Below, piece by piece: positions 1 to 64,000 of a DNA stretch of 64,000 nucleotides. Position 1 is the stretch's first letter. Each line of letters begins with the position of its first letter. The notes under the pieces were generated by a model. The model saw only the letters and a list, made by a program, of their open reading frames with translations, did not search any database and had not been told where the DNA came from. The DNA comes from Glaciecola amylolytica. GTDB taxonomy: Bacteria; Bacteroidota; Bacteroidia; Flavobacteriales_D; Crocinitomicaceae. Position numbers and translations under genes: made by a program. The stretch covers positions 2,170,001 through 2,234,000 of the forward strand of contig CP034120.1 in NCBI GenBank assembly GCA_003856375.1, read 5' to 3'.

Positions 1-104
1 AAGAAGAGTTTGAAGATGAAGACGGAACAATCGTTGTTGGACCAACAGATGAATCTGCAGATGAGTCTACAGAAGACACAACTGAAACTAATTCAGAGGA
101 ATAA
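1..104 (+). CDS. 3' end of an upstream gene with an acidic tail, possibly DNA gyrase subunit A
   Basis: The reading frame that starts at base 3 is open to a TAA at 102-104. It encodes about 33 residues rich in Glu, Asp, Ser and Thr. Acidic tails of this kind end GyrA in many Flavobacteriia, and a gene for a secreted TPR protein often follows gyrA there, as it does here. That neighbourhood is the only argument for GyrA; the visible residues carry no catalytic motif. The gene is cut by the window edge. Confidence is good that it is a coding end and low for the identity. Confidence 0.5.
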   Translation, partial: EEFEDEDGTIVVGPTDESADESTEDTTETNSEE

Positions 105-187
105 TTTATGGAAAACGGTTTTTGTTTGCATCTAAAAGTCGAGATTGGCATAAAAGTTGGAAACAAAATCACAGCAAATAAACAATT

Positions 188-1297
188 ATGAACTATTTGA
201 ACATTACTAAAGGAGCACTTATAGCAGGAATCTTCATGATTTCGTCACTTTCTTTTGCTCAAAAAAAGGTTGAAACAGACGCTGCATTGGCGCTTCAGGC
301 ATTTGAAAAAGCTCAAATGACCGGAAATATGGAAGAGGCAAAAAAACAATTGCTGAAAGCTAAAGAATCTGTTGATATCGCAGCTACGAACCCGGAAACG
401 GAAAAAAGCCCGAAGACACTTTTCTTAAAAGGAGAGATTTATACGAACATGTTGTTCCTGAAAATGCTTCAGGATGCAGAATTCAATAAAAATGTTCCGG
501 AAGATGCTAAAGACATCGCTGTCAAAGCATACAAAGAGTCTTACGATCTTTCTAATAAGTACGATTCCGATATCCAGAATAGTGTCAATGTAATCAAGCA
601 AACATTGCACCCACTTGGGTCTGCTGCTTATGAATCGAAGAAATTCAAAGAAGCAGGAATGATTTTCGGTGTGATCAATGATTACAACTCCGTTTTGAAT
701 CAAGTGGATACTGTTTACATTTACTATCAGGGATTGTCTGCTGAATTAGATGAAAACTGGGCACAAGCGGCTGAGTACTACAAGAAATGTGCTGACATGA
801 ATTACAAGCCGAACGAGATTTATCGTGCAACTGCAATGGCTTATATCCGTGGCGGACAAAACGACAAAGCAATGGAATTCCTGAAGCATGCAATTGAAAA
901 AGCTCCGAAAGACAAGCATTTGTACTTCGCCTTAGGAACTATCGCAATGGAAATGAAGGATGACGCAACGGTTTTGTCTAATTTGAACAAAGCAATTGAG
1001 ATTGATCCGAAGTATTCAGATGCTTACTATAACCTGGGAAGCTACTTCTCAGGAAAAGGATTTGATCTTCGCCAGAAAGCTGGAGATTTACCTCCGAACG
1101 CTAAAAAAGAATCAGATGAATTGCTTGCAAAAAGCTTGGAATACTATGGTTTAGCGATGGATCCGTTGGAAAAATACATTGCTATTGTACCAAAAGATTT
1201 GGAAGTTTTGAACAGCTTGGTGAAAATTGCACGAGCTCTTAAGAACCCTGAGAAAGAAGCTAAATACAAGCAATTGCTTGATGCTGCGAAACAGTAA
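188..1297 (+). CDS. Periplasmic tetratricopeptide repeat protein
   Basis: The 369-residue product begins with a Sec signal peptide (Lys-poor start, hydrophobic residues 9-23, cleavage after SLSFA-Q). The rest is helical and contains at least two clear TPR units near residues 195-270 (Asn/Tyr-Lys-Ala patterns such as YFALGTIAMEMKDD and YYNLGSYF). TPR proteins act as scaffolds for protein contacts, so a catalytic role is unlikely. It sits 83 bases after the putative gyrA end and is closed by a strong hairpin terminator. Exact partners cannot be deduced. The ATG at 188 is the only start that keeps the signal peptide. Confidence 0.85.
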   Translation: MNYLNITKGALIAGIFMISSLSFAQKKVETDAALALQAFEKAQMTGNMEEAKKQLLKAKESVDIAATNPETEKSPKTLFLKGEIYTNMLFLKMLQDAEFNKNVPEDAKDIAVKAYKESYDLSNKYDSDIQNSVNVIKQTLHPLGSAAYESKKFKEAGMIFGVINDYNSVLNQVDTVYIYYQGLSAELDENWAQAAEYYKKCADMNYKPNEIYRATAMAYIRGGQNDKAMEFLKHAIEKAPKDKHLYFALGTIAMEMKDDATVLSNLNKAIEIDPKYSDAYYNLGSYFSGKGFDLRQKAGDLPPNAKKESDELLAKSLEYYGLAMDPLEKYIAIVPKDLEVLNSLVKIARALKNPEKEAKYKQLLDAAKQ

Positions 1298-1317
1298 TGA
1301 TCTTTAAGATAATGATG

Positions 1318-1349
1318 AAAGCCCTGACAATTCACGTCAGGGCTTTTTT
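1318..1349 (+). terminator. Rho-independent terminator after the TPR gene
   Basis: GCCCTGAC (1321-1328) pairs perfectly with GTCAGGGC (1336-1343) around a 7-base loop and is followed by six T. The A-run before the left arm means it may work in both directions. Confidence 0.85.
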
Positions 1350-1510
1350 GTTTAATCCTTCACTTCGTAATATTTCAAATTCGCTATTTTGCCATATCGC
1401 AATATTACGAACCTCTACCCGGGTATGTTAATTAAAAGTTCAGGAATTAACCAAATTTTAAAATTCCACTTATAATATAATCCCTATCTTAGTGACCCTA
1501 ATAAAAAAGT

Positions 1511-2299
1511 ATGAAGAAGGTATTGATCTTAATTTGTTTATTTTTCGGTTTAAACACCTTTGCTCAACTGAGCGCCGTAAAAGGTAAAACATCCTACAAC
1601 TTCTGGTTAAACCTTCCCGACAGCAGCATTTTAAACAACAATCCTCCGGTTCTGATCTTCCTTCATGGAAAAAGTCTGAGCGGTACGGATCTGAATCGTG
1701 TCAAGAAATACGGTGTGATTCATGAAATTGAAAAAGGAAGAAATGTTCCGGCAATTGTTATTGCACCGCAAGTAGCATCCGGATCCTGGAACCCCGATAA
1801 AGTATTGGAGATTCTACAATATGTCCAAAAACTCTACAAAACCGACACCAATCGCGTATATGTATGCGGAATGAGTTTGGGCGGATACGGAACCATGCAT
1901 TTTGCAGGAAAATATGCCAGCAAAATTACGGCTGCTGTAGCGCTTTGTGGAGGAGGAAATCCGAAAGATGCGTGTAACATGGCGAGTATTCCGATGTGGA
2001 TTCAGCATGGAAACCGCGATGAGGCCGTGCCTGTAAGATATTCCAGAGAAATGGTGAACGCTATTAAACAATGTAACAACGGGAAAAATTTGATCTATAC
2101 CGAAATTGCCGGAGCGAATCACGGAGCATTGGAACGAATTTTCCGCGGAGACGAAATGTACGATTGGTTATTTGCTCAGGTGAGAACCGTTGCCAATGAA
2201 GTAATCATGGTGAGCGTTCCTAAAAAAACAGAAAGCAACGATCAGGGAAAATTGCAGGATAAAAACGCGAAAATTACAACAGGAACAACCAGCAACTAA
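1511..2299 (+). CDS. Secreted alpha/beta-hydrolase (esterase/dienelactone hydrolase-like)
   Basis: The 262-residue protein has a Sec signal peptide (cleavage near NTFA-Q) and an alpha/beta-hydrolase core. The oxyanion-hole strand reads LIFLHGKSLSG. The nucleophile elbow is GMSLGG with Ser122. Asp170 (HGNRD) and His204 (GANHG) complete a plausible catalytic triad. The last 30 residues are Lys/Gln/Thr rich and look disordered. The substrate is unknown; PHB depolymerase-like and feruloyl esterase-like enzymes share this layout. It is a single gene with no obvious operon partners, and faces a minus-strand gene only 5 bases beyond its stop. Confidence 0.8.
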   Translation: MKKVLILICLFFGLNTFAQLSAVKGKTSYNFWLNLPDSSILNNNPPVLIFLHGKSLSGTDLNRVKKYGVIHEIEKGRNVPAIVIAPQVASGSWNPDKVLEILQYVQKLYKTDTNRVYVCGMSLGGYGTMHFAGKYASKITAAVALCGGGNPKDACNMASIPMWIQHGNRDEAVPVRYSREMVNAIKQCNNGKNLIYTEIAGANHGALERIFRGDEMYDWLFAQVRTVANEVIMVSVPKKTESNDQGKLQDKNAKITTGTTSN

Positions 2300-2304
2300 C
2301 AAGG

Positions 2305-3597
2305 TTACTTAAACCGGATTGACGAATATTTGAAATTAATGATCATTTCGTCAAATTGCTTGATAAAATCCTGTCCCAGATTTCCATCAAAATCGGAGTC
2401 AGATTCCGTCACTGATTCTTTACGTACCTGAATATTGCGAAGAGTAGCTGTGGCCAAACCTATTGAAAGAGTTACTTTCGGAAGTACAAATCCGGTATAT
2501 TCCACAACACCTCCTGCTCCTCCGGATTTCAGATTTTTCTTCTTCCCTTTTTTCTCCACTGTTCGTTTATACTTGTTGTAATACGCACTGTTCAAAAACG
2601 TTTCGGCAGCACCGGTATCAAACGAAAACTGAAGGGTATCAGAATTATAAACGACCTGAACAGCCGGAACAAAACCATTAATAATCATATTGCTTTTTGA
2701 AACTTGCTCTGCGACTTTGGGAACAAACAATTCATCGGCATTGTTCAGACGAATTTCATCCAGGCTTCGGATAACAGGAAACCCGATAATTCCCTGAATC
2801 ATATAATCTGCTTCTGAAAAAGTCAGATCCTGGTCGTTGAAAACCAGAAAAACAACATTTTCGCATTTGATATCCCCCATCCAAAGTTCCTTCATTACCG
2901 CCAAATCGCTTTTCACCTTCAAACCGGTAATTGCCGTTACATCAAATTGGATCGGGATGATTTCGCAATTCATTTCCTCTGCTACAGAGCGTTGAATGAC
3001 TGAAAAGTTCGCGCCTGTATCAAATACAAAGTTTTTACTTATTCCGGCGGTTTTTACAGGAACATTCGCCAGATTCGCTTTATCCCGGGATAGTTGAATT
3101 TTCACATCAGAAGGAACATGAATCCGCTGCTTGTCATGATTTTCCAATCCTTTCCAGATCAATGCCGTGTTCGAGAGATCTTCCAACTCTGCTGCGGAAC
3201 AAACATGTGCAAAATTATCAACAACGTACCGGTTTGTCAGATAAGCATCCTTGTATTCAAAAAGATTCACCAGATTCAGTTGTTTTACAAGAAGAATTTC
3301 CTTGAACAAAGAATCGTTATTCATCGAGCCGGCTCCCTCAAAAAAAGACTCAATCGCCGCATTGGATTCCTTGAAGTTGGAGAATGCATTTTCCACCAAA
3401 CCCCAGTAATAAAAGTAGACTTCCCTGTCTATCCGGTTTTTATTCAGAATTAATAATTCCTTGATTTCAAAAAAGTCTTTCTTCAAAGCCAAATTGCCTA
3501 TTTCCGAATAAAACTTTTCTTCGTCAAATGCATGGCTTTTCTGAGCTTCAGAAAAGAGGCCAAACAAACAAAACAGAACGGTAAATAGTACTTTCAT
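2305..3597 (-). CDS. Retropepsin-like aspartic protease with two DTG motifs
   Basis: The 430-residue product has a signal peptide (cleavage near FSEA-Q), a helical N-terminal region to about residue 150, and then two copies of an aspartic-protease half. The first has FDTGA at 192-196 and the second FDTGA at 326-330. Each is followed by the hydrophobic strands expected of the fold, and LGQDFIKQF near the C-terminus resembles the conserved LG element of bacterial retropepsin-like proteins. Two DTG motifs in one chain would allow an intramolecular active site as in pepsin. The target proteins are unknown. The start is set by the signal peptide. Confidence 0.8.
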   Translation of the reverse strand: MKVLFTVLFCLFGLFSEAQKSHAFDEEKFYSEIGNLALKKDFFEIKELLILNKNRIDREVYFYYWGLVENAFSNFKESNAAIESFFEGAGSMNNDSLFKEILLVKQLNLVNLFEYKDAYLTNRYVVDNFAHVCSAAELEDLSNTALIWKGLENHDKQRIHVPSDVKIQLSRDKANLANVPVKTAGISKNFVFDTGANFSVIQRSVAEEMNCEIIPIQFDVTAITGLKVKSDLAVMKELWMGDIKCENVVFLVFNDQDLTFSEADYMIQGIIGFPVIRSLDEIRLNNADELFVPKVAEQVSKSNMIINGFVPAVQVVYNSDTLQFSFDTGAAETFLNSAYYNKYKRTVEKKGKKKNLKSGGAGGVVEYTGFVLPKVTLSIGLATATLRNIQVRKESVTESDSDFDGNLGQDFIKQFDEMIINFKYSSIRFK

Positions 3598-3630
3598 ATC
3601 ATCAAATGAAAGCTGAAGATAACCAAATCA

Positions 3631-3882
3631 TGGAAATTATAATGCTTTTATTTCATCGAAAGAAGTGCTTTCTTTTCATAGAAGTTATAATGTTTTTATT
3701 ACTGCGCTAACGCTTGTATTTCATCGAAAGCAGTGCTTTCTCTTCATGGAAGTTATAATGCTTTTATTACTGCGCTAACGCTTGTATTTCATCGAAAGCA
3801 GTGCTTTCTCTTCTCATAGAAGTTATAATGTTTTTATTACTGCGCTAACGCTTGTATTTCATCGAAAGCAGTGCTTTCTCTT
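3631..3882. repeat. Tandem repeat, one partial and three full units of 64-70 bp
   Basis: Full units begin at 3681, 3749 and 3819, each with GAAGTTATAATG; a shorter degenerate copy starts near 3631. Each unit carries ACTGCGCTAACGC and then the perfect hairpin GAAAGC-AGT-GCTTTC. Unit 2 has two extra bases (CTCT run). The array lies between two minus-strand genes and its last unit runs directly into the stop codon of the gene at 3881. A related single copy is present at about 12240-12290, again abutting a minus-strand stop codon. Confidence 0.85.
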
Positions 3883-5020
3883 ATTTCAATTCGGACCACT
3901 TCTTTTGTGTGATTTTCCGGAACTCGTCTTTCTTAAATGCGCGTTCGTTGATTCCGTCGTATTCTTTCACAATATTTCCGTTCCACAAGTAAAACACTCC
4001 CGGGGTATCTTTTGTTGTTCCCAAAACAGTCCAGAAAGAGCCAACATCCAGAATCTTAAAAGCATATTTTCTGCCTGCAAAGGTGAAAAAGTCAGGAATC
4101 AATTCTGTTTCTTCGTCCATAAACACAATTTTGACTTCCGGAAACGCAGCATCTTTTGCAGCCAGATCTGTCAATGCTTTCGCGGTTTCTTTGCAATGAT
4201 CACAGCCCGGAGCAAAAAAACATAAGATCTTACGACCTTTATCGATATCTCCGAATTGGGATGCAAAACCGGATTTTTTTGCTTTTGGTTCATCTACTTC
4301 CTGCTTCTCCTCTACTTTAGGTGCAGTTTTCTCATCTTTTACTTCCTTATTTTCGGTTTTTGGAGTATCAGACACAACTTTATCTGGAGCTTTTTCATCA
4401 GAAGAAACGGATGTTTCCTGCTCGTCCGAATCCATTTCCATTTGCTGCATCAATTCTTGTGTTACATCTGCACTTGATTTTCGCTGCATAGGCCCCACAA
4501 GGAAAACACCCAAAACAGAAGCAAAAGTAACTGCAGCCAGGAATGAAAAGTTCAAACGATCATTTGCTTTATTAGTTTTTACGTAAAGAAAAATCAAAAG
4601 CCCCATTCCGATAATGTTTTTAAGCAATGCCTGAAATGGAGTCATTGGAAGCAACGATCCGAAGCAGCCACAGTTTCCGCTGTTTCCTGTTACGGAAATT
4701 TCATATGTTAAATGAACGCTAAAGACCAGAAGCATTAAAAACGAAACAGGAATAACCAGGCGTTTGAAATAGTTCTTTTGAAGCAGTAAAAGCCCTAAAG
4801 CCAATTCACAACCAATCAAAATGCGGGAAAAATATGCAGCACTCGTTTCGCTGAACCCCATCGGAAGCAATTGTTTGATCTCAAATGTAGGCAATGCCAG
4901 ATTGGGCGACGGATAGAGTTTTGCTACCGCTGAAAGCAGAAACATAAAGGCCATCAAACCTTTTATTATCATTGGCAATTGTTTGTTCACAAAGCTGTTT
5001 TTTTCCATATCAGTTGTCAT
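3881..5020 (-). CDS. MauE/DoxX-like membrane protein fused to a thioredoxin-like domain
   Basis: Residues 15-170 hold four to five membrane helices of the MauE/DoxX type with the paired cysteines NCGCFG (116-121). Residues 185-250 are a Lys/Glu/Asp-rich linker. From about 262 a thioredoxin-like domain begins, with CDHC at 273-276 in the active-site position. MauE-type proteins work in periplasmic disulfide chemistry, so this chain probably passes electrons or disulfides between membrane and periplasm; that is inference. A strong Shine-Dalgarno sequence (GGAGG) lies 13 bases before the ATG at 5020. A second in-frame ATG five codons on is possible. Confidence 0.75.
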   Translation of the reverse strand: MTTDMEKNSFVNKQLPMIIKGLMAFMFLLSAVAKLYPSPNLALPTFEIKQLLPMGFSETSAAYFSRILIGCELALGLLLLQKNYFKRLVIPVSFLMLLVFSVHLTYEISVTGNSGNCGCFGSLLPMTPFQALLKNIIGMGLLIFLYVKTNKANDRLNFSFLAAVTFASVLGVFLVGPMQRKSSADVTQELMQQMEMDSDEQETSVSSDEKAPDKVVSDTPKTENKEVKDEKTAPKVEEKQEVDEPKAKKSGFASQFGDIDKGRKILCFFAPGCDHCKETAKALTDLAAKDAAFPEVKIVFMDEETELIPDFFTFAGRKYAFKILDVGSFWTVLGTTKDTPGVFYLWNGNIVKEYDGINERAFKKDEFRKITQKKWSELK

Positions 5021-5258
5021 AACGCAATTTTACCCTCCTAAAATACTACTTGTAATCCGAAAAAGAGCGCCCGGCTTGTATTTTAGGAAAAGCTTAACAC
5101 AATTCATTTTTAGAGATCACTTTTTTACTTCAAAGTAGCGTTCTAAACTAGAAGTGATCTTTCAGCCATTGATTATACAAGTACAGATTTCATCACCTTA
5201 AAAAGACACCTGCGTGATTCATAATTTCGCACCTGCTTGCAAGCACTCTTTATCTTTT

Positions 5259-5343
5259 CCACAGATGCACAGATTAGAGCGAGCCTACCGGCTTCGCTTA
5301 AATGGCGACTAGTAAGCGTCCTAAAAAATCTGTGCATCTGCGG
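5259..5343. repeat. Inverted repeat, possible miniature mobile element
   Basis: CCACAGATGCACAGATT (5259-5275) and AATCTGTGCATCTGCGG (5327-5343) are inverted copies with a single mismatch, separated by 51 bases. The 415-base gap between the MauE fusion and pirin (5021-5435) contains no gene that I can support. A shorter sequence of the same flavour (CGCAGATGTACGCAGA) occurs near 14081. Confidence 0.6.
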
Positions 5344-5435
5344 GAAGCTATCAACTGAATTTTTTGTACAAAATCCATTACAAACTTTTGTAATCCGGTT
5401 ATTAATTAAGAAATTCGAAAAAACAATACAGATTC

Positions 5436-6314
5436 ATGTCAAACATCCAACTCATTATCGAAGAACGCGCAGCAGACATCGGAAACTTTCTGGTAGGAAG
5501 ATTACTTCCCTTCCGTCAAAAAAGAGCTGTCGGACCTTTTGTTTTTATAGACCACATGGGCCCGGCTAAATTAAGTGATCATCAGAATCTGGATGTTGGT
5601 CCTCACCCCCACATTGGTCTTTCAACCTTGACTTATTTGTTTGAAGGAGCAATTATGCACCGCGACAGCATTGGTTCCGTAATGGAAATTAAGCCCGGAG
5701 CCGTTAATTGGATGACAGCAGGAAAAGGTGTTGTACATTCGGAAAGAACTCCGGAATATCTTCGCCATTCCGAAAAGCACTTGCACGGTCTTCAAATCTG
5801 GGTGGCACTTCCGAAAGATCTGGAAGAAACAGAACCTTCCTTTACACATATTGAAGCGGATGCTATTCCTTCCTGGACAGAAAATGGCGTTGCTTTCAAA
5901 CTGGTTGCAGGAGAAGCTTTCGGAAGAAAATCTCCGGTTCCGGTCTACAGTCCTTTGTACTTCCTGGAAATTAAAAGCAAACAAGCCGCAAAGCTTTCCA
6001 TCGGTGAAGATTTATTTGGAGAAAGCGCCTTGTACATTCTGGAAGGAAGTATCAGAGACGGAGACGAAGAATATGGCCCTAAACAAATATTGATTGCTAA
6101 AAACAGCGAGTTGTGTGCTTTTGAAATGGCTGAAAACACCACGATTTATATTTTCGGAGGAGAAGCATTTCCCGAAGAGCGTTTTATTTTCTGGAATTTT
6201 GTTTCCTCCCGGAAAGAACGCATCGAAGAAGCTAAAGAAGCATGGATTCAGCAAACGTTCCCGAAAATTGAGGGAGAAACCGGATTTGTGCCTTTACCGG
6301 AACCGAAGTTTTAA
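5436..6314 (+). CDS. Pirin family protein
   Basis: The 292-residue protein is a bicupin of the pirin family. The metal site is intact: His57 and His59 in HPHIG, His101 and Glu103 in VHSE. These match the Fe ligands of human pirin in spacing and near-identical numbering. Bacterial pirins have been linked to quercetin oxidation and to modulation of central metabolism; no specific role can be read here. The pirin C-terminal domain follows after about residue 170. It is a soluble protein without signal peptide and precedes a small acetyltransferase gene by 51 bases. Confidence 0.92.
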   Translation: MSNIQLIIEERAADIGNFLVGRLLPFRQKRAVGPFVFIDHMGPAKLSDHQNLDVGPHPHIGLSTLTYLFEGAIMHRDSIGSVMEIKPGAVNWMTAGKGVVHSERTPEYLRHSEKHLHGLQIWVALPKDLEETEPSFTHIEADAIPSWTENGVAFKLVAGEAFGRKSPVPVYSPLYFLEIKSKQAAKLSIGEDLFGESALYILEGSIRDGDEEYGPKQILIAKNSELCAFEMAENTTIYIFGGEAFPEERFIFWNFVSSRKERIEEAKEAWIQQTFPKIEGETGFVPLPEPKF

Positions 6315-6365
6315 CCTCAGAAAAAAGAATTTTAAAAATGAATTCGTAATTCGTAACTAATAAAC

Positions 6366-6647
6366 ATGATAGAAGTACAACAATTTGACCGTGAGTCAAA
6401 AGGATTTTTTAAAGCAAGCGAAGAGGGAAAAGAAGCCGGAAGAATGACTTATTCATGGGTGAATGACGATCGCATTATCATTGATCATACGGAAGTAAAT
6501 CCGGAGTTTAGAGGAAAAAGTGTCGGAAACCTGATGGTTCAGGCCGCTGTGGATTTTGCCCGAAAAGCGGGAATTAAAATCATTCCTTTATGCCCGTTTG
6601 CAAAAAGTGTATTTGATAAAACTCCTGATTACAAAGACGTATTATAA
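6366..6647 (+). CDS. Small GNAT-like N-acetyltransferase (COG2388/YjdJ type)
   Basis: The 93-residue protein fits the very short GNAT variants of the YjdJ group. ITYS/MTYSWV-like strands lead into HTEVNPEFRGKSVGNLM, which carries the acetyl-CoA pyrophosphate-binding segment (RGKSVG). The end LCPFAKSVFDKTP is typical of the family. The substrate is unknown. It follows pirin closely on the same strand and may be co-transcribed with it. Confidence 0.85.
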   Translation: MIEVQQFDRESKGFFKASEEGKEAGRMTYSWVNDDRIIIDHTEVNPEFRGKSVGNLMVQAAVDFARKAGIKIIPLCPFAKSVFDKTPDYKDVL

Positions 6648-6719
6648 TTGAACAATGAAATAATTGGCAATTGAAAGGGAAACTTCGCTGTTTCTCCTTG
6701 TCAATTTTCAATTCTTACT

Positions 6720-7286
6720 CTATTTCTTCACGAACTGAGTCAGGATATAAATGGATTGCCCGTCCACTTTTCCTTCAATTAAAGTCGGATCGTCATGAAC
6801 CAGGCGAATGTTTCGAACTGCCGTTCCTCTTTTTGCGGTAATCGTTGAACCTTTTACGTCCAATTCTTTGATCAAAACAACCGTATCACCAGCCTTCAGG
6901 ATTGCTCCGTTCGAATCGACGTGTTTCACGGCATTTTCATCTTCCATACCTGCTTTTGCCCATGCAAGCTCCTGATCTTCCAGGTAAATCATTTCAAGCA
7001 AATCATTCGGCCAGCCTTCTCCCTTCAGCTTATCTAGCATCCGGTAAGAAATAACCTTTACGGCAGAAACTTCGCTCCACATGGAGTCATTCAGACAACG
7101 CCAGTCGTTTGAAGAAACCTCTTTTGTTTCCTCTAGTTGTTCTTTTAAATTTTGAGTGATCAAAACAAAGTCATCTGCAGAATTTCCTTCTGAAGGCTGT
7201 ACCTGATAAACCTGCAAATCTGTTGTTGCTCCACTTAACTCGCATACATTACCGCTGCGTTCCGACAATTGTTTTTCAAAATTCAT
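6720..7286 (-). CDS. PhnA-domain zinc-ribbon protein
   Basis: I take the ATG at 7286, giving 188 residues that begin MNFEKQLSERSG. The longer frame from 7367 would run through the terminator of the next gene. The N-terminus has a degenerate zinc-ribbon-like CELSG stretch, and the C-terminal 75 residues (GDTVVLIKELDVKG, TAVRNIRLV, IYILTQFVKK) are the PhnA domain. Despite the name, PhnA proteins are not shown to cleave phosphonates in general, and the role stays open. A perfect -7 box (TACCTTTG) ends only 4 bases before the ATG, so the message is probably leaderless. Confidence 0.85.
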   Translation of the reverse strand: MNFEKQLSERSGNVCELSGATTDLQVYQVQPSEGNSADDFVLITQNLKEQLEETKEVSSNDWRCLNDSMWSEVSAVKVISYRMLDKLKGEGWPNDLLEMIYLEDQELAWAKAGMEDENAVKHVDSNGAILKAGDTVVLIKELDVKGSTITAKRGTAVRNIRLVHDDPTLIEGKVDGQSIYILTQFVKK

Positions 7287-7290
7287 ATTG

Positions 7291-7298
7291 CAAAGGTA
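7291..7298 (-). promoter_or_regulatory. TAnnTTTG -7 box, probable leaderless start of phnA
   Basis: TACCTTTG on the minus strand matches the Bacteroidota -7 consensus. No TTG lies at the ideal -33 distance, so this is a good half-promoter. Its position supports the start codon at 7286. Confidence 0.5.
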
Positions 7299-7349
7299 TT
7301 CTTTTCTCTCAGAAAAGAGACGAACAAGCGATTTCCGTTCTGTCTGAAA

Positions 7350-7380
7350 AATAAAAAGCCCCGACAATAGATGCCGGGGC
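7350..7380 (-). terminator. Terminator near the T9SS protein / PhnA boundary
   Basis: GCCCCG (7358-7363) pairs with CGGGGC (7375-7380). On the minus strand it is followed by a T-rich run, as expected for termination of the gene ending at 7415. Confidence 0.75.
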
Positions 7381-7414
7381 CAATTTATTCTATCGGTTAA
7401 TCGATCAGTTTTTC

Positions 7415-9487
7415 TTACTGAATAACTACGCGATAAACTTTTTCTGCATTCTCATTTGACAATTTAAAGAAGTAAGTTCCTTTTTGAACTTTACTCAAAT
7501 TCACTGTATTTGTTCCTGCAGCAATGGAATTATTTCCTGTTTCAACGATTCTTCCGTTCACATCCGATACTTCCAGATTGAAAGTACCTGTTGAGAAATT
7601 AGATTCGATAAATACCACTCCTGTTGAAGGGTTCGGGTATAAATTCACTTCTTCCAATGCCATTTCGTCAACCGACAACCAGTCACAAGTTCCTACAGTA
7701 ACAAGAACTCCTGATGTATCATCCGGACAAACATTGTTTCCTGTGATATACTTATAATTGTATTGACCAGGGAAATTAGGTGACATGATCTGAGAAGTAG
7801 TCAACAATTGGTTTTGAGAATTGTACCAGTCTCCGCCTAAATCTACTGTTCCTGTCAATCCTTCCAACAAATTCATTGGTTCATTTTTACAAACCGTAAC
7901 ATTTCCGTCAATACCTGCATTTGAAGATCCGGAAATTGTAATTATTGCAGTTGCAGTATCTTCCAAACATCCAGTTGTTACATAAGACAATTCAAATGTT
8001 CCTGCAGGAATAGATTCCGGATTTAACAAGGTATCGTTCTCAATTGCATTCGGATTTGCATCAAACTGCCAGGTTCCGTAAGCATCATCTGAATTAACCA
8101 TTGTATTCAAATCAACCAAGCCATTTGACTGACAAACATCAACAGAAGCATTTGTACCAGCTGTCGTTCCTCTTTCCAATACACTGAAATCATCGAAAGC
8201 AAGGAAATAAGGCCAGCTTGTTGCGCTAACATGTACACCAAAACTATAAGTACCTGATTGAGTTGGAGTGAAACAGTATACTACTTTCTGATATTCTTCA
8301 GTTGTAACGTCCGTAGAAGTCAAAAATGGAACTCCCATAACTGTTGCGCCTGCAGAAATTTGAGATGAATTCACAACTGCTTCTCCACTCCATTCGTCAT
8401 TACCGTCTCCCATATACATGAATGAGAACTCGTACTTTCTTCCCGCTGTCAATTCAAAACTTGGAGTCCAAAGATAATCGTTCGTGCTCCATTGAATTCC
8501 TGCAAAGTTAGATCCAGAGTAAGCAGGGAAATCAGACCAACCAGAATCATCTGTCATCCATTCACCTTGCTCACTTCTCCAGCAATCCGGGAACAAATCG
8601 TAATCAAACGTAGTCATGGTATCAAAATTCTCATACCAAGGCAAAGGCAAGATAGAACAAAGTGTTCTTCCTTTAATTGATTTCCATGGAGAAAGTTCTC
8701 CACCACCACAGTCTGTTTGAAAGTAAATTTCGTAGTCCGTTGCAGCAGTTAATCCCGGAATTGAATAAGAAGGTGTTGTAACAATATCTGAACCGATTTC
8801 ATCTCCTGTTCCCGGGATAAATCCTGGTACTCCCCATTCGATAGTCCATGAAGCTGCCGAAGCATTCGGAGCCCATGATATATCAAAAGAGTCGAATGTT
8901 TCATTGAAAACATCCAGGTTTGCAGCTGCAGCACATGAATAGTTTTTAACGATTACATTATCCACAATCCACCAAAAGGAATATTCTCCTACCCATCTGA
9001 ATCGTACCTGTGCATCAGTAACACCAGTAACGTGAGGTGTTAAATCCAATTCAACATGCTCCGAATTTGGCGTTTGATCAACTCCTTCCAAAATACTTAC
9101 CCATGTAGTACCGTTGTACACTTCAACATAGTATTCACCTCCTGCACCATCATTGAAAAAATGATCAAAAGACAGAAAAATACTTCCTGTAAAAGCAGTC
9201 GCATCAAAGATTGGTGATTCCAAAGCTGTTTCTTCTCCGAAAGTTGCCAAATAATCGCTGTCAAAAATAGCAAACGGCGCATCTAATGGTAAATTTCCGG
9301 TTCTTCCTCCCGAATTATCGAAGTCCCACTCGCCTCCTCCAGCTAAAATTTCATTGTTTGTCCATCCGGTCGGTGGTGTTGTTCCAGTTGCAGTACTAAA
9401 GTCCTCACTGAAAATCACTTGAGCTGAGGCATTGTTTGAAACTTGAAACAAGCACAAACACCCCAGCAAGGTGTAAATTTTTCTCAT
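7415..9487 (-). CDS. T9SS type A sorting-domain protein with choice-of-anchor J and FN3 domains
   Basis: The 690-residue protein has a signal peptide (cleavage near ASA-Q). Two choice-of-anchor-J/MAM-like beta-sandwich regions lie at about 24-180 and 280-440, separated by a fibronectin type III domain at about 183-275. A repetitive cysteine-containing region follows. The last 75 residues form a type A sorting domain: VNLYPNPSTG, then DVNGRIVETG and a final GTYFFKLSN block. The protein is therefore exported by Sec and then by the T9SS, and held at or released from the cell surface. Adhesion or binding is likely; no catalytic motif is visible. Confidence 0.88.
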   Translation of the reverse strand: MRKIYTLLGCLCLFQVSNNASAQVIFSEDFSTATGTTPPTGWTNNEILAGGGEWDFDNSGGRTGNLPLDAPFAIFDSDYLATFGEETALESPIFDATAFTGSIFLSFDHFFNDGAGGEYYVEVYNGTTWVSILEGVDQTPNSEHVELDLTPHVTGVTDAQVRFRWVGEYSFWWIVDNVIVKNYSCAAAANLDVFNETFDSFDISWAPNASAASWTIEWGVPGFIPGTGDEIGSDIVTTPSYSIPGLTAATDYEIYFQTDCGGGELSPWKSIKGRTLCSILPLPWYENFDTMTTFDYDLFPDCWRSEQGEWMTDDSGWSDFPAYSGSNFAGIQWSTNDYLWTPSFELTAGRKYEFSFMYMGDGNDEWSGEAVVNSSQISAGATVMGVPFLTSTDVTTEEYQKVVYCFTPTQSGTYSFGVHVSATSWPYFLAFDDFSVLERGTTAGTNASVDVCQSNGLVDLNTMVNSDDAYGTWQFDANPNAIENDTLLNPESIPAGTFELSYVTTGCLEDTATAIITISGSSNAGIDGNVTVCKNEPMNLLEGLTGTVDLGGDWYNSQNQLLTTSQIMSPNFPGQYNYKYITGNNVCPDDTSGVLVTVGTCDWLSVDEMALEEVNLYPNPSTGVVFIESNFSTGTFNLEVSDVNGRIVETGNNSIAAGTNTVNLSKVQKGTYFFKLSNENAEKVYRVVIQ

Positions 9488-9666
9488 AATATTTAGTTGT
9501 TGTATTTAGATTACAAGTGTAATATTACTGAATATTTTTGCTTTTTTAAACAAGAAGTAAACAGATTTAATTGCTTTCTTTTAAAGCCAAAAGCCTTGTC
9601 AATAGTTGTAAAACAGTGGTAAACGCATCAATAATTGATTACTCAATCTTTAAGCAATCTACTGAT

Positions 9667-10305
9667 TTACTTACTCCAATCAGTATGCTGCCATTGAATC
9701 CAAAATTCCTCTAATCCTTCCTTTGTTTTATACAACCTGCTGATCCACAGCCTTTGATTTTTAACAATTTTGTTCGGACTGAAAATTAAATCCCGTTTTC
9801 TTTTTGCCAATTCAGGTTTGTGTCCCCAGCCACCGCAATGATCAAAAGCCGTCATTGCCTGATTTTTAGGAACCCGTTTAAACGGAATATAAATTTTGTA
9901 TTCAACGTAGTCCTCACCGCTGTTCATACCTTTGGTTGATAAACGAATCTTTGTCAGATCAACCTTACTGTATAAACTATCCCGATAAAGCTGCTTGAGT
10001 TTTTTCCCTACATACTCACACATTTTATTGGAATATTGGTGTGCAACGTCCGTTCCGTTCAACTTCAAGCGGTCGATGTATTGTTCGGAAACAAATTCCA
10101 CTCCGCGATACATTCCATAACAAGCCGAGTCTGTACAAACCGGAGTATCTATCACACAAATAAACGGAAGATTCGAAGATGAATCCGGAACCGGGTTTTC
10201 GCTGCTTTCAGTTGTAAAAATTTTATTGTTTCGATTCTTTTCACCACACGAAGCCATGAAAACAATTGCCGGAATACACACACAGAAAATCAAACTGAAC
10301 TTCAT
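9667..10305 (-). CDS. Lipoprotein of unknown function
   Basis: The ATG at 10305 gives 212 residues beginning MKFSLIFCVCIP, with a lipobox ending in MASC; the upstream in-frame Met would bury the signal. The mature part has a Ser/Pro-rich spacer, then a compact domain with four cysteines and many Lys/Arg/Trp residues (CGGWGHKPEL, WIQWQHTDW). I do not recognise the family. The gene lies 35 bases after the VIT transporter gene on the same strand and may be read with it. Confidence 0.65.
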   Translation of the reverse strand: MKFSLIFCVCIPAIVFMASCGEKNRNNKIFTTESSENPVPDSSSNLPFICVIDTPVCTDSACYGMYRGVEFVSEQYIDRLKLNGTDVAHQYSNKMCEYVGKKLKQLYRDSLYSKVDLTKIRLSTKGMNSGEDYVEYKIYIPFKRVPKNQAMTAFDHCGGWGHKPELAKRKRDLIFSPNKIVKNQRLWISRLYKTKEGLEEFWIQWQHTDWSK

Positions 10306-10339
10306 CTTATAAACAGCTTTACCTCCCGAAAGATAGTTA

Positions 10340-11029
10340 TTAACCAACATTCACTCCAAACAGATAGCCGATTCCTGCAGTTACGCACATGGCTGCCGTT
10401 CCCCAGATACAAAGCCGGACAACCGGTTTCCATGGTCTCACTCCTCCGGATCTTGCTGAAACAGCTCCCAAAATGGCTAAAAAGATAATCGCAAAGCCAT
10501 ATTGATAATAAATCATTTCTTTGACAGGAGCCCAAAATGCGACACATAAAGGCAAAATTCCTCCGGCAACAAAAGAAAATCCGGATGAAACTGCTGCCAG
10601 AAAAGGTTTGGGCTGCGTCATTTCATTGATTCCCAATTCATCTCTTGCATGTGCGTCCAAAGCATCGTTTTGAGTTAGTTCATGAGCTACTTTCAAAGCC
10701 AGTTCTTTACTCAAACCTCTCTTTTCATAAATCGCCGTTAATTCCATCAACTCTTCTTCAGGAGTTTCCATCAAAGCTTTTCGTTCCCGGCGCAAATCCG
10801 CCCGTTCGATGTCTGATTGAGAACTAACTGAAACGTACTCTCCGGCCGCCATTGAAAGTGCCCCTGCAACCAGGCCGGCTAAAGCTGAAAGAATAATCGG
10901 ATCTCTGCTTTCGCTGGCTGCTGCAACGCCAATAACCAAACTCGTTGTGGAAAGAATTCCGTCATTGGCGCCCAAAACGGCAGCCCGCAGCCAGCCAATG
11001 CGATTGATGTAGTGATTTTCTGCATGCAT
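10340..11029 (-). CDS. VIT1/CCC1-family Fe/Mn transporter
   Basis: The 229-residue protein starts with the family hallmark LRAAVLGANDGILSTTSLVIGV and continues with GALSMAAGEYVSVSSQSD. A helical cytoplasmic segment (about 75-145) contains the Glu-rich metal-binding helices (ERKALMETPEEEL). Three more membrane helices follow. The family moves Fe(II) or Mn(II) out of the cytosol. It ends about 30 bases after the thioesterase gene start region on the same strand, which suggests a shared transcript from further upstream, possibly from the riboswitch promoter. Confidence 0.92.
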   Translation of the reverse strand: MHAENHYINRIGWLRAAVLGANDGILSTTSLVIGVAAASESRDPIILSALAGLVAGALSMAAGEYVSVSSQSDIERADLRRERKALMETPEEELMELTAIYEKRGLSKELALKVAHELTQNDALDAHARDELGINEMTQPKPFLAAVSSGFSFVAGGILPLCVAFWAPVKEMIYYQYGFAIIFLAILGAVSARSGGVRPWKPVVRLCIWGTAAMCVTAGIGYLFGVNVG

Positions 11030-11058
11030 GGAATGAAGATAATAAGAAAATGAATTTC

Positions 11059-11445
11059 TTATCTCAAAATCTTCACCGGCTGTTTGTTTTCGTCTATTGC
11101 CACGAAAGTGAATTCTCCCGTAACGGCTTTTTCTCTCTGATCGGAATACATTTGTTCTATGAAGATGTCAACACGGATTTTCAAACTTGTACTTCCCAGA
11201 TACGTTACTTTTCCTATCAATTCCACAATGGTTCCGGCTGGAATCGGTTTCTTGAAATCAATTTTATCGCTGCTCACCGTTACCATTCTTTGTCGACTGA
11301 AACGCGTTGCGGCAATGAAAGCCGCTTCATCCATCAATTGCATAGCTGTTCCTCCGAAAAGCGTATCGTAATGATTGGTTGTGTTTGGGAAAACGGCTTT
11401 AAAAATACGTGTTTCGGCTTGCTGGATGCGTTCTTCTACTGTCAT
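11059..11445 (-). CDS. Acyl-CoA thioesterase (hot-dog fold)
   Basis: The 128-residue protein is a single hot-dog domain of the YciA/BFIT-like acyl-CoA hydrolase family. NHYDTLFGGTAMQLMDEAAFIAA holds the conserved Asn, Gly pair and catalytic Asp. VELIGKVTYLGSTSLKI and GEFTFVAID are the expected strands. It hydrolyses acyl-CoA to free acid and CoA; chain-length preference cannot be read. It lies between the VIT transporter and the CWC gene on the same strand. Confidence 0.9.
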   Translation of the reverse strand: MTVEERIQQAETRIFKAVFPNTTNHYDTLFGGTAMQLMDEAAFIAATRFSRQRMVTVSSDKIDFKKPIPAGTIVELIGKVTYLGSTSLKIRVDIFIEQMYSDQREKAVTGEFTFVAIDENKQPVKILR

Positions 11446-11494
11446 AATTCTTGTTTAATGTGAAAATTGCGAATTATCAAAATTTTCAATTGAT

Positions 11495-11740
11495 TTAATT
11501 GTTCTTCTTAAAAAGTGTTGAAATACTTGAAAATCGTTGTTCAAGCAGTTTGGTGTTGTATTCCTTTTTCATTTCGAGCATGCAGGGAGCACACAAGCAT
11601 TCGCTGTAATGATCGCTGATATAATGGCTTTCATTCACCGTTAACGCCACTGTTGTACATTGACAAAGGGAAATCGAACCTGATTTACACGCAAAAAACG
11701 CATGACATCTGGGGCAGGATACTTGTTCGTGATCACTCAT
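11495..11740 (-). CDS. Cysteine-rich CWC family protein
   Basis: The 81-residue protein has eight cysteines. CPRCHAFFACKSG at residues 9-21 and CQC (27-29), then ECLCAPC (47-53), fit the Cys-rich CWC family and suggest zinc or another metal bound as two knuckles. The C-terminal half is basic and helical. Its function is unknown. It is the first clear gene downstream of a cobalamin riboswitch on the same strand, about 190 bases away, which hints at a role tied to B12 or cobalt status. Confidence 0.75.
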   Translation of the reverse strand: MSDHEQVSCPRCHAFFACKSGSISLCQCTTVALTVNESHYISDHYSECLCAPCMLEMKKEYNTKLLEQRFSSISTLFKKNN

Positions 11741-11926
11741 ACTGCTTCTTTAAGTTATATGCTCTTAAAGGCTTTCGAAAAAAATATGCACGGATGGACT
11801 TTTCCTCTTGAAAAAAGAGAACTATAAGACATCTCGACATAAGCTTCAAACCGCGAAAGCCTGGTCAATTCTGCTTGTTTTATTCGGAGTAAACTCAGTC
11901 GAATAGTGACAAACAGATCGGAAAAT

Positions 11927-12090
11927 GGCAGGTATCCTGACTTGTAACGGTTTTTATCTCCTTCCCGTCTCCATTAATTCGAGACAGTGGATCATTGATA
12001 AAACCTTTGAAATGTTACTTACAGTTGCGCGACAGTTCGTGATTTTCACACGATTCCCTTTTCATCCCACCTAAGTGGGAACCTTTTCCG
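11927..12090 (-). ncRNA. Cobalamin (B12) riboswitch
   Basis: Read on the minus strand, the segment contains the B12 box elements in order: GATGAAAAGGGAATCG, a GTGTGAAAATCAC hairpin, CTGTCGCGCAACTGTAAG, CCACTG, GGGAAGG and AGTCAGGATACCTGCC. The same elements occur in the metE riboswitch of this window. The orientation places its output toward lower coordinates, so the CWC gene at 11495-11740 is the first candidate target. Between riboswitch and CWC start lie about 190 bases with no convincing gene. Confidence 0.88.
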
Positions 12091-12164
12091 GAAATTGATT
12101 TTAAAGAACGTTTGGTAAATGTAATGATAATTGTGAATTGCGGAATATGAATTTAAAGGTGGAT

Positions 12165-12206
12165 AAAACCCGTATGGGCGAAAAATTTTTCGCCCATACG
12201 GGTTTT
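12165..12206 (-). terminator. Perfect 42-base palindrome, bidirectional terminator
   Basis: Twenty-one bases (AAAACCCGTATGGGCGAAAAA) are followed directly by their exact complement with no spacer. As RNA it forms a long GC-containing stem with flanking A and U runs. It sits between the gene ending at 12284 and the B12 riboswitch that begins near 12090, and would insulate the riboswitch from read-through. Confidence 0.8.
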
Positions 12207-12234
12207 TATTTCATTGTATTTTCACTCTGTGTTT

Positions 12235-12290
12235 GTTTTGAAACGCGCGTTAGCGCGTTTCCTATCGAATGCAGTGCTTTCTCCTATTTC
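12235..12290. repeat. Single copy related to the 3.6-3.9 kb tandem repeat
   Basis: GCGCGTTAGCGCG is followed by ATCGAATGCAGTGCTTTCTC and then the stop codon of the minus-strand gene at 12284. The same order (CGC-TAA-CGC, ATCGAAAGCAGTGCTTTCTC, stop codon) is seen at 3846-3883. Confidence 0.6.
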
Positions 12291-13546
12291 ATAGTGTTTG
12301 CACAGTTCATTTCGTCCTGAAGTCCCCAATAATTGAAGAATTCACCGCCATACTGTCCGCCGCCTTCGTAATCTTTTCTGATTTGTCCGTACGCCAACCA
12401 GCATTTTCCATCAACTGTCACAGCGATATCTACCGGTAAGTATTTGTACAATGGAAATCCGTATTCGTTCTTCTTAATTAACCAGATATCTGAAGTAACG
12501 ACTGCACGCGTTCCTTTTCCTTTCTCAACTCCTGCCAAAGCCATTCCTTCGTATTTCGCGTTGGTCATTTTCTTTGGAGCCAAACGAACCGCATCAATGA
12601 TTTCCTGACGGTATTTTGCCACATGAGCATCGAATTTTCCACTGCTAACGTATTCGTCCAACACTGCTTTTTCCTTCTTGATCTTAGCCTCAACCGCATC
12701 AATTCCGGTTTTATCTTCCAACAAATATTTCTTGTTGTAAGCAATCTGTGCCAAAGGCTCTTCGAATTCTTTCGCGTAGCTTTTTGCATTCAACAGGTAA
12801 GATTGTTCTCCTCTTGAATTGATTTCGTGAATTTTCTTGATAATCGCATCTGCCTGAGCATCCAATTGAGGAACGACTTTGTATACTTCCACTTTGAAGA
12901 AATTATCTACATCCGCAAAACGCTTTTGCACATAACCATCCTTTACATAATCAGGTCTTTTTGTTTCGAAATCCTTTTTGAAATTGTAATAGCTCGTATA
13001 TGAACCTTCCAGGCTTTTGTCGCTGATATCCCAGCCACTTGTTGCAAAGCGGTGAAACTGATCCAGTTTTTCGCTGTATTCTTTGTTTAAAGTATATACT
13101 TCGAATTGACTCTTGCGTTGAGCTTCCACTTCATCCCAGCTTGCAGCCAGATTCTTCACGTATGGCTTCTTGGATTCGATCGGGTCATTCTGCAATTTCG
13201 TCAGGTTCTCTTTTGCTTTAGCCAAATAACGGGTTGCATCATCGTTTCTTCCTTCCACATTTTTGTCCCAGTTCTCAGGCTTCAAAATGTTTTTGGTTGA
13301 ACTGATCTCGTCTCTCACGATACTGAATGAACGGTATGTGGGACTTTCCGGATCGTAAGCAGGTTCGCCGCCCAAACCTGGTGATGCTTTATCAGATTTT
13401 CCGGTGCTTGTTCCGGATGTAGCGGGAACCTGATCCACCTTTTCATTGGCTTTGTCTTTTACATTTTTCAAAGCTCCCTTCAGCTGACCGTAACTAACGG
13501 TTGTAGCAGCAAATACAATGACAATTGCTGTCAAAATTTTGTTCAT
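12284..13546 (-). CDS. Exported helical protein of unknown function
   Basis: The 420-residue protein has a signal peptide (cleavage near VSYG-Q), then a Ser/Thr/Gly-rich linker (about 45-65), and a long Lys/Glu-rich helical region to about residue 330 that could form coiled coils. The last 90 residues look globular (WLIKKNEYGFPLYKYLPVDIAV, GQYGGEFFNYWG) and contain two cysteines. I do not recognise the family. A TATATTTG -7 box lies 36 bases upstream of the ATG, and a long palindromic terminator follows, so it is probably monocistronic. Confidence 0.8.
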   Translation of the reverse strand: MNKILTAIVIVFAATTVSYGQLKGALKNVKDKANEKVDQVPATSGTSTGKSDKASPGLGGEPAYDPESPTYRSFSIVRDEISSTKNILKPENWDKNVEGRNDDATRYLAKAKENLTKLQNDPIESKKPYVKNLAASWDEVEAQRKSQFEVYTLNKEYSEKLDQFHRFATSGWDISDKSLEGSYTSYYNFKKDFETKRPDYVKDGYVQKRFADVDNFFKVEVYKVVPQLDAQADAIIKKIHEINSRGEQSYLLNAKSYAKEFEEPLAQIAYNKKYLLEDKTGIDAVEAKIKKEKAVLDEYVSSGKFDAHVAKYRQEIIDAVRLAPKKMTNAKYEGMALAGVEKGKGTRAVVTSDIWLIKKNEYGFPLYKYLPVDIAVTVDGKCWLAYGQIRKDYEGGGQYGGEFFNYWGLQDEMNCANTMK

Positions 13547-13581
13547 AGATGATAGTATTTATTGGTTTTAAAATAACGGCG

Positions 13582-13589
13582 CAAATATA
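13582..13589 (-). promoter_or_regulatory. Perfect -7 box upstream of the 12284-13546 gene
   Basis: TATATTTG on the minus strand matches TAnnTTTG exactly. A TTTG lies 25 bases further upstream, slightly beyond the usual spacing. Confidence 0.55.
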
Positions 13590-13643
13590 GCGTATTCTTG
13601 TTGCTGTTTTTTTGCAAAATGAGTAATTGACGATTCCTTTGTT

Positions 13644-13651
13644 TAACTTTG
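13644..13651 (+). promoter_or_regulatory. -7 box of the first efflux cassette
   Basis: TAACTTTG ends 4 bases before the GTG at 13656, so transcription would begin at or next to the start codon. A TTGAC at 13627-13631 is closer than the usual -33 spacing. Confidence 0.5.
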
Positions 13652-13655
13652 TGAT

Positions 13656-14036
13656 GTGAGAAAGGCGTTTATTTATATACTCTTACCCATTTTTATGTTT
13701 AACAGTTCGTTGGGAGAATTGTTTAAACTGCCTGAATTGATGATTCATTTCACAGAACATCGTGCACTCAATCAAAACATCGATATTTTTGATTTTATCT
13801 CAATGCACTATCTCGGAAACGATTTAAATGACAATGATCAGGATCGGGATATGCAGCTTCCGTTTAAGAAAATCAGCAATCACTTTTCTTTTCAAATTGC
13901 ATCTATTCCGAATCTTTCGTTTGTTCCCAAAGAAAAAATGGAAGTGTTCGATACCTATCTGCATATCATTTTCAAAACCAACCGACCTAAAGATCCCGCT
14001 TTAGCATCTTTGTTCAGACCTCCTTGTTTCGCATAG
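13656..14036 (+). CDS. Small exported companion of the CusA-TolC pump (Asp-rich)
   Basis: The 126-residue product uses a GTG start just downstream of a perfect -7 box; the only ATG nearby leads straight to a stop. A signal-like hydrophobic start (YILLPIFMF) is followed by NIDIFDFISMHYLGND and an Asp/Asn-rich run, and it ends in FRPPCFA. The second efflux cassette has a protein of matching size and position (33218-33610) with FLDFVGEHLSDG and a WQPPKLS end, so the two look like diverged paralogues. A periplasmic metal-handling role is inferred from position and charged runs; no known domain is visible. Confidence 0.65.
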   Translation: MRKAFIYILLPIFMFNSSLGELFKLPELMIHFTEHRALNQNIDIFDFISMHYLGNDLNDNDQDRDMQLPFKKISNHFSFQIASIPNLSFVPKEKMEVFDTYLHIIFKTNRPKDPALASLFRPPCFA

Positions 14037-14262
14037 TTTTAGTGTAACGTTTTGTACGACCATCCTGGTGATCCTGTTGCCGCAGATGTACGCAGAAAAT
14101 TTCTTTTGAATTAGTAATCAACTGATTGCTATTGGAATTTGTATCATTCGCAACATCCGACGGAAACAATTGGAAATCAGCGAAAACTCCGTACAAAACA
14201 ACCTGTAATTGATTTATGTGTCCGAATTCTCCGGACCAATTTTTCATTTCATCATTGAAATT

Positions 14263-17200
14263 ATGCTTCAAAAAATTATTGACTTTTCCGTGAGGAATAA
14301 GTTTGTGGTTGGCTTGTTTGTTATCGCTCTTCTATTCTGGGGATCATATCAGGTAACCAAACTACCCATTGATGCTTTACCTGACATCACAGACAATCAG
14401 GTTCAGGTTCTGACCGTTTCTCCATCCTTGGGAGCTACGGATATCGAACGCTTAATTACCTTTCCGATCGAACAATCCTGCAGTAATATTCCGGGATTGA
14501 AGCAAGTACGGAGTTTTTCCAGATTCGGATTATCATTGGTGACGCTTGTTTTCACGGATGAAACCGATATTCATCTGGCCAGACAGCAGATCAACGAACA
14601 ACTTCAAAAGGTCAAACAGGAACTTCCTTCCGGAATCGGTTCACCTGAACTGGCGCCGCTTTCTACCGGATTGGGAGAAATCTATCAATACGTCGTACGG
14701 CCAAAAGAAGGCTATGAAAGCCAATACGGACCAATGGAACTCCGGACTATTCAGGATTGGATTGTCAGAAGGCAATTACTCGGAACACCAGGAGTAGCGG
14801 AAGTTTCCAGTTTCGGAGGAAAACTAAAGCAGTACGAAATTGCGATCAAACAGGAACAGTTGAAAGCAAACAATCTCACCATTACGGATGTATTCGATGC
14901 TTTAGAGAAAAACAACGAAAACACAGGTGGAGCTTATATCGAGAAAGGACCCACGGTGCTTTACATCCGCAGTGAAGGTTTGACTTCAAGCATTCCGGAT
15001 ATTCAGCAAATTGTGCTCAAAAATCTGGAGAACGGAACTCCGCTGCTTCTGAAAGACGTAGCAAGCGTTCGCTTTGGTTCTGCCATCCGGTACGGAGCCA
15101 TGACATTCAACGCAAAAGGTGAAGTTGCCGGAGCTGTAGTCATGATGCTGAAAGGCGAAAATTCTTCCGAAGTGGTAAAACGCGTCAAAGAACGCATTGC
15201 CGAAATTCAGAAAATGCTTCCGGAAGGAGTCGTCGTGGAACCTTTTCTCGACCGGACCAAAATGGTAAACAATGCCATTGAAACGGTCGAAACCAACTTG
15301 CTGGAAGGAGCGTTGATCGTGATTTTCGTGTTGGTTTTCTTCCTTGGAAATATCCGTGCCGGATTGATCGTTTCATCCGTCATTCCGCTTTCGATGCTTT
15401 TTGCCATTATTCTGATGAATCTCTTCGGAGTTGGCGGAAACCTGATGTCTTTGGGTGCCATCGATTTCGGATTAATTGTAGACGGATCGGTGATTGTTGT
15501 TGAAGTGATTCTGCACCGCTTTTCACATTCCAGACAATTCAAACAGATCACCCGAATCGATCAGAAACAAATGGATGCGGAGGTTTCCAAATCTACCGGA
15601 TCGATGATTAAATCGGCGGTTTTCAGTCAGATCATTATTCTGATCGTCTATCTCCCGATTTTATCGCTTGAAGGAATCGAAGGGAAAATGTTTAAACCAA
15701 TGGCTTTGACGATTGCGTTTGCGATTCTGGGTGCGTTTATTCTTTCGATCACCTATGTTCCGATGATGTCTGCCCTTTGTTTGAAAAAGGAAATTTCACA
15801 CAAGAAAACCATTACGGACCGTTTGATGATCTGGCTGGAACGCAAATACCAACCGGGATTGAACCGCTTGTTGAATTTCCCGAAAATGATTTTGGGAACA
15901 ACACTCCTGATCTTTGGCTTGGCCATTTACCTGCTGATGCAAATGGGCGGTGAGTTCATTCCGCAATTGGAAGAAGGCGATTTTGCAGTGGAAACGCGTC
16001 TATTGACCGGAAGTAATCTCAATAACACCATTCAAGCGACACAACAGGCTTCCAAAATACTATTGGAACGCTTTCCGGAAGTGACCAAAATTGTGACCAA
16101 AATCGGTTCTGCGGAAGTTCCCACCGATCCGATGCCTTTCGAAGCGGGCGACATGATGGTTATTCTCAAAGACAAAAAGGAATGGACTTCTGCCAAATCG
16201 TTTACCGAACTGAGTGAGAAAATGACCAGGGAACTGGAAGAAGTTCCGGGAATTACCGTTGGATTTCAGTTCCCGGTTCAAATGCGCTTCAATGAGCTGA
16301 TGACCGGAGCAAGGCAAGACATTGTTTGTAAAATCTACGGCGAAAACCTCGACACATTGACTCATTACGCCGGAAAGTTGGCGCAGATAATCGGAAGTGT
16401 GAAAGGTGCAATCAATATTTATGAGGAAAAAATGACCGGAATGCCGCAGGTTGTGATCAATTACAAACGACAGGAAATGGCAAAATACGGATTGAATGTC
16501 GGAGATGTGAACCGGGTTGTAAATACTGCTTTTGCCGGACAAATTGCCGGACAGGTTTACGAGGGAGAAAAGCGCTTCGACATGGTAGTTCGTTTGGAAA
16601 ACGATCAGCGGAAAAACATCACCGATATCCGGAATCTGATGATTCAAACCGGGCAAAACACACAGATTCCCTTGAGTTACGTTGCATCCGTGGAAGAAAT
16701 GGAAGGTGTGAACCAGATTCAGCGTGAAAACACCAAGCGACGAATCATTGTCGGGTTCAACGTCAGCGGAAGAGATGTTCAGTCGATTGTGAAAGAATTG
16801 CAAAGCAAAGTGGAAAAACAGCTGAATCTCTCGCGGGAATACCGCATCGAATACGGAGGTTCTTTCGAAAACATGACCGCTGCCAAAGAACGGCTTTCCA
16901 TCGTTGTTCCGATTGCTTTGTTGTTAATCTTCCTGCTCTTGTTTTTCGCTTTTAATTCCGTGAAGCAGGGATTATTGATCTACACCGCTATTCCGCTTTC
17001 AGCCATCGGTGGAATCATTGCCTTGTGGCTCAGAGACCTGCCGTTCAGTATTTCTGCCGGAGTTGGCTTCATTGCTTTGTTCGGAATTGCGGTATTGAAC
17101 GGAATTTTGCTCGTAAGCGAATTCAACCGCTTGAAAAAAGAAGGTTGGAAAGATGTAAAACGCATTGTGATCCACGCTACCAAATCGAAATTACGTGCGG

Positions 17201-18636
17201 TTTTGATGACCGCTTTGGTTCCTTCTTTAGGTTTTATTCCGATGGCAATCAGCACCGGAGCCGGCGGAGAAGTTCAAAAACCATTGGCAACAGTTGTCAT
17301 TGGCGGGTTAATCATTTCAACCTTCCTCACACTCTTTCTTTTGCCGGTTTTGTACATTTTCTCCGAAAAAGGAAGAAACTATTTTCAATCTTCCTCCAAA
17401 ACCAAAGCAATTTCCGTTCTGATTCTCGGTTTTCTCAGTTTCCATTCAGTGGCACAGCAACCGATCGATTTGTCTAAAGCAATTGATACCGCTTTAAAGA
17501 ATAACAAGTCCATCAAAGCGGCAGAAACGCAGGTGAATTATTCCCGTGCGCTGAAGAAAAGCGGATTTGATATCGAACAGGCGAACGCCGGATTTGAATA
17601 CGGACGTTTTAACAGTCTTCGTCTGGACAACCGGTTTTCCCTGTCGCAAACCATTCAATTCCCAACTGTTTATCGCAATCAGGAACGATTGATCCAAACC
17701 GGAATCCGGATGAGTGAACTGGGATTTTCTCAAAAAACACTCGAAACGACGCTTGGAGTGAAACAGTTATTCTATCAATTGCTGATTCTGGGCGAACAGC
17801 GAAAATTGCTTCAAAGCGCCGACAGCATGTTTGCCAATTTTCAGCAAAAAATCAAACTGCGCTTTGAAAGCGGCGATATTGATGTTCTGGAAATGGCTAC
17901 TGCCGATAATCAGCGCATGCAGATTTCCAATCAACTCAATCAATTGGAAGCCAATTACGCCTTTCTGCTGGATCGATTCAACCTGTTTCTAAATGCCAGT
18001 GTCAGCTATTCACCGGCATCAGCGCAAATTCAATACCTGCTCCCGATTTTACCGGACAGCAATGCCTTGAAACGCAATTACGGCAGACAGCTTCAGGAAC
18101 AGGAACTGCTTTTCTCGCAGCAACAATTACAACTGGAAAGAAGCAGGCTTCTACCCTCTTTGAGCGCCGGTTTCAGCAACACAACGATTATGGGCTGGCA
18201 AACACCGAATCGGGATGCAACAGACTTCTATTTCGGAAGTTCCAAACGGTTTACCTCTCTGAATGTCGGAATCGGGATTCCTTTGTTTTTCGGTGCGCAA
18301 AAATCACGGATCCGGGCGTCGCGGTTTTCCGTTCTTCAAAAACAGCAGGAACTGGATGCTTTGAATCAGGAATTAAATCTGCAGCTGACAAATGCTTTGA
18401 GGGTTTATCAGCGAAACAATCAATTGGTGCAATCTTTTAATCAAACCATGATTCCGAATGCCAATACGATGATCCGTACAGCTTCTGAAAAACTCACCGC
18501 CGGAGAAATCGGATACATCGACTGGGTTGTTCTGGTCAATCAGGCCATGCAGATCAAGAGTGATTATTATTTCACGATCCAGCAATTCAACGAAGCAGCT
18601 TTCGAAATTGAAAAAATCAGCAACATCAATCTTTAA
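14263..18636 (+). CDS. CusA/CzcA heavy-metal RND pump fused to a TolC-like outer-membrane channel
   Basis: I start at the ATG at 14263 (MLQKIIDFSVRNKFVVGL), the usual RND N-terminus. Residues 1-1040 form the inner-membrane pump with two sets of helices and large periplasmic loops. The fourth helix region, MSLGAIDFGLIVDGSVIVVE, has the acidic residues of the proton relay in metal-specific pumps. Near residue 1050 a signal-peptide-like stretch (ISVLILGFLSFHSVA-QQ) leads into about 400 residues of TolC/CzcC type with two helical-hairpin repeats. The pump exports heavy-metal ions; Cu(I), Zn, Co and Cd types cannot be told apart here. The CusB gene follows after 12 bases. Confidence 0.93.
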   Translation: MLQKIIDFSVRNKFVVGLFVIALLFWGSYQVTKLPIDALPDITDNQVQVLTVSPSLGATDIERLITFPIEQSCSNIPGLKQVRSFSRFGLSLVTLVFTDETDIHLARQQINEQLQKVKQELPSGIGSPELAPLSTGLGEIYQYVVRPKEGYESQYGPMELRTIQDWIVRRQLLGTPGVAEVSSFGGKLKQYEIAIKQEQLKANNLTITDVFDALEKNNENTGGAYIEKGPTVLYIRSEGLTSSIPDIQQIVLKNLENGTPLLLKDVASVRFGSAIRYGAMTFNAKGEVAGAVVMMLKGENSSEVVKRVKERIAEIQKMLPEGVVVEPFLDRTKMVNNAIETVETNLLEGALIVIFVLVFFLGNIRAGLIVSSVIPLSMLFAIILMNLFGVGGNLMSLGAIDFGLIVDGSVIVVEVILHRFSHSRQFKQITRIDQKQMDAEVSKSTGSMIKSAVFSQIIILIVYLPILSLEGIEGKMFKPMALTIAFAILGAFILSITYVPMMSALCLKKEISHKKTITDRLMIWLERKYQPGLNRLLNFPKMILGTTLLIFGLAIYLLMQMGGEFIPQLEEGDFAVETRLLTGSNLNNTIQATQQASKILLERFPEVTKIVTKIGSAEVPTDPMPFEAGDMMVILKDKKEWTSAKSFTELSEKMTRELEEVPGITVGFQFPVQMRFNELMTGARQDIVCKIYGENLDTLTHYAGKLAQIIGSVKGAINIYEEKMTGMPQVVINYKRQEMAKYGLNVGDVNRVVNTAFAGQIAGQVYEGEKRFDMVVRLENDQRKNITDIRNLMIQTGQNTQIPLSYVASVEEMEGVNQIQRENTKRRIIVGFNVSGRDVQSIVKELQSKVEKQLNLSREYRIEYGGSFENMTAAKERLSIVVPIALLLIFLLLFFAFNSVKQGLLIYTAIPLSAIGGIIALWLRDLPFSISAGVGFIALFGIAVLNGILLVSEFNRLKKEGWKDVKRIVIHATKSKLRAVLMTALVPSLGFIPMAISTGAGGEVQKPLATVVIGGLIISTFLTLFLLPVLYIFSEKGRNYFQSSSKTKAISVLILGFLSFHSVAQQPIDLSKAIDTALKNNKSIKAAETQVNYSRALKKSGFDIEQANAGFEYGRFNSLRLDNRFSLSQTIQFPTVYRNQERLIQTGIRMSELGFSQKTLETTLGVKQLFYQLLILGEQRKLLQSADSMFANFQQKIKLRFESGDIDVLEMATADNQRMQISNQLNQLEANYAFLLDRFNLFLNASVSYSPASAQIQYLLPILPDSNALKRNYGRQLQEQELLFSQQQLQLERSRLLPSLSAGFSNTTIMGWQTPNRDATDFYFGSSKRFTSLNVGIGIPLFFGAQKSRIRASRFSVLQKQQELDALNQELNLQLTNALRVYQRNNQLVQSFNQTMIPNANTMIRTASEKLTAGEIGYIDWVVLVNQAMQIKSDYYFTIQQFNEAAFEIEKISNINL

Positions 18637-18648
18637 AAAGACATTTAT

Positions 18649-19779
18649 ATGAAATCAATCATCGCATTCGGGCTCCTTCTTTTTCTTCTGCAATCATGCG
18701 GAAGCCACGAAGAAACGAATACAAACACAGAAGACAATAAACAAACGCTTCAATCCGATGAAGTGCATCTTACCGGAAAACAGATTCAAAACGCAGGAAT
18801 CCTCTCGGGAAAAGCCGAAAGCCGCGACATGCATCTTTCTTTGCAGGTAAACGGAACCATTGATGTTCATCCGGATAATCAGGTTTCGATAAGCGCTCCT
18901 TTGGGCGGATACCTGAGAAAAACCACGCTCATTCCGGGAACCAAAGTGGGTAAAGGTACAGTTCTCGCAACGCTGGAAGATCAGCAATACATTCAGCTGC
19001 AACAGGATTACCTGACGGCTAAAAACAAACTTCAGTACCTGGAAATCGACTACAAACGCCAGAAAGGTTTGAATGAAACGAAAGTTGCCAGCGACAAAAC
19101 CCTGCAGCAAGTTCAGAGTGAATACAGCAATCAGCGCATTTTGGTGCGTTCACTGGCAGAGCAGCTTCGTTTGATTGGTCTGGTTCCTGAAAAGCTCAGT
19201 GAAAACTCCATTTCCCGAAGTGTTTCCATTCATTCACCCATTTCGGGATATGTGGTGAAAGTCAATGCGAATATCGGAAAGTACATCAATCCGTCGGATG
19301 TGATTTTTGAACTGATCAATCCCACAGACGTTTGCATCAATCTCACTGTTTTTGAAAACGATGCTTCCCGTTTGAAAATCGGACAGCTTGTCAAATTCGT
19401 TACAAACAGCAATCCTGACAAGGAATTTACAGCGAAAATCGAACTCATTTCACCGAGTATTGACACAGATAGAAGTACACAGGTACACGCCAAACTAATC
19501 CGATCCACTTCCGAATTATTACCGGGCACATTTGTGAATGCGGAAATTGAGATGGATCGTGCAAAAGTGAACTGTATTCCCGATGAAGCATTGGTGAAAT
19601 GGGAAGGAAAGGAATATATTTTTGTTGAAGAAAACAAAGGATTTTATCGCATGACTCCGGTCAAAACCGGAAGTTCAAATGAAGGATTTACGGAACTGAA
19701 GTCACCACTTCCTTCAAAAAACATCGTCATCAAAGGTGCTTATACTTTGTTGATGAAACTAAAAAATAATGAAGAATAA
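18649..19779 (+). CDS. CusB/CzcB-type periplasmic adaptor lipoprotein
   Basis: The 376-residue protein has a lipoprotein signal (LLFLLQSC). It then shows the membrane-fusion-protein order: barrel strands, a lipoyl-like half (VSISAPLGGYLRKT), a helical hairpin (about 120-185), the second lipoyl half (SIHSPISGYVVKVN) and a C-terminal barrel ending KNIVIKGAYTLLMKL. It bridges the RND pump and the outer-membrane channel. It lies 12 bases after the CusA-TolC gene and ends the cassette before a hairpin terminator. Unlike the other adaptor in this window it lacks His-rich segments. Confidence 0.92.
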   Translation: MKSIIAFGLLLFLLQSCGSHEETNTNTEDNKQTLQSDEVHLTGKQIQNAGILSGKAESRDMHLSLQVNGTIDVHPDNQVSISAPLGGYLRKTTLIPGTKVGKGTVLATLEDQQYIQLQQDYLTAKNKLQYLEIDYKRQKGLNETKVASDKTLQQVQSEYSNQRILVRSLAEQLRLIGLVPEKLSENSISRSVSIHSPISGYVVKVNANIGKYINPSDVIFELINPTDVCINLTVFENDASRLKIGQLVKFVTNSNPDKEFTAKIELISPSIDTDRSTQVHAKLIRSTSELLPGTFVNAEIEMDRAKVNCIPDEALVKWEGKEYIFVEENKGFYRMTPVKTGSSNEGFTELKSPLPSKNIVIKGAYTLLMKLKNNEE

Positions 19780-19818
19780 TTTGTCGAAAAACACGGATTC
19801 AATCAGATTCTAAACAAG

Positions 19819-19845
19819 AACGGGGAGCTTTAAATTCCCCGTTTT
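19819..19845. terminator. Hairpin between convergent genes
   Basis: AACGGGGA (19819-19826) pairs with TCCCCGTT (19836-19843), flanked by A and T runs. It can serve the efflux cassette and the SRPBCC gene from the other side. Confidence 0.75.
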
Positions 19846-19864
19846 CAATTCCTGATTTTCCGGA

Positions 19865-20281
19865 TCAATATGTTTCCGTGTACTTCTTAAAATTGTCCAG
19901 AATAGCCTGCCAGCCAGCTTGCTGCATTTCGATCGGGTTCTCGCCTTCTGCATCAAAAGTTTCGATTACTTCTGTTGCGTCGCCGCGATTGATAAAGGTA
20001 ATCTGTGTTTTTCGTCCGTCTTCCATTGTATAAGCAATCCGTTCGTTTGCAACTACTTCATCATATACTCCTCCGAAATCAAATCCGAAACTTCCGTCTT
20101 TTGCTTCCATTCTGGCACTGAACTTCCCACCTACACGCAGATCATTCTCCGATTTCGGAGTATGCCAATCCGGTGAAGCACTATTCCACTTCATAATGTG
20201 TTCCGGCGCATTCCAGTAATCCCAAACTTTCTCAACCGGCGCATTCACCTCGCTTTGAACTGTTATCTGTACTTTTTCCAT
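19865..20281 (-). CDS. SRPBCC/AHSA1-domain protein
   Basis: From the ATG at 20281 the product has 138 residues; a start seven codons earlier is possible. ITVQSEVNAPVEKVWDYWNAPEHIMKWNSAS is the standard opening of the START/AHSA1 fold, with DLRVGGKFSARMEA and a final helix (GWQAILDNFKKYTE). Such proteins bind hydrophobic ligands or assist other proteins. It stands alone, convergent with the efflux cassette. Confidence 0.88.
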   Translation of the reverse strand: MEKVQITVQSEVNAPVEKVWDYWNAPEHIMKWNSASPDWHTPKSENDLRVGGKFSARMEAKDGSFGFDFGGVYDEVVANERIAYTMEDGRKTQITFINRGDATEVIETFDAEGENPIEMQQAGWQAILDNFKKYTETY

Positions 20282-20702
20282 TCCCCTTGTTTTTAATTGC
20301 AATTTATGAATTTTAATAAAACGCTATGAGGTTAGAGTTTGTTCATTCAAAAAGTCGTTTTGCCATTCCGATTTGATTTTCCATTATATGGCACATCTCA
20401 CCATATTTTTGAATTCCTCTTACTTTTTTCGAACCAGGAAAACAACTTGCTGTGCTATTTACCAGGCGGAACAGGTTATTAATTTATTGCTTTTTTCATA
20501 CTACATCCATACTTAATCTATACTTGGCCCATAGGTGTACCATCTTAAAATAACGATACTTATTCGCAAAGGTGATTTTTTGGTTTCGAGAGGAATTCAG
20601 TTCTATTTTCATCCGTGCTTTTGAAAAGCATTTTCGAATAAGCGATTTCTTTGATTGCTCTATTTAAGGTAATTTTGGTAGTATTGAAGTACTAACGGGA
20701 CA
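20282..20702. other. Intergenic region without a supported gene
   Basis: The stretch is AT-rich, has stops in all frames and shows no RNA gene. Its only recognisable feature is the promoter of the Crp/Fnr gene at its right end. Confidence 0.6.
20670..20694 (+). promoter_or_regulatory. Promoter and small inverted repeat before the Crp/Fnr gene
   Basis: TAATTTTG (20670-20677) matches the -7 box and TTTG at 20650-20653 lies 16 bases upstream, slightly short for a -33 box. Just downstream TAGTA-N6-TACTA (20679-20694) forms an inverted repeat that could be an operator for the regulator itself. Confidence 0.45.
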
Positions 20703-21287
20703 ATGAAGCAAAAATTACACGAATATCTCTTCAAACTGAATTTGCTGAACGCGAACGAAATTGAGCATTCACTTTCTTTGTTTGAAGAGTTTAAGCTCAA
20801 AAAAGATCATTACTTCATAGTTGAACAGGAGATTTGCGACAAAGTAGCTTTCATAGCCAGCGGTGGTCTAAGAGCTTTTTCTACAAATCCGGATGGCAAC
20901 GAAAATATAACCTGCTTTAAATTTGAAAATCAATTCGTGACTTCTTATGAAAGCTTAGCCCTTCAGCAACCTTCAAAAAAGAATATGCAGGCAATTGAGA
21001 ATTGCCATTTATTGGTCATAGACTTTAACAAGCTCAATCAATTGACAGAAGCAGTTCCCTCCTGGAAATTTATTTCAAATTTGATCATGGAACAGGAGTT
21101 TATGAGCAAAGAGGATTATCTTCTAAATCTCAATAATAAGTCTGCCAAAGAAAAATACCTGCATGTCATCACGCAATCTCCTGAGATTGTAAAAAGAGTT
21201 CAGACCAGTCACCTTGCATCCTACCTTGGCATTACCCCAAGAACCCTTACACGGGTTAAAAGAGAAATTTTGCAGCCTGCTCTTTAA
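20703..21287 (+). CDS. Crp/Fnr family transcriptional regulator
   Basis: The 194-residue protein has a cyclic-nucleotide-binding-like barrel (about 10-120; VAFIASGGLRAFSTNPDGNE and NCHLLVIDFNKL) and a C-terminal winged helix with VQTSHLASYLGITPRTLTRVKR as the recognition element. The barrel lacks the full cAMP phosphate-binding cassette and the N-terminal cysteines of Fnr, so its effector is unknown. It precedes a metallo-hydrolase gene by 58 bases and may control it. Confidence 0.9.
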   Translation: MKQKLHEYLFKLNLLNANEIEHSLSLFEEFKLKKDHYFIVEQEICDKVAFIASGGLRAFSTNPDGNENITCFKFENQFVTSYESLALQQPSKKNMQAIENCHLLVIDFNKLNQLTEAVPSWKFISNLIMEQEFMSKEDYLLNLNNKSAKEKYLHVITQSPEIVKRVQTSHLASYLGITPRTLTRVKREILQPAL

Positions 21288-21345
21288 AGACAAATGTCCT
21301 TTCCAGCTCATTACAGCAGCATTAGTTTTGAAATAAAAAACCAGT

Positions 21346-22026
21346 ATGCAACAAATAGCTAAAGACGTTCATCATATTTCATTAATGCCAAGAGACGGTA
21401 TTAACTGCTACATTATTGAAGGTGTGCTGATAGATTCAGGAATAAGAAGCTCGTTTAATAAAATTGTCAACGGTCTAAAACAAGTTCCCGTTTATGCACA
21501 TGCTTTAACCCATGCACATGCAGACCATCAGGGTTGCAGTGATAAGGTCTGTAAAGAGTCCGGTGTGCCGCTCTATTGCCATGAAAAAGAAGTGTATCGC
21601 ACAGAAACAGGACTGGTAACAAGAGATTATCCGTCAAGCAAAAACCTGATAGCAAGGTTTCAACAGAAATACTGGGCCGGACAAGGACACCAGGTGGACA
21701 AAACGTTGAAGGAAAATGATTTGATCGGAAATTTCCGGGTTATTGAGACTCCGGGACATTCAGCCGGACATATTTCTTTTTTCAGAGAGAAGGACGGAGT
21801 GCTTATTGTTGGCGATGCGGCAACAAATATGAACTTATTGACAACCATAAAAGGACTTCATTCCCCACCTGATATCTTTACCTCCGACAAACAGGAAAAT
21901 GCAAAGTCTTTAAAGAAATTAGCCGATTTAAATCCTCAGATTCTGTGTTTTGGTCATGGCCCGGTTTTAAAGAATACCAACAGAACTTTCGAAAAATTTG
22001 TCGACAAATGCCAGCATGATCGTTAG
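21346..22026 (+). CDS. MBL-fold metallo-hydrolase
   Basis: The 226-residue protein has the metallo-beta-lactamase motif THAHADH (His56, His58, Asp60, His61), then ETPGHSAGHISFF, VGDAAT and FGHGPV for the remaining metal ligands. Members hydrolyse thioesters, lactones or other esters; the substrate is not determined. A TAGTTTTG box at 21323-21330 could give it its own promoter, although it directly follows the Crp/Fnr gene. Confidence 0.9.
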   Translation: MQQIAKDVHHISLMPRDGINCYIIEGVLIDSGIRSSFNKIVNGLKQVPVYAHALTHAHADHQGCSDKVCKESGVPLYCHEKEVYRTETGLVTRDYPSSKNLIARFQQKYWAGQGHQVDKTLKENDLIGNFRVIETPGHSAGHISFFREKDGVLIVGDAATNMNLLTTIKGLHSPPDIFTSDKQENAKSLKKLADLNPQILCFGHGPVLKNTNRTFEKFVDKCQHDR

Positions 22027-22224
22027 TAGCTGTTTTGTGAAAACCAGATATAAATACCTGTTTATTCATTTCGGTTAATTATCACCTTACGGGTGCTTTT
22101 ATTATCGCACATCTTTGTTCTGTAATTTTTCAGCATTGATCTGCGTAACTTCTACTCTACTACAACTTAATTTAGTTTATCAACCAGCCTGCTTTTTTTT
22201 GTAGCGCGAATTTCTAAAATTCAT

Positions 22225-22260
22225 AAAAACCTCCCAATACTACTTAGTGGGAGGTTTTTA
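22225..22260 (+). terminator. Strong rho-independent terminator
   Basis: AAAAACCTCCCA (22225-22236) pairs perfectly over 12 bases with TGGGAGGTTTTT (22248-22259) and runs into more T. It closes the Crp/Fnr-MBL unit. Confidence 0.85.
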
Positions 22261-22397
22261 TTTTTTGACTTGTCCGATAATAACTTTGTATGATTCGTTA
22301 TGCTTCTGTCAGGACTCGAATTGACATTCGCAGGCAGATCACATTTATCCAGGCAACTTTTCAATTCCTTCTCCGTTTGATTTACAAAGTGATTCAC

Positions 22398-23156
22398 ATG
22401 AGATCTTTCTATCTGGTAATAAGCTTTTTAATCTTCACCATCAAAAGTGTACATTCCCAGGAAGACAGTTTGACGATTTTTTCAGAAAAGAACGAACCAC
22501 CAGCACAGCAGGGAGATTCCGTTTTTCTCCTCACAGCAATTCCGGATTCTTTGATCTGGCGTTTCCGCGAACCATTTCCATTTCCGGGTTGTATTGTTCC
22601 CATGAAAATAGATACTTTCAATTTAGGGAAGTTTCTCCATTTTAATTCTTCTCAGATATTCTGTCTCTTTTATTCCAGATACAACAAAGCCGGTGCGCTG
22701 CAGGATATCAAAAAACATGAAATGCAAATCCTTTTTTCCGGAGGATTCGGAGGTATGCCGGATTTTAGCTCAGCAGAAGATCAACTTTTTCAAAAACGCT
22801 ATGGTCTGACCTTTCATTCTCAGGGTTGTCTTCGTTCCGGTGAAGGTGAAAATGAAGCAGAATACAATCAAACCATTTTTGCTTATTTAGATAAAACCTA
22901 CGGCACAAAATGGCGTTATGAATTGCGAAAGGATGCCATCGGGTTTGAAGCTCCTGAAGGAATCACTGAGATCAAAACGGAATTATCCGGATTAACTTCT
23001 CTGGCTTCTCTGCTGGTTCCTGAAAATGAAACAAATACTGGAAAATCTCCTATGAGCAGTTCAAGCCCGGAAAATTCAATTTGGTGGTACATTATGCCAA
23101 CCAGCGGATTTGCTCTTTTACTGGCGCTTTATTTCATCAAGAAAAGGAGGAAGTAA
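22398..23156 (+). CDS. Exported protein with a C-terminal membrane anchor, unknown function
   Basis: I prefer the ATG at 22398, which opens a clean signal peptide (MRSFYLVISFLIF, cleavage near VHS-Q) and gives 252 residues. The earlier ATG at 22290 overlaps the expected transcription start, since a TAACTTTG -7 box occupies 22281-22288. The mature domain contains LFSGGFGGMPDFSS and YGTKWRYELRKDAIGF. A Ser/Asn-rich spacer leads to one hydrophobic helix (WWYIMPTSGFALLLALYF) and KKRRK, so the chain is anchored with a short cytoplasmic tail. I do not recognise the family. Confidence 0.65.
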   Translation: MRSFYLVISFLIFTIKSVHSQEDSLTIFSEKNEPPAQQGDSVFLLTAIPDSLIWRFREPFPFPGCIVPMKIDTFNLGKFLHFNSSQIFCLFYSRYNKAGALQDIKKHEMQILFSGGFGGMPDFSSAEDQLFQKRYGLTFHSQGCLRSGEGENEAEYNQTIFAYLDKTYGTKWRYELRKDAIGFEAPEGITEIKTELSGLTSLASLLVPENETNTGKSPMSSSSPENSIWWYIMPTSGFALLLALYFIKKRRK

Positions 23157-23256
23157 CTAATTATCAACGCTCAGCACTCTTTATTGCAATTTTTTTTCGT
23201 TTGCGAAATCAAAACTTTCTTCCTAAATTGTCCCCTAACCTTTTTAAACTATTCAT

Positions 23257-24600
23257 ATGAAAAGAATTATTCTAAGTGCATGGCTGCTTATGGCTATGCA
23301 TGTGTCAACCGCTCAAACCGTTTCCGACAACCTGAATTGGGCACCCGGAACCGGAACAACTACCGCAACCAGTCCTGATTTTGCTTTTTGTGACGGCAAG
23401 AAAATCAGTTATACCATCACTTCCGTCGATCAGGTATTATTTTCTCACGTTTCAACCGCAGGAAATCCTGCTTTGATTAACGGAATTATCTTTCCTACCA
23501 ATACAGCGAATACCTTTAACACGAATATTCCAATAAACATCAGTTTCACAGACACCGTTTGTAATTTACGAATCCGCTTTGTAGATCTGGACGGTATATC
23601 AAATGAATCGATCGATGGGATTTCTCCGGCTTATACCAATCTTATTGATGAAATCGGTGACTTTTTTGATCCGGGGGGCGTGATGACCTCAGTGGATGCA
23701 ACGATTGATAACGCTACAGGATGGGTTCAATGGGACGGACCTCTTTCCAGTATTTTTTTCAATTACTCCCGTCCCGGAGGTGGTTTCGGATTATCTATCG
23801 ATTCCATTGCTTTCGACTGTTGTGAAGTTCCTTGCAGTTGTCCGCACAAAGCCAAGTTTAATTCGATCGGATCGGTAAGTATGAGCGGAGGAACTTCCTC
23901 CAATGTCAATCTGAACAGTGCAGGAATTCCGGTGAAATCTATTTGCATTGACATTCCGTTTTACATTTCGAACGTAAGTGATGACTGCCTGAAGTGTAAT
24001 CTTCCGAATCAGGAAAGATTCGGGACCATTAAAGGAGCTCAGTCAATTGCAGGTACGCCTGCCGTACTTCATGATCCGAAAGGTTTGGGTTATTCGAGAA
24101 AGATTTGCTGGACTTTCCCGACACCGACAGTTGTTAACGAAAATATCCAGATCGACCTGGTATTCCCGGGAGTGCTTAGTTTGAGTTGCTGTAAAAACAG
24201 TGTGAGTTATTGTCTGGATGTAACTTTCAACAATGCAGATTGTTCGTCTTGTGAGTCTGAGATTTGTACTAAATTCCCTCTGACAGTCATTGAAGGGCCA
24301 ATAGATGAAATTCCAAAATCGGCTGGAAATTCAGGAGGCAGATACAATGATTTTGCAGAGAAGAAAGGATTCCAGTTGTCACCGAATCCTTCCGACGGAA
24401 AAGTGGAAGTTACCATTCTGGATGAATCGCTTGTTGGCGGGAAATTGACGATTGTTCATGTTTCAGGATCAACTGTTTTATCGACTTCTGTGTCTAAAGC
24501 AAAGGAAACATTGCAACTTACTCATTTTTCTCCGGGAACTTACGTTGTTACTATTGAAAACAACGGACGTACCTCATCAGAAACATTAATCTTTAAATAA
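23257..24600 (+). CDS. T9SS type A sorting-domain surface protein
   Basis: The 447-residue protein has a signal peptide (cleavage near VSTA-Q) and an N-terminal beta domain with FTDTVCNLRIRFVDLDG and a Cys-rich hinge (CCEVPCSCPHK). A second beta region has spaced cysteine pairs. The last 75 residues are a type A sorting domain: LSPNPSDGKVEV, then GSTVLSTSV, FSPGTYVVTIENN. Surface location through the T9SS is expected; no enzyme motif is seen. A terminator follows directly. Confidence 0.85.
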   Translation: MKRIILSAWLLMAMHVSTAQTVSDNLNWAPGTGTTTATSPDFAFCDGKKISYTITSVDQVLFSHVSTAGNPALINGIIFPTNTANTFNTNIPINISFTDTVCNLRIRFVDLDGISNESIDGISPAYTNLIDEIGDFFDPGGVMTSVDATIDNATGWVQWDGPLSSIFFNYSRPGGGFGLSIDSIAFDCCEVPCSCPHKAKFNSIGSVSMSGGTSSNVNLNSAGIPVKSICIDIPFYISNVSDDCLKCNLPNQERFGTIKGAQSIAGTPAVLHDPKGLGYSRKICWTFPTPTVVNENIQIDLVFPGVLSLSCCKNSVSYCLDVTFNNADCSSCESEICTKFPLTVIEGPIDEIPKSAGNSGGRYNDFAEKKGFQLSPNPSDGKVEVTILDESLVGGKLTIVHVSGSTVLSTSVSKAKETLQLTHFSPGTYVVTIENNGRTSSETLIFK

Positions 24601-24610
24601 AGATCGAATC

Positions 24611-24650
24611 AATCCCAGTCCGGTCAAATTGATCGGATTGGGATTTTTTA
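24611..24650 (+). terminator. Terminator after the T9SS protein gene
   Basis: AATCCCAGTCCG (24611-24622) pairs with CGGATTGGGATT (24634-24645) with one mismatch, followed by a T run. Confidence 0.8.
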
Positions 24651-24754
24651 TCACCTGGTTGAATTAAATCATTCCTCAACAGAAAAGTGTGAATTCGAAC
24701 CGATTAGCCCTTTGATTTTCTAACGAAATCGTATATTCGGGGAAATTCTTTGCG

Positions 24755-25894
24755 ATGCATAGGTATTTCACCTTCACACTACTACTTTTTGCAGCCACTC
24801 ATATCAAGGCTCAAACAACCATTTCAGGCTCCTTTGTTCACGGAGGAATTACCCGATCGTATTCATTCTATGTTCCTGCTTCCTATGTTCCGGGTCAAGC
24901 TCTTCCCCTGGTTCTGAATCTTCACGGATTGGGAACTGATGGCGCTTATCAGGCGCAATACCGCGATTTCCGTCCAATTGCCGACACAGCTAACTTTATA
25001 GTAGCTCATCCGGACGGTTCGATGATGCTGGGGCAGCACTTCTGGAATTATGGCCATGTACTGGGGTCAACGGTAGATGATATTGGTTTTCTGGAAGCTC
25101 TTGTCGACACGATTTCCGCTCATTATTCCATCAATCCGAATCGGATTTACAGTACGGGAGCTTCAAATGGCGGTTTTATGTGTTATGCTTTGGCCTGCCA
25201 GAGCAATCGTTTTGCAGCAATTGCAGCCGTTACGGGTTCGATGTCGGTCAATATGTACAACACTTGCAATCCGTCTTATCCGATTCCAACGATGCACATT
25301 CACGGAACAAATGATCAGATCAATCCATATGTTGGAAATTCAACGATGAAGGGCATTGAGGAAGTTACCGCTTTTTGGGTCGATCAGAATAATTGCACTG
25401 CAACCCCGGTAATTACGTCCATACCAAATAATAACATGACCGACAACGCAACAGCTGAACGGTATTTGTATGCCAACGGGAATGAAGGACATACGGTGGA
25501 GCTTTTTAAAATTACCGGCGGTGGACATACCTGGCCGGGAGCTTTTGTTTCAACATCGAACGGAAATACTTGTATGGATTTCAGCGCCTGTATTGAAATC
25601 TGGCGGTTTTTTAGTCAGCATGAACGGGGTGAAACCGCTTCTCTCAACCATGAAATTCATGAGCATTCAATCAATATCTGGCCGAATCCCGGAAACGGAA
25701 TGTTTTCCATTCAATCAGAAAATGCGCTTGTGACGACGGTTGCACTTTTCGATCTGCAAGGCCGTTTGATTGAAAAGCATTCCGGAGAAAATATCCAGAC
25801 TTTGGATCTCAGTCATTTAAGTTCAGGAAACTATTTACTCCGGATTTCAGGAAAGCATTTCAACACCTTCAAACGAATTCAGATTTCGGCTTAA
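24755..25894 (+). CDS. T9SS-secreted PHB-depolymerase/feruloyl-esterase family hydrolase
   Basis: After a signal peptide (cleavage near IKA-Q) the 379-residue protein has a LpqC/PHB-depolymerase alpha/beta-hydrolase domain. LNLHGLGTDG forms the oxyanion region, GASNGG (Ser137) the nucleophile, HGTNDQ (Asp187) and GGGHTWPG (His258) the rest of the triad. A type A sorting domain (IWPNPGNGMFSIQ to GNYLLRISGK) ends the chain. The enzyme acts outside the cell on an ester, either a polyester or feruloyl/acetyl groups on plant polysaccharide; these cannot be separated from sequence. Confidence 0.9.
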   Translation: MHRYFTFTLLLFAATHIKAQTTISGSFVHGGITRSYSFYVPASYVPGQALPLVLNLHGLGTDGAYQAQYRDFRPIADTANFIVAHPDGSMMLGQHFWNYGHVLGSTVDDIGFLEALVDTISAHYSINPNRIYSTGASNGGFMCYALACQSNRFAAIAAVTGSMSVNMYNTCNPSYPIPTMHIHGTNDQINPYVGNSTMKGIEEVTAFWVDQNNCTATPVITSIPNNNMTDNATAERYLYANGNEGHTVELFKITGGGHTWPGAFVSTSNGNTCMDFSACIEIWRFFSQHERGETASLNHEIHEHSINIWPNPGNGMFSIQSENALVTTVALFDLQGRLIEKHSGENIQTLDLSHLSSGNYLLRISGKHFNTFKRIQISA

Positions 25895-25906
25895 AACACT
25901 ATTCAC

Positions 25907-26530
25907 ATGTCTGCTAAGAAACAACAGGAATCAATTCCGCTCATTCTATACCCTCTTTTGATTGTTTTAGTCATTCTCTATATTGCTTTTACAATTCTGA
26001 CACTTGGAATTTTTCTTCCGGATGAGGATAAAAAGGAAACGACGGGAAAGCCGGTTCAAAGAAGCTCAGTGGAAGAACAAGTGAGGGTTTCTCTGGAAAA
26101 AAAACAAAACCGTCTGAAAACGATTGTTGCGCGGATTTACGAGCTCGAATTGATCAAACGTCAGATTACACGAAAGGAGAAACGGATTTTGTTTGGAGTA
26201 AGATTCCTGATTGCAGGAGGCCTCGTTTTGACTAACTGGTTTTACTTGTATTACATTGCGAATATTGACTATAAAAAAGGAACCACTGATCAATTCGTTA
26301 ATTCAATAGCCAACTTAAATACCTTTATCCTGTTGGGATACGCGCTGCCGGCCTATTTGTTTTATGGAACCGCGGCTAAGTTTACAGCTGCCATGAAACG
26401 GAAAATCACATTTATCCTGAAGAAAAAGCACATCCCCTCTCTCTCGGAGTTGCAATTGCTCAAAAGTGAAGAAAATCAACTCAGACAAGACATTCAATTC
26501 CTGAAGTTACAACTGGAAAGATGGGAATAA
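25907..26530 (+). CDS. Three-helix membrane protein of unknown function
   Basis: The 207-residue protein has membrane segments at about 11-37, 94-118 and 138-160. A basic coiled-coil-like stretch lies between the first two and another ends the protein (LSELQLLKSEENQLRQDIQFL). No known domain is recognised. It starts 12 bases after the esterase gene and is probably co-transcribed with it. Confidence 0.7.
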   Translation: MSAKKQQESIPLILYPLLIVLVILYIAFTILTLGIFLPDEDKKETTGKPVQRSSVEEQVRVSLEKKQNRLKTIVARIYELELIKRQITRKEKRILFGVRFLIAGGLVLTNWFYLYYIANIDYKKGTTDQFVNSIANLNTFILLGYALPAYLFYGTAAKFTAAMKRKITFILKKKHIPSLSELQLLKSEENQLRQDIQFLKLQLERWE

Positions 26531-26661
26531 TCACTTTAATAAAAGGTTTTGCAGAGAGTGCCGGGGATTTACATCCTGTTTTGATGTAGATGATTCGTGT
26601 CTAAACACCATTATTCTGAGAAATCATCAACTAAATTCCCGGACAAGTCATAACAACATGA

Positions 26662-27237
26662 TTAATCTTCCTCCAGAGTTATTTCGATCTTAATCAAAAG
26701 TGTGGTTCCGTTTGCCGGATCTAATTCGGAATTTTTTCCTTCCAGTTTCAACCTTTTGTTCGTTGATTCCAGGATGTTATAAGTCGTTGTTTTTTCTCCT
26801 GCTGCATACGTTTTCGAAGTCGATCCTGAATAGTCGGGGAACAACTCATTCATAGACGAATAAGTAGTTTCGTTATATTCTGTTTCAGATAGCGTATTGA
26901 ATGTTAAACGTTTATTTTTATCGCCGTCTGCTTTCGCAAGACTCCAGGTTCCTTCTTGTGTAGTTGTTACTTTACTCGTTACCTGCACAGAACCGCCGTA
27001 GATCGCACCATGATAGGTCTTTTCCCAGGTCCAAACCCAGGTTCCGTTTTTTTTGATTGTGAACTTATTAGGACTACCGGGAGAATCAAACAAGGTAAAA
27101 ACTCCGTAATCTGTCGTTTCCCGGTACGATCTTACAGTCCATTCATTGACAATTTTTCCTTTGGTCGGTTTTTTACAGGAAGTAATGAGAATCGTACAAA
27201 AAGCAATGCTTAAGGAGTAAAAAAGAATCTTTTTCAT
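26662..27237 (-). CDS. Lipocalin-like lipoprotein
   Basis: The 191-residue product has a lipobox (TILITSC). The mature part is a beta-rich chain with the pattern of small Bacteroidota lipocalin-like lipoproteins: GKIVNEWTVRSY, FTIKKNGTWVWTWE, EGTWSLAKADGDKNKRLTF. Such proteins are predicted outer-membrane or periplasmic binding proteins without known ligands. It is an isolated gene followed by no clear partner. Confidence 0.7.
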   Translation of the reverse strand: MKKILFYSLSIAFCTILITSCKKPTKGKIVNEWTVRSYRETTDYGVFTLFDSPGSPNKFTIKKNGTWVWTWEKTYHGAIYGGSVQVTSKVTTTQEGTWSLAKADGDKNKRLTFNTLSETEYNETTYSSMNELFPDYSGSTSKTYAAGEKTTTYNILESTNKRLKLEGKNSELDPANGTTLLIKIEITLEED

Positions 27238-27356
27238 GTGATTTAAGGTATTCGTAGTAATGTAAATATACGCCTAATTCATTTAGCTTTCAACCAATTT
27301 ATTCTAAAAGGGTTTTCCAGCCGTTCCCGATATTCACTCCTGTATTACATTACGAC

Positions 27357-27374
27357 TCCCGATAGCTATCGGGA
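27357..27374. repeat. Perfect 18-base palindrome
   Basis: TCCCGATAG is followed by its exact complement. Related hairpins with GTCCCGA/TCGGGAC arms occur at 33698-33720 and 43520-43538. Confidence 0.6.
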
Positions 27375-27405
27375 CGAACTGACAGGAAAATCTGAAAAAT
27401 TATAC

Positions 27406-27446
27406 AAAAGAACGGGAGTTCTTGTTGAGAATAATCCCGTTCTTTT
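27406..27446. terminator. Bidirectional terminator
   Basis: AAAAGAACGGGA (27406-27417) pairs perfectly with TCCCGTTCTTTT (27435-27446) around a 17-base loop. It lies downstream of the second efflux cassette. Confidence 0.8.
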
Positions 27447-27457
27447 ACAATTCATCA

Positions 27458-27515
27458 TTTTATCCGTTTCATAACCGTTAAAAACGTTTAGAGTCCCGAT
27501 ATCAGTGAGTTTTAA
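27458..27515. repeat. Dispersed repeat, copy 1
   Basis: TTATCCGTTTCATAACCGTTA is shared exactly with 35280-35300, and the following 35 bases (AACnTTTAGAG-TCC-GATATCAGTG-GTTTT) match with few differences. This copy lies just beyond the stop codon of the minus-strand adaptor gene at 27521. Confidence 0.7.
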
Positions 27516-27520
27516 AGGAT

Positions 27521-28777
27521 TTAATGCTGATGTCCGCCGCCGCCTTCACTTTTCAGTAAGTGGCTTTGAATGTAATATGCGCCTTTCAATACGATTTGAG
27601 CGTCCGAAGGAATGTCTTGAAGAAATGTTATCTGAACAAAGCCCAATTGCTTCGTCCCTGTTTTGACTTCTATGCGTTGGAAGTGATAACCTTTTCCTGC
27701 CTTCTCCGAATGTTCGTGTTCATCTTCATGATCGTGGCCGCTTTGTTCATCATGGCTTTTTTCCTCTTCCACCTTTTCCAGGATGAAAATGAATTCTCTT
27801 CCGTCGGCCTGAACAATAGCAGCTTCCGGAAGTGCTTTTACCTTGTTCACCCCAACATCAATCAATGCGTTCACATACATTCCGGGAATCAATAATTGTT
27901 TTTCATTCAGGATATCCGCATGAACGGCAACCGATTTGGTTTCGTTCTCAAAAGCTTTTCCGATGCTGAAGATCTTCCCTCTGATTTCCGTGTTATTCTG
28001 ATTGGTCAATGTGAATCTGACCTGCTGATCCGGTTTCACTTTTTGAAGATCCTTTTCGTAAACCAATAAATCTACGTGCATTTTGGTATTGTCAACAATA
28101 CTGAACAAGGGTTCTCCCAATTTAGCAGTCGTTCCGATTTTCACATTGATTTCCGTAATGTATCCGCTGATCGGAGCTTTAATCGCCATGATGGAAATTG
28201 CTCCTCCTTCTCCCTGTAAATTCAAAATATTCAATTGCTTTTTCAAGGATTCGAACCGGGCTTTTTCACCTTCATAATCCGACTTTGCTTTTTGAAGCAT
28301 CTTTTTTGCATTGACATTTTCAGCACTCAAGGTCTTTTGGCGATCATATTCATCTGAATACCATTCCAAACTGCTTTTTGATTCCAAATAAGCCTGCTGT
28401 AATTTGGTAAATTCGAGGCTTTCAATGGTCGCTAACGTTTGACCTTGTTTCACAAATTCTCCTTCAATTACTTTAATCGATTTGACGGTTCCTTCGACCA
28501 AAACCGTTACATCGGCCTGATTTTGAGGAGGAAGTTTGGTGTAACCGTTTGCATGAATGACCTCACTCAGGTTCTTGAACGAAAACGTTCCCAACCCGAT
28601 TTCAGACGCTTTGTATTGTGCTTCATTCAATTCAACTTCTTTCATCCCTCCTTCCGCATGTTCTGCATGCTCTTTTGTTTTTGCCGGATCAACCTCATCA
28701 GACGGACTAAAAATGAAGACAAATGCGATTGTCAGAAGACAGGCAGCGCCGATGATATATATGATTGTTTTTTTCAT
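27521..28777 (-). CDS. CusB/CzcB-type adaptor of the second efflux cassette, His-rich
   Basis: The 418-residue adaptor has one N-terminal membrane helix (IIYIIGAACLLTIAFVFIF) rather than a lipobox. The usual order follows: first lipoyl half (VTVLVEGTVKSIKVIEGEFV), a long helical hairpin, second half (IKAPISGYITEINVKIG) and C-terminal barrel. Three His-rich pieces stand out: EHAEHAEGG near residue 40, a run of about 20 residues of His/Glu/Asp near 350, and GGGGHQH at the end. They suggest handling of divalent metals such as Zn, Ni, Co or Cu. It starts 8 bases after the CusA-TolC gene. Confidence 0.92.
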   Translation of the reverse strand: MKKTIIYIIGAACLLTIAFVFIFSPSDEVDPAKTKEHAEHAEGGMKEVELNEAQYKASEIGLGTFSFKNLSEVIHANGYTKLPPQNQADVTVLVEGTVKSIKVIEGEFVKQGQTLATIESLEFTKLQQAYLESKSSLEWYSDEYDRQKTLSAENVNAKKMLQKAKSDYEGEKARFESLKKQLNILNLQGEGGAISIMAIKAPISGYITEINVKIGTTAKLGEPLFSIVDNTKMHVDLLVYEKDLQKVKPDQQVRFTLTNQNNTEIRGKIFSIGKAFENETKSVAVHADILNEKQLLIPGMYVNALIDVGVNKVKALPEAAIVQADGREFIFILEKVEEEKSHDEQSGHDHEDEHEHSEKAGKGYHFQRIEVKTGTKQLGFVQITFLQDIPSDAQIVLKGAYYIQSHLLKSEGGGGHQH

Positions 28778-28785
28778 GATTCCTG

Positions 28786-31700
28786 TTATTTGTTTAATAA
28801 ATACTGAATCGTGCTTACACTTTGGTTGTGTTGATTCAGCACATTGATATAAGCGATCTGACTGTCAAGAGCAGTCTGAATTCCCTGCAAATACTCCACA
28901 TAGGAAATATCTCCCTGCTCGTATGCCTTGGAAGCATTTTTTGAAATGATTCGGGCCGATGGAAGCACGGAGGTTTCGTAAAATTCCACCGCAGACTGCA
29001 AGGTCAACAATTGCTGCAATTCTTTGGAGTACAGATTTTTCAATTGCTCTTTCATATAATCGGCATTTGCCTGCTGCGCCAGGATCGTTGTTTTCGCAGC
29101 ATTGCTTTTTGCCACTGCAGCATTCGCAAAAATGGGAATAGAAACCCCAAAAGTAAATCCCTGAAACCGGGGCGCTCCGTTATAATAAACATTCTGCCCC
29201 TTGACATCCTGATTTCCGGTTAATGATTGAATGAAATAACCTGCACTCAAATCCGGAAACAGGGCCGAGCGTTCCAATTTCTGGTTTGCTTCCGCCAATC
29301 TGATTTCTTGCAAAGCCAATTTGAACTGCGGGTTTTCTTCCAGTGCTGCGGAATCCAATGTCCCGATGAAAGGCTCCATTCTAAGCGTTTCGGATACAGA
29401 AAAGTCCGTTTCCAGATCAAGGAATGTTTTCAAACGAGTTTGCTCGGCAATGAGCCCCATTTCATTCTGTTTGATCTGTTGTTGAATTTCCTTTTGTTTG
29501 ACAACAGCTATCGATTTTTCCAATTCGTTCACTTCACCTGATTGGTAGCGAACTTCCGCAGCTCTTACAAATTGCGTCAGTAAACTATCCTGCGTCAGCA
29601 ATTGTTGGCGTACTTCTTTTAAATACAACAAATTGAACCAGGATTGACGAATGAGAAAACGCACCTCGTTTTGGGTTTGTGCCAGACGAATTTCACTGGA
29701 TTGAACAGAAGCGTCAATCACTCCCATTTTAGCCTTAAACTGAAAAGGATTGACTGTTTGCGAAATGGAATAATTCTGGTCAAAAGCTCCGGTATTGTAT
29801 TGACCGAACATTCCCGACAGATCCGTTTTTGGCAACTCGAAGGCAGTTGGCCTCAATTGCGTTTGTGCCTGAAGGTTTAATGCTCCGGCATGAATCAATT
29901 GATTGTTTTTCATTCCCAGATCAATTGCATCGTTCAATTTCAATACGGGTTCCTGAGAAAATGCATTGAATGAGCCGACCGCAAAAGCAAGCGGAAGTAA
30001 AATGGCTGTTTTTCCAGTGATCTTTAGTTTTCCACGCTCAAAAAAGATGTACAAAACAGGCAAAACTACCAAGGTCAGGAAAGTTGCCGTAATTAATCCT
30101 CCAATTACAACGGTCGCCAGTGGTTTTTGAACTTCTGCTCCTGCACTTGTACTCAAAGCCATCGGGAGAAACCCAAGCGAGGCAACGGCAGCTGTGAGAA
30201 GTACCGGTCTCAAACGCACTTTTGTTCCTTCACGCACTCTTTCGGTCACGTCATCGATTCCTTCGGTTTTCAACTGATTGAAATAACTGATCAGCACAAT
30301 TCCGTTGAGCACCGCCACTCCAAAGAGCGCAATGAAACCAACTCCTGCTGAAATACTGAAAGGCATATCTCGCAGCCAAAGCGCAAAAACTCCTCCAATG
30401 GCAGAAAACGGAATCGCCGTAAAAATCAGAAGCGATTGTTTGACCGAACGGAAAGTAAAATAAAGCAAAACAAAAATGAGCGCCAGTGCAATTGGTACTG
30501 CAACCGACAAACGTGCCGATGCCTGAACGAGATTTTCAAACTGACCACCGTAAGTCACAAAATATCCTGCCGGAAGCTTCAAACTTCCATCCAGTTTTTT
30601 CTGGATTTCGTTCACCACACTTTCCACATCGCGGCCCCTCACGTTGAAACCAACCACAATGCGGCGTTTTCCGTTTTCACGACTGATTTGCATTGGTCCC
30701 GGTTCGTAATCGATATCTGCAACCTGTTCCAGTGGAATCTGACTTCCGGAAGGAAGCGTGATATAGAGTGTTTTCAGGTTTGAAATGTCTTTGCGGCTGT
30801 CTTCCGCCAGGCGAAGCACAATGTCGAAACGTTTTTCTCCTTCATAAACGACTCCGGTTTTTTCTCCGGCAAATCCGGTACGGATCACTTTGTTCAAATC
30901 CCCCACGTTCAGTCCGTAAAGCGCCAATTTGTCCTTATTGTAACGAACAGTAATCTGCGGTAATCCGGCAACACGTTCCGCTTTTGCATCCGCAACGCCG
31001 TTCACAGAACGAATCAGGTTCAATACTTCATCTCCTTTACTGACGAGCATATCCAGATCTTCGCCATAAATTTTCACGGCAACATCGCTTCTCACTCCCG
31101 TCATTAATTCGTTGAAGCGCATTTGAATGGGCTGCGAAAATTCGGTTGTCACACCGGGAATCTCGTCCAGTACTTCCTCCATCTTTTTCATCAACTCCTC
31201 TTTGGAATCGGCTGAAGTCCATTCTTCCTTGTCCTTTAAAAGGATGATCATATCTCCGGCTTCCATCGGCATCGGATCCGTGGGGATTTCCGCAGAACCG
31301 ATTTTGGTGACGATCATTTTGATTTCCGGAAAGCGTTCTTTCAACAATTTCTCTGCTTTTGTGGTCGTTTCTACTTCCTGAGAAAGTGAACTTCCCGAAG
31401 CAATGATCACATGCGTAGCAATATCTCCTTCGTCCAATGTCGGGATGAATTCGCCACCCAATTTGCCGAATACCATAAAAGCAATCAGTAAGAGCAAAAC
31501 CGCAATACCAACCACCAGGGCTTTCATTTTCAAAGCACCATTCAGAACCGGACGGTAAATTCGCTCAGCACCTGCCATAATTTTGTCGCTGAAATTTTTC
31601 GTGTGTCCGGTTTGTCGTTTCAAAACCAGAGCAGACATCATCGGGACATACGTCAGCGACAATACAAAAGCTCCCAGAATAGCAAAAGAAACCGTTTGTG

Positions 31701-33126
31701 CCATTGGTCCGAACATTTTTCCCTCGATACCAACCAAGGCCAGAATCGGTAAATACACGATCAGGATGATAATCTCACCGAATGCCGCGCTGCTTCTGAT
31801 TTTGGAGGAAGCTTTGTAAACTTCCAGATCCATTTGTTCTCTGGACAAAACGGCTTTGTTTCGCGATTGCAGACTGTGAATAATAGCTTCAACAATAATT
31901 ACGGCTCCATCTACGATCAAACCGAAATCAATTGCTCCAAGACTCATGAGGTTTCCGCTAACTCCGAACAAATGCATCATTGTAACGGCAAAAAGAAGCG
32001 CTAAGGGAATAACGGAAGCCACGACCAAACCGGCTCTCCAGTTCCCCAATAACAATACAAGAATGAAAATGACAATCAAAGCTCCTTCGATCAGGTTTTT
32101 CTCAACCGTACTGATTGCTTTGTCGATGAGTTTCGTTCTATCACTGAAAGCTTCAATTGCAACACCTTCGGGCAGTGATTTTTCGATCTGTGACATTTTT
32201 TCCTTCACGCGGTTCACTACTTCCGAAGAATTTTCTCCTTTGAGCATCATGGCTACTCCGCTCACTTCCTCACCTTTTCCGTCTTTGGTTACCGCACCAA
32301 AACGCGTACTCGCCCCAATGCGAACCGTGGCTACATCGCGAATCAGAATCGGAACTCCGTTTTGGGTTTTCACCACGATTTTACCGATATCTTCCATATC
32401 AGTAACCATTCCTATTCCACGGATGAAATAAGCATACGGTTTTTTGTCGATGTATGCGCCACCAGTATTCTCGTTGTTTTTCTGCAAAGCATCGAAAATC
32501 TCCAGGATGGTGGTGTTCATACTCTTCAGTTTATCCGGATCGATTGCAACTTCGTATTGCTTCAGATATCCTCCGAGTGTATTTACTTCAGCCACGCCAG
32601 GCGTTCCAAGCAATTGCGGGCGAATGATCCAATCCTGAATGGAACGGAGTTCGGTTGCATTGTATTTGGACTCGTATCCTTTTTTCGGATAAACGACATA
32701 CTGATAAATTTCTCCTAAACCGGTACTGATGGGAGCCATTTCAGGCGTTCCCAGTCCGGCGGGAATAGTGTTCTCAGCTTCTTTCAAACGTTCCGTGATC
32801 TGAGCACGCGCCCAGTAAATATCTACGTGTTCTTCAAAAACAACTGTCACAACACTTAATCCGAAGCGGCTTGTTGATCGCAATTCCACAATCTTCGGAA
32901 TCGACTTTACCGAAAGTTCGATCGGATAGGTAATAAACTGCTCCACTTCCTGCGTTGCCAAAGTTGGCGAAGTGGTGATAATCTGCACCTGATTGTTGGT
33001 TATATCAGGCAGTGCGTCGATGGGGAGTTTGTACATGGAGTAACTTCCCACTCCGATCAATGCTATGGTGAATAAGCCGATTATGAACTTATTCCTGATA
33101 CTAAATTGAATGATTTTATCTAACAT
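28786..33126 (-). CDS. Second CusA/CzcA RND pump fused to a TolC-like channel
   Basis: The 1446-residue chain parallels the pump at 14263. It opens MLDKIIQFSIRNKFIIGLF and has MSLGAIDFGLIVDGAVIIVEA in the proton-relay helix. The pump part ends near residue 1035. A signal-peptide-like stretch (ILLPLAFAVGSFNAFS-QE) leads into a TolC/CzcC domain of about 390 residues. Gene order is the same as in the first cassette: small exported protein, CusA-TolC, CusB. Metal specificity may differ, because this cassette carries His-rich partner proteins. Confidence 0.93.
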   Translation of the reverse strand: MLDKIIQFSIRNKFIIGLFTIALIGVGSYSMYKLPIDALPDITNNQVQIITTSPTLATQEVEQFITYPIELSVKSIPKIVELRSTSRFGLSVVTVVFEEHVDIYWARAQITERLKEAENTIPAGLGTPEMAPISTGLGEIYQYVVYPKKGYESKYNATELRSIQDWIIRPQLLGTPGVAEVNTLGGYLKQYEVAIDPDKLKSMNTTILEIFDALQKNNENTGGAYIDKKPYAYFIRGIGMVTDMEDIGKIVVKTQNGVPILIRDVATVRIGASTRFGAVTKDGKGEEVSGVAMMLKGENSSEVVNRVKEKMSQIEKSLPEGVAIEAFSDRTKLIDKAISTVEKNLIEGALIVIFILVLLLGNWRAGLVVASVIPLALLFAVTMMHLFGVSGNLMSLGAIDFGLIVDGAVIIVEAIIHSLQSRNKAVLSREQMDLEVYKASSKIRSSAAFGEIIILIVYLPILALVGIEGKMFGPMAQTVSFAILGAFVLSLTYVPMMSALVLKRQTGHTKNFSDKIMAGAERIYRPVLNGALKMKALVVGIAVLLLLIAFMVFGKLGGEFIPTLDEGDIATHVIIASGSSLSQEVETTTKAEKLLKERFPEIKMIVTKIGSAEIPTDPMPMEAGDMIILLKDKEEWTSADSKEELMKKMEEVLDEIPGVTTEFSQPIQMRFNELMTGVRSDVAVKIYGEDLDMLVSKGDEVLNLIRSVNGVADAKAERVAGLPQITVRYNKDKLALYGLNVGDLNKVIRTGFAGEKTGVVYEGEKRFDIVLRLAEDSRKDISNLKTLYITLPSGSQIPLEQVADIDYEPGPMQISRENGKRRIVVGFNVRGRDVESVVNEIQKKLDGSLKLPAGYFVTYGGQFENLVQASARLSVAVPIALALIFVLLYFTFRSVKQSLLIFTAIPFSAIGGVFALWLRDMPFSISAGVGFIALFGVAVLNGIVLISYFNQLKTEGIDDVTERVREGTKVRLRPVLLTAAVASLGFLPMALSTSAGAEVQKPLATVVIGGLITATFLTLVVLPVLYIFFERGKLKITGKTAILLPLAFAVGSFNAFSQEPVLKLNDAIDLGMKNNQLIHAGALNLQAQTQLRPTAFELPKTDLSGMFGQYNTGAFDQNYSISQTVNPFQFKAKMGVIDASVQSSEIRLAQTQNEVRFLIRQSWFNLLYLKEVRQQLLTQDSLLTQFVRAAEVRYQSGEVNELEKSIAVVKQKEIQQQIKQNEMGLIAEQTRLKTFLDLETDFSVSETLRMEPFIGTLDSAALEENPQFKLALQEIRLAEANQKLERSALFPDLSAGYFIQSLTGNQDVKGQNVYYNGAPRFQGFTFGVSIPIFANAAVAKSNAAKTTILAQQANADYMKEQLKNLYSKELQQLLTLQSAVEFYETSVLPSARIISKNASKAYEQGDISYVEYLQGIQTALDSQIAYINVLNQHNQSVSTIQYLLNK

Positions 33127-33217
33127 GATAACTAACTAATCATTAAACAATTGCCGGCAAATCAAATGCACGGCGACACAAGGCATACTTTGCCCTGAAA
33201 TAATTATTCAAAAACGA

Positions 33218-33610
33218 TTAGCTCAATTTTGGCGGCTGCCAGATTGCTGAATGAAATTCAGAAAAGATAAAACGGTACGGAGGTAAAGGTGTTTTCTCCG
33301 CGAAATACAGATTATCCAGCACAAGTGGTTCAAATGCAATCTTTTTTTCGATCACAAAGGTGAAAGATACCAATGCGTGGTCGTGACTGGTTGGACAATC
33401 GTCCTGTTCATGATGTTTGGTGCTTTCATGATGTCCATCACTTAAATGTTCTCCGACGAAATCAAGAAAACTCAGGGAATGATGTTCTTCATTGTGATGG
33501 TTGTAATGGGAAATGAATTTAGGAACAAAGGAAAAGGCATGAGCTGTTTCTCCGGGGAATATGATCACCAGAATCAGAAACACTGCAAACACTTTTCTGA
33601 GTTTATTCAT
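33218..33610 (-). CDS. Small His-rich exported companion of the second pump
   Basis: The 130-residue protein has a signal peptide (LILVIIFPGETAHA). The mature part has about 12 His, for example HYNHHNEEHH and DGHHESTKHHEQDD. It ends in SAIWQPPKLS. Size, position and the FLDFVGEHL segment match the protein at 13656-14036. A periplasmic buffer or sensor for the exported metal is inferred. It lies 91 bases upstream of the pump gene on the same strand. Confidence 0.7.
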   Translation of the reverse strand: MNKLRKVFAVFLILVIIFPGETAHAFSFVPKFISHYNHHNEEHHSLSFLDFVGEHLSDGHHESTKHHEQDDCPTSHDHALVSFTFVIEKKIAFEPLVLDNLYFAEKTPLPPYRFIFSEFHSAIWQPPKLS

Positions 33611-33697
33611 GTGTTGTAAATGTAGTGATAAATTGGTTTTGGTTCAGGATTTTATGAGATAATTAAGAATTGCGAATTGTGATGTGTCCATTCGAGT

Positions 33698-33720
33698 GTC
33701 CCGACATTTTCTGTCGGGAC
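33698..33720 (-). terminator. Hairpin after the ars group
   Basis: GTCCCGAC (33698-33705) and GTCGGGAC (33713-33720) form an 8-base stem. No long T run follows, so termination strength is uncertain. Confidence 0.5.
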
Positions 33721-33748
33721 GTATCGAGAATGATATGTGGAAATCAAA

Positions 33749-34168
33749 TTATTCAGCCAGCTGTTCTTTGATGAATTCTTTGCTGTATGCTTTTATTAAG
33801 TCGCGCACCTGTCTGAATGCTGCTTTTACCTCCTCATCGGTTCCTGTGGCTTTCGCCGGATCGGGAAAGTTTTGGTGAAATTTCAAAGCTTTGGTTGGGA
33901 AATACGGGCATTGTTCTTTGGCATTATCGCAAACCGTGATCACAAAATCGAAGGTAATTTTCGCATATTCATCCACATGATTCGAAGTGTGGTTTGAAAT
34001 GTCTATTCCATCTTCCTTCATGATTGCTATTGCCGATGGATTTACACCGTGCACTTCCACTCCGGCACTGTATACTTTTGCGCGATCTCTGGCAAAATGC
34101 TGCAGATATCCTTCTGCTATCTGGCTCCGGCAGCTATTTCCGGTACATAAAACGAGTATGTTTTTCAT
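33749..34168 (-). CDS. arsC: Arsenate reductase of the low-molecular-weight phosphatase type
   Basis: The 139-residue protein has the P-loop CTGNSCRS at residues 8-15. The paired cysteines in VCDNAKEQCPYFP match the redox cascade of thioredoxin-coupled ArsC (Cys10, Cys82 and Cys89 in the S. aureus enzyme). HQNFPDPAKATGTDEE is also typical. It reduces arsenate to arsenite in the cytoplasm. It is the last gene of an arsR-DUF6428-small membrane protein-arsC group. No arsenite exporter (ACR3 or ArsB) is present in the window. Confidence 0.9.
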   Translation of the reverse strand: MKNILVLCTGNSCRSQIAEGYLQHFARDRAKVYSAGVEVHGVNPSAIAIMKEDGIDISNHTSNHVDEYAKITFDFVITVCDNAKEQCPYFPTKALKFHQNFPDPAKATGTDEEVKAAFRQVRDLIKAYSKEFIKEQLAE

Positions 34169-34178
34169 TGTTTCCGAT

Positions 34179-34304
34179 TTAAACGAACAGCCACACGATG
34201 TTGATGATACAAAACTTCGGGTCGAAACCGAAAAAGAGCTGCAGCACGATCACTGATGTCGTAATGACGATTGGCTTTTTGTATTTGAGTAGTAATTTTT
34301 TCAT
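34179..34304 (-). CDS. 41-residue single-helix membrane protein in the ars group
   Basis: The ATG at 34304 gives MKKLLLKYKKPIVITT followed by a hydrophobic helix and FGFDPKFCIINIVW. A longer frame with a start at 34364 adds an unlikely N-terminus. The gene is fitted between the DUF6428 gene (20 bases after it) and arsC (10 bases before it), which supports expression. The function is unknown. Confidence 0.6.
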   Translation of the reverse strand: MKKLLLKYKKPIVITTSVIVLQLFFGFDPKFCIINIVWLFV

Positions 34305-34323
34305 TCGGGTAACTCTATCAGAA

Positions 34324-34797
34324 TTAACAGCAATCACCACCTGGTGCGCAGCTATTCGCTCCACCGGATGATAATTGAGTTAGTTGGATTTTTGTTTTTT
34401 CCGGTTGGATTCCACACGCATCGGAAGCCAGACAAGCGGTCGTTTTAGGAAGCAGCACGAAATGCGATCCATTGAAATCAAGGTCATACTTTCCTATTGT
34501 ATCGCTTTGATACTCTACTTCTATTTCATGATCTTCGATCCCAAGTTTTTCTTCCGAAAGTTTGATGATATTGAGCAGTTTTGCCGGTTTTAAACGATGT
34601 TCGTAATCATTTGCGTTCCACAATTGGAAGTTTACAACTGTTTCCTTCCGGATAGTTCCTCCACAGTCGATAAAATGTTTGAGGATGCTTCCTACTTCCG
34701 TTACATGGAAATGCTCGGGAACAAATGATCCGTCTGGAGTTTGAAATGCCACATTGTCTAATGTCGGAAGAATGGTTTTAATTTCTGAAAGTTTCAT
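34324..34797 (-). CDS. DUF6428-like protein of the ars group
   Basis: The 157-residue cytoplasmic protein begins MKLSEIKTILPTLDNVAFQTPDG. It has HFHVTEVG and DCGGTIRKETVVNFQLW, and ends in a Cys-rich tail (CAPGGDCC). Proteins of this type sit next to arsR and arsC in many Bacteroidota. The exposed cysteines suggest arsenite or metal binding, but the biochemical role is unknown. It follows arsR by 16 bases. Confidence 0.75.
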   Translation of the reverse strand: MKLSEIKTILPTLDNVAFQTPDGSFVPEHFHVTEVGSILKHFIDCGGTIRKETVVNFQLWNANDYEHRLKPAKLLNIIKLSEEKLGIEDHEIEVEYQSDTIGKYDLDFNGSHFVLLPKTTACLASDACGIQPEKTKIQLTQLSSGGANSCAPGGDCC

Positions 34798-34813
34798 CTG
34801 CTTGAATTTTTGT

Positions 34814-35146
34814 TTAACAACATTGATTGTCTTTGTTTTCTATTTGAATGGAAATTCCTGTAAAATAGGATTGAATGCGGGAGACAGCGGTTTTATCTAC
34901 ACAATAACAAATGGCTGTCCCTTCCACACTTCCCTTTATGAGTCCTGCATTTTTCAATTCTTTTAAATGCTGGGAAATGGTTGGCTGCGCCAATGGCAAT
35001 TCGTTCACAATATCCCCGCAAATACAGGTATCTACTTTGATCAGGTATTCCAGAATGGCAATTCTCGCCGGATGTGCTATTGCCTTCAGTAAAGAGGAAA
35101 TTTCATTTTGTTCCGGTGTGAAAAGATTTGTTTTCGTTACTCCCAT
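34814..35146 (-). CDS. arsR: ArsR-family metalloregulator
   Basis: From the ATG at 35146 the product has 110 residues. It has the ArsR/SmtB winged-helix: ISSLLKAIAHPARIAILEYL, the metal-site cysteines TCICGD in the recognition region, and PLAQPTISQHLKELKNAGLI as the recognition helix. A C-terminal QCC may add thiol ligands. The predicted role is repression that is relieved by arsenite. A 12-base palindrome lies 13 bases upstream and could be its own operator. A start seven codons earlier (35167) would overlap that palindrome and is less likely. Confidence 0.88.
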   Translation of the reverse strand: MGVTKTNLFTPEQNEISSLLKAIAHPARIAILEYLIKVDTCICGDIVNELPLAQPTISQHLKELKNAGLIKGSVEGTAICYCVDKTAVSRIQSYFTGISIQIENKDNQCC

Positions 35147-35158
35147 TGCTCTATTTAT

Positions 35159-35170
35159 ATATTGCAATAT
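35159..35170 (-). promoter_or_regulatory. Candidate ArsR operator
   Basis: ATATTGCAATAT is a perfect palindrome 13 bases before the arsR start codon, in the place expected for autorepression. Confidence 0.5.
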
Positions 35171-35278
35171 TACGATAAATAATAATTCAATGATGCAAAT
35201 GGAATGATTTTTATTTTTTGATTGTGTGATTTACCCTTTCGGTGATACATTAGAGTTCGTACTTGATGAAGCTCCTGA

Positions 35279-35336
35279 TTTATCCGTTTCATAACCGTTA
35301 GTAACCTTTAGAGGTCCGGTATCAGTGGTTTTGAGA
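35279..35336. repeat. Dispersed repeat, copy 2
   Basis: It shares TTATCCGTTTCATAACCGTTA exactly with 27459-27480 and is similar for a further 35 bases. It lies about 90 bases beyond the stop of the minus-strand gene at 35423. Confidence 0.7.
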
Positions 35337-35422
35337 AAAATTCCCGGACAATTGGCAGCAGGTAAAAAGTTGATAAAACGTTCCCGCAATCAATCATAAT
35401 TGACCGCAGGAACGATCTGATA

Positions 35423-35773
35423 TTAGATGCCTTCTTGTTCACCAACCGGCTCTGCACTGGTTCGTAAACTGTTCCAGGCAGGTTTGTCTGAATTCAGGTA
35501 TACATTGATTGGTTTTTCATTGCGAACTACATCGATGTAATTGTGTAATTCGTTGAAGGGAATAAAGATTGCCCCTACTTTGTTTGCCTCAATGTAAACA
35601 GGCGCAGGTACCGGACTTCCCGGATGCAATCCGTAAACAATGAAACGGTAACCATCGGCGCTGTTGCACACCAGGTGACCTTGAATAAGAATGTTTACAC
35701 CGCCCCATGTAGCCGTGTTTTTGAACCCCATACCAATCTCGTATGTGGTTACAGCAAAAGTTTTAATTGCCAT
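35423..35773 (-). CDS. Conserved-looking protein of unknown function
   Basis: The 116-residue soluble protein has no signal peptide. It is beta-rich, with GGVNILIQGHLVCNS, YRFIVYGLHPGSPVPAP and VGAIFIPFNELHNYIDVVR. A small beta-barrel or jelly-roll is plausible. I do not recognise a family. Upstream a 418-base gap separates it from the next coding region. Confidence 0.6.
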   Translation of the reverse strand: MAIKTFAVTTYEIGMGFKNTATWGGVNILIQGHLVCNSADGYRFIVYGLHPGSPVPAPVYIEANKVGAIFIPFNELHNYIDVVRNEKPINVYLNSDKPAWNSLRTSAEPVGEQEGI

Positions 35774-36191
35774 AGTGGATAAAATTTAAATAAGCACCTA
35801 CTCTGTTGCGGATTTTCGGCTGCGTCCGTTCAGACCTTCGTTAAAAAGTCCTGTTGTAAAATAACTAAGGAGCCTATTTTTATAAGACTGAATAATGGTT
35901 GAGTTTTATAACTCTTTTTGTGTCTCCGAAGAAACATGTGGCAAACCTAAATACTATTAAACTGATAATCAACAGTATAAATACGGAATTAACATGTTCG
36001 GAAAACCACATTTTTTAGTCAATTGCGTTAAAAAATCGTTTTAGCTTAAAAACAGGGGCTAAAACTCCACAGATGCGTCTCCTAAAGATCAGTCACATTT
36101 CAATTCCACAAAATAATAAGTAGTTCTCTTTGTTAGGAAATTGCTTCTACCAGAGACTTGATTTGACATTTCAGGAAGAACGGGAGCCTTT
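35774..36191. other. Intergenic region without a supported gene
   Basis: The stretch is AT-rich, has stops in every frame and shows no RNA gene or clear hairpin terminator. Confidence 0.55.
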
Positions 36192-36482
36192 TCACAACTT
36201 TTCCATGCCGGAACGTTTGATTTCAATGAGCCCTGCTACGATTAAAGTAACAGCTGCAATTAGACCAAATGCAATGGAAACTCCAATTGCTTTCAACATC
36301 GTTGTTTCCGTAGAAATTTCAGCAGTATAATAGCATAAAAAAGAAAATAAGTATGTGATCTCAGCCATCACACACTCTACTTTTTGCAATCTTGTCTTCG
36401 ATACAAAAAACAATGCAAGCGTGATTACAAATGGAACAACCAATGCCAATATTGCTCCTCAGTCCAATCCTATTCTTTCCAT
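36192..36482 (-). pseudogene. Small membrane protein gene with an in-frame TGA at codon 8
   Basis: An ATG at 36482 opens MERIGLD and meets TGA at 36461-36459. The same frame then continues GAILALVVPFVITLALFF and on to a stop at 36192. The downstream frame has two to three hydrophobic helices and a basic end (EIKRSGMEKL). A Trp-to-stop change would explain the pattern. Alternatively translation could begin at the TTG at 36449, giving 85 residues. No homologue is recognised, so a chance ORF remains possible. Confidence 0.4.
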
Positions 36483-36627
36483 TTTTATGTTGATTCGTGC
36501 AGCCGAATATAATTCGTCTGCTTTAAAAAGTTTTACGATTCCCTATTCAAAATGCATTCTGACTTTGCCCGATGTCCAGACTTTCAATAAAAATGTCTAT
36601 TCTTGATCCCGTAAAACACGATATCTT

Positions 36628-37335
36628 ATGAACAAACCAGCTATCACTGCTCTGATTACAATTCAGGAAACCAACAATTCTTACTTACCGGATTCTCATT
36701 TCAAGGAATTAGGAGGGAAACCTTTGTTTCAGTTAATGATCGAAAAATTACTTGCTGTTAAAGAGATCCACCGTATTGTAATTACCACTGATTCAGATAA
36801 AGTTCGAAAGATGTATGGCAGTCTCAGCAGCATTTCCATCATTGATTTTCCGAATCCGGAAACTTTTTCAAACGAGACGACAGAACGTATCCTGGAAGAA
36901 ATGCCGACTTCCGACAGAGCAACTGCACACGCATTGGAGAAAATCGGAGGTGAACATTTTATTCAGACTCAGTGTATCAATCCGCTGCTTTCCGTCAAAA
37001 CGATCGAAGATGCCATTGAGCGTTATTATACGTATGTGCTCAATGATGAATACCAGCAATTTGATTCGGTGATGAGCCTTTCCCGCATTGATAAGCGTTT
37101 ATACGACAGCAGTAATTATCCGGTGATTACTCTGAGAGATGATCCACACTTTGTGATCTTTGAAGACACCGTATTTAACCTGTTTAACCGCGCGGCATTC
37201 ATGAGGAATAAGAAGAAAAAGTTCGGGAAAAATCCGATGTTCTTTGAGGTACCGGAAATTGAAAACCTGACGGTTGAAACTCCCACAGGCTACAAACTTG
37301 CCAAACTGGTTTATGATAATAAGAGCTTGTTTTGA
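36628..37335 (+). CDS. Divergent acylneuraminate cytidylyltransferase-like protein
   Basis: The 235-residue protein keeps the nucleotidyltransferase scaffold seen in NeuA/KdsB enzymes: LGGKPLFQLMIEKLLAVKEIHRIVITTDSDKV, followed by long helices. The N-terminal loop that normally reads ARGGSK and binds CTP is replaced by ITIQETNNSYLPDS, so CTP binding is doubtful. It may be a non-catalytic or altered-specificity relative. It stands alone, without sialic-acid or KDO genes nearby. Confidence 0.65.
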   Translation: MNKPAITALITIQETNNSYLPDSHFKELGGKPLFQLMIEKLLAVKEIHRIVITTDSDKVRKMYGSLSSISIIDFPNPETFSNETTERILEEMPTSDRATAHALEKIGGEHFIQTQCINPLLSVKTIEDAIERYYTYVLNDEYQQFDSVMSLSRIDKRLYDSSNYPVITLRDDPHFVIFEDTVFNLFNRAAFMRNKKKKFGKNPMFFEVPEIENLTVETPTGYKLAKLVYDNKSLF

Positions 37336-37378
37336 GAGATAAAATCAAGGACAGCGAGGCATTATCCTTTTCTACGAA

Positions 37379-37981
37379 TTAACAGCAACTCTCCCCTTTT
37401 TGAATCGGTGGACATTTCGCTGTTCCGTAACTGCAATACACACAGCAGTCTCCCTTTAGTGGTTTTAATACTGCTTTGCAATTTTCGCAATCGTAAAAGT
37501 AAGTACATGCGTCGGTTGGCATGATTTCCTCTTTTTGGTGTCCGCAATCGGGACATATAATGGTCGAATGCCATTCAACTTTTTCCTCCACGCTGCAACA
37601 ACGGCCGTGTAATCTGTGTCGGTAATAATCTACAATCGTTGCTGCCAAAAGTCCCAGCATTCCTGCATAAAGAAAGTAAACCCAGTATTTACTCTCGTTG
37701 AAATGGTATCCGTAAAAGATCAAAACCGCACTCGGAATTGCGATCAGCAAAGGATACATACATCTGTGTTTTCTGTATGAAATGAAGAATCCGACAAGTG
37801 AAACAAGTACCATGATCTGAAAAATCCACATCGTCCAACCACCGAAAACCTCAAAACTCCCTAAACCAAGAGCAGAAGCCGCCAATGCAAAAACCGGAAA
37901 ACAACAGGGCGAAAGGATCGCCACCAACAGCATTCCAATTACTCCCCACTTACTTAGATTCTTAGACTTACTGACCCCCAT
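37379..37981 (-). CDS. MerC-like membrane protein fused to a GDCCVxC zinc-ribbon domain
   Basis: Residues 1-130 have four membrane helices with the paired Cys PCCFP in the first, as in the mercury transporter MerC. A Cys-rich soluble domain follows, with CPDCGH, CENCKAV, and GDCCVYCSYGTAKCPP, the signature of GDCCVxC proteins. The protein ends GESCC. Metal-ion uptake or trafficking is likely. It is the third gene of a minus-strand unit after a TlpA-like protein and an HMA-domain protein, with 6 bases to the latter. Confidence 0.85.
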   Translation of the reverse strand: MGVSKSKNLSKWGVIGMLLVAILSPCCFPVFALAASALGLGSFEVFGGWTMWIFQIMVLVSLVGFFISYRKHRCMYPLLIAIPSAVLIFYGYHFNESKYWVYFLYAGMLGLLAATIVDYYRHRLHGRCCSVEEKVEWHSTIICPDCGHQKEEIMPTDACTYFYDCENCKAVLKPLKGDCCVYCSYGTAKCPPIQKGESCC

Positions 37982-37987
37982 TTGGAA

Positions 37988-38341
37988 TTACTCCTCTCCT
38001 TTGCAGCAGCCGTCACGTTGTTTGTAACCTTCCGGATCAGCTTTTACTTCATCGGCATCAAAACCACGCAATGAAATCTCTTTACGGATTTGCTCCGGAG
38101 TGATTTTCTTCGGCCAGTAGATTACAGTGGTGGTTTGGTCTGCTTCGTTATAGGTTACTAATTGAATCCCTTTCACAAAAACCAAATCCCCTTCCAGTTT
38201 TCCACCACACGATTCACATATTTTGCAATGATTGCAAGTGGTTGGAGTTTTGATCGTAATTGTTTGCCTTTTTGGTGTTTTCTGCGCGAAAATCAACTGG
38301 GAAGCAAATAAGAATGCAATTAATAAAACTGTTCTGATCAT
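37988..38341 (-). CDS. Exported heavy-metal-associated (HMA) domain protein
   Basis: The 117-residue protein has a signal peptide (cleavage near IFA-Q) and an HMA/MerP-like fold. The metal loop is extended, TTCNHCKICESCGG, with four cysteines instead of the usual two. The domain ends SLRGFDADEVKADPEGYKQRDGCC, a form common in Bacteroidota. It probably delivers a soft metal ion to the MerC-like protein encoded next. It lies 4 bases after the tlpA-like gene. Confidence 0.85.
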   Translation of the reverse strand: MIRTVLLIAFLFASQLIFAQKTPKRQTITIKTPTTCNHCKICESCGGKLEGDLVFVKGIQLVTYNEADQTTTVIYWPKKITPEQIRKEISLRGFDADEVKADPEGYKQRDGCCKGEE

Positions 38342-38345
38342 GGTT

Positions 38346-38837
38346 CTATTTTTTAAGTTTTAACAGTGCTTCATACAACAGATCTTCATCTCCCGGAGCG
38401 TAATTGTTTCTTGAATAAACGATTTCACCGTTTTCATTGATCAAAAATGTGTGCGGAGTATTATTTACACCCATTGCCCGTTTAAAATCACTGTTTGTAT
38501 CCATCAAAACTAAGAATTCCCAACCACTTGCATTCACTAAAGCCTGAACATTGTTTTTGGTTTTTTCATCATCCAGCGACACAGCAACGATGGTTACTCC
38601 GGTTTCTTCTTTCCAATCCGGATAGAGCTCATTCAAGGTTCCAAGTTCTCTTTTACATGTGGGACACCAGGATGCCCAAAATGTAATGATTACAGGCCCC
38701 TTAATTCCTAAGTTGCCTGTATTCACCTGATTTCCATCCACCGTTTTTAACGAAACGGAAGGTAATTTTTTTTGTTCCTGTGCAAATGAAATGACACTTA
38801 GCAACAATATCGTGAGTAAGAGTATCTGCTTTTTCAT
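38346..38837 (-). CDS. TlpA-family periplasmic thiol-disulfide reductase
   Basis: From the ATG at 38837 the product has 163 residues; a start four codons earlier is equally open. A signal peptide (cleavage near SFA-Q) precedes a thioredoxin fold with FWASWCPTCKREL as the active site, the TlpA insert, and the cis-Pro loop NNTPHTFLI. It likely keeps periplasmic cysteines reduced, and in this unit the metal-binding cysteines of the HMA and MerC-like proteins are natural targets. It is the first gene of the three-gene unit. Confidence 0.88.
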   Translation of the reverse strand: MKKQILLLTILLLSVISFAQEQKKLPSVSLKTVDGNQVNTGNLGIKGPVIITFWASWCPTCKRELGTLNELYPDWKEETGVTIVAVSLDDEKTKNNVQALVNASGWEFLVLMDTNSDFKRAMGVNNTPHTFLINENGEIVYSRNNYAPGDEDLLYEALLKLKK

Positions 38838-38947
38838 CGTTGATTTCAAATTCGTTTCATGAAAGAAGTAGTATAAATCTACCTTTTTACACGATCAGAA
38901 TAAAATCCAAACCACTTTCACTCTTTGAATTCTAACGGATTCGATTT

Positions 38948-39325
38948 TCACGACAAATTTTGAAGCAAACTGTATTTAGCATGTGTGGTACTTGCCGCAT
39001 CAGTTGATTGACTGTTGTAAACAATAAACTCAAAAGTTACTATGTCGCCATCGTACAAAACGGTGTTGTCGATTCCATGTGTTGCCACTGTTCCGTTCAC
39101 TAAAAATTCCCAGAAAAAGAAAGGTCCTTCCTTGAAATAAAAGGATTCATAAGTTTCGTTGATCATCGAAACGAGGTAACCTAGCGAGGAACCGAAATAT
39201 TGCAGGGAATACGTAAACTTACCGGATTGGGCGTTATAGGCTTTTTCCATCGCTTGTTGTACGTTCATTCCGCTTGTCCAGCTTGCCTGAAGGGTCGGAC
39301 CATTGGTGATTTTAATTGTAATCAT
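38948..39325 (-). CDS. DUF4430/transcobalamin-C-like single-domain protein
   Basis: The 125-residue protein has the ubiquitin-like pattern of DUF4430 domains: TLQASWTSGMNVQQAMEKAY, FFFWEFLVNGTVATHGIDNTVLYDGDIVTFEF. The domain is usually part of larger surface proteins, and its C-terminal relatives occur in transcobalamin. Here it stands alone with no visible signal peptide. Ligand and location are unknown. Confidence 0.7.
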   Translation of the reverse strand: MITIKITNGPTLQASWTSGMNVQQAMEKAYNAQSGKFTYSLQYFGSSLGYLVSMINETYESFYFKEGPFFFWEFLVNGTVATHGIDNTVLYDGDIVTFEFIVYNSQSTDAASTTHAKYSLLQNLS

Positions 39326-39390
39326 GTATAGTGGGTTAATTTATTTGTGCTCACATTTACAGGTAGTAAGCTTCACCGTGTTGTCAACTA

Positions 39391-40656
39391 TTATTGATTT
39401 TTTACTACTTTCTGAAAAAACGGTGTGTCATTTTCTGCACGAATCACCAATGTATAAGTTCCTTTCGTTTGTTCTTTGAACGGAATCATTAACTTTTCGT
39501 GAGTACATTCTGCCTGAAAGATTAAGCTGCCCAAACAATCATACACAAAGACTTTTTTGGGTGTCTGGTCTTCAAACAAAACATTCAATTCATCCTGAAC
39601 AGGGTTCGGATAAATCTCGACCACCGTGCTTTTTCTCTCAACCGATAAAACATCGCTGTAAGAAGTTCTGCCATTGCAATCCACTGCCTTTAAGCGGTAA
39701 TAAACCAAACCCGGAGCGAGTTTGCTGTCTATACAGGAATACTGGCTTAAACCACCGGTTTTCCCGAGAGCATCCACCTGTTCCAATCCCTGAAAGTTCT
39801 TTCCGTCTTTGCTTCGTTCCACCTGATAGTAGCAGACATTCTCTTCAGAATCGGTTTCCCATTTCAGTTCGACCGCCTGATCTGATTTGACATCCGCACG
39901 AAAGGAAATCAGCTCCAAAGGCAGAGCGGTGATCCGTTGAACCGAAACATCGTCCACATAGTAATAACAGCGGTCATTTCCCGTTGCATTTGTAGTCAGT
40001 TTTCCGGTTGTTGCCCAGGGTTCAAAACAACCAATTGTGATCACTTGCTCACCTCCGGCTGCGGTGTAAGTTCCGGACAACTCGGACCAGTTCGTTACAT
40101 CGGTTATGAAACTTCCATCCACACATTTGATCTGTGGAGTAAGCGATGTAAAAACACCGAAATTTGCTGGAACAGTCTGTATAACCGTGGCAATTGCAGG
40201 TTGAATGGTTGTGGTGCTTTTGAATCGATTGGCAGAAATATGAATTCCCAAATCATCACCGGCTCTCATGACTCCGTCGGCAAGGCTTACCCAAATACTG
40301 ATCGCATACGTTTCTCCGGCGGTCAGCGGAGCGGTCAATTCAACCTGAATGTATTCATACCAGCCACCACCTAAGCCATACCACCCGACGGCTGCAAAGG
40401 AAGATCCGGTTCGGGGAGTTTGCGGACCGAACAAAACTCCTGTTCCGGGAATCGTCCAGCCTGCGCCGCAAGGATTGAAATAATCCGGTGATCCCGTACT
40501 CGGGCTGTACCAATCGGCAGCGGTGAATGTATTGTTGGAAGGACAGCTTGCCGCTGTTTCAAAGCCCGGATTCGGGACTAAATTCTGGGCTTCAGTTGTT
40601 CCGCTTACAATCAGAAAACAAACAAAAAGCCAATAAACAAATCTATACGATTTCAT
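39391..40656 (-). CDS. T9SS type A sorting-domain protein with carbohydrate-binding-like domain
   Basis: The 421-residue protein has a signal peptide (cleavage near TEA-Q). An N-terminal jelly-roll region begins NLVPNPGFE and is of the CBM4/9-like type seen in many surface proteins. A fibronectin type III-like domain follows (about 245-340; VELKWETDSEENVCYYQVERSKDG). The type A sorting domain starts at VEIYPNPVQDELNV. Binding to polysaccharide at the cell surface is plausible. The terminator of metE lies just upstream of its start. Confidence 0.85.
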   Translation of the reverse strand: MKSYRFVYWLFVCFLIVSGTTEAQNLVPNPGFETAASCPSNNTFTAADWYSPSTGSPDYFNPCGAGWTIPGTGVLFGPQTPRTGSSFAAVGWYGLGGGWYEYIQVELTAPLTAGETYAISIWVSLADGVMRAGDDLGIHISANRFKSTTTIQPAIATVIQTVPANFGVFTSLTPQIKCVDGSFITDVTNWSELSGTYTAAGGEQVITIGCFEPWATTGKLTTNATGNDRCYYYVDDVSVQRITALPLELISFRADVKSDQAVELKWETDSEENVCYYQVERSKDGKNFQGLEQVDALGKTGGLSQYSCIDSKLAPGLVYYRLKAVDCNGRTSYSDVLSVERKSTVVEIYPNPVQDELNVLFEDQTPKKVFVYDCLGSLIFQAECTHEKLMIPFKEQTKGTYTLVIRAENDTPFFQKVVKNQ

Positions 40657-40670
40657 AAAAATATCAGTAA

Positions 40671-40697
40671 AGGCATACCGACTTAGCCGGTATGCCT
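40671..40697 (-). terminator. Hairpin after metE
   Basis: AGGCATACCG (40671-40680) pairs perfectly with CGGTATGCCT (40688-40697). The T run after it is weak. Confidence 0.65.
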
Positions 40698-40711
40698 GAT
40701 CATTTGAGTCA

Positions 40712-43033
40712 TTAAACTGCCAACTCTTTTACGTTTTGACGCAAGGTGTTTGCCGCACCAACCATTTCAATCAGCGCATTTCTGGTTTCTTCCCAATGAC
40801 GTGTTTTTAAACCGCAATCGGGGTTCACCCAAAGCTGATCTACCGGAATCACCTCTTTTGCCTTTTCCAATAAAGTGATCATTTCATTCCGGGATGGTAC
40901 TCGTGGAGAATGAATGTCATAAACTCCCGGTCCGATTTCATTCGGATAATTGAAGTCCGCAAAGGCATCCAGCAATTCCATTTGAGAGCGGGAACATTCA
41001 ATCGTGATCACATCCGCATCCATATCAGCGATATTCTGAATAATGTCGTTGAATTCGGAATAGCACATATGTGTATGAATTTGCGTTTCGTCTTTTACGC
41101 CACTTGCCGAGAGTCTGAATGCTTTTACCGCCCAACGCAGGTAATCCTGCCAATCCGATTTTCTTAAAGGCAATCCTTCACGAATAGCAGGTTCATCGAT
41201 TTGAATGATTTTTATTCCCGCATGTTCCAGGTCTTTTACCTCATCTCTGATTGCAAGAGCGATCTGATTACACGTGATGGAACGAGCCTGATCATCGCGG
41301 ACAAAGGACCATTGTAAAATAGTTACCGGACCGGTCAACATGCCTTTTACATATTTCTCTGTGAGAGATTGTGCAAAGGAAGACCAGCGAACGGTCATCG
41401 GATTTGGCCGGCTGACATCACCGAAAATAACCGGAGGTTTCACACAGCGGCTGCCGTAGCTTTGTACCCATCCGTTTTTGGTAAATACAAATCCGTCGAG
41501 TTGTTCGCCGAAGTATTCCACCATGTCGTTACGTTCAAATTCGCCGTGAACCAAAACGTCCATTCCGATCTGCTCCTGAAAACGAATCGTTTCTTCCGTT
41601 TCTTTTTCGATCAGTTGATCGTATTCCTGCCGGGTCAACTCCCCTTTCTTGAATTTTGCACGCCAGCTTCTCACTTCGGGTGTTTGAGGAAACGAACCGA
41701 TGGTAGTAGTCGGGAACAAAGGCAGTTGAAGTTCTGCTTTCTGTTTTTGTTTGCGGACGGCGAAAACATTCTGACGTTTTACATCTGTCACAGTCAAAGA
41801 ACCGATTCTTCGCTTGACCTTTTCATTGTGAATCAGTTTGGAAGTTTTTCTGGCTGAAATTGCTTTTTTATTGCTTTCAAATGCTTCAATTACTTTTGAA
41901 TCGGAGTTTCCTTCCGCTAATTGTTTCAAAGCAACTAATTCATTGATCTTCTGTTTGGCAAAGGCCATCCATTGTTTGATCTCCACTGTCAAACCTGCTT
42001 CATTGGTTTCCAGATCCAAATCGCAGGGAGAATGAATCAAAGAACAGGAAGGTGCTATAAAAATGCGGTCAGAACCGATTTGATCAATTACAGCAGTGAT
42101 CTTGCTTAAAGAAACTTCCAGGTCATTTTTCCAGATGTTTCGTCCGTCTATCAACCCCAATGAAAGCTGCATTTTGGGAGGCAATGTCTTTAACACATCT
42201 TCCAATTGTTCCGGACAGCGAACCAGATCCACATGAATGGCGGAAACCGGCAGAGACAGCGCCAGTTCGAGATTGTCTTTCAATCCTTCAAAGTAAGTGG
42301 CAATCATCAATTGCAATGCGGGAAACTCTTTTTTGAGTACTGCATAAACCCATTGAAAAGCTTCTTTCGCTTTCGGACTGAGATCCAGGGCTAAAAACGG
42401 TTCGTCAAATTGAACCCATTCTACCTGGTGTTTTTTTAATTCATTTAAAATATCGATGTAAACAGGCAGCAGGTTTTTCACCAAATCAATCCGGTCGAAA
42501 TCAGCTTCTTTTTCCTTTCCCAAAAGAAGGTAAGAAACCGGACCTATGATCACCGGTTTTGTCAGGATATCTGCTTGCAGTGCTTCGGCAAATTCATTCA
42601 CAATTTTCGTGGAAAACAGTTTGAATTGCTGGTCTTTATAAAACTCCGGTACGATGTAATGATAATTCGTATCGAACCATTTCGTCATTTCCATGGCTGT
42701 GATATCGATTCCATCTTTTTGGTAACCGCGTGCCATTGCAAAATACAGATCGAGTTCCGTATTTGCTTCGTTTAAAATGACCTTGTTGTAGCGTGGCGGA
42801 ATTGCACCAACCGTTAACGACATGTCCAAAACCTGATCGTAGAACGAAAAATCATTGGACGGAATCAGATCGATTCCTGCCTCTTTTTGCAGTTTCCAAT
42901 TGTGTAATCGGATTTCTCTTCCCGTTTGAATCAGCTCTCTGGCTGATAAACTGCCTGACCAATACTGCTCACAGGCTTTTTTGAGCTCTCTGTTACTACC
43001 AATGCGCGGGTAGCCAAGATTGTTTGTTTGCAT
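40712..43033 (-). CDS. metE: Cobalamin-independent methionine synthase
   Basis: The 773-residue protein is full-length MetE. It transfers a methyl group from 5-methyltetrahydropteroyl-triglutamate to homocysteine. The N-terminal barrel starts NNLGYPRIGSNRELKKA. The catalytic half has LFPTTTIGSFPQT, the zinc ligands in HTHMCYSEF (His655, Cys657) and Cys740 in NPDCGLKTR. A cobalamin riboswitch lies upstream on the same strand, so the gene is expected to be shut off when B12 is available and MetH can be used. A Cys-rich small ORF lies between riboswitch and start codon. Confidence 0.97.
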   Translation of the reverse strand: MQTNNLGYPRIGSNRELKKACEQYWSGSLSARELIQTGREIRLHNWKLQKEAGIDLIPSNDFSFYDQVLDMSLTVGAIPPRYNKVILNEANTELDLYFAMARGYQKDGIDITAMEMTKWFDTNYHYIVPEFYKDQQFKLFSTKIVNEFAEALQADILTKPVIIGPVSYLLLGKEKEADFDRIDLVKNLLPVYIDILNELKKHQVEWVQFDEPFLALDLSPKAKEAFQWVYAVLKKEFPALQLMIATYFEGLKDNLELALSLPVSAIHVDLVRCPEQLEDVLKTLPPKMQLSLGLIDGRNIWKNDLEVSLSKITAVIDQIGSDRIFIAPSCSLIHSPCDLDLETNEAGLTVEIKQWMAFAKQKINELVALKQLAEGNSDSKVIEAFESNKKAISARKTSKLIHNEKVKRRIGSLTVTDVKRQNVFAVRKQKQKAELQLPLFPTTTIGSFPQTPEVRSWRAKFKKGELTRQEYDQLIEKETEETIRFQEQIGMDVLVHGEFERNDMVEYFGEQLDGFVFTKNGWVQSYGSRCVKPPVIFGDVSRPNPMTVRWSSFAQSLTEKYVKGMLTGPVTILQWSFVRDDQARSITCNQIALAIRDEVKDLEHAGIKIIQIDEPAIREGLPLRKSDWQDYLRWAVKAFRLSASGVKDETQIHTHMCYSEFNDIIQNIADMDADVITIECSRSQMELLDAFADFNYPNEIGPGVYDIHSPRVPSRNEMITLLEKAKEVIPVDQLWVNPDCGLKTRHWEETRNALIEMVGAANTLRQNVKELAV

Positions 43034-43058
43034 TTTTTGCTTTTAAATGATGAATAAA

Positions 43059-43175
43059 TCAGTTAAAGCTTTTGCTAACTTCCAATACGCGCGATGAAAT
43101 TTCAGAAAGGATACATGCAGGAACGACAATGCAACAACAACCGGTATCAGATTGCATTGGATTCAACCACATCAT
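43059..43175 (-). CDS. Cys-rich leader ORF between the B12 riboswitch and metE
   Basis: An ATG-ATG at 43175/43172 opens 38 codons ending in TGA at 43059, only 25 bases before the metE ATG. The product begins MMWLNPMQSDTG and then has three consecutive Cys codons (TGT TGT TGC), IVVP, and a fourth Cys. A run of Cys codons in a short ORF just before a sulfur-metabolism gene suggests translational sensing of Cys-tRNA. It is otherwise too short to judge by composition. The coding call rests on position and the Cys run. Confidence 0.5.
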   Translation of the reverse strand: MMWLNPMQSDTGCCCIVVPACILSEISSRVLEVSKSFN

Positions 43176-43219
43176 GCTGACTTGTACTTCTTATCGCGAA
43201 AGTATTGTCATTCGGAATA

Positions 43220-43382
43220 GGCAGGTCTCCTGACTTGTAACAGTTTTATCGTCCTTCCCACCCCGATTGTTCGAGGCAGTGGATACTCATGGATAAAACC
43301 TTTGTGTGTTACTTACAGTTGCGCGACAGTTCGTGATTTTCACACGATTCCCTATTAATTCACAGCTAAGTAAAACCTTTTC
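43220..43382 (-). ncRNA. Cobalamin (B12) riboswitch controlling metE
   Basis: On the minus strand the elements appear in order: AAAAGGTTTTAC, AATAGGGAATCG, a GTGTGAAAATCAC hairpin, CTGTCGCGCAACTGTAAG, CCACTG, GGGAAGG and AGTCAGGAGACCTGCC. Much of it is identical to the riboswitch at 11927-12090. metE under B12 control is the classical arrangement. Confidence 0.93.
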
Positions 43383-43513
43383 CGTTTGATGAAATATAGT
43401 AAAGAACTTTTCGGTGCTAATTTATTCAAATTAGTTGCGATAGCAAAATTTCTCCGCAGAGAATGATTCATTTCCGCTTTTGCTGGTCTTTATTGTAAAA
43501 TCCAATAATGGAA

Positions 43514-43544
43514 AAATCCCTCCCGATACTTTCGGGAGGGATTT
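43514..43544 (-). terminator. Terminator of the DUF1266 gene
   Basis: AAATCCCTCCCGA (43514-43526) pairs perfectly over 13 bases with TCGGGAGGGATTT (43532-43544) around a 5-base loop. Confidence 0.8.
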
Positions 43545-43620
43545 CTGACTAATGAAAGAAGATTGTTTCTTTTTCCGACTACAACAAACATTTCTGTCAA
43601 ATGCTTGTTGACGAGACTTA

Positions 43621-44355
43621 TTACTTTTTGAATGAATATTTCGTGTAGATATCCGTGTCTTCAATTTTTCTCAATGCAGGTCCTTTACCGCTTAAGATTT
43701 GCTTACTTTCTACAATTATTTCGTCTAAATCAAATCCCTGGATTGTTCTTCCCAACAGGAATGAAACGGTATAACCTACCCAGTTTTCGCCTTTTGAAGT
43801 TGCTATTTCAGAAGCTTTTTTCATCACTCCCCAAGTTTCATCTTCGGTTAAATATCCTACCCAATAACACCATTTTGCTAATGATACGGCTCTACAGATA
43901 TCCCATGCATAAGCAGATTTTACCTGAGCAACAGTATTGATATCTACTCCTAAACCTTTTGAAATTTCTTTTTGAATACCATTTAATTCGTTTGATGATT
44001 CCTGTAAAAGAGGTTCAAACGAATTACTTCTCTCCAACTCCAATAACTCATTCAATCTTTCTTTTGCTTCTGCTGTGTTTGTTACATCCCACTGCTGGTT
44101 CAAACCGCCGATATATTGATTCAAGCCGCTTTCCGGTTTAATTCCAAGTATTTTTTCTCCTCTGTAGTAGAACAAAATTCCCCCAAAAGAAAGCAGTCTT
44201 TTTTGTTCCTCAGTTAAAGGCGCACCGGAATGATTTTTATCAAAGCTTTCCATTTGTTTCCCATTGCGTTTTTTCATACTCGTTTTCAGGAAAACCATGT
44301 AGGCAATAAATAGCAGAGCAATTCCACCAATGATCAGATAAGTGTTTGTTGTCAT
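43621..44355 (-). CDS. DUF1266 protein with an N-terminal membrane helix
   Basis: The 244-residue protein begins with one membrane helix (YLIIGGIALLFIAYMVFL) and a basic stretch. The remainder follows the DUF1266 pattern: GLNQQWDVTNTAEAKERLNELLE, SAYAWDICRAVSLAKWCYWVGYLTEDETWGVM and SWV-like NWVGYTVSFLLGRTIQG. The function of DUF1266 is not established. It stands alone and is closed by a hairpin terminator. Confidence 0.8.
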   Translation of the reverse strand: MTTNTYLIIGGIALLFIAYMVFLKTSMKKRNGKQMESFDKNHSGAPLTEEQKRLLSFGGILFYYRGEKILGIKPESGLNQYIGGLNQQWDVTNTAEAKERLNELLELERSNSFEPLLQESSNELNGIQKEISKGLGVDINTVAQVKSAYAWDICRAVSLAKWCYWVGYLTEDETWGVMKKASEIATSKGENWVGYTVSFLLGRTIQGFDLDEIIVESKQILSGKGPALRKIEDTDIYTKYSFKK

Positions 44356-44573
44356 AAATGTTTAAATATTAATTATTTGGTATTTTTTTGAAGGCTGTAA
44401 ATCAATGGTTAGTATTCTAATTTGCTCTCAGCGATCGCTCAAATATAACAGAACACAGCAATGACGCCTGCTCTAAGCCGTTATTCCCCTGCAATAATAC
44501 ATTTTCAGACAACATCCTGATAAAACTGTTTCTTCTAAAAGACTTACTTTAGCCAAATGATAAATCAACTTCC

Positions 44574-47540
44574 ATGAAATTCTTCCTATTACTACCTTCA
44601 CTTTTATTTGTATTATCCTTAAAAGCACAAGATCCGGAAGTAAGCACGATCATCGGCAGTCCAACTGACTATGAGTGGGGAGCCAACATTGTTGCTGATA
44701 ATTCTGGAAACACCTATACGGGTGGTAATATGGGCGACAAGGCACTCATTGTAAAACAAGATCTGCTGCATCAAACTATTTGGTCAAAAACAATCACTTT
44801 CCCTCCGGCTGCGAGTGTTTCCATACGTCTTGGATTTCTGGATCTCTTAGCAGACACGCTATTCGGCGGTGGAGATGTTGAAGATGTAAACTCAGGCGAA
44901 GCACTTGGAACTTTTTATTTCAAAATGAATGCCCAGACGGCTTCAATTTATTGGTGCAAGTATGACCTGAGTTCAGGAGGCTATATCTCTTCGATGCGTT
45001 ATGCAAACGGAAAATACTTTCTGGTAGGCGGCTCATTAATTTCCAACTCAATGACCCACGGAAATGTACAGGCAGTATCTTCTCAAACAGGAGATATCAT
45101 TTGGCAAACCCCCTTATTACAACTCACCTACCCAATTGCAGGCACTAACAACCGTACGCTTTTTACAAGTGCAACGGAAATGCGTAATGGAAAAATGTTC
45201 ATCACCGGAGCACAACAAAATAATTCTTCCATGGTTTATCCGGACATGCCCCTGATAGTTGGAATCAACGAATCCGGTAATGTCTTTTTAGAACGACGCG
45301 TACCCCTTCCGTTTATTCCTGGTGTTACCAGGTTTCAGGGAAGCAGAATCGAATACGATATGGATGACAATATCATACTGGCTTCTTTTAACAATGGTTC
45401 TATGGGGACGCAAAACGATCCCAATGTGGTATTGACAAAATTTGACCCCCTAGGAAATATTTTATTTTCCAAAGAATATGAAATTGCCGGTGATGGAGGG
45501 ATTCATGTACATGGTCTGAATGAAACCACCGATAGTTATGTACTATGCGGAAAAATACATAGCAATTTTACCGGATTGTATGCTCTTAAACTGGATAAAA
45601 ACGGAGTGGTTCAAAAATGTATCGGTATTCAGAAACCAAACATTTATTATGGTGGCTCTTCATCCAATAATGCTTATGGGAATAGTGATTTTAAAAACAA
45701 TACCCATTATTTCGCAACTTTTGAAATGCTTGTTCCGGGAGGTGACAGTAATCTAAGTGAGATCATTCTCGATGAAGATCTCAATACCATCGAAGACTGT
45801 TCCGAATTGAGTAATTTACCTGTAATCACAACGAATCTGGCAACTCAGTTACAGCCTTTGCAGCGAACTGATATTCTGGTTGGAATTAGTTATATTGACG
45901 AGATTATCCTGGAAGATTTGGATTTATATCTTCCCTGCGACAGTATTTCACTGGACCTTGTGCAAATTAATAATTGTCAATCTTCCTTTATTGCAAACGT
46001 AAGCGGCTTTCAATCTCCAACCTTTTATTGGTCGGATGGAAGTGTTACTTCTTCCAATACCTTCTCTACCAACAGCCCGGACACCATTATTGTACGTGTT
46101 TTAGATATCAGATGCTGTGAGTTGACTGACACCATTGTTCCTGTAATACAAGCTTCAAATATGGCCATGAGTTTAGGGAATGACACGACACTTTGTATTC
46201 AACAGGGAACCGGCTTCACACTAACTCCTATTGTCACAAATCCGCTTGGAACGGTGAGCTATCTATGGAATAACAATTCAACCGCATCAACACTCTCCGT
46301 TACAAGTTCGGGGACCTATTGGCTGGAAGTTTCGGACGATTGCAGAACCATTCGGGATTCCATACAAATCACCTTGCATTTGTTCCCCGAAATTACAGGT
46401 ATCAGCGATACAGCCGTTTGCGAGGGTTTATTCCCCCTTTATCTGAATGCAGGAGTAACCCCTGGAGCTTCAGTCGTTTGGGATAACGGGCTGACAACAA
46501 CTGACAGGAATATCGGATCACCGGGGACTTATACTCTTCAGGCAACCAATCTATGCGGTACAACGGATACGTCCATTGTTGTTACACAAATCAATTTACC
46601 CGATGTTTCCCTCATTGCTGCAATAGACAGTTGTTTACATACCGGAGAAAGCATTCCGTTAATTCCGATTTTCACGGATGTTACGTCCGTTGTCTGGTCA
46701 AATGGAACGACAGGTAATCAACTTCCTGTTTCACAAACCGGAACCTATACTGTTTACGGTTCGAATATTTGTGGAATTGATTCTGCTTCCTGTACAGTCA
46801 TTGTTCGTGAATTTCCGGAATTGAATTTGCCAGCCATATTGGATACTTGTTTCGAAATCGGCGTAGGATTTACCTACACAGCGCAGGGAAGTCCGGGAAA
46901 TTATTCCTGGAATTCAGGTTCACAGACAGCTACTGAATTAATTACACAGGAAGGTCTATACATTTGTACGCTTACAAATCAATGCGGAACCACCAGCGAC
47001 TCGATGATTGTAAACAGAATGGCTGATATTGATTTATACTTTCCAAACGATTCATTACAGGTATGTGCGCAACAGATTTCAGTGAATCTTCTCCAGATTG
47101 AAACCAATTACGCCTATGAATTATTATATCCATTTACACATCATCCTGTTGGATCAAATCTGACGAAATCAGGGTGGTACGACATTCGGGCATTTAACAG
47201 CTGTGATGAAATCCGGGATTCAATTTATATTGATCTGGGAAATGATCAAGCCATCTTTATACCGAACTCATTTACCCCAAACGGCGACGGAATCAATGAT
47301 CATCTGGAATTCGCTGAAATGAATGTCACCGTGAGCAGTTTCCGGGTTTTCAATCGTTGGGGCGAAGAAATATTTCAATTAGCAGAAAATAACAGCCAGC
47401 AAGAAAACATTCAAAAATTCTGGGATGGCAGTTATCAGGGAAAACCATGTCCGGACGGCATTTATTCGGTTCAAATCGTTTATAAGAACTGCTTCGGTAC
47501 ACCAGCTCAGTTCAATGGGCATGTTAACCTGCTGAGATAG
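44574..47540 (+). CDS. Large T9SS type B (gliding-motility-associated C-terminal) surface protein
   Basis: The 988-residue protein has a signal peptide (cleavage near LKA-Q). The first 400 residues have YWG/NGNxY-like repeats of a beta-propeller character (GNTYTGGNMGDKALIVKQD, DDNIILASFNNG). From about 480 a series of Ig-like or PKD-like units follows, each with a Cys pair (YLWNNNSTASTLSV, VVWDNGLTTTD, VVWSNGTTGN, SWNSGSQTATE). The end is a type B sorting domain: NSFTPNGDGINDHLEF to DGIYSVQIVYKN. It is expected to be an adhesin-like surface protein. The gene is single, flanked by a minus-strand gene and ogt. Confidence 0.9.
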   Translation: MKFFLLLPSLLFVLSLKAQDPEVSTIIGSPTDYEWGANIVADNSGNTYTGGNMGDKALIVKQDLLHQTIWSKTITFPPAASVSIRLGFLDLLADTLFGGGDVEDVNSGEALGTFYFKMNAQTASIYWCKYDLSSGGYISSMRYANGKYFLVGGSLISNSMTHGNVQAVSSQTGDIIWQTPLLQLTYPIAGTNNRTLFTSATEMRNGKMFITGAQQNNSSMVYPDMPLIVGINESGNVFLERRVPLPFIPGVTRFQGSRIEYDMDDNIILASFNNGSMGTQNDPNVVLTKFDPLGNILFSKEYEIAGDGGIHVHGLNETTDSYVLCGKIHSNFTGLYALKLDKNGVVQKCIGIQKPNIYYGGSSSNNAYGNSDFKNNTHYFATFEMLVPGGDSNLSEIILDEDLNTIEDCSELSNLPVITTNLATQLQPLQRTDILVGISYIDEIILEDLDLYLPCDSISLDLVQINNCQSSFIANVSGFQSPTFYWSDGSVTSSNTFSTNSPDTIIVRVLDIRCCELTDTIVPVIQASNMAMSLGNDTTLCIQQGTGFTLTPIVTNPLGTVSYLWNNNSTASTLSVTSSGTYWLEVSDDCRTIRDSIQITLHLFPEITGISDTAVCEGLFPLYLNAGVTPGASVVWDNGLTTTDRNIGSPGTYTLQATNLCGTTDTSIVVTQINLPDVSLIAAIDSCLHTGESIPLIPIFTDVTSVVWSNGTTGNQLPVSQTGTYTVYGSNICGIDSASCTVIVREFPELNLPAILDTCFEIGVGFTYTAQGSPGNYSWNSGSQTATELITQEGLYICTLTNQCGTTSDSMIVNRMADIDLYFPNDSLQVCAQQISVNLLQIETNYAYELLYPFTHHPVGSNLTKSGWYDIRAFNSCDEIRDSIYIDLGNDQAIFIPNSFTPNGDGINDHLEFAEMNVTVSSFRVFNRWGEEIFQLAENNSQQENIQKFWDGSYQGKPCPDGIYSVQIVYKNCFGTPAQFNGHVNLLR

Positions 47541-47712
47541 TCTGAAGTACCATTTGGTTCGTTTTGAATGTGAATAACAATTGATTAAGAGACTCAAAAT
47601 ATCTCAAAGTAAACAGGATTTATTCTCACTTACTTTTTCTAATTTCATGGAGTGATTTACATGGGCCGGATATTCCGTTGATCCCGGAAAACAGAAAATC
47701 AAAATCGGTACG

Positions 47713-48225
47713 ATGGACTATTATTTCAAAGACATGGATTCTCCGGTTGGCAGAATACGGCTTATTGCAAGTGAAAAAGGGCTTTCAGCACTACTTTGGG
47801 AAAATGATAATCCCAAACGAATCAAGATTCCGTCTTATTCGGAAAAAACCGATCATCCTGTTTTGTTAGAAACGGAAAAACAGCTGAATGAGTATTTTGC
47901 AGCCAAACGGCAATCCTTCTCGCTTCCTCTGCATTTTATCGGCACCGAATTTCAAAAGAAGGTCTGGGAAGCACTTTTATCCATCCCGTTTGGAGAAACA
48001 AGAACATACGGACAAATAGCAAAACAGCTCGACAACCCGCAATCACAGCAAGCTGTCGGGAATGCAAACAATAAGAACCCGATAGCAATTATTGCTCCTT
48101 GCCACCGCGTTATTGGCGCATCCGGAAAATTAGTCGGGTTTGCCGGCGGTTTAAAAAACAAGGAGATTCTGTTGAAAATTGAAGGCTATGGTGGAAACCA
48201 AATGAGTCTTTGGGATGATGAATGA
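47713..48225 (+). CDS. ogt: Methylated-DNA--[protein]-cysteine S-methyltransferase
   Basis: The 170-residue protein has the Ogt/AGT fold with the acceptor Cys130 in the motif IAPCHRVIG. VGNANNKNPIAII and LVGFAGGLKNKEILL complete the active-site region. It removes alkyl groups from O6-alkylguanine in a single-turnover reaction. It has no Ada regulatory domain. It is a single gene. Confidence 0.95.
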   Translation: MDYYFKDMDSPVGRIRLIASEKGLSALLWENDNPKRIKIPSYSEKTDHPVLLETEKQLNEYFAAKRQSFSLPLHFIGTEFQKKVWEALLSIPFGETRTYGQIAKQLDNPQSQQAVGNANNKNPIAIIAPCHRVIGASGKLVGFAGGLKNKEILLKIEGYGGNQMSLWDDE

Positions 48226-48275
48226 TGAACTTACCCAACAGGTCAAAAATCACATAGAATTTCGCCTGTGATTGC

Positions 48276-48464
48276 CTAATCGAATTTACCGCTATAGTAA
48301 AAACACCCCCAGTCTCTGTAATCAGAATGTTCTTCTCTTACTTTTTTCTGTGCACTCGTAAAGGCACTCAGTTTGGATTCTCCTTCTTTAAGCTTTAAAT
48401 ACAAGGTATAAAAAACAAAAGAAACAGGAGAACTTTCGAACTTTTTGGTCGAAAGTTTAAACAA
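48276..48464 (-). pseudogene. Remnant resembling the C-terminus of a CHAT-domain protein
   Basis: The frame has no ATG or GTG start and is open from a TTG. The peptide LYLKLKEGESKLSAFTSAQKK followed by a WGCFYYSGKFD end resembles the last 50 residues of CHAT proteases (helix with Gly-x-Ser-Lys, then a Trp-rich end). The upstream part, including the His and Cys of the catalytic dyad, is absent. It probably represents a truncated gene left beside the terpenoid operon. Confidence 0.45.
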
Positions 48465-48567
48465 TAGTATACATAATGAGTCGCTTATAAAAAAAATGTG
48501 CGTGCATAAGGACTTATAAAGTTAGTTTTTGAACGTAAAAAATTAGCCCAGATCTATAAAATGTGCG

Positions 48568-48575
48568 TATGTTTG
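48568..48575 (+). promoter_or_regulatory. -7 box upstream of the mevalonate-triterpenoid operon
   Basis: TATGTTTG matches TAnnTTTG exactly and lies 24 bases before the first ATG of the operon. No good TTG is found at the -33 distance; a TTA at 48543 is the nearest. A six-codon ORF (MKKKND) begins at 48587 and overlaps the operon start. Confidence 0.5.
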
Positions 48576-48599
48576 TGCCCTACAAAATGAAGAAAAAGA

Positions 48600-49706
48600 A
48601 TGATTAGAAGGGTAACATATTATTCCTTTCACGCATCTGAGTTGGTTTATCTTTTACAAATGAAGAAAGAATTCAAACAATTCAAACCTTCAGAATACCG
48701 CTTGAAAGATTTGTCTCAAACCACGGATGATTTAAGTTATTGCTATGAAGCGCTCAAAAAGGTTTCACGTTCTTTTGCTGTCGTAATCCAGCAATTGCCG
48801 GAGGAACTGAAAAATCCTGTTTGCTTGTTCTACCTTGTTTTACGAGGTCTTGATACCATTGAAGATGACATGAACATCGACAATTCTGTCAAGAAGGACA
48901 TGCTGCTTACCTTTGCTGACCGCATAAACAAAGAAGAATTTATTCTTGAAAATGTCGGAGACACCCAGGACTATCAGGATCTGATGCTTCATTTTGACAA
49001 AGTAATTCGTGAATATCAAAAACTTGGACCGGAATACAAAGCCGTTATTACTGAAATAACCAATGAAATGGCAATCGGGATGAACAAGTATGCGCATAAA
49101 GACGTTGAAAGTTATGAAGACTGGAACGATTACTGCTATTACGTTGCCGGATTGGTTGGAATTGGTTTGAGCAAATTGTTTCTTGCATCAAAGTTAGAGA
49201 CAAGTGTTAAGCTCTCTGACAAACGTCTCAGCAATGAAATGGGATTGTTTCTTCAAAAAACAAATATCACTCGTGATTTTGCAGAAGATTTGGAACAAGG
49301 ACGTATTTTCTGGCCGGAGGAATCCTGGAAAAACAAAGCAAATACATTGCACGAATTACAGGCGGATGAAAAAAGCGGACTTGCTGCATTGAATGAAGTA
49401 GTACTCAATGCATTGGGACATGTTCCTGCTTGTTTGGAATTTTTAGAATGCCTGGACAATCAGAAAGTTTTTCGTTTTTGCGCCATCCCGCAATTGATGG
49501 CTATTGCAACATTGAAAGAATTGTACAACAATCCTCTGGTCTTACACCAAAACGTTAAAATCAGAAAAGGAAAAACGGCTAAGTATTTCATTGCCATTCA
49601 GGATTTTAACAGTACTAAAAAAGAATTTATCTCTATTCTTAAAAGTTTAGAGAAAAAAGATAATACAGGTAAAATTAAATCAATACTAGCCGAAATTCAA
49701 AAATGA
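48600..49706 (+). CDS. Eukaryotic-type squalene synthase (farnesyl-diphosphate farnesyltransferase)
   Basis: The 368-residue protein joins two FPP molecules through presqualene diphosphate to squalene. It resembles ERG9/FDFT1 more than bacterial phytoene/squalene synthases: SRSFAVVIQQL, FYLVLRGLDTIEDDM with the first Asp motif (85-89), YCYYVAGLVGIGLSKLF with the key Tyr, LQKTNITRDFAEDLEQGR with the second Asp motif (226-230), and FCAIPQLMAIATL. The N-terminal HASELVYLL segment aligns with HPEEFYNLV of the human enzyme, which supports the 48600 start. The C-terminal membrane anchor of eukaryotic enzymes is missing. It is the first gene of the operon and overlaps the next by 4 bases. Confidence 0.92.
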   Translation: MIRRVTYYSFHASELVYLLQMKKEFKQFKPSEYRLKDLSQTTDDLSYCYEALKKVSRSFAVVIQQLPEELKNPVCLFYLVLRGLDTIEDDMNIDNSVKKDMLLTFADRINKEEFILENVGDTQDYQDLMLHFDKVIREYQKLGPEYKAVITEITNEMAIGMNKYAHKDVESYEDWNDYCYYVAGLVGIGLSKLFLASKLETSVKLSDKRLSNEMGLFLQKTNITRDFAEDLEQGRIFWPEESWKNKANTLHELQADEKSGLAALNEVVLNALGHVPACLEFLECLDNQKVFRFCAIPQLMAIATLKELYNNPLVLHQNVKIRKGKTAKYFIAIQDFNSTKKEFISILKSLEKKDNTGKIKSILAEIQK

Positions 49707-51019
49707 GCACAGGTGAATTTGATATCATAGTGATAGGTGCCGGAGTTGCCGGAGGAGTATTTGCTGCTTCTCAACCTTCCAGCACGCGCATTCTTGTGGT
49801 GGAACGCGACCTTTCGGAACCGGATAGAATTATCGGTGAATTGATGCAGCCCGGAGGAATCCAGGCCTTAAATGAACTGGGACTTAGTCATTTACTGGAA
49901 GGTATTGACGCTCAGGAAGTCAATGGGTATAATCTGATAAAAGGAAACGAACGCTTTACAATCAAGTACGATGAAGTCCAAAAAGGAATCAAGGGTCTTG
50001 GTTTGAGAAACGGAAAGTTTCTGACAAATATCCGAAAAGAGCTTCAGCAGCGTGAGAATATCACGGTGGTTCAGGGAAATGTTACCCAAATTTTGGAGGA
50101 CAACAACACCATCATTGGTGTAAGCTACACACAGGAAGACGGAACGAGCGTTTCTCAATATGCAAAATTGACAATCGTTTGTGACGGACCAATGTCCGTG
50201 CTGCGTGATAAGTTGAGCAAAGTAAACAAGAAAGTAACTTCCTATTTCATGGGATTGGTTCTGAAAGATTTGGAATTAGAATTTCCTTCTTATGGCCACA
50301 TGATTGTTACCGGTGATTTTCCAATTCTGGTTTACCCGATTCACACCAATGCTTATCGGATCTTAATTGATTATCCCGGAGGAAAAGCTCCCAAAATGGG
50401 TAAAGAATCGATTGAACGATTGAAAGAAGCTGTTGTGAAAATCATGCCCGAAGAAATGATTCAGGCATTTTTAAAGGCGATTGACGAAGAACCCTTAAAA
50501 GTCATGCCGAATCACTCCATGAAAGGTCAGGCATTTCGTATGAAAGGTGCCGCACTTTTGGGTGATTCATTGAATATGAGACATCCTTTAACCGGTGGAG
50601 GAATGACCGCATGCTTTACAGATATCCTTTGTCTGAATGGCAAATTAGCGGGAATTGATTTTCAAAATGAAACCAAACTGGAACACGCCGTTAATGAATA
50701 TTATCAGTCCAGAGGGAAAAATGTGGAGACAATCAACATTTTGGCAAACGCTTTGTATGAAGTGTTTACAGATGATGAATTAAAGGATGCGTGTTTTGAG
50801 TATTTACAAAAAGGAGGAGAACAAGCTACAGGCCCACTTTCCATTCTTTCAGGAATAAACAAAAACAAACAATTTCTGCTGAAACACTTTTTTAAAGTGG
50901 CAATGCAGCATCCGATACATTTTATTACTAAACCGGCGAAACAAATACGCTTATATAAAAATGCCACAAGAATTCTTCGTCCGATATTAAAGGATGAAGA
51001 GGTTCCGGCAATGATCTAA
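49703..51019 (+). CDS. Squalene monooxygenase (epoxidase), eukaryotic ERG1 type
   Basis: The 438-residue flavoprotein converts squalene to (S)-2,3-oxidosqualene with O2. The FAD dinucleotide fold begins IIVIGAGVAGG (8-18). VERDLSEPDRIIGELMQPGG (33-52) and LLEGIDAQEVNGY match the strongly conserved ERG1/SQLE segments. The DG motif is at 161-162 and GDSLNMRHPLTGGGM at 287-301 is the second FAD site. The end has NILANALYEVF and a basic amphipathic region. The N-terminal membrane segment of the animal enzyme is absent. It overlaps the squalene synthase gene (ATGA) and the isomerase gene (TAATG). Confidence 0.92.
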   Translation: MSTGEFDIIVIGAGVAGGVFAASQPSSTRILVVERDLSEPDRIIGELMQPGGIQALNELGLSHLLEGIDAQEVNGYNLIKGNERFTIKYDEVQKGIKGLGLRNGKFLTNIRKELQQRENITVVQGNVTQILEDNNTIIGVSYTQEDGTSVSQYAKLTIVCDGPMSVLRDKLSKVNKKVTSYFMGLVLKDLELEFPSYGHMIVTGDFPILVYPIHTNAYRILIDYPGGKAPKMGKESIERLKEAVVKIMPEEMIQAFLKAIDEEPLKVMPNHSMKGQAFRMKGAALLGDSLNMRHPLTGGGMTACFTDILCLNGKLAGIDFQNETKLEHAVNEYYQSRGKNVETINILANALYEVFTDDELKDACFEYLQKGGEQATGPLSILSGINKNKQFLLKHFFKVAMQHPIHFITKPAKQIRLYKNATRILRPILKDEEVPAMI

Positions 51020-52038
51020 TGGAAAAAATTGAACACGAATCGCTTGAAGCGGCAGACTTAAGAAAACAGAATCATTTGGATTTGGCTTTTGCTTCGCAAA
51101 GTGCCTTGTCGGATGGTCGTTTTTATTACGAACCGATGTTAGAGGGACATCCTGAGCAATCAGACTTGTCTATTCAGCTGGGAGAAAAAACAATGCGTTA
51201 TCCTGTCTGGATTTCAAGTATGACAGGTGGTACGTCCGCTGCAGGTCCAATCAATAAAATGTTGGCAAAAACGGCCAATAAATATGGTTTTGGTATGGGC
51301 CTGGGGTCTTGTCGGATTATTTTGGAAGACAATACCTATTTCGATGATTTTAACCTGCGTCCGATCCTTGGTGATGCTTCTCCCCTATACGCCAATGTTG
51401 GTATTGCTCAAATTGAGCGATTAATCGATAAAGGTCGGGCCTCTAAGTTAAAAGCACTGGTAGATAAACTGGATGCAGACGGCTTGATTGTACATGTTAA
51501 TCCGTTGCAGGAATGGTTGCAGCCGGAAGGTGATTTAATTCAACGCTCTCCGCTTGTCACAATCAAGCAGTTGCTGAATGAGATTGACACCAACATCATT
51601 GTGAAAGAAGTTGGTCAGGGCTTTGGTCCTGAAAGCATGAGAGAATTGTTGAAATTGCCGATTTTGGCAATTGACTTTGCCGCAAATGGCGGAACAAATT
51701 TTTCAAAATTAGAGCTTTTGCGTAACGAGCCGTTAAAAGCGCATTATGAAGACGTGATTGCTTTGGGACATTCTGCTTCCGAAATGGTCGATTTTTTAAA
51801 TCAATCAATCCAGGAACTAGGTTCTGAACGTAAATGTAATAATGTGATTATAAGTGGCGGGATAAAAAACTTTTTAGATGGTTATTACTTAACCTCCAAG
51901 GCAAATATCCCCGCAATTTATGGTCAGGCAGCGCCATTCTTAAGACATGCAAATGAATCACAGGAAGCCCTGGATACATTTGCGGAAATCCAGATAAAAG
52001 GATTACTAATGGCTCAAAAATTTTTAAAAATAAGGTAA
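51019..52038 (+). CDS. fni: Type 2 isopentenyl-diphosphate delta-isomerase (FMN-dependent)
   Basis: The 339-residue protein interconverts IPP and DMAPP. It shows the type 2 hallmarks: RKQNHLDLA, WISSMTGGT for FMN, GMGLGSCR, HVNPLQEWLQPEG, VKEVGQGFG and IDFAANGGTNF. The type is unrelated to the Nudix isomerase. The gene is read through a 1-base overlap with the epoxidase gene and abuts the HMG-CoA reductase gene, so it belongs to the same transcript. Confidence 0.95.
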   Translation: MEKIEHESLEAADLRKQNHLDLAFASQSALSDGRFYYEPMLEGHPEQSDLSIQLGEKTMRYPVWISSMTGGTSAAGPINKMLAKTANKYGFGMGLGSCRIILEDNTYFDDFNLRPILGDASPLYANVGIAQIERLIDKGRASKLKALVDKLDADGLIVHVNPLQEWLQPEGDLIQRSPLVTIKQLLNEIDTNIIVKEVGQGFGPESMRELLKLPILAIDFAANGGTNFSKLELLRNEPLKAHYEDVIALGHSASEMVDFLNQSIQELGSERKCNNVIISGGIKNFLDGYYLTSKANIPAIYGQAAPFLRHANESQEALDTFAEIQIKGLLMAQKFLKIR

Positions 52039-53349
52039 ATGGTACAGATAGAGGGGTTCTCAAAAAAGAACAAGCAGGAGAAGTTGGAAGCGATTACACG
52101 ATTTTTTAAGTCGCCGGAAAAAACGATGGAAACATTTAAAAGTTTTGATCACCCGGTAGTTGCTGTTCAAGAAGTGATTAACGAGTTTAGTGAAAATACC
52201 ATATCGAATTTCCACTTACCCTATAGCATTGCTCCAAACTTCTTAATCAATGGAAAGACGTTTGCCGTTCCAATGGTCATTGAAGAAAGTTCGGTTGTTG
52301 CTGCGGCTTCAAAAAGTGCGAAGTTCTGGTATGCTTTAGGAGGGTTTCATACAGAGATTGTTGATACCGAAAAAGTAGGACAAGTTCATTTCTTATGGCA
52401 CGATGATATTGAAAAACTGACCAGTCGTTTTGATGAATTAAAACAACTTTTCTTCAACGGTTCAGAAGATATTACTGTAAACATGCGTAACCGCGGTGGA
52501 GGTATAAAGGATATCGTTTTAAAAGATCTTTCTGACAAAGAACCGGGATTAATGCAGTTGTTTGTCACTTTTGAAACGATTGATTCAATGGGAGCAAATT
52601 TCGTGAACTCCTGTTTGGAAAAGTTCGCTGAAATATTCAGAAACTGGCATCAAAACCAAGCGGACCTGAAAAAGGACGGATTGGAAATCATTATGTCCAT
52701 TCTCTCTAACCTTACCCCTAATTGTGTGGTGAAATGTTGGGTAGAAACAGATGTTAAAAATCTGGATGGAATTGTTCCTGGTGTTTCCGGGAAAGAGTTT
52801 GCTAAAAAATTCCATACTGCCGTAAGAATTGCGCAGGTAGATCCTTATCGTGCAACGACACACAACAAAGGAATTTACAATGGCGTTGATGCAGTCGTAT
52901 TAGCAACAGGAAATGATTTCAGAGCGGTTGAAGCTTGTGGTCATGCTTATGCAAGTATCAATGGGTCGTATTCTTCATTAACGAATTGTACGATTGAGAA
53001 TGATATCTTCCGTTTTGAGTTGACTTTACCTATTGCATTGGGAGTAGTTGGCGGATTGACGAACTTACACCCCCTGGTGAAACTGTCACATGAATTGTTG
53101 GATTTCCCGAATGCAAGAGAATTGATGGGAATAGCAGCTGCAGCAGGATTGGCAAACAATTTTGGAGCCGTTAAATCATTGACAACGACAGGAATTCAAC
53201 AAGGACACATGAAAATGCACTTGTTCAATATCATGAATCAATTGGAAGTTAAAAAAGAAGACCGCGATAAAATAGTAGCTTACTTCAAAGACAAAAATGT
53301 CTCTGTATCTGCGGTTCGTATGTATGTTGAATCTCTTCAATTAGTTTGA
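52039..53349 (+). CDS. Hydroxymethylglutaryl-CoA reductase, class II
   Basis: The 436-residue protein reduces HMG-CoA to mevalonate. It has PMVIEESSVVAAAS with the catalytic Glu, ETIDSMGANFVNS, ATGNDFRAVEACGHAYAS with the catalytic Asp region, and the catalytic His390 in QQGHMKMH. The soluble, anchor-free form and motif details fit class II, as usual for Bacteroidota. It is in the biosynthetic direction here, because downstream mevalonate enzymes are in the same operon. The ATG directly follows the stop of the isomerase gene. Confidence 0.93.
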   Translation: MVQIEGFSKKNKQEKLEAITRFFKSPEKTMETFKSFDHPVVAVQEVINEFSENTISNFHLPYSIAPNFLINGKTFAVPMVIEESSVVAAASKSAKFWYALGGFHTEIVDTEKVGQVHFLWHDDIEKLTSRFDELKQLFFNGSEDITVNMRNRGGGIKDIVLKDLSDKEPGLMQLFVTFETIDSMGANFVNSCLEKFAEIFRNWHQNQADLKKDGLEIIMSILSNLTPNCVVKCWVETDVKNLDGIVPGVSGKEFAKKFHTAVRIAQVDPYRATTHNKGIYNGVDAVVLATGNDFRAVEACGHAYASINGSYSSLTNCTIENDIFRFELTLPIALGVVGGLTNLHPLVKLSHELLDFPNARELMGIAAAAGLANNFGAVKSLTTTGIQQGHMKMHLFNIMNQLEVKKEDRDKIVAYFKDKNVSVSAVRMYVESLQLV

Positions 53350-54252
53350 TTGGCAGTTCCGGAAAATACAATAAGGACCTACAAAGCATCAGGAAAACTG
53401 ATGCTTTTTGGTGAATATTTAGTGCTGAATGGATCAGACTGTCTGGCTTTTCCCTTAAAGTTCGGACAAACACTTTCAGTAACAAAGTCTGATGATAATA
53501 TCATCTGGGAAAGTTATTCCAAACATGGAAGCTGGTTTTCTGCTTCTATGAACAACGATTTCACCATTCTGGAGACCAATAACGAAGAAGTAGCAGAAAT
53601 TTTGAGACAGTTGTTCATCGTGATACGAGCAGAAAAACCCGATCTTGATTTCAAGCAAAAATTCCGTGCAGAAGCAAATTTTGAATTGAATTGGGGCCTT
53701 GGTTCCAGTTCTACATTAATCAGCTTGTTGAGTCAATGGTCAGGTGTCGAAGCAAAAAAGCTTCTCGATGCATCTTTTGGCGGATCAGGTTACGATGTAG
53801 CTTGCGCAACGGCAGAAGGCCCGATTGTATATGCTAACGGAAAAATCAGAAAGGAAGCACACCTCCCGGAGTCGATTACGAATAAACTATTGTTTGTTTA
53901 TTTAGGGAATAAGCAAAACTCACGGGAAGAAATTAAGCGTTTTAAGAATAAAAACGTTGCTCAACACCAAGTCGATGCTATTAATGCAATGATCTCAACA
54001 GCCATCCAAACGGATGAAATTGATGTATTTGAGCAGCAATTGAATCTTTCTGAAGAGTTAATTTCTTCCATTATAGAGACTATTCAATTAAAACAGCGTT
54101 TATTTGCCGATTATCCATATAGCATCAAGTCGCTGGGTGCCTGGGGCGGAGATTTTTTTCTTGCCACATATAGAGATCTAAAAACAGCAAAAGTCTATTT
54201 CGAAGAGAAAGGATATGATACATTATTTACGTATCAGGAATTCATAAAATAA
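53350..54252 (+). CDS. GYDIA-family GHMP kinase, candidate phosphomevalonate kinase
   Basis: The 300-residue protein uses a TTG start placed right after the HMG-CoA reductase stop; KASGKLMLFGEYLVLNG follows. The ATP loop is NWGLGSSSTLIS, and SGYDVACATAEG is the motif that names the GYDIA group. The third motif, KSLGAWGGDFFL, is present. Two further GHMP enzymes in the operon look like the decarboxylase and mevalonate kinase, so the missing phosphomevalonate kinase step is the natural assignment. This is context, not proof. Confidence 0.85.
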   Translation: MAVPENTIRTYKASGKLMLFGEYLVLNGSDCLAFPLKFGQTLSVTKSDDNIIWESYSKHGSWFSASMNNDFTILETNNEEVAEILRQLFIVIRAEKPDLDFKQKFRAEANFELNWGLGSSSTLISLLSQWSGVEAKKLLDASFGGSGYDVACATAEGPIVYANGKIRKEAHLPESITNKLLFVYLGNKQNSREEIKRFKNKNVAQHQVDAINAMISTAIQTDEIDVFEQQLNLSEELISSIIETIQLKQRLFADYPYSIKSLGAWGGDFFLATYRDLKTAKVYFEEKGYDTLFTYQEFIK

Positions 54253-55308
54253 ATGGAAACAGATAAGGAACTAATGAATAAAGTAAAAGTAACGTGGCGC
54301 TGCCCGTCTAATATTGCTATTGTTAAATACTGGGGAAAGAAAGGAACTCAAATACCTTGTAATTCTTCGTTGAGTTTGACGTTGTCAAATTCATACACGG
54401 AAGTTGAAGCCGAATTATCAGAAAAAACATCTGATGAAGTGGTACAGCTATCCTACTATTTTGAAGGATCAATCAATGAGCAATTCGGTCAACGTGTTGC
54501 TAAGTTTTTAATGGATAATCGTGAATTCTTCCCGTTTGTAGACGAAAAAGCAATTACGATCCATTCCTCGAATAGTTTTCCTCATTCAGCGGGAATTGCT
54601 TCTTCTGCATCTGCATTCGGTGCAATTTCTCTGGCATTGTTAGATATTGCCTATAGCTTACAAGGAAAGGAAAAAGACGAAACTTTTTACATGGAGGCAA
54701 GTAATCTGGCTCGATTAGGAAGTGGAAGTGCATCACGCAGTATGTTCTCAGGATTTGCTTTGTGGGGAGAAAACGAACAAATCCAACACTCTTCCAATCA
54801 GCATGCGATTGAAATCAAAGAGGTGCATCCAACATTTCACAATATGAAAGATGCCATTCTTATCATCGAAGACGAGCCTAAGAAAGTATCCAGTTCTGTT
54901 GGTCATTCCTTGATGAATAATCATCCTTATGCAGAAAATCGCTTCAAGCAGGCAAATGAACGTACAGCTGAATTAGTTGAGATTCTGAAGACCGGAAACA
55001 TGGAAGCATTTATTCACATGTGTGAATCAGAAGCATTGACATTACATGCCATGATGATGACGTCTATGGATTATTACTTGTTGGTGAAGCCGGGAACCAT
55101 TACAGCGATTGAAAAATTGATGGAATTTCGCAAGGAAAGCAAGGTTCCTGTTTGTTTTACCCTGGATGCAGGTCCGAATGTTCATGTACTTTATCCAAAA
55201 GCGTATGAAGTACAGGTAGAAGAGTTTATCAAAAACGGTTTACGTGACACCTATAAAAAAGTCATTTTCGATGAAGAGGGCTCCGGTCCAACAAAAATGA
55301 ATAGTTAA
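54253..55308 (+). CDS. mvaD: Diphosphomevalonate decarboxylase
   Basis: The 351-residue GHMP protein converts mevalonate diphosphate to IPP, CO2 and phosphate. The hallmark PSNIAIVKYWGKKG and the CNSSLSLTLSN strand are near the N-terminus. SFPHSAGIASSASAFGA is the ATP loop, RLGSGSASRSMFSGF carries the catalytic segment, and DAGPNVHVLYP ends the domain. The start at 54253 follows the previous stop without a gap; an internal Met nine codons on is possible. Confidence 0.94.
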   Translation: METDKELMNKVKVTWRCPSNIAIVKYWGKKGTQIPCNSSLSLTLSNSYTEVEAELSEKTSDEVVQLSYYFEGSINEQFGQRVAKFLMDNREFFPFVDEKAITIHSSNSFPHSAGIASSASAFGAISLALLDIAYSLQGKEKDETFYMEASNLARLGSGSASRSMFSGFALWGENEQIQHSSNQHAIEIKEVHPTFHNMKDAILIIEDEPKKVSSSVGHSLMNNHPYAENRFKQANERTAELVEILKTGNMEAFIHMCESEALTLHAMMMTSMDYYLLVKPGTITAIEKLMEFRKESKVPVCFTLDAGPNVHVLYPKAYEVQVEEFIKNGLRDTYKKVIFDEEGSGPTKMNS

Positions 55309-55311
55309 TAA

Positions 55312-56253
55312 ATGGAAAGCGTTAATTCAAAAATTTTAGTGTTTGGAGAATACGGTGTTTTACACAACGGTATGGCGCTGACAATTCCATTCAGTAAGTT
55401 TTCCGGGGAATTGTGTTATCCTGAAAATGGAGAGGAAAGTGCAATTGCAGTACTATCCAACAAAGGTATCAGAGAATTCTTCAAGCATATTTTAGAAAAT
55501 CACACGGACGATACATTCAAATTGAATGTGAATGAGTTATCCCGTGAATTGGACAAGGGCTTATTTTTCAGAAGTGATATTCCACAAGGTTTTGGTTTGG
55601 GAAGTTCCGGTGCACTTGTTGCCGCAATATTCTTACGTTACCTCGAAAAAGCCGGTGATTTCAAGGATGAATTGAAACATTTGACAATGGATCGCATTCA
55701 TAGCTTAAAAAGCTGTCTGGGTACTTTGGAAGGACATTTTCACGGAAAGAGTTCCGGGATTGATCCGTTGAGTATTATTATCAATAAGCCCCTACTGCTA
55801 AAAGCCAACAAAGAAATCGTAAAGGTGGATATTCCGGTTTACAATGAAAACGGAAAGAACGTGCTGTTTCTATTGAATACCCGGATAGCGAGAAACTCAG
55901 AGAAACTGATTAAACAGTTTAATAGTGCCTGCGAAAAGGAAGACTTTCAGCAAAAGTTGGAAACAAAATTAATTGAGTATACCAATGCAGGGATTACTAA
56001 TTTCCTGAAAGGAGATACTGAAAATTTTTACCTGAATCTGGAGAAGCTAGTCAAATTTCAATTGGATGAAATGCATTATCTGATTCCGGAAAAATACCAA
56101 AGCATTGTGAAGCAAGGTTTGGATACGAAAGAATATTACCTAAAGATTTGTGGAGCCGGTGGTGGTGGATACATGATCGGGTTTACACAAAACTGGGAAG
56201 AAACACAGCAATTATTAAAAGACGAAGATTTAGAAGTTTTCTATAGATTTTAA
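55312..56253 (+). CDS. Mevalonate kinase
   Basis: The 313-residue GHMP kinase phosphorylates mevalonate. It starts SKILVFGEYGVLHNGMALTIP, has DIPQGFGLGSSGALVAA as ATP loop, GHFHGKSSGIDPLSI with the catalytic Asp, and KICGAGGGGYMIGF as the third GHMP motif. It lies 3 bases after mvaD and 3 bases before the polyprenyl synthase gene. Confidence 0.9.
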   Translation: MESVNSKILVFGEYGVLHNGMALTIPFSKFSGELCYPENGEESAIAVLSNKGIREFFKHILENHTDDTFKLNVNELSRELDKGLFFRSDIPQGFGLGSSGALVAAIFLRYLEKAGDFKDELKHLTMDRIHSLKSCLGTLEGHFHGKSSGIDPLSIIINKPLLLKANKEIVKVDIPVYNENGKNVLFLLNTRIARNSEKLIKQFNSACEKEDFQQKLETKLIEYTNAGITNFLKGDTENFYLNLEKLVKFQLDEMHYLIPEKYQSIVKQGLDTKEYYLKICGAGGGGYMIGFTQNWEETQQLLKDEDLEVFYRF

Positions 56254-56256
56254 ATT

Positions 56257-57243
56257 ATGACGACAACAACTACAATAAAAGAGGATTTAGAAATCCAAAA
56301 AAGAGCGATTATTCAATTTTTGGAGACAGACGCATTAGAAGGTTTCCCAAGTAACTTATCTGATTCCACGTATCATATCATGACACTGGAAGGAAAGCGT
56401 TTGCGTCCTATTATGGTGTTAATGGCTGCTCAGGGGTTTGGTGTAAGTACTGAAGCGGCTATGTCTGCAGCAATTTCAATTGAAGTATTCCATAATTTCA
56501 CATTGGTACACGACGATATCATGGATAAGGCTGCGTTGCGCAGAGGAACAATTACTGTTCATGAAAAATACGGAGTTGATAAAGCCATTGTAACAGGAGA
56601 TGCCATGTTACCGCATTCTGTTGCTTTATTGATCAAAGGAAATGAAGAAAAGTCTGTCGTTTTATTAAAAAGTTTCCTGAAAATGGCTCAGGAAGTGATG
56701 GAAGGACAACAATATGACATGGAATTCGAGACACAGGAAGTTGTAACTGTGGAAGAATACATGAACATGATTCGCCTGAAAACATCTGTTCTGTTTGGAT
56801 GTGCTTGCGAAATAGGTGCTATTTTAGGACATGCTTCCGTTGAGGATCAGAAAAAACTATACGATTTTGGACTTTATACCGGATTAGCATTCCAAATTAT
56901 GGATGACTACCTGGATACATTCGGTGATGATACATTCGGAAAACGAATCGGAGGTGATATCTTACTGAACAAAAAGACTTTCTTGCTGATCAACGCAATG
57001 CAGCATGCAAACGCAGATCAAAAAGCACGTATCACGGAGTTGTTTGAAGAAAAAGATGAAGAAGCAAAAATCAGTGGATTCCAGGCTATTTTCAAAGAAA
57101 TCGGAGTAGGTAAAATTGCTTTGGATAAAATGGAAGAATTGCATGATAAATCTGTAGAAGCAATTATGTCTTCCGGTCTTTCTGAAGAAGATAAAACGAA
57201 AATGATTGCATTGGGTGAAATCATGCTTCGCAGAACAACTTGA
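56257..57243 (+). CDS. Polyprenyl (probably farnesyl) diphosphate synthase
   Basis: The 328-residue trans-prenyltransferase has GKRLRPIMVLMAA, the first Asp-rich motif DDIMD (86-90) and the second DDYLD (216-220). A Phe lies five residues before the first motif and there is no two-residue insertion in it, a pattern that does not settle FPP versus GGPP. Since squalene synthase and the cyclase are in the same operon, FPP is the expected product. It sits 3 bases after the mevalonate kinase gene. Confidence 0.9.
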   Translation: MTTTTTIKEDLEIQKRAIIQFLETDALEGFPSNLSDSTYHIMTLEGKRLRPIMVLMAAQGFGVSTEAAMSAAISIEVFHNFTLVHDDIMDKAALRRGTITVHEKYGVDKAIVTGDAMLPHSVALLIKGNEEKSVVLLKSFLKMAQEVMEGQQYDMEFETQEVVTVEEYMNMIRLKTSVLFGCACEIGAILGHASVEDQKKLYDFGLYTGLAFQIMDDYLDTFGDDTFGKRIGGDILLNKKTFLLINAMQHANADQKARITELFEEKDEEAKISGFQAIFKEIGVGKIALDKMEELHDKSVEAIMSSGLSEEDKTKMIALGEIMLRRTT

Positions 57244-57249
57244 TACACC

Positions 57250-59496
57250 ATGAATTTCGACCAAAAAGATCCCTCCTATTTTTGGGATACCTGGAAATTT
57301 TCTTCAAAAAACGGGCAGCAATTCTGGCAATTTGAAATTCCGGACGAACTAAAGGGAATCATTCAGTCTGAATCTGACTGGGATAAACCCGAAGGCATCG
57401 CTTTTTTAGAGGCCTTTGATCGTGCATTTGTTTTTGACAAGAAAATTAATCCGAATTCGGCTGACCGCGTACTTCGGTATTTACGCAATAAGCAAGTTGG
57501 TGAACCAAGCATTATACCGTCAGACGATTCTCTTTCACTCAAAGATAGAGCACGAATCGGCCTGTTAAATGGCTTTTCATTTTACGAAACATTACAAGAA
57601 CCGGATGGAAATTGGGCGGGGGACTACGGTGGTCCGCTTTTTCTGATTCCGGGATTAGTGATAGCATCCTACATTACCGAAACACCTTTTGAAAAACCGA
57701 CGCAGGTTTTAATGAAGCGCCATTTATGGAATCACCAAAACGAAGACGGTGGTTGGGGATTACATATCGAGGGACATTCAACCATGTTCGGAACGGTCAT
57801 GCAATATGTGACCTTGCGCATTTTGGGAGAAGATCTTTCAAATCCTCAAATGAAACGAGCTCAGGATTGGATTTTGAGTCATGGTGGTGCAATTAAAGTT
57901 CCGCAATGGGGTAAGTTCTACTTATCCGTCTTGAATGTTTATGACTGGAAAGGAAATGACGCGCTTTTGCCTGAAATGTGGAAATTTCCGAAATGGGTAC
58001 CTTTCCACCCCGGAAAATATTGGTGCCATAACCGGATGATTTTTCTACCCATGTCTTATTGCTTTGGTAAAAAAGTGAAGGCCGAACTGACACCGCTGGT
58101 AAAAGAATTAAGAAAAGAACTCTATACAACCGATTACGATTCCATTCATTGGAAAAAAGCACGTCGTGAAGCCTGCGAAGTTGATATTTATCATCCGGTG
58201 AACAAATGGTATCTCCGCTTATGTAAAATTACCAACGCATATGAGCGCATCCATTCGAAACGATTTCGGAAAAAAGCTCTCAAATACGCTGAGGATTACA
58301 TTGATTTTGAAGATACTTACACGCGGTATATCAACATTGGTCCCGTAAATCAGGCTATCAACTCTATTTACGCATGGCACAATCACGGAAAAGATTCCGA
58401 ACAATTTAAAAACCATGTGAAACGCTGGAAAGATTATCTGTGGCTTGCCGAAGACGGTCTTAAAATGGGAGGTTATAACGGATCCCAATTATGGGATACC
58501 GGATTTGCCGGCCAGGCGCTAGTTGAAGCAGATATGGAAGTCAGTTTTCCGGAAATGGCAGAGAAAATTTATCGCTACATCGATAGTTCACAAATTGAGC
58601 GTAATGCAAAAGACTACGACAAATACTGGGGTGATGTAACACTCGGTTGCTGGCCTTTTTCAACCATCGACCACGGATGGGCAATCACGGATTGCACGTC
58701 AGAGGGAATGAAGACTGCCATTTTGTATAACAACAAAGAACACATCAAAAAGCAAAACCACATCGGTTTGGAGCGTTTAAAACCCGCTGTTGATTGGTTG
58801 TTATCTATGCAAAATAAAGACGGAGGCTGGGCTTCTTATGAAAAGCAAAGAGCTCCGAAATGGATTGAAGTATTAAATCCTGCTTTGTTATTCGAAAACA
58901 TCATGACGGAAGCAACCTATACGGAATGCTCTTCTGCCACCATGCAGGGATTAAAGGAATTCGCAAAACACCATGAATACCGCAGAGAAGATATCAAAGC
59001 GGCACTTGATCGCGCTGGGAAGTTTATACAATCAAAACAGGATCCCGATGGTTCATGGTATGGTTGTTGGGCGGTATGTTACACGTATGGAACCTGGTTC
59101 GGTATTGAAGGTTTATTAACAGCCGGATTTAAAAATTACGAAAACGATGCTCCTTCTCCGGAAGTTCAGAAAGCCTGTGAATTTTTGTTGAGTAAACAGC
59201 GTGCTGATGGCAGCTGGGGAGAATCCTTTCAATCTTGCGTAGAGCATAAATACATTGAACACGAAGACGGACAAATAGTCAATACGGCATGGGCGCTTCT
59301 TGCTTTAATGAAAGCAAAACATCCGGACAAAAAAGCCATTGAAAAAGGGATTGAGTTTCTTCTTTCCCGCCAGGAATCAAACGGTGATTTTCCTCAAGAA
59401 GGAGTTTCCGGTATCTTTAACGGAAACTGTGCGATAACGTATACTTCTTATCGAAACATTTTCCCTTTATGGGCAATCGCACGTTACTATTCCTAA
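57250..59496 (+). CDS. Oxidosqualene cyclase with DCTSE catalytic motif
   Basis: The 748-residue protein is a full-length class II triterpene cyclase. The protonating motif is DCTSE (481-485), the DCTAE position of oxidosqualene cyclases; squalene-hopene cyclases have DxDDT. Several QW repeats are visible: QNEDGGWG, QNKDGGW, QDPDGSWYG, QRADGSWG, QESNGDF. CHNRMIFLPMSYCFG, GWAITDCTSEG, WAVCYTYGTWFG and CAITYTSYRNIFP match plant and animal enzymes closely. Tyr409, His475 and Ile479 correspond to the residues that favour cycloartenol in plant cycloartenol synthase. It cyclises 2,3-oxidosqualene; the exact product is open. It ends the operon before a strong terminator. Confidence 0.95.
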   Translation: MNFDQKDPSYFWDTWKFSSKNGQQFWQFEIPDELKGIIQSESDWDKPEGIAFLEAFDRAFVFDKKINPNSADRVLRYLRNKQVGEPSIIPSDDSLSLKDRARIGLLNGFSFYETLQEPDGNWAGDYGGPLFLIPGLVIASYITETPFEKPTQVLMKRHLWNHQNEDGGWGLHIEGHSTMFGTVMQYVTLRILGEDLSNPQMKRAQDWILSHGGAIKVPQWGKFYLSVLNVYDWKGNDALLPEMWKFPKWVPFHPGKYWCHNRMIFLPMSYCFGKKVKAELTPLVKELRKELYTTDYDSIHWKKARREACEVDIYHPVNKWYLRLCKITNAYERIHSKRFRKKALKYAEDYIDFEDTYTRYINIGPVNQAINSIYAWHNHGKDSEQFKNHVKRWKDYLWLAEDGLKMGGYNGSQLWDTGFAGQALVEADMEVSFPEMAEKIYRYIDSSQIERNAKDYDKYWGDVTLGCWPFSTIDHGWAITDCTSEGMKTAILYNNKEHIKKQNHIGLERLKPAVDWLLSMQNKDGGWASYEKQRAPKWIEVLNPALLFENIMTEATYTECSSATMQGLKEFAKHHEYRREDIKAALDRAGKFIQSKQDPDGSWYGCWAVCYTYGTWFGIEGLLTAGFKNYENDAPSPEVQKACEFLLSKQRADGSWGESFQSCVEHKYIEHEDGQIVNTAWALLALMKAKHPDKKAIEKGIEFLLSRQESNGDFPQEGVSGIFNGNCAITYTSYRNIFPLWAIARYYS

Positions 59497-59524
59497 ACGC
59501 TTCGGATTTCGTGACAAATATTTT

Positions 59525-59561
59525 AAAGGGAAATTATCAAAATTGGTAATTTCCCTTTTTT
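59525..59561 (+). terminator. Terminator of the triterpenoid operon
   Basis: AAAGGGAAATTA (59525-59536) pairs perfectly with TAATTTCCCTTT (59547-59558), followed by T. Confidence 0.85.
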
Positions 59562-59629
59562 GTGAATGTACTTCCCATTAAGCAAATTACCCCAATTCGT
59601 TGTAGTAGCTCTTATGGGTAATTTTTCTA

Positions 59630-60373
59630 TTAATAATCCCATATTTTTGAAATTATTTTCTTTTGATCGTGCAAATCGGTTCCGCTTATTCTGTCCCAAA
59701 ACCTTCCACCTACAAGTTGTTCTGCATCATACGTTTTCACCATATAGTCTTCTATTTTTCCATCCAACTTTCTATTTTCCATTAAAAAAGTCCATAATGA
59801 CAGACGCCCTTTATCATCTTCAGCTAAAACACTTTTTACAAAGGCGTGAGGAATCGGAATATCAATTCCCAGATCATCATGTTTTCCAATCGTTTCAATC
59901 ACTTTATTAAAATAAAATACTGGTGCTGATAGAACGTATGTTTCTAAAATTTCTCTTTTAGAATTGAGAACTCTGACTTTATTTTCTAACTCACCCCACA
60001 AATGACGATTTAATTCTTCTTTTTGAGGGGTCATATTCGAGAGCAGGAATGTTTCACTATTTTGAATGGGTTGATTTATTTGATTGGCACTCGATACCAG
60101 ATGCCCCCGGTCATATCCACTGTTTTTATAATCATCTAAACTTGCTCTAAATCGTGGCGGGATTCTTATATCTGCTCTGAAATTGTCAAATCGTTCAACC
60201 GGATCGAGAACTGTTCCAACAAGATAATTATTTCTATTTACTATTTCCAAGGTCCACTTAGCTTGTCTAAAATACCAAGAGTATCCAATAGTAAAAAAGC
60301 GATTGGTTAAAATTTCGTCGCATGGTGGCGCACCATACCTAAGTTCAGGCTGCATTAAAAAAGGATTATCCAT
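59630..60373 (-). CDS. DNA/RNA non-specific endonuclease (NUC1 type)
   Basis: The 247-residue protein has the beta-beta-alpha-metal nuclease motif DRGHLVSSAN with the catalytic His91, and the metal-binding Asn in LSNMTPQKEELNRHLWGELE. VLSAPVFYF and IPHAFVKSVL are typical strands. No signal peptide is visible, which is unusual for secreted NUC1 enzymes, so it may act inside the cell, be delivered in another way, or need a partner. No immunity gene is recognised beside it. Confidence 0.88.
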   Translation of the reverse strand: MDNPFLMQPELRYGAPPCDEILTNRFFTIGYSWYFRQAKWTLEIVNRNNYLVGTVLDPVERFDNFRADIRIPPRFRASLDDYKNSGYDRGHLVSSANQINQPIQNSETFLLSNMTPQKEELNRHLWGELENKVRVLNSKREILETYVLSAPVFYFNKVIETIGKHDDLGIDIPIPHAFVKSVLAEDDKGRLSLWTFLMENRKLDGKIEDYMVKTYDAEQLVGGRFWDRISGTDLHDQKKIISKIWDY

Positions 60374-60641
60374 AACTGATTGATATTAAATTATTTATTC
60401 ACGGGAATTTATATAAAATTTCATTTCAACACCACAATAAATCTGAAAAACAACAAAGAGTTTAAAAATTCTCTAAAGGAAAATTTAAACTGAAAGTCAA
60501 CAGAATCCGAACCATTTTGATTGTTTGGGAAACAGAATAAAATCAATCGTTTTCGGTGGACTAGAGCTTATTCTCCTTAGTCCTCCAAAGGAGGAAGCTT
60601 AACTACAGATTCTACAATTTTCAGACTAATTGAAAATAAAT

Positions 60642-60688
60642 TTGCGCAACCCAAAAGTTGCACATATATTTGCAACCGGAAAGTTGCA
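60642..60688 (+). promoter_or_regulatory. Promoter with two overlapping operators before the SRPBCC gene
   Basis: TTG (60642-60644) and TATATTTG (60665-60672) form a perfect -33/-7 pair with a 20-base spacer. GCAAC-N6-GTTGC (60646-60661) lies in the spacer and TGCAAC-N6-GTTGCA (60671-60688) covers the start region. The two operators are 26 bases apart centre to centre, which fits a dimeric regulator bound twice on the same face or nearly so. SRPBCC genes of this type are often controlled by ArsR-like repressors. Confidence 0.8.
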
Positions 60689-60706
60689 TAATTTAAACCC
60701 TGAAAA

Positions 60707-61207
60707 ATGAAAAACAATTTGCTATTTGATTTTACCGTTGACAAAGCAGCAAAAACGGTATTTATAACAAGAGAATTTGATGCGGAACTGCCGCTGGTAT
60801 GGGATGCCTTTACCAAAGCTGAAATCCTTGACCAATGGGTGGCTCCCAAGCCCTGGACGTCCAAAACAAAGTTTATGGATTTTAAAGTTGGCGGGCGCAG
60901 ATTTTATGCAATGGTAAGTCCGGAAGGGCAAGAACGTTGGGCAATTCAGAACTACACTTCCATTAGTCCAAAAACCAATTTCAAACTGTTTAATGCATTT
61001 GCAGACGAAGACGAAACCCCTCAATTGCCGGGCTCTGATTGGGATTACACCTTTAGCGAGCAAAACGGGACTACAAAAGTGAATATTACCATTTATAATG
61101 AGTCCCTTGAACGGTTGGAGAAGATGATTGAAATGGGCTTCACAGAAGGATTTAAAATGTCCATGATCAATTTGGAAAATGTACTGGCAGAATTATCCAA
61201 AAAGTGA
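60707..61207 (+). CDS. SRPBCC/AHSA1-domain protein under repressor control
   Basis: The 166-residue protein shows the AHSA1 fold: [52 protein letters not shown], and a final helix with [22 protein letters not shown]. It is about 20 residues longer than minimal members. Ligand and role are unknown. The gene lies 35 bases after a well-formed promoter with two operators; an adjacent ArsR-type regulator gene, common for these proteins, is missing here. Confidence 0.88.
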
Positions 61208-61222
61208 TTTCGGTTATTAAAC

Positions 61223-61254
61223 GATAACTGCCCGCTAACCAGTGGGTAGTTATC
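61223..61254. terminator. Hairpin between convergent genes
   Basis: GATAACTGCCC (61223-61233) and GGGTAGTTATC (61244-61254) pair with one G-T position around a 10-base loop. Confidence 0.55.
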
Positions 61255-61272
61255 CAATTAATGACGCGTGAA

Positions 61273-62043
61273 CTATTGTGCCAAACCGTTAATATGTGTT
61301 CGGTTTTTTAGTAATTCATTCCATCTTGCGAGAATCAACTCTGTATAAACTTCTTTGTCCAGTCCATAAGATCCCAATGCGAAACCATCATTCCATTCTA
61401 TCAATGCTGTTGTGCCGTCTTCTAAAACTCCAAAGTCAATTCCATAAGCGTCCGTTCTTTGATTTGATTCTTCAAAATCATTTATTGCGCTTTCTATCAG
61501 TTTCATATCTAATGGTAAATTCTCGTCGCCATCATAATTTTTAACCCCAACTATTTTCGATTTGTTTACGAATACCCGATACTCCGAAAGCCATTTAACA
61601 ACTGAAGAGCAATACAAATCGGTTTCTTTCGCTATTCCCTCCAAACGATACAAATCGAGGTTTGAGTTTACGACAAATCCTGTAAACAGCTTGGCTTTTG
61701 ACTTAGGCTTTACGAAAACATTGGTTATTTCACTGCTGTATCTTTCCATTAAAAATTTCCGGATATTACTCTCCCACACGTTTCGCTTCAGATATTTTCT
61801 CAAACTTTCCGGATACGAATCATTCGTCCAGTTAATACCAAGTCTTTTAAGGACATTCAACATCGTGGGATTGTCACCAACAACCAATGTATTCTCATCG
61901 ATCAGCAATTGGTTTCTCGATAGTCTTTTGGTTGTAAAAAACTGACATTCTATTCCTCTGGATTCCAACGTTTCCTTTACATCCAAATGTTCAGGCTCAA
62001 CTTTATTGTTTCCATATTCATGAATGTATGCTTTTGAAATCAT
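61273..62043 (-). CDS. ATP-grasp domain protein
   Basis: The 256-residue protein has the layout of small ATP-grasp proteins (DUF4343-like). An N-terminal Rossmann-like part is followed by FVKPKSKAKLFTGFVV for ATP binding, SEYRVFVNKSKIVGVKNYDGDEN, and the metal-binding end YGIDFGVLEDGTTALIEWNDGFALGSYG. Such enzymes join a carboxylate to an amine with ATP, or phosphorylate; the substrate is unknown. It is a single gene with about 130 bases on either side and no partner. Confidence 0.8.
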   Translation of the reverse strand: MISKAYIHEYGNNKVEPEHLDVKETLESRGIECQFFTTKRLSRNQLLIDENTLVVGDNPTMLNVLKRLGINWTNDSYPESLRKYLKRNVWESNIRKFLMERYSSEITNVFVKPKSKAKLFTGFVVNSNLDLYRLEGIAKETDLYCSSVVKWLSEYRVFVNKSKIVGVKNYDGDENLPLDMKLIESAINDFEESNQRTDAYGIDFGVLEDGTTALIEWNDGFALGSYGLDKEVYTELILARWNELLKNRTHINGLAQ

Positions 62044-62179
62044 GAGTTGTAAGTTTGGTTAAACTGACGACTGTGGTTCACGGCTTGTTGATTGTTACAA
62101 CAGGTGAAGTAAATCGAAATTAGAGATCTAACGTTGCGTGGGCCTTGCGTTCAGTTTTTATTAGCGATCAATCCACGAA

Positions 62180-62623
62180 TTAGTTTCCCTTGTGGTATTC
62201 TAAAAAGTTATCAGCAACATCTCGGATCTCTTTCTGTATTTGCTGATCTTTACTGATAGAATTCAGTATTCCAATGAATTCTTTTTGTTTTTCATTTTTA
62301 CTTCCATTTATTACCCGGTTCAATAACCAAACGGTGTGAACTGTCGGCTTTTGTTCCACAGACTGTTTTAAACAAGTTTCATATTCGTCTTGCCTGTCTT
62401 TATAAAATTTCTCAATAAAATGTGTTAATGGTCCGGGTGTTCCAAATTCCACCAGTGGATTTTTTTCCATTAATTTAAGAATACTTTCAACTGCTTCAAA
62501 TCCGACTTTCTCCTCTTCCATTCTATCTACAATATCATACTGTAACTGAATGAACTCTGCTTCTTCTGAATACCAGTCATTTTTTTCAATAAAGTCTTCT
62601 ATTGGCTGTAAGTATTTTTCCAT
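62180..62623 (-). CDS. Small helical protein, possibly immunity-like
   Basis: The 147-residue acidic protein is mostly helical, with EKNPLVEFGTPGPLTHFIEKF and KPTVHTVWLLNRVINGS as distinctive parts. The pattern is reminiscent of cytoplasmic immunity proteins found in scattered polymorphic-toxin loci, but I cannot assign a family. No toxin gene is adjacent. The open frame extends upstream of the ATG by about 40 codons without a start codon. Confidence 0.55.
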   Translation of the reverse strand: MEKYLQPIEDFIEKNDWYSEEAEFIQLQYDIVDRMEEEKVGFEAVESILKLMEKNPLVEFGTPGPLTHFIEKFYKDRQDEYETCLKQSVEQKPTVHTVWLLNRVINGSKNEKQKEFIGILNSISKDQQIQKEIRDVADNFLEYHKGN

Positions 62624-62733
62624 TGTTTTATTGAGATTTCTTGTATAAGTTCCAAAATGTTTTTGTTTATCATTGGCTTTTCTTCTCCTTAGTTTTGGAG
62701 GGCTTCGACTTACAATTGCAATGGCTCTTTTTA

Positions 62734-63384
62734 TTACTGCTTGTCATAATATTCGTATGGTTCTTTTAAATGGTGTTTTTCCGTGATTTCATTTTTCCAG
62801 GCAAAATAATCATCAGCAAATTCATTGAAATCACTTGGGATTCCTTTTGTCCAATACATATCTCCATGCACCAATAGCATTGCCCAATGATAATCTAATT
62901 CATGTGTTAAAAACTCAACATCTTCCATTTTTCCTGGAATTTTTATCAGATGTGAATTATTTACATTTTCATTAGCTAGCTCATAATTTAGTCCGCCATA
63001 TTTTACCATTGTGTGTTTTATAATTTCACAAAACGAAAAATGATTAAATATTACACCCGTTTTATTATCTTCAAATTGCAACCCATCATTTAACGGTAAT
63101 ACTTTTTGTATGTCCCAAACCCTTATTTCAGGACGGCACCAGCCCGTGACAATGTCAAGTATGTCATGTGCTACATCTTCCTGAGTCTCATTGTTTGATA
63201 CTGTTAAAGCTATTTGTTCAACTATTTTTTGTGCAGCTTCTTGTTGTCCCCCTGAATTTTTATAATCGAATAGAATGTCGTGAATTTGTTTGTTAAAACT
63301 GTTTAGTTGTTCAATGGCTTGATAATAATAATTTCCCTTTTCAATTATCTTTTTTAAAATTTCATGAAGGTTCTCATCTGTCAT
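62734..63384 (-). CDS. Soluble acidic protein of unknown function
   Basis: The 216-residue protein has no signal peptide or membrane segment. It begins with an alpha-helical region (HEILKKIIEKGNYYYQAIEQL) and continues with a mixed domain: WCRPEIRVWDIQKVLPLNDG, FLTHELDYHWAMLLVHGDMYW and DDYFAWKNEITEKHHLKEPYEYYD. Such single accessory proteins occur in immunity-type arrays, yet no family is recognised. It lies in the same one-direction run as its neighbours. Confidence 0.6.
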   Translation of the reverse strand: MTDENLHEILKKIIEKGNYYYQAIEQLNSFNKQIHDILFDYKNSGGQQEAAQKIVEQIALTVSNNETQEDVAHDILDIVTGWCRPEIRVWDIQKVLPLNDGLQFEDNKTGVIFNHFSFCEIIKHTMVKYGGLNYELANENVNNSHLIKIPGKMEDVEFLTHELDYHWAMLLVHGDMYWTKGIPSDFNEFADDYFAWKNEITEKHHLKEPYEYYDKQ

Positions 63385-63462
63385 TTTCTGTGATTCGATT
63401 TAGTTTTTGCGGGCGTTTTCTCATGTATGCGCAAAAACACCCCTAACGTGCCAAGCGTTACG

Positions 63463-63897
63463 TTAGCTCAGTTTTTTTCTCATCTTTAAATGTGGTATTC
63501 CATCTTCATCAAAATAGTCTCCAATTCCTTCGTAACCATTTTTGAGATAAAAGTTTACCGCTGAGTCGCGAGCGTGACAATACATTAATTTAGATTTCCG
63601 GTCTATGGCAAACGTTTCGCAGAAGGCCATCATTTCTGAACCAATATTCGTCCCCCTAAGAGTTTCTGTCACAACCACTCTTTGCATTTTCATTGCATCA
63701 CCTTCAGGTACGAGAACGGCCGTGGCTATAATCGTATCGTCTATAAAACCCGCTATTTGAAAATGATATTTCTCTTCTTCTAATTCCTGGTCAGTAAAGA
63801 AACTTCCAAGTGGTTCTCTGAGAATTTTTTCTCTAAGTTTCACCGCATTTGTCCATTCCGGACTTTTATGGGCAATCTCTTTAAATGTTGTTTTCAT
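63463..63897 (-). CDS. GNAT family N-acetyltransferase (ElaA-like)
   Basis: The 144-residue protein has the GNAT fold: WTNAVKLREKILREPLG, strands FQIAGFIDDTIIATAVLV, MQRVVVTETLRGTNIGSEMM with the acetyl-CoA-binding RGTNIG, and HARDSAVNFYLKNGYEGIGD. ElaA and related proteins share this order. The acceptor is unknown. The short gap after it contains a CTAACGT/ACGTTAG inverted repeat. Confidence 0.88.
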   Translation of the reverse strand: MKTTFKEIAHKSPEWTNAVKLREKILREPLGSFFTDQELEEEKYHFQIAGFIDDTIIATAVLVPEGDAMKMQRVVVTETLRGTNIGSEMMAFCETFAIDRKSKLMYCHARDSAVNFYLKNGYEGIGDYFDEDGIPHLKMRKKLS

Positions 63898-64000
63898 AAA
63901 TTGTAGCCAGCTTAATTATTGATTAAATTAAACATATTTTTATTCCGATTAACGCACATTTATACTTAGTTCTCAGAATTTGGGATCGATGAAGTGTGAA

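Follow-up and report, generated by a model that had tools for sequence, protein, structure and literature searches.

The main finding of this study is that nine adjacent genes of Glaciecola amylolytica probably form an operon that, read from a single promoter, would turn HMG-CoA into cycloartenol and so give the cell, in addition to the MEP pathway, a second and self-contained isoprenoid route, a reading that we consider fairly likely. The window, i.e., the whole stretch of 64,000 nucleotides that was analysed, has Fluviicola as its nearest named relatives. In the proposed scheme, HMG-CoA reductase would yield mevalonate, which two GHMP kinases and a decarboxylase would convert to IPP; IDI-2 would balance IPP and DMAPP; the operon's own prenyl synthase would make FPP; and squalene synthase, squalene epoxidase (with O2 and FAD) and the cyclase would lead to cycloartenol, which would undergo no further demethylation. 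The MEP pathway would meanwhile supply housekeeping isoprenoids and carotenoids. The features concerned are as follows.

48568..48575, plus strand: TAnnTTTG box (TATGTTTG), read off an alignment, a candidate element of the operon's promoter, which it precedes on the upstream side of squalene synthase
48600..49706, plus strand: squalene synthase (TIGR01559, 376 bits, cut-off 287; PF00494)
49703..51019, plus strand: squalene epoxidase (squalene monooxygenase; PF08491, 248 bits; best PDB match 6c6n, squalene monooxygenase, E 7e-76)
51019..52038, plus strand: type-2 isopentenyl-diphosphate isomerase, IDI-2 (TIGR02151, 186 bits, below the cut-off of 281; best PDB match 2zru, E 6e-30)
52039..53349, plus strand: HMG-CoA reductase, class II type (PF00368; TIGR00532, 267 bits, cut-off 260)
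53350..54252, plus strand: GHMP kinase of the GYDIA family, either a mevalonate kinase or a phosphomevalonate kinase (NF040656, 285 bits, cut-off 225)
54253..55308, plus strand: diphosphomevalonate decarboxylase (TIGR01240, 175 bits, cut-off 171; PF22700)
55312..56253, plus strand: mevalonate-kinase-like GHMP kinase (TIGR00549, 76 bits, below the cut-off of 163; PDB match 2x7i, mevalonate kinase, E 6e-5)
56257..57243, plus strand: short-chain prenyl diphosphate synthase, presumably the source of FPP (PF00348, 230 bits)
57250..59496, plus strand: oxidosqualene cyclase (TIGR01787, 669 bits, cut-off 323; best PDB match 1w6k, human lanosterol synthase, E 1e-205)
59630..60373, minus strand: convergent ORF from the ORF list, 3' boundary of the operon and not a member

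The ORF list of the window confirms the place and strand of all nine ORFs between 48600 and 59496, and the eight junctions measure -4, -1, 0, 0, 0, +3, +3 and +6 nt, which bears out the initial annotation's description of genes that overlap or lie 0-6 bases apart. Its nine enzyme families are likewise upheld by profile and PDB matches, with the IDI-2 and the mevalonate-kinase-like protein scoring below their cut-offs. Its claim of one operon leading from HMG-CoA to a cyclised triterpenol stands for an operon-like unit, as judged by layout and gene order, while co-transcription of the nine genes from a single promoter is a prediction from the same features: the genes are co-directional, overlap or nearly so, keep their order and are preceded by one conserved promoter-like box. 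This TAnnTTTG box, a motif that we take to be the Bacteroidota -7 consensus, occupies the same place in all seven Fluviicola/Taishania loci compared (the window, L139, L019, L020, L021, L013 and L014) and is missing from L016 and L017, where a different gene abuts the operon. No TTG at the -33 spacing to the box was found in the window, and a sigma-70 scan, which returned fewer sites than shuffled sequence (24 versus a shuffle mean of 33.6), was set aside. At the other end, no terminator-like site is listed on the plus strand between 59496 and 59630, and this lack of a terminator-like site after the cyclase gene was counted against the single-operon reading.

Conservation argues in favour of that reading. 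The same nine genes stand in the same order in 7/7 untruncated relatives (L013, L014, L016, L017, L019, L020 and L021) and also in L139/G444, so that the arrangement is not due to chance; each of these eight relatives has nine full ORFs. For L015, L018 and L022, only the part of the operon present on their contigs is visible. A plasmid location or transfer is unsupported: a tblastn search of plasmids with the cyclase gave 50 records, all below 60% identity, and the top-ranked match among the best 10 of these 50 was from Planktothrix, at 37% identity.

The initial annotation also credited the operon with the whole lower mevalonate pathway. This holds for HMG-CoA reductase and the decarboxylase, both above their cut-offs, whereas the phosphomevalonate kinase would have to be one of the two GHMP kinases, which presumably divide the roles between them. 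The GYDIA-family kinase has a TTG start at 53350 and weak PDB matches, the best of which is a mevalonate kinase (E 0.016). The IDI-2 gene product has no Pfam match, and its PDB matches are IPP isomerases. FPP is the presumed product of the prenyl synthase, for which neither family models nor PDB matches separate the chain lengths of FPP and GGPP.

The second important finding concerns the cyclase, which probably makes cycloartenol, as suggested by its residues and by the published lipid of Fluviicola taffensis. It has the marks of a full-length two-domain enzyme: D481/C482 in the DCT motif (human D455/C456, with D481 as the catalytic aspartate), and H260, F470, Y530, W607 and F723, which correspond to human H232, F444, Y503, W581 and F696, residues that we take to be diagnostic of oxidosqualene cyclases. 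It scores 658 bits against TIGR03463, below the cut-off of 851. Residue mapping places Y409, H475 and I479 at human T381, C449 and V453, and I729 at human I702. The Eudoraea adriatica enzyme, whose product is isoarborinol, had been offered as a parallel by the initial annotation. The window cyclase matches at 3/3 positions the rule for cycloartenol synthases (Y381/H449/I453 in human numbering; PMC4919349 in its account of cyclase residues, and PMC5101207), and the same Y,H,I triad is reported for the F. taffensis cyclase (PMC5101207). In the main text of PMC4919349, Wei, Yin and Welander (2016) give cycloartenol as the sole product of F. taffensis. Among the organisms that they tested, F. taffensis included, cycloartenol was associated with I453 and lanosterol with V453, and in their account the cyclases of Eudoraea and F. 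taffensis do not group together. The product is hence already known for the genus, the Eudoraea parallel is left unsupported, and an isoarborinol-type product was rejected on the basis of the triad together with the published clade placement. That the cyclase forms some other skeleton (lanosterol, parkeol or an arborane alcohol) is highly improbable in the face of this triad, the published I453/V453 correspondence and the separate Eudoraea clade, even though residues beyond the triad may steer the product and the enzyme is just 46% identical to the human one.

Cycloartenol would also be the end of the line. A genome-wide search (PF00067) found no CYP51-like P450, so that an unmodified alcohol, as the initial annotation had surmised, is likely. 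The one PF00067 match, at 33 bits, lies in a protein of 697 aa that also shows weak similarity to GST_C over a stretch and whose gene adjoins a DyP-peroxidase-like gene; it is unlikely to be a sterol-tailoring CYP51. The seven other genomes searched gave no PF00067 match.

The third finding is that the operon lies in a genome that also has genes of a second route to isoprenoids. The only HMG-CoA reductase match in this genome (G000) is the one inside the operon, and both enzymes by which the MEP pathway was probed, DXR and IspH, are present. The MEP pathway may therefore be complete, and the mevalonate arm may be a dedicated sterol supply. Mevalonate would then serve sterol and MEP the other isoprenoids. 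We note that IPP is common to one cytoplasm, which was counted against a dedicated flux. Prenyl synthases number three in both G000 and G444 and two in each of the six other family members tested, the third copy being restricted to the two operon carriers among these eight genomes. A lycopene-cyclase domain is encoded near a second prenyl synthase, and the other SQS_PSY gene of G000 (C1:169225) adjoins a type-1 IPP isomerase. Alternatively, the operon could be a general isoprenoid supply, and the organism's main one, to which sterol genes were added, the MEP genes being secondary or condition specific. This we regard as rather unlikely because DXR is kept in the genomes of all ten loci L013-L022 and in 17/18 family genomes, G000 included, while any HMG-CoA reductase occurs in just 5/18, and because the operon has its own prenyl synthase and IDI-2 although other copies exist. 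What speaks for such a general role comes from relatives: an HMGR-GYDIA-MVD-MVK cluster stands together in G427 (L144), GYDIA follows HMGR in 9/14 HMGR loci of f57, the family of G427, and the family member G418 has IDI2-HMGR-GYDIA side by side and lacks both DXR and IspH, so that mevalonate probably serves general needs in G418.

How HMG-CoA itself would arise is less straightforward. A search for HMG-CoA synthase, which the initial annotation had proposed, detected no canonical PF01154 enzyme in G000, nor in the seven other family genomes (0/8 in all) or in six operon relatives (0/6), which leaves the mevalonate arm with no recognised entry enzyme. This absence is what would favour viewing the mevalonate genes as a relic, squalene being made from MEP-derived IPP. 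We find this view very unlikely, since nine full ORFs in each of eight relatives are not relic-like, and since G418, in which DXR and IspH are missing, and three of the eight f57 genomes with HMG-CoA reductase and no DXR also show no PF01154 match. Among these eight f57 genomes, four match at 82-94 bits, one weakly (29 bits) and these three not at all. Absence of PF01154 in such genomes need not mean absence of HMG-CoA and is a poor yardstick. Because no HMG-CoA synthase is recognisable, leucine-derived HMG-CoA is a possible feed for the favoured operon, albeit weakly indicated. An HMG-CoA-lyase-like gene is present in 13/13 genomes, always below the cut-off, but all 14 controls match as well (three above the cut-off), so that this search decides nothing. 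A carboxylase beta subunit scores 484 bits as methylcrotonyl-CoA carboxylase, with best PDB matches to acetyl-/propionyl-CoA AccD1 (510) and propionyl-CoA carboxylase (498).

Another finding is that the same operon occurs with two types of cyclase active site. In 7 of 11 intact operon-type cyclases, V453/E702 replaces I453/I702 (human numbering), and the two types meet among the nearest loci, whose cyclases are 80-85% identical between the types: I453/I702 in the window, L139, L019 and L020 versus V453/E702 in L021 and L013. By sliding identities and block trees, the latter on codon blocks picked after the sliding identities were seen, the split fits an intragenic mosaic in the cyclase better than it fits the rest of the operon. 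The cyclase of L022, with 23 stops in a straight frame (written X in the alignment), was excluded from comparisons, the contig-truncated L015 and L018 were excluded from trees, and L023 ends before residue 702. L013, L020 and L021 are MAG contigs, so that part of the mosaic could have arisen in assembly, whereas each cyclase type is also represented by an isolate (L014 and L019). Isolates with opposite sites are Fluviicola chungangensis MAH-3 (I453/I702) and Taishania pollutisoli CZZ-1 (V453/E702). Such a split implies that the sterol product may switch within the clade. We tentatively extend this to a bolder reading, possible but doubtful, of an autonomous sterol module with a private, perhaps leucine-fed, mevalonate line kept for sterol and a cyclase swapped between I453/I702 and V453/E702 by internal recombination, which would have affected roughly codons 200-400 as well as positions 453 and 702. 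If so, closely related species would differ in their sterols although they share the operon, and one of these sterols may still be undescribed.

The operon bears on the question of why bacteria make sterols. As it brings its own precursors, seems to stop at an unmodified product and coexists with genes of a second pathway, it may be a separable system, in which the loss of sterol need not, in principle, deprive the cell of its remaining isoprenoids. The naturally occurring I453/I702 and V453/E702 pairs in the same nine-gene operon are ready tests of cyclase product choice, which bears on whether cycloartenol- and lanosterol-derived fossils are to be read as eukaryotic.

Several known systems invite comparison. 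In Streptomyces, mevalonate clusters dedicated to secondary terpenoids likewise exist in addition to MEP; they differ in phylum and end product. The Flavobacteriales cluster HMGR-GYDIA-MVD-MVK (L144, G427) has four consecutive homologues in the same order (53, 35, 43 and 36% identity), but there is no IDI-2, prenyl synthase, squalene synthase, epoxidase or cyclase within 16 kb, and G427, unlike G000, has no DXR. In Eudoraea adriatica, the oxidosqualene cyclase adjoins squalene epoxidase (G504DRAFT_2315/2316), but falls in the Group 2a clade, apart from F. taffensis, and gives a different product (main text of PMC4919349). Sandaracinus amylolyticus has sterol and isoprenoid-precursor genes in one cluster as drawn in PMC12004948, although one of its genes encodes a C-24 reductase that modifies the sterol at a later step; with this example, and with the nine-gene order common to the relatives examined, the supposed rarity of mevalonate and epoxidase-cyclase genes in one unit needs correction. 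The closest parallel is F. taffensis, of the nearest named genus, in which squalene epoxidase (Fluta_3221) and Osc (Fluta_3214) are seven tags apart, as are genes 2 and 9 here, and for which the main text of PMC4919349 reports cycloartenol and no downstream tailoring genes, and contains the words "operon" and "mevalonate" zero times each. The open-licence literature searched yielded no description of the nine-gene operon or of a dual isoprenoid pathway for Fluviicola. What this study adds is the nine-gene order recurring across relatives, the MEP genes in the same genome, the single HMG-CoA reductase, the lack of a PF01154 match and the differing cyclase active sites.

The nine-gene locus is real and well bounded. 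All nine ORFs claimed in the initial annotation are present at the positions it gave, all on the + strand, in a genome (G000) that consists of one contig of 4,606,342 bases. The locus and its neighbours are as follows.

47713-48225, co-directional with the operon and separated from it by a 374-nt gap: upstream neighbour ORF, methylated-DNA-methyltransferase-like by eye
48600-59496, + strand, genes 1-3: squalene synthase, squalene epoxidase, type-2 IPP isomerase
the same span, + strand, genes 4-6: HMG-CoA reductase (HMGR), GYDIA-family GHMP kinase, diphosphomevalonate decarboxylase (MVD)
the same span, + strand, genes 7-9: mevalonate-kinase-like GHMP protein (MVK), prenyl synthase, oxidosqualene cyclase
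133 nt past the cyclase: downstream neighbour, a convergent ORF

The eight junctions measure -4, -1, 0, 0, 0, +3, +3 and +6 nt. In alignment, 7/7 Fluviicola/Taishania loci share a TAnnTTTG box 24 nt upstream of the start codon of gene 1; the operons of two other close loci, L016 and L017, lack it. Since neither a -33 partner of this box nor a terminator-like site 3' of the cyclase was found when looked for, co-transcription of the nine genes is only what we infer.

The nine genes appear to form the conserved unit, because their order is kept while their flanks mostly differ. A cyclase scan of genome contigs matched the pattern in 218 stretches, of which 213 were confirmed and the best 80, representing 77 loci, were kept. 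Among these best 80 of 213, ten loci (L013-L022), bearing the names Fluviicola, Taishania pollutisoli, Crocinitomicaceae, Flavobacteriales or Bacteroidia, have 73-89% cyclase identity, the nearest (88-89%) being Fluviicola, which places G000 in that genus or near it; the next three, at 43-48%, belong to Methylococcaceae, Deltaproteobacteria and another Bacteroidetes, and the remaining matches, at 23-29%, were taken for squalene-hopene cyclases. In a phylum sample of 395 genomes, the cyclase matched in 10 at E <= 0.001, and five of these matches span most of its length (G000 and four at 32-33% identity). When the nine proteins were compared by tblastn with the ten close loci, gene order was identical in 7/7 complete stretches (L013, L014, L016, L017, L019, L020 and L021), L015, L018 and L022 ending at contig ends. 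G444, of the same genus, also has the nine-gene operon (locus L139). Over ~1.3 kb upstream and, in most loci, up to 10 kb downstream, the ORFs held in common are few: upstream, two for L139 and L019 and one (GAPDH-like by eye) for L016 and L017; downstream, one for L017 and L018, one for the window, L139 and L020, and two for L013 and L022.

In three other Bacteroidota genomes, tblastn of both parts and ORF inspection revealed single frames of ~1140-1150 aa joining a squalene-epoxidase-like domain to an oxidosqualene cyclase (L004 25-3450, +; L005 40-3501, +; L006 1408-4827, -), which are apparently natural bifunctional epoxidase-cyclase fusions. Family and PDB searches covered L004 only: PF08491 matches aa 155-310, TIGR03463 matches aa 489-1112 with a score under its cut-off, and TIGR01787 scores above its own. 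L007 is truncated where its contig begins. A cyclase-like gene on a Planktothrix agardhii plasmid (NZ_LR882940.1 53984-55852; 37% identity to the window cyclase) ranks top of 50 plasmid records matching that cyclase.

At its centre the operon holds a cluster that is common in this taxonomic order, with squalene synthase and epoxidase placed before it and prenyl synthase and cyclase after it. This follows from an HMGR-GYDIA-MVD-MVK block in G427, from another family of the order (53, 35, 43 and 36% identity to the operon genes), and from IDI2-HMGR-GYDIA in G418, a family member (54, 63 and 48%), where the 16 kb read showed no MVD or MVK. In the family of G427, GYDIA follows HMGR in 9/14 loci; in one genome, G396, the 16 kb read does not contain it.

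The operon coexists with MEP genes. G000 has one HMGR, the operon copy, together with DXR and IspH (NF009911, 451 bits, cut-off 440). Among 18 family genomes including G000, HMGR is present in 5 and DXR in 17, missing from G418 alone; among 80 genomes of the order, HMGR is present in 33, DXR in 57 and both in 12 (counted across two tables). In the ten dual genomes besides G000 and G444, the fetched reductases (L090, L092-L100) have no match to that of the operon at E <= 1e-4; G428 has a second copy besides the fetched one. The two examined, L093 and L100, score best with TIGR00533, below cut-off; a PPDK_N-type ORF follows the former, and the latter is fused to an APH-type domain. Every one of the ten genomes that carry L013-L022 has DXR; none was found in the genome of L025, a related cyclase without adjoining mevalonate genes. 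Six other family members carry two prenyl synthases apiece, whereas G000 and G444 carry a third, which is the operon copy. Elsewhere in G000, a type-1 IPP isomerase (above cut-off) adjoins both the other SQS_PSY gene and a by-eye CrtI-like ORF, and a second prenyl synthase has a lycopene-cyclase domain nearby. Most simply, the operon would be a private sterol line. Counting against this, G418 has IDI2-HMGR-GYDIA and lacks both DXR and IspH, which suggests that mevalonate can carry all isoprenoid needs in the family. Another family member, G411, has DXR with neither IspH nor HMGR detected, either because its assembly has a gap or because it makes isoprenoids in an unusual way.

A canonical HMG-CoA synthase (PF01154) was found neither in G000 and 7 other family genomes nor in 6/6 operon relatives. 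In eight genomes from the family of G427 with HMGR and without DXR, there were four clear matches, one weak match and three without a match. Since these three and G418 need a supply of HMG-CoA, its source would be either a divergent synthase or leucine breakdown. An HMG-CoA-lyase-like gene is present in 13/13 genomes, always below cut-off (controls match in 14/14, 3 above cut-off), and a carboxylase beta subunit scores well with methylcrotonyl-CoA carboxylase (484 bits) but best in the PDB with AccD1 (510) and a propionyl-CoA carboxylase (498).

Residue mapping on human lanosterol synthase places Y409, H475 and I479 of the window cyclase at T381, C449 and V453, with D481, H260, F470, Y530, W607 and F723 conserved. 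Comparing 11 intact operon-type cyclases (human numbering), we found I453/I702 (I/I) in four (window, L139, L019 and L020) and V453/E702 (V/E), with the motif NCMETY, in seven (L013-L018 and L021). Five columns, including 450, 453 and 702, split the two groups completely, and residue 702 is listed in a docking table as a ligand contact beside D455, V453 and H232 (PMC8911567). L025 (48% identity) is V/E whereas L024 (43%) has Y,H,I with I702, so that either site may be the ancestral one. Because a lanosterol-synthase triad Y,H,V, apparently unique to bacteria, has been reported (PMC5101207), the V/E relatives may make lanosterol, or another product given the glutamate.

It appears that close relatives have exchanged cyclase alleles through recombination. 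In a nucleotide tree of the eight other genes, V/E L021 is sister of the window and V/E L013 of L139 (bootstrap 97 each); in the cyclase tree, all I/I sequences group together (bootstrap 100). AU tests rejected the cyclase tree with the eight-gene data, and the eight-gene tree with cyclase codons 151-350 and 351-end, not with codons 1-150, blocks chosen after identities were seen. In six loci, 46 cyclase sites divide I/I from V/E, 32 of them in codons 201-400, and 17 agree with the eight-gene split, all of these outside codons 201-350. Across the other eight genes, sites of the first kind number 27 and those of the second 94. The eight-gene protein tree again pairs L139 with L013 (96), but its resolution is weak (three inner nodes at 24-50%) and L021 is not sister of the window in it; single-gene trees are mostly weak, and three loci are MAGs. 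Our prediction is that the allele exchange alters the product.

The initial annotation found no P450 gene in the window. Searching G000 and seven relatives for P450 gave a single match, of 33 bits, in a 697-aa protein of G000, and so no CYP51 is apparent. That protein (L155 1424-3517; G000:C1 about 995.4-997.5 kb) combines a weak GST_C-like stretch with a C-terminal half that resembles P450, and is directly preceded by a DyP-peroxidase-like gene. The proposed isoarborinol parallel with Eudoraea is not supported, the Eudoraea and Fluviicola taffensis cyclases being stated not to cluster (PMC4919349). Within the open-access literature searched, what is new is that these relatives conserve the nine-gene order, that it coexists with MEP genes, that no canonical HMG-CoA synthase was found and that the cyclase is polymorphic (I/I or V/E). 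The product is the best-known part of the locus, since Y/H/I is the cycloartenol triad (PMC5101207; PMC4919349) and cycloartenol, with no sterol modified beyond it, is what Wei et al. report for F. taffensis (PMC4919349); the product predicted for the operon is thus already known in the genus Fluviicola. The F. taffensis epoxidase (Fluta_3221) and cyclase (Fluta_3214) named in that report (PMC4919349) lie seven tags apart, as do genes 2 and 9 of the window.
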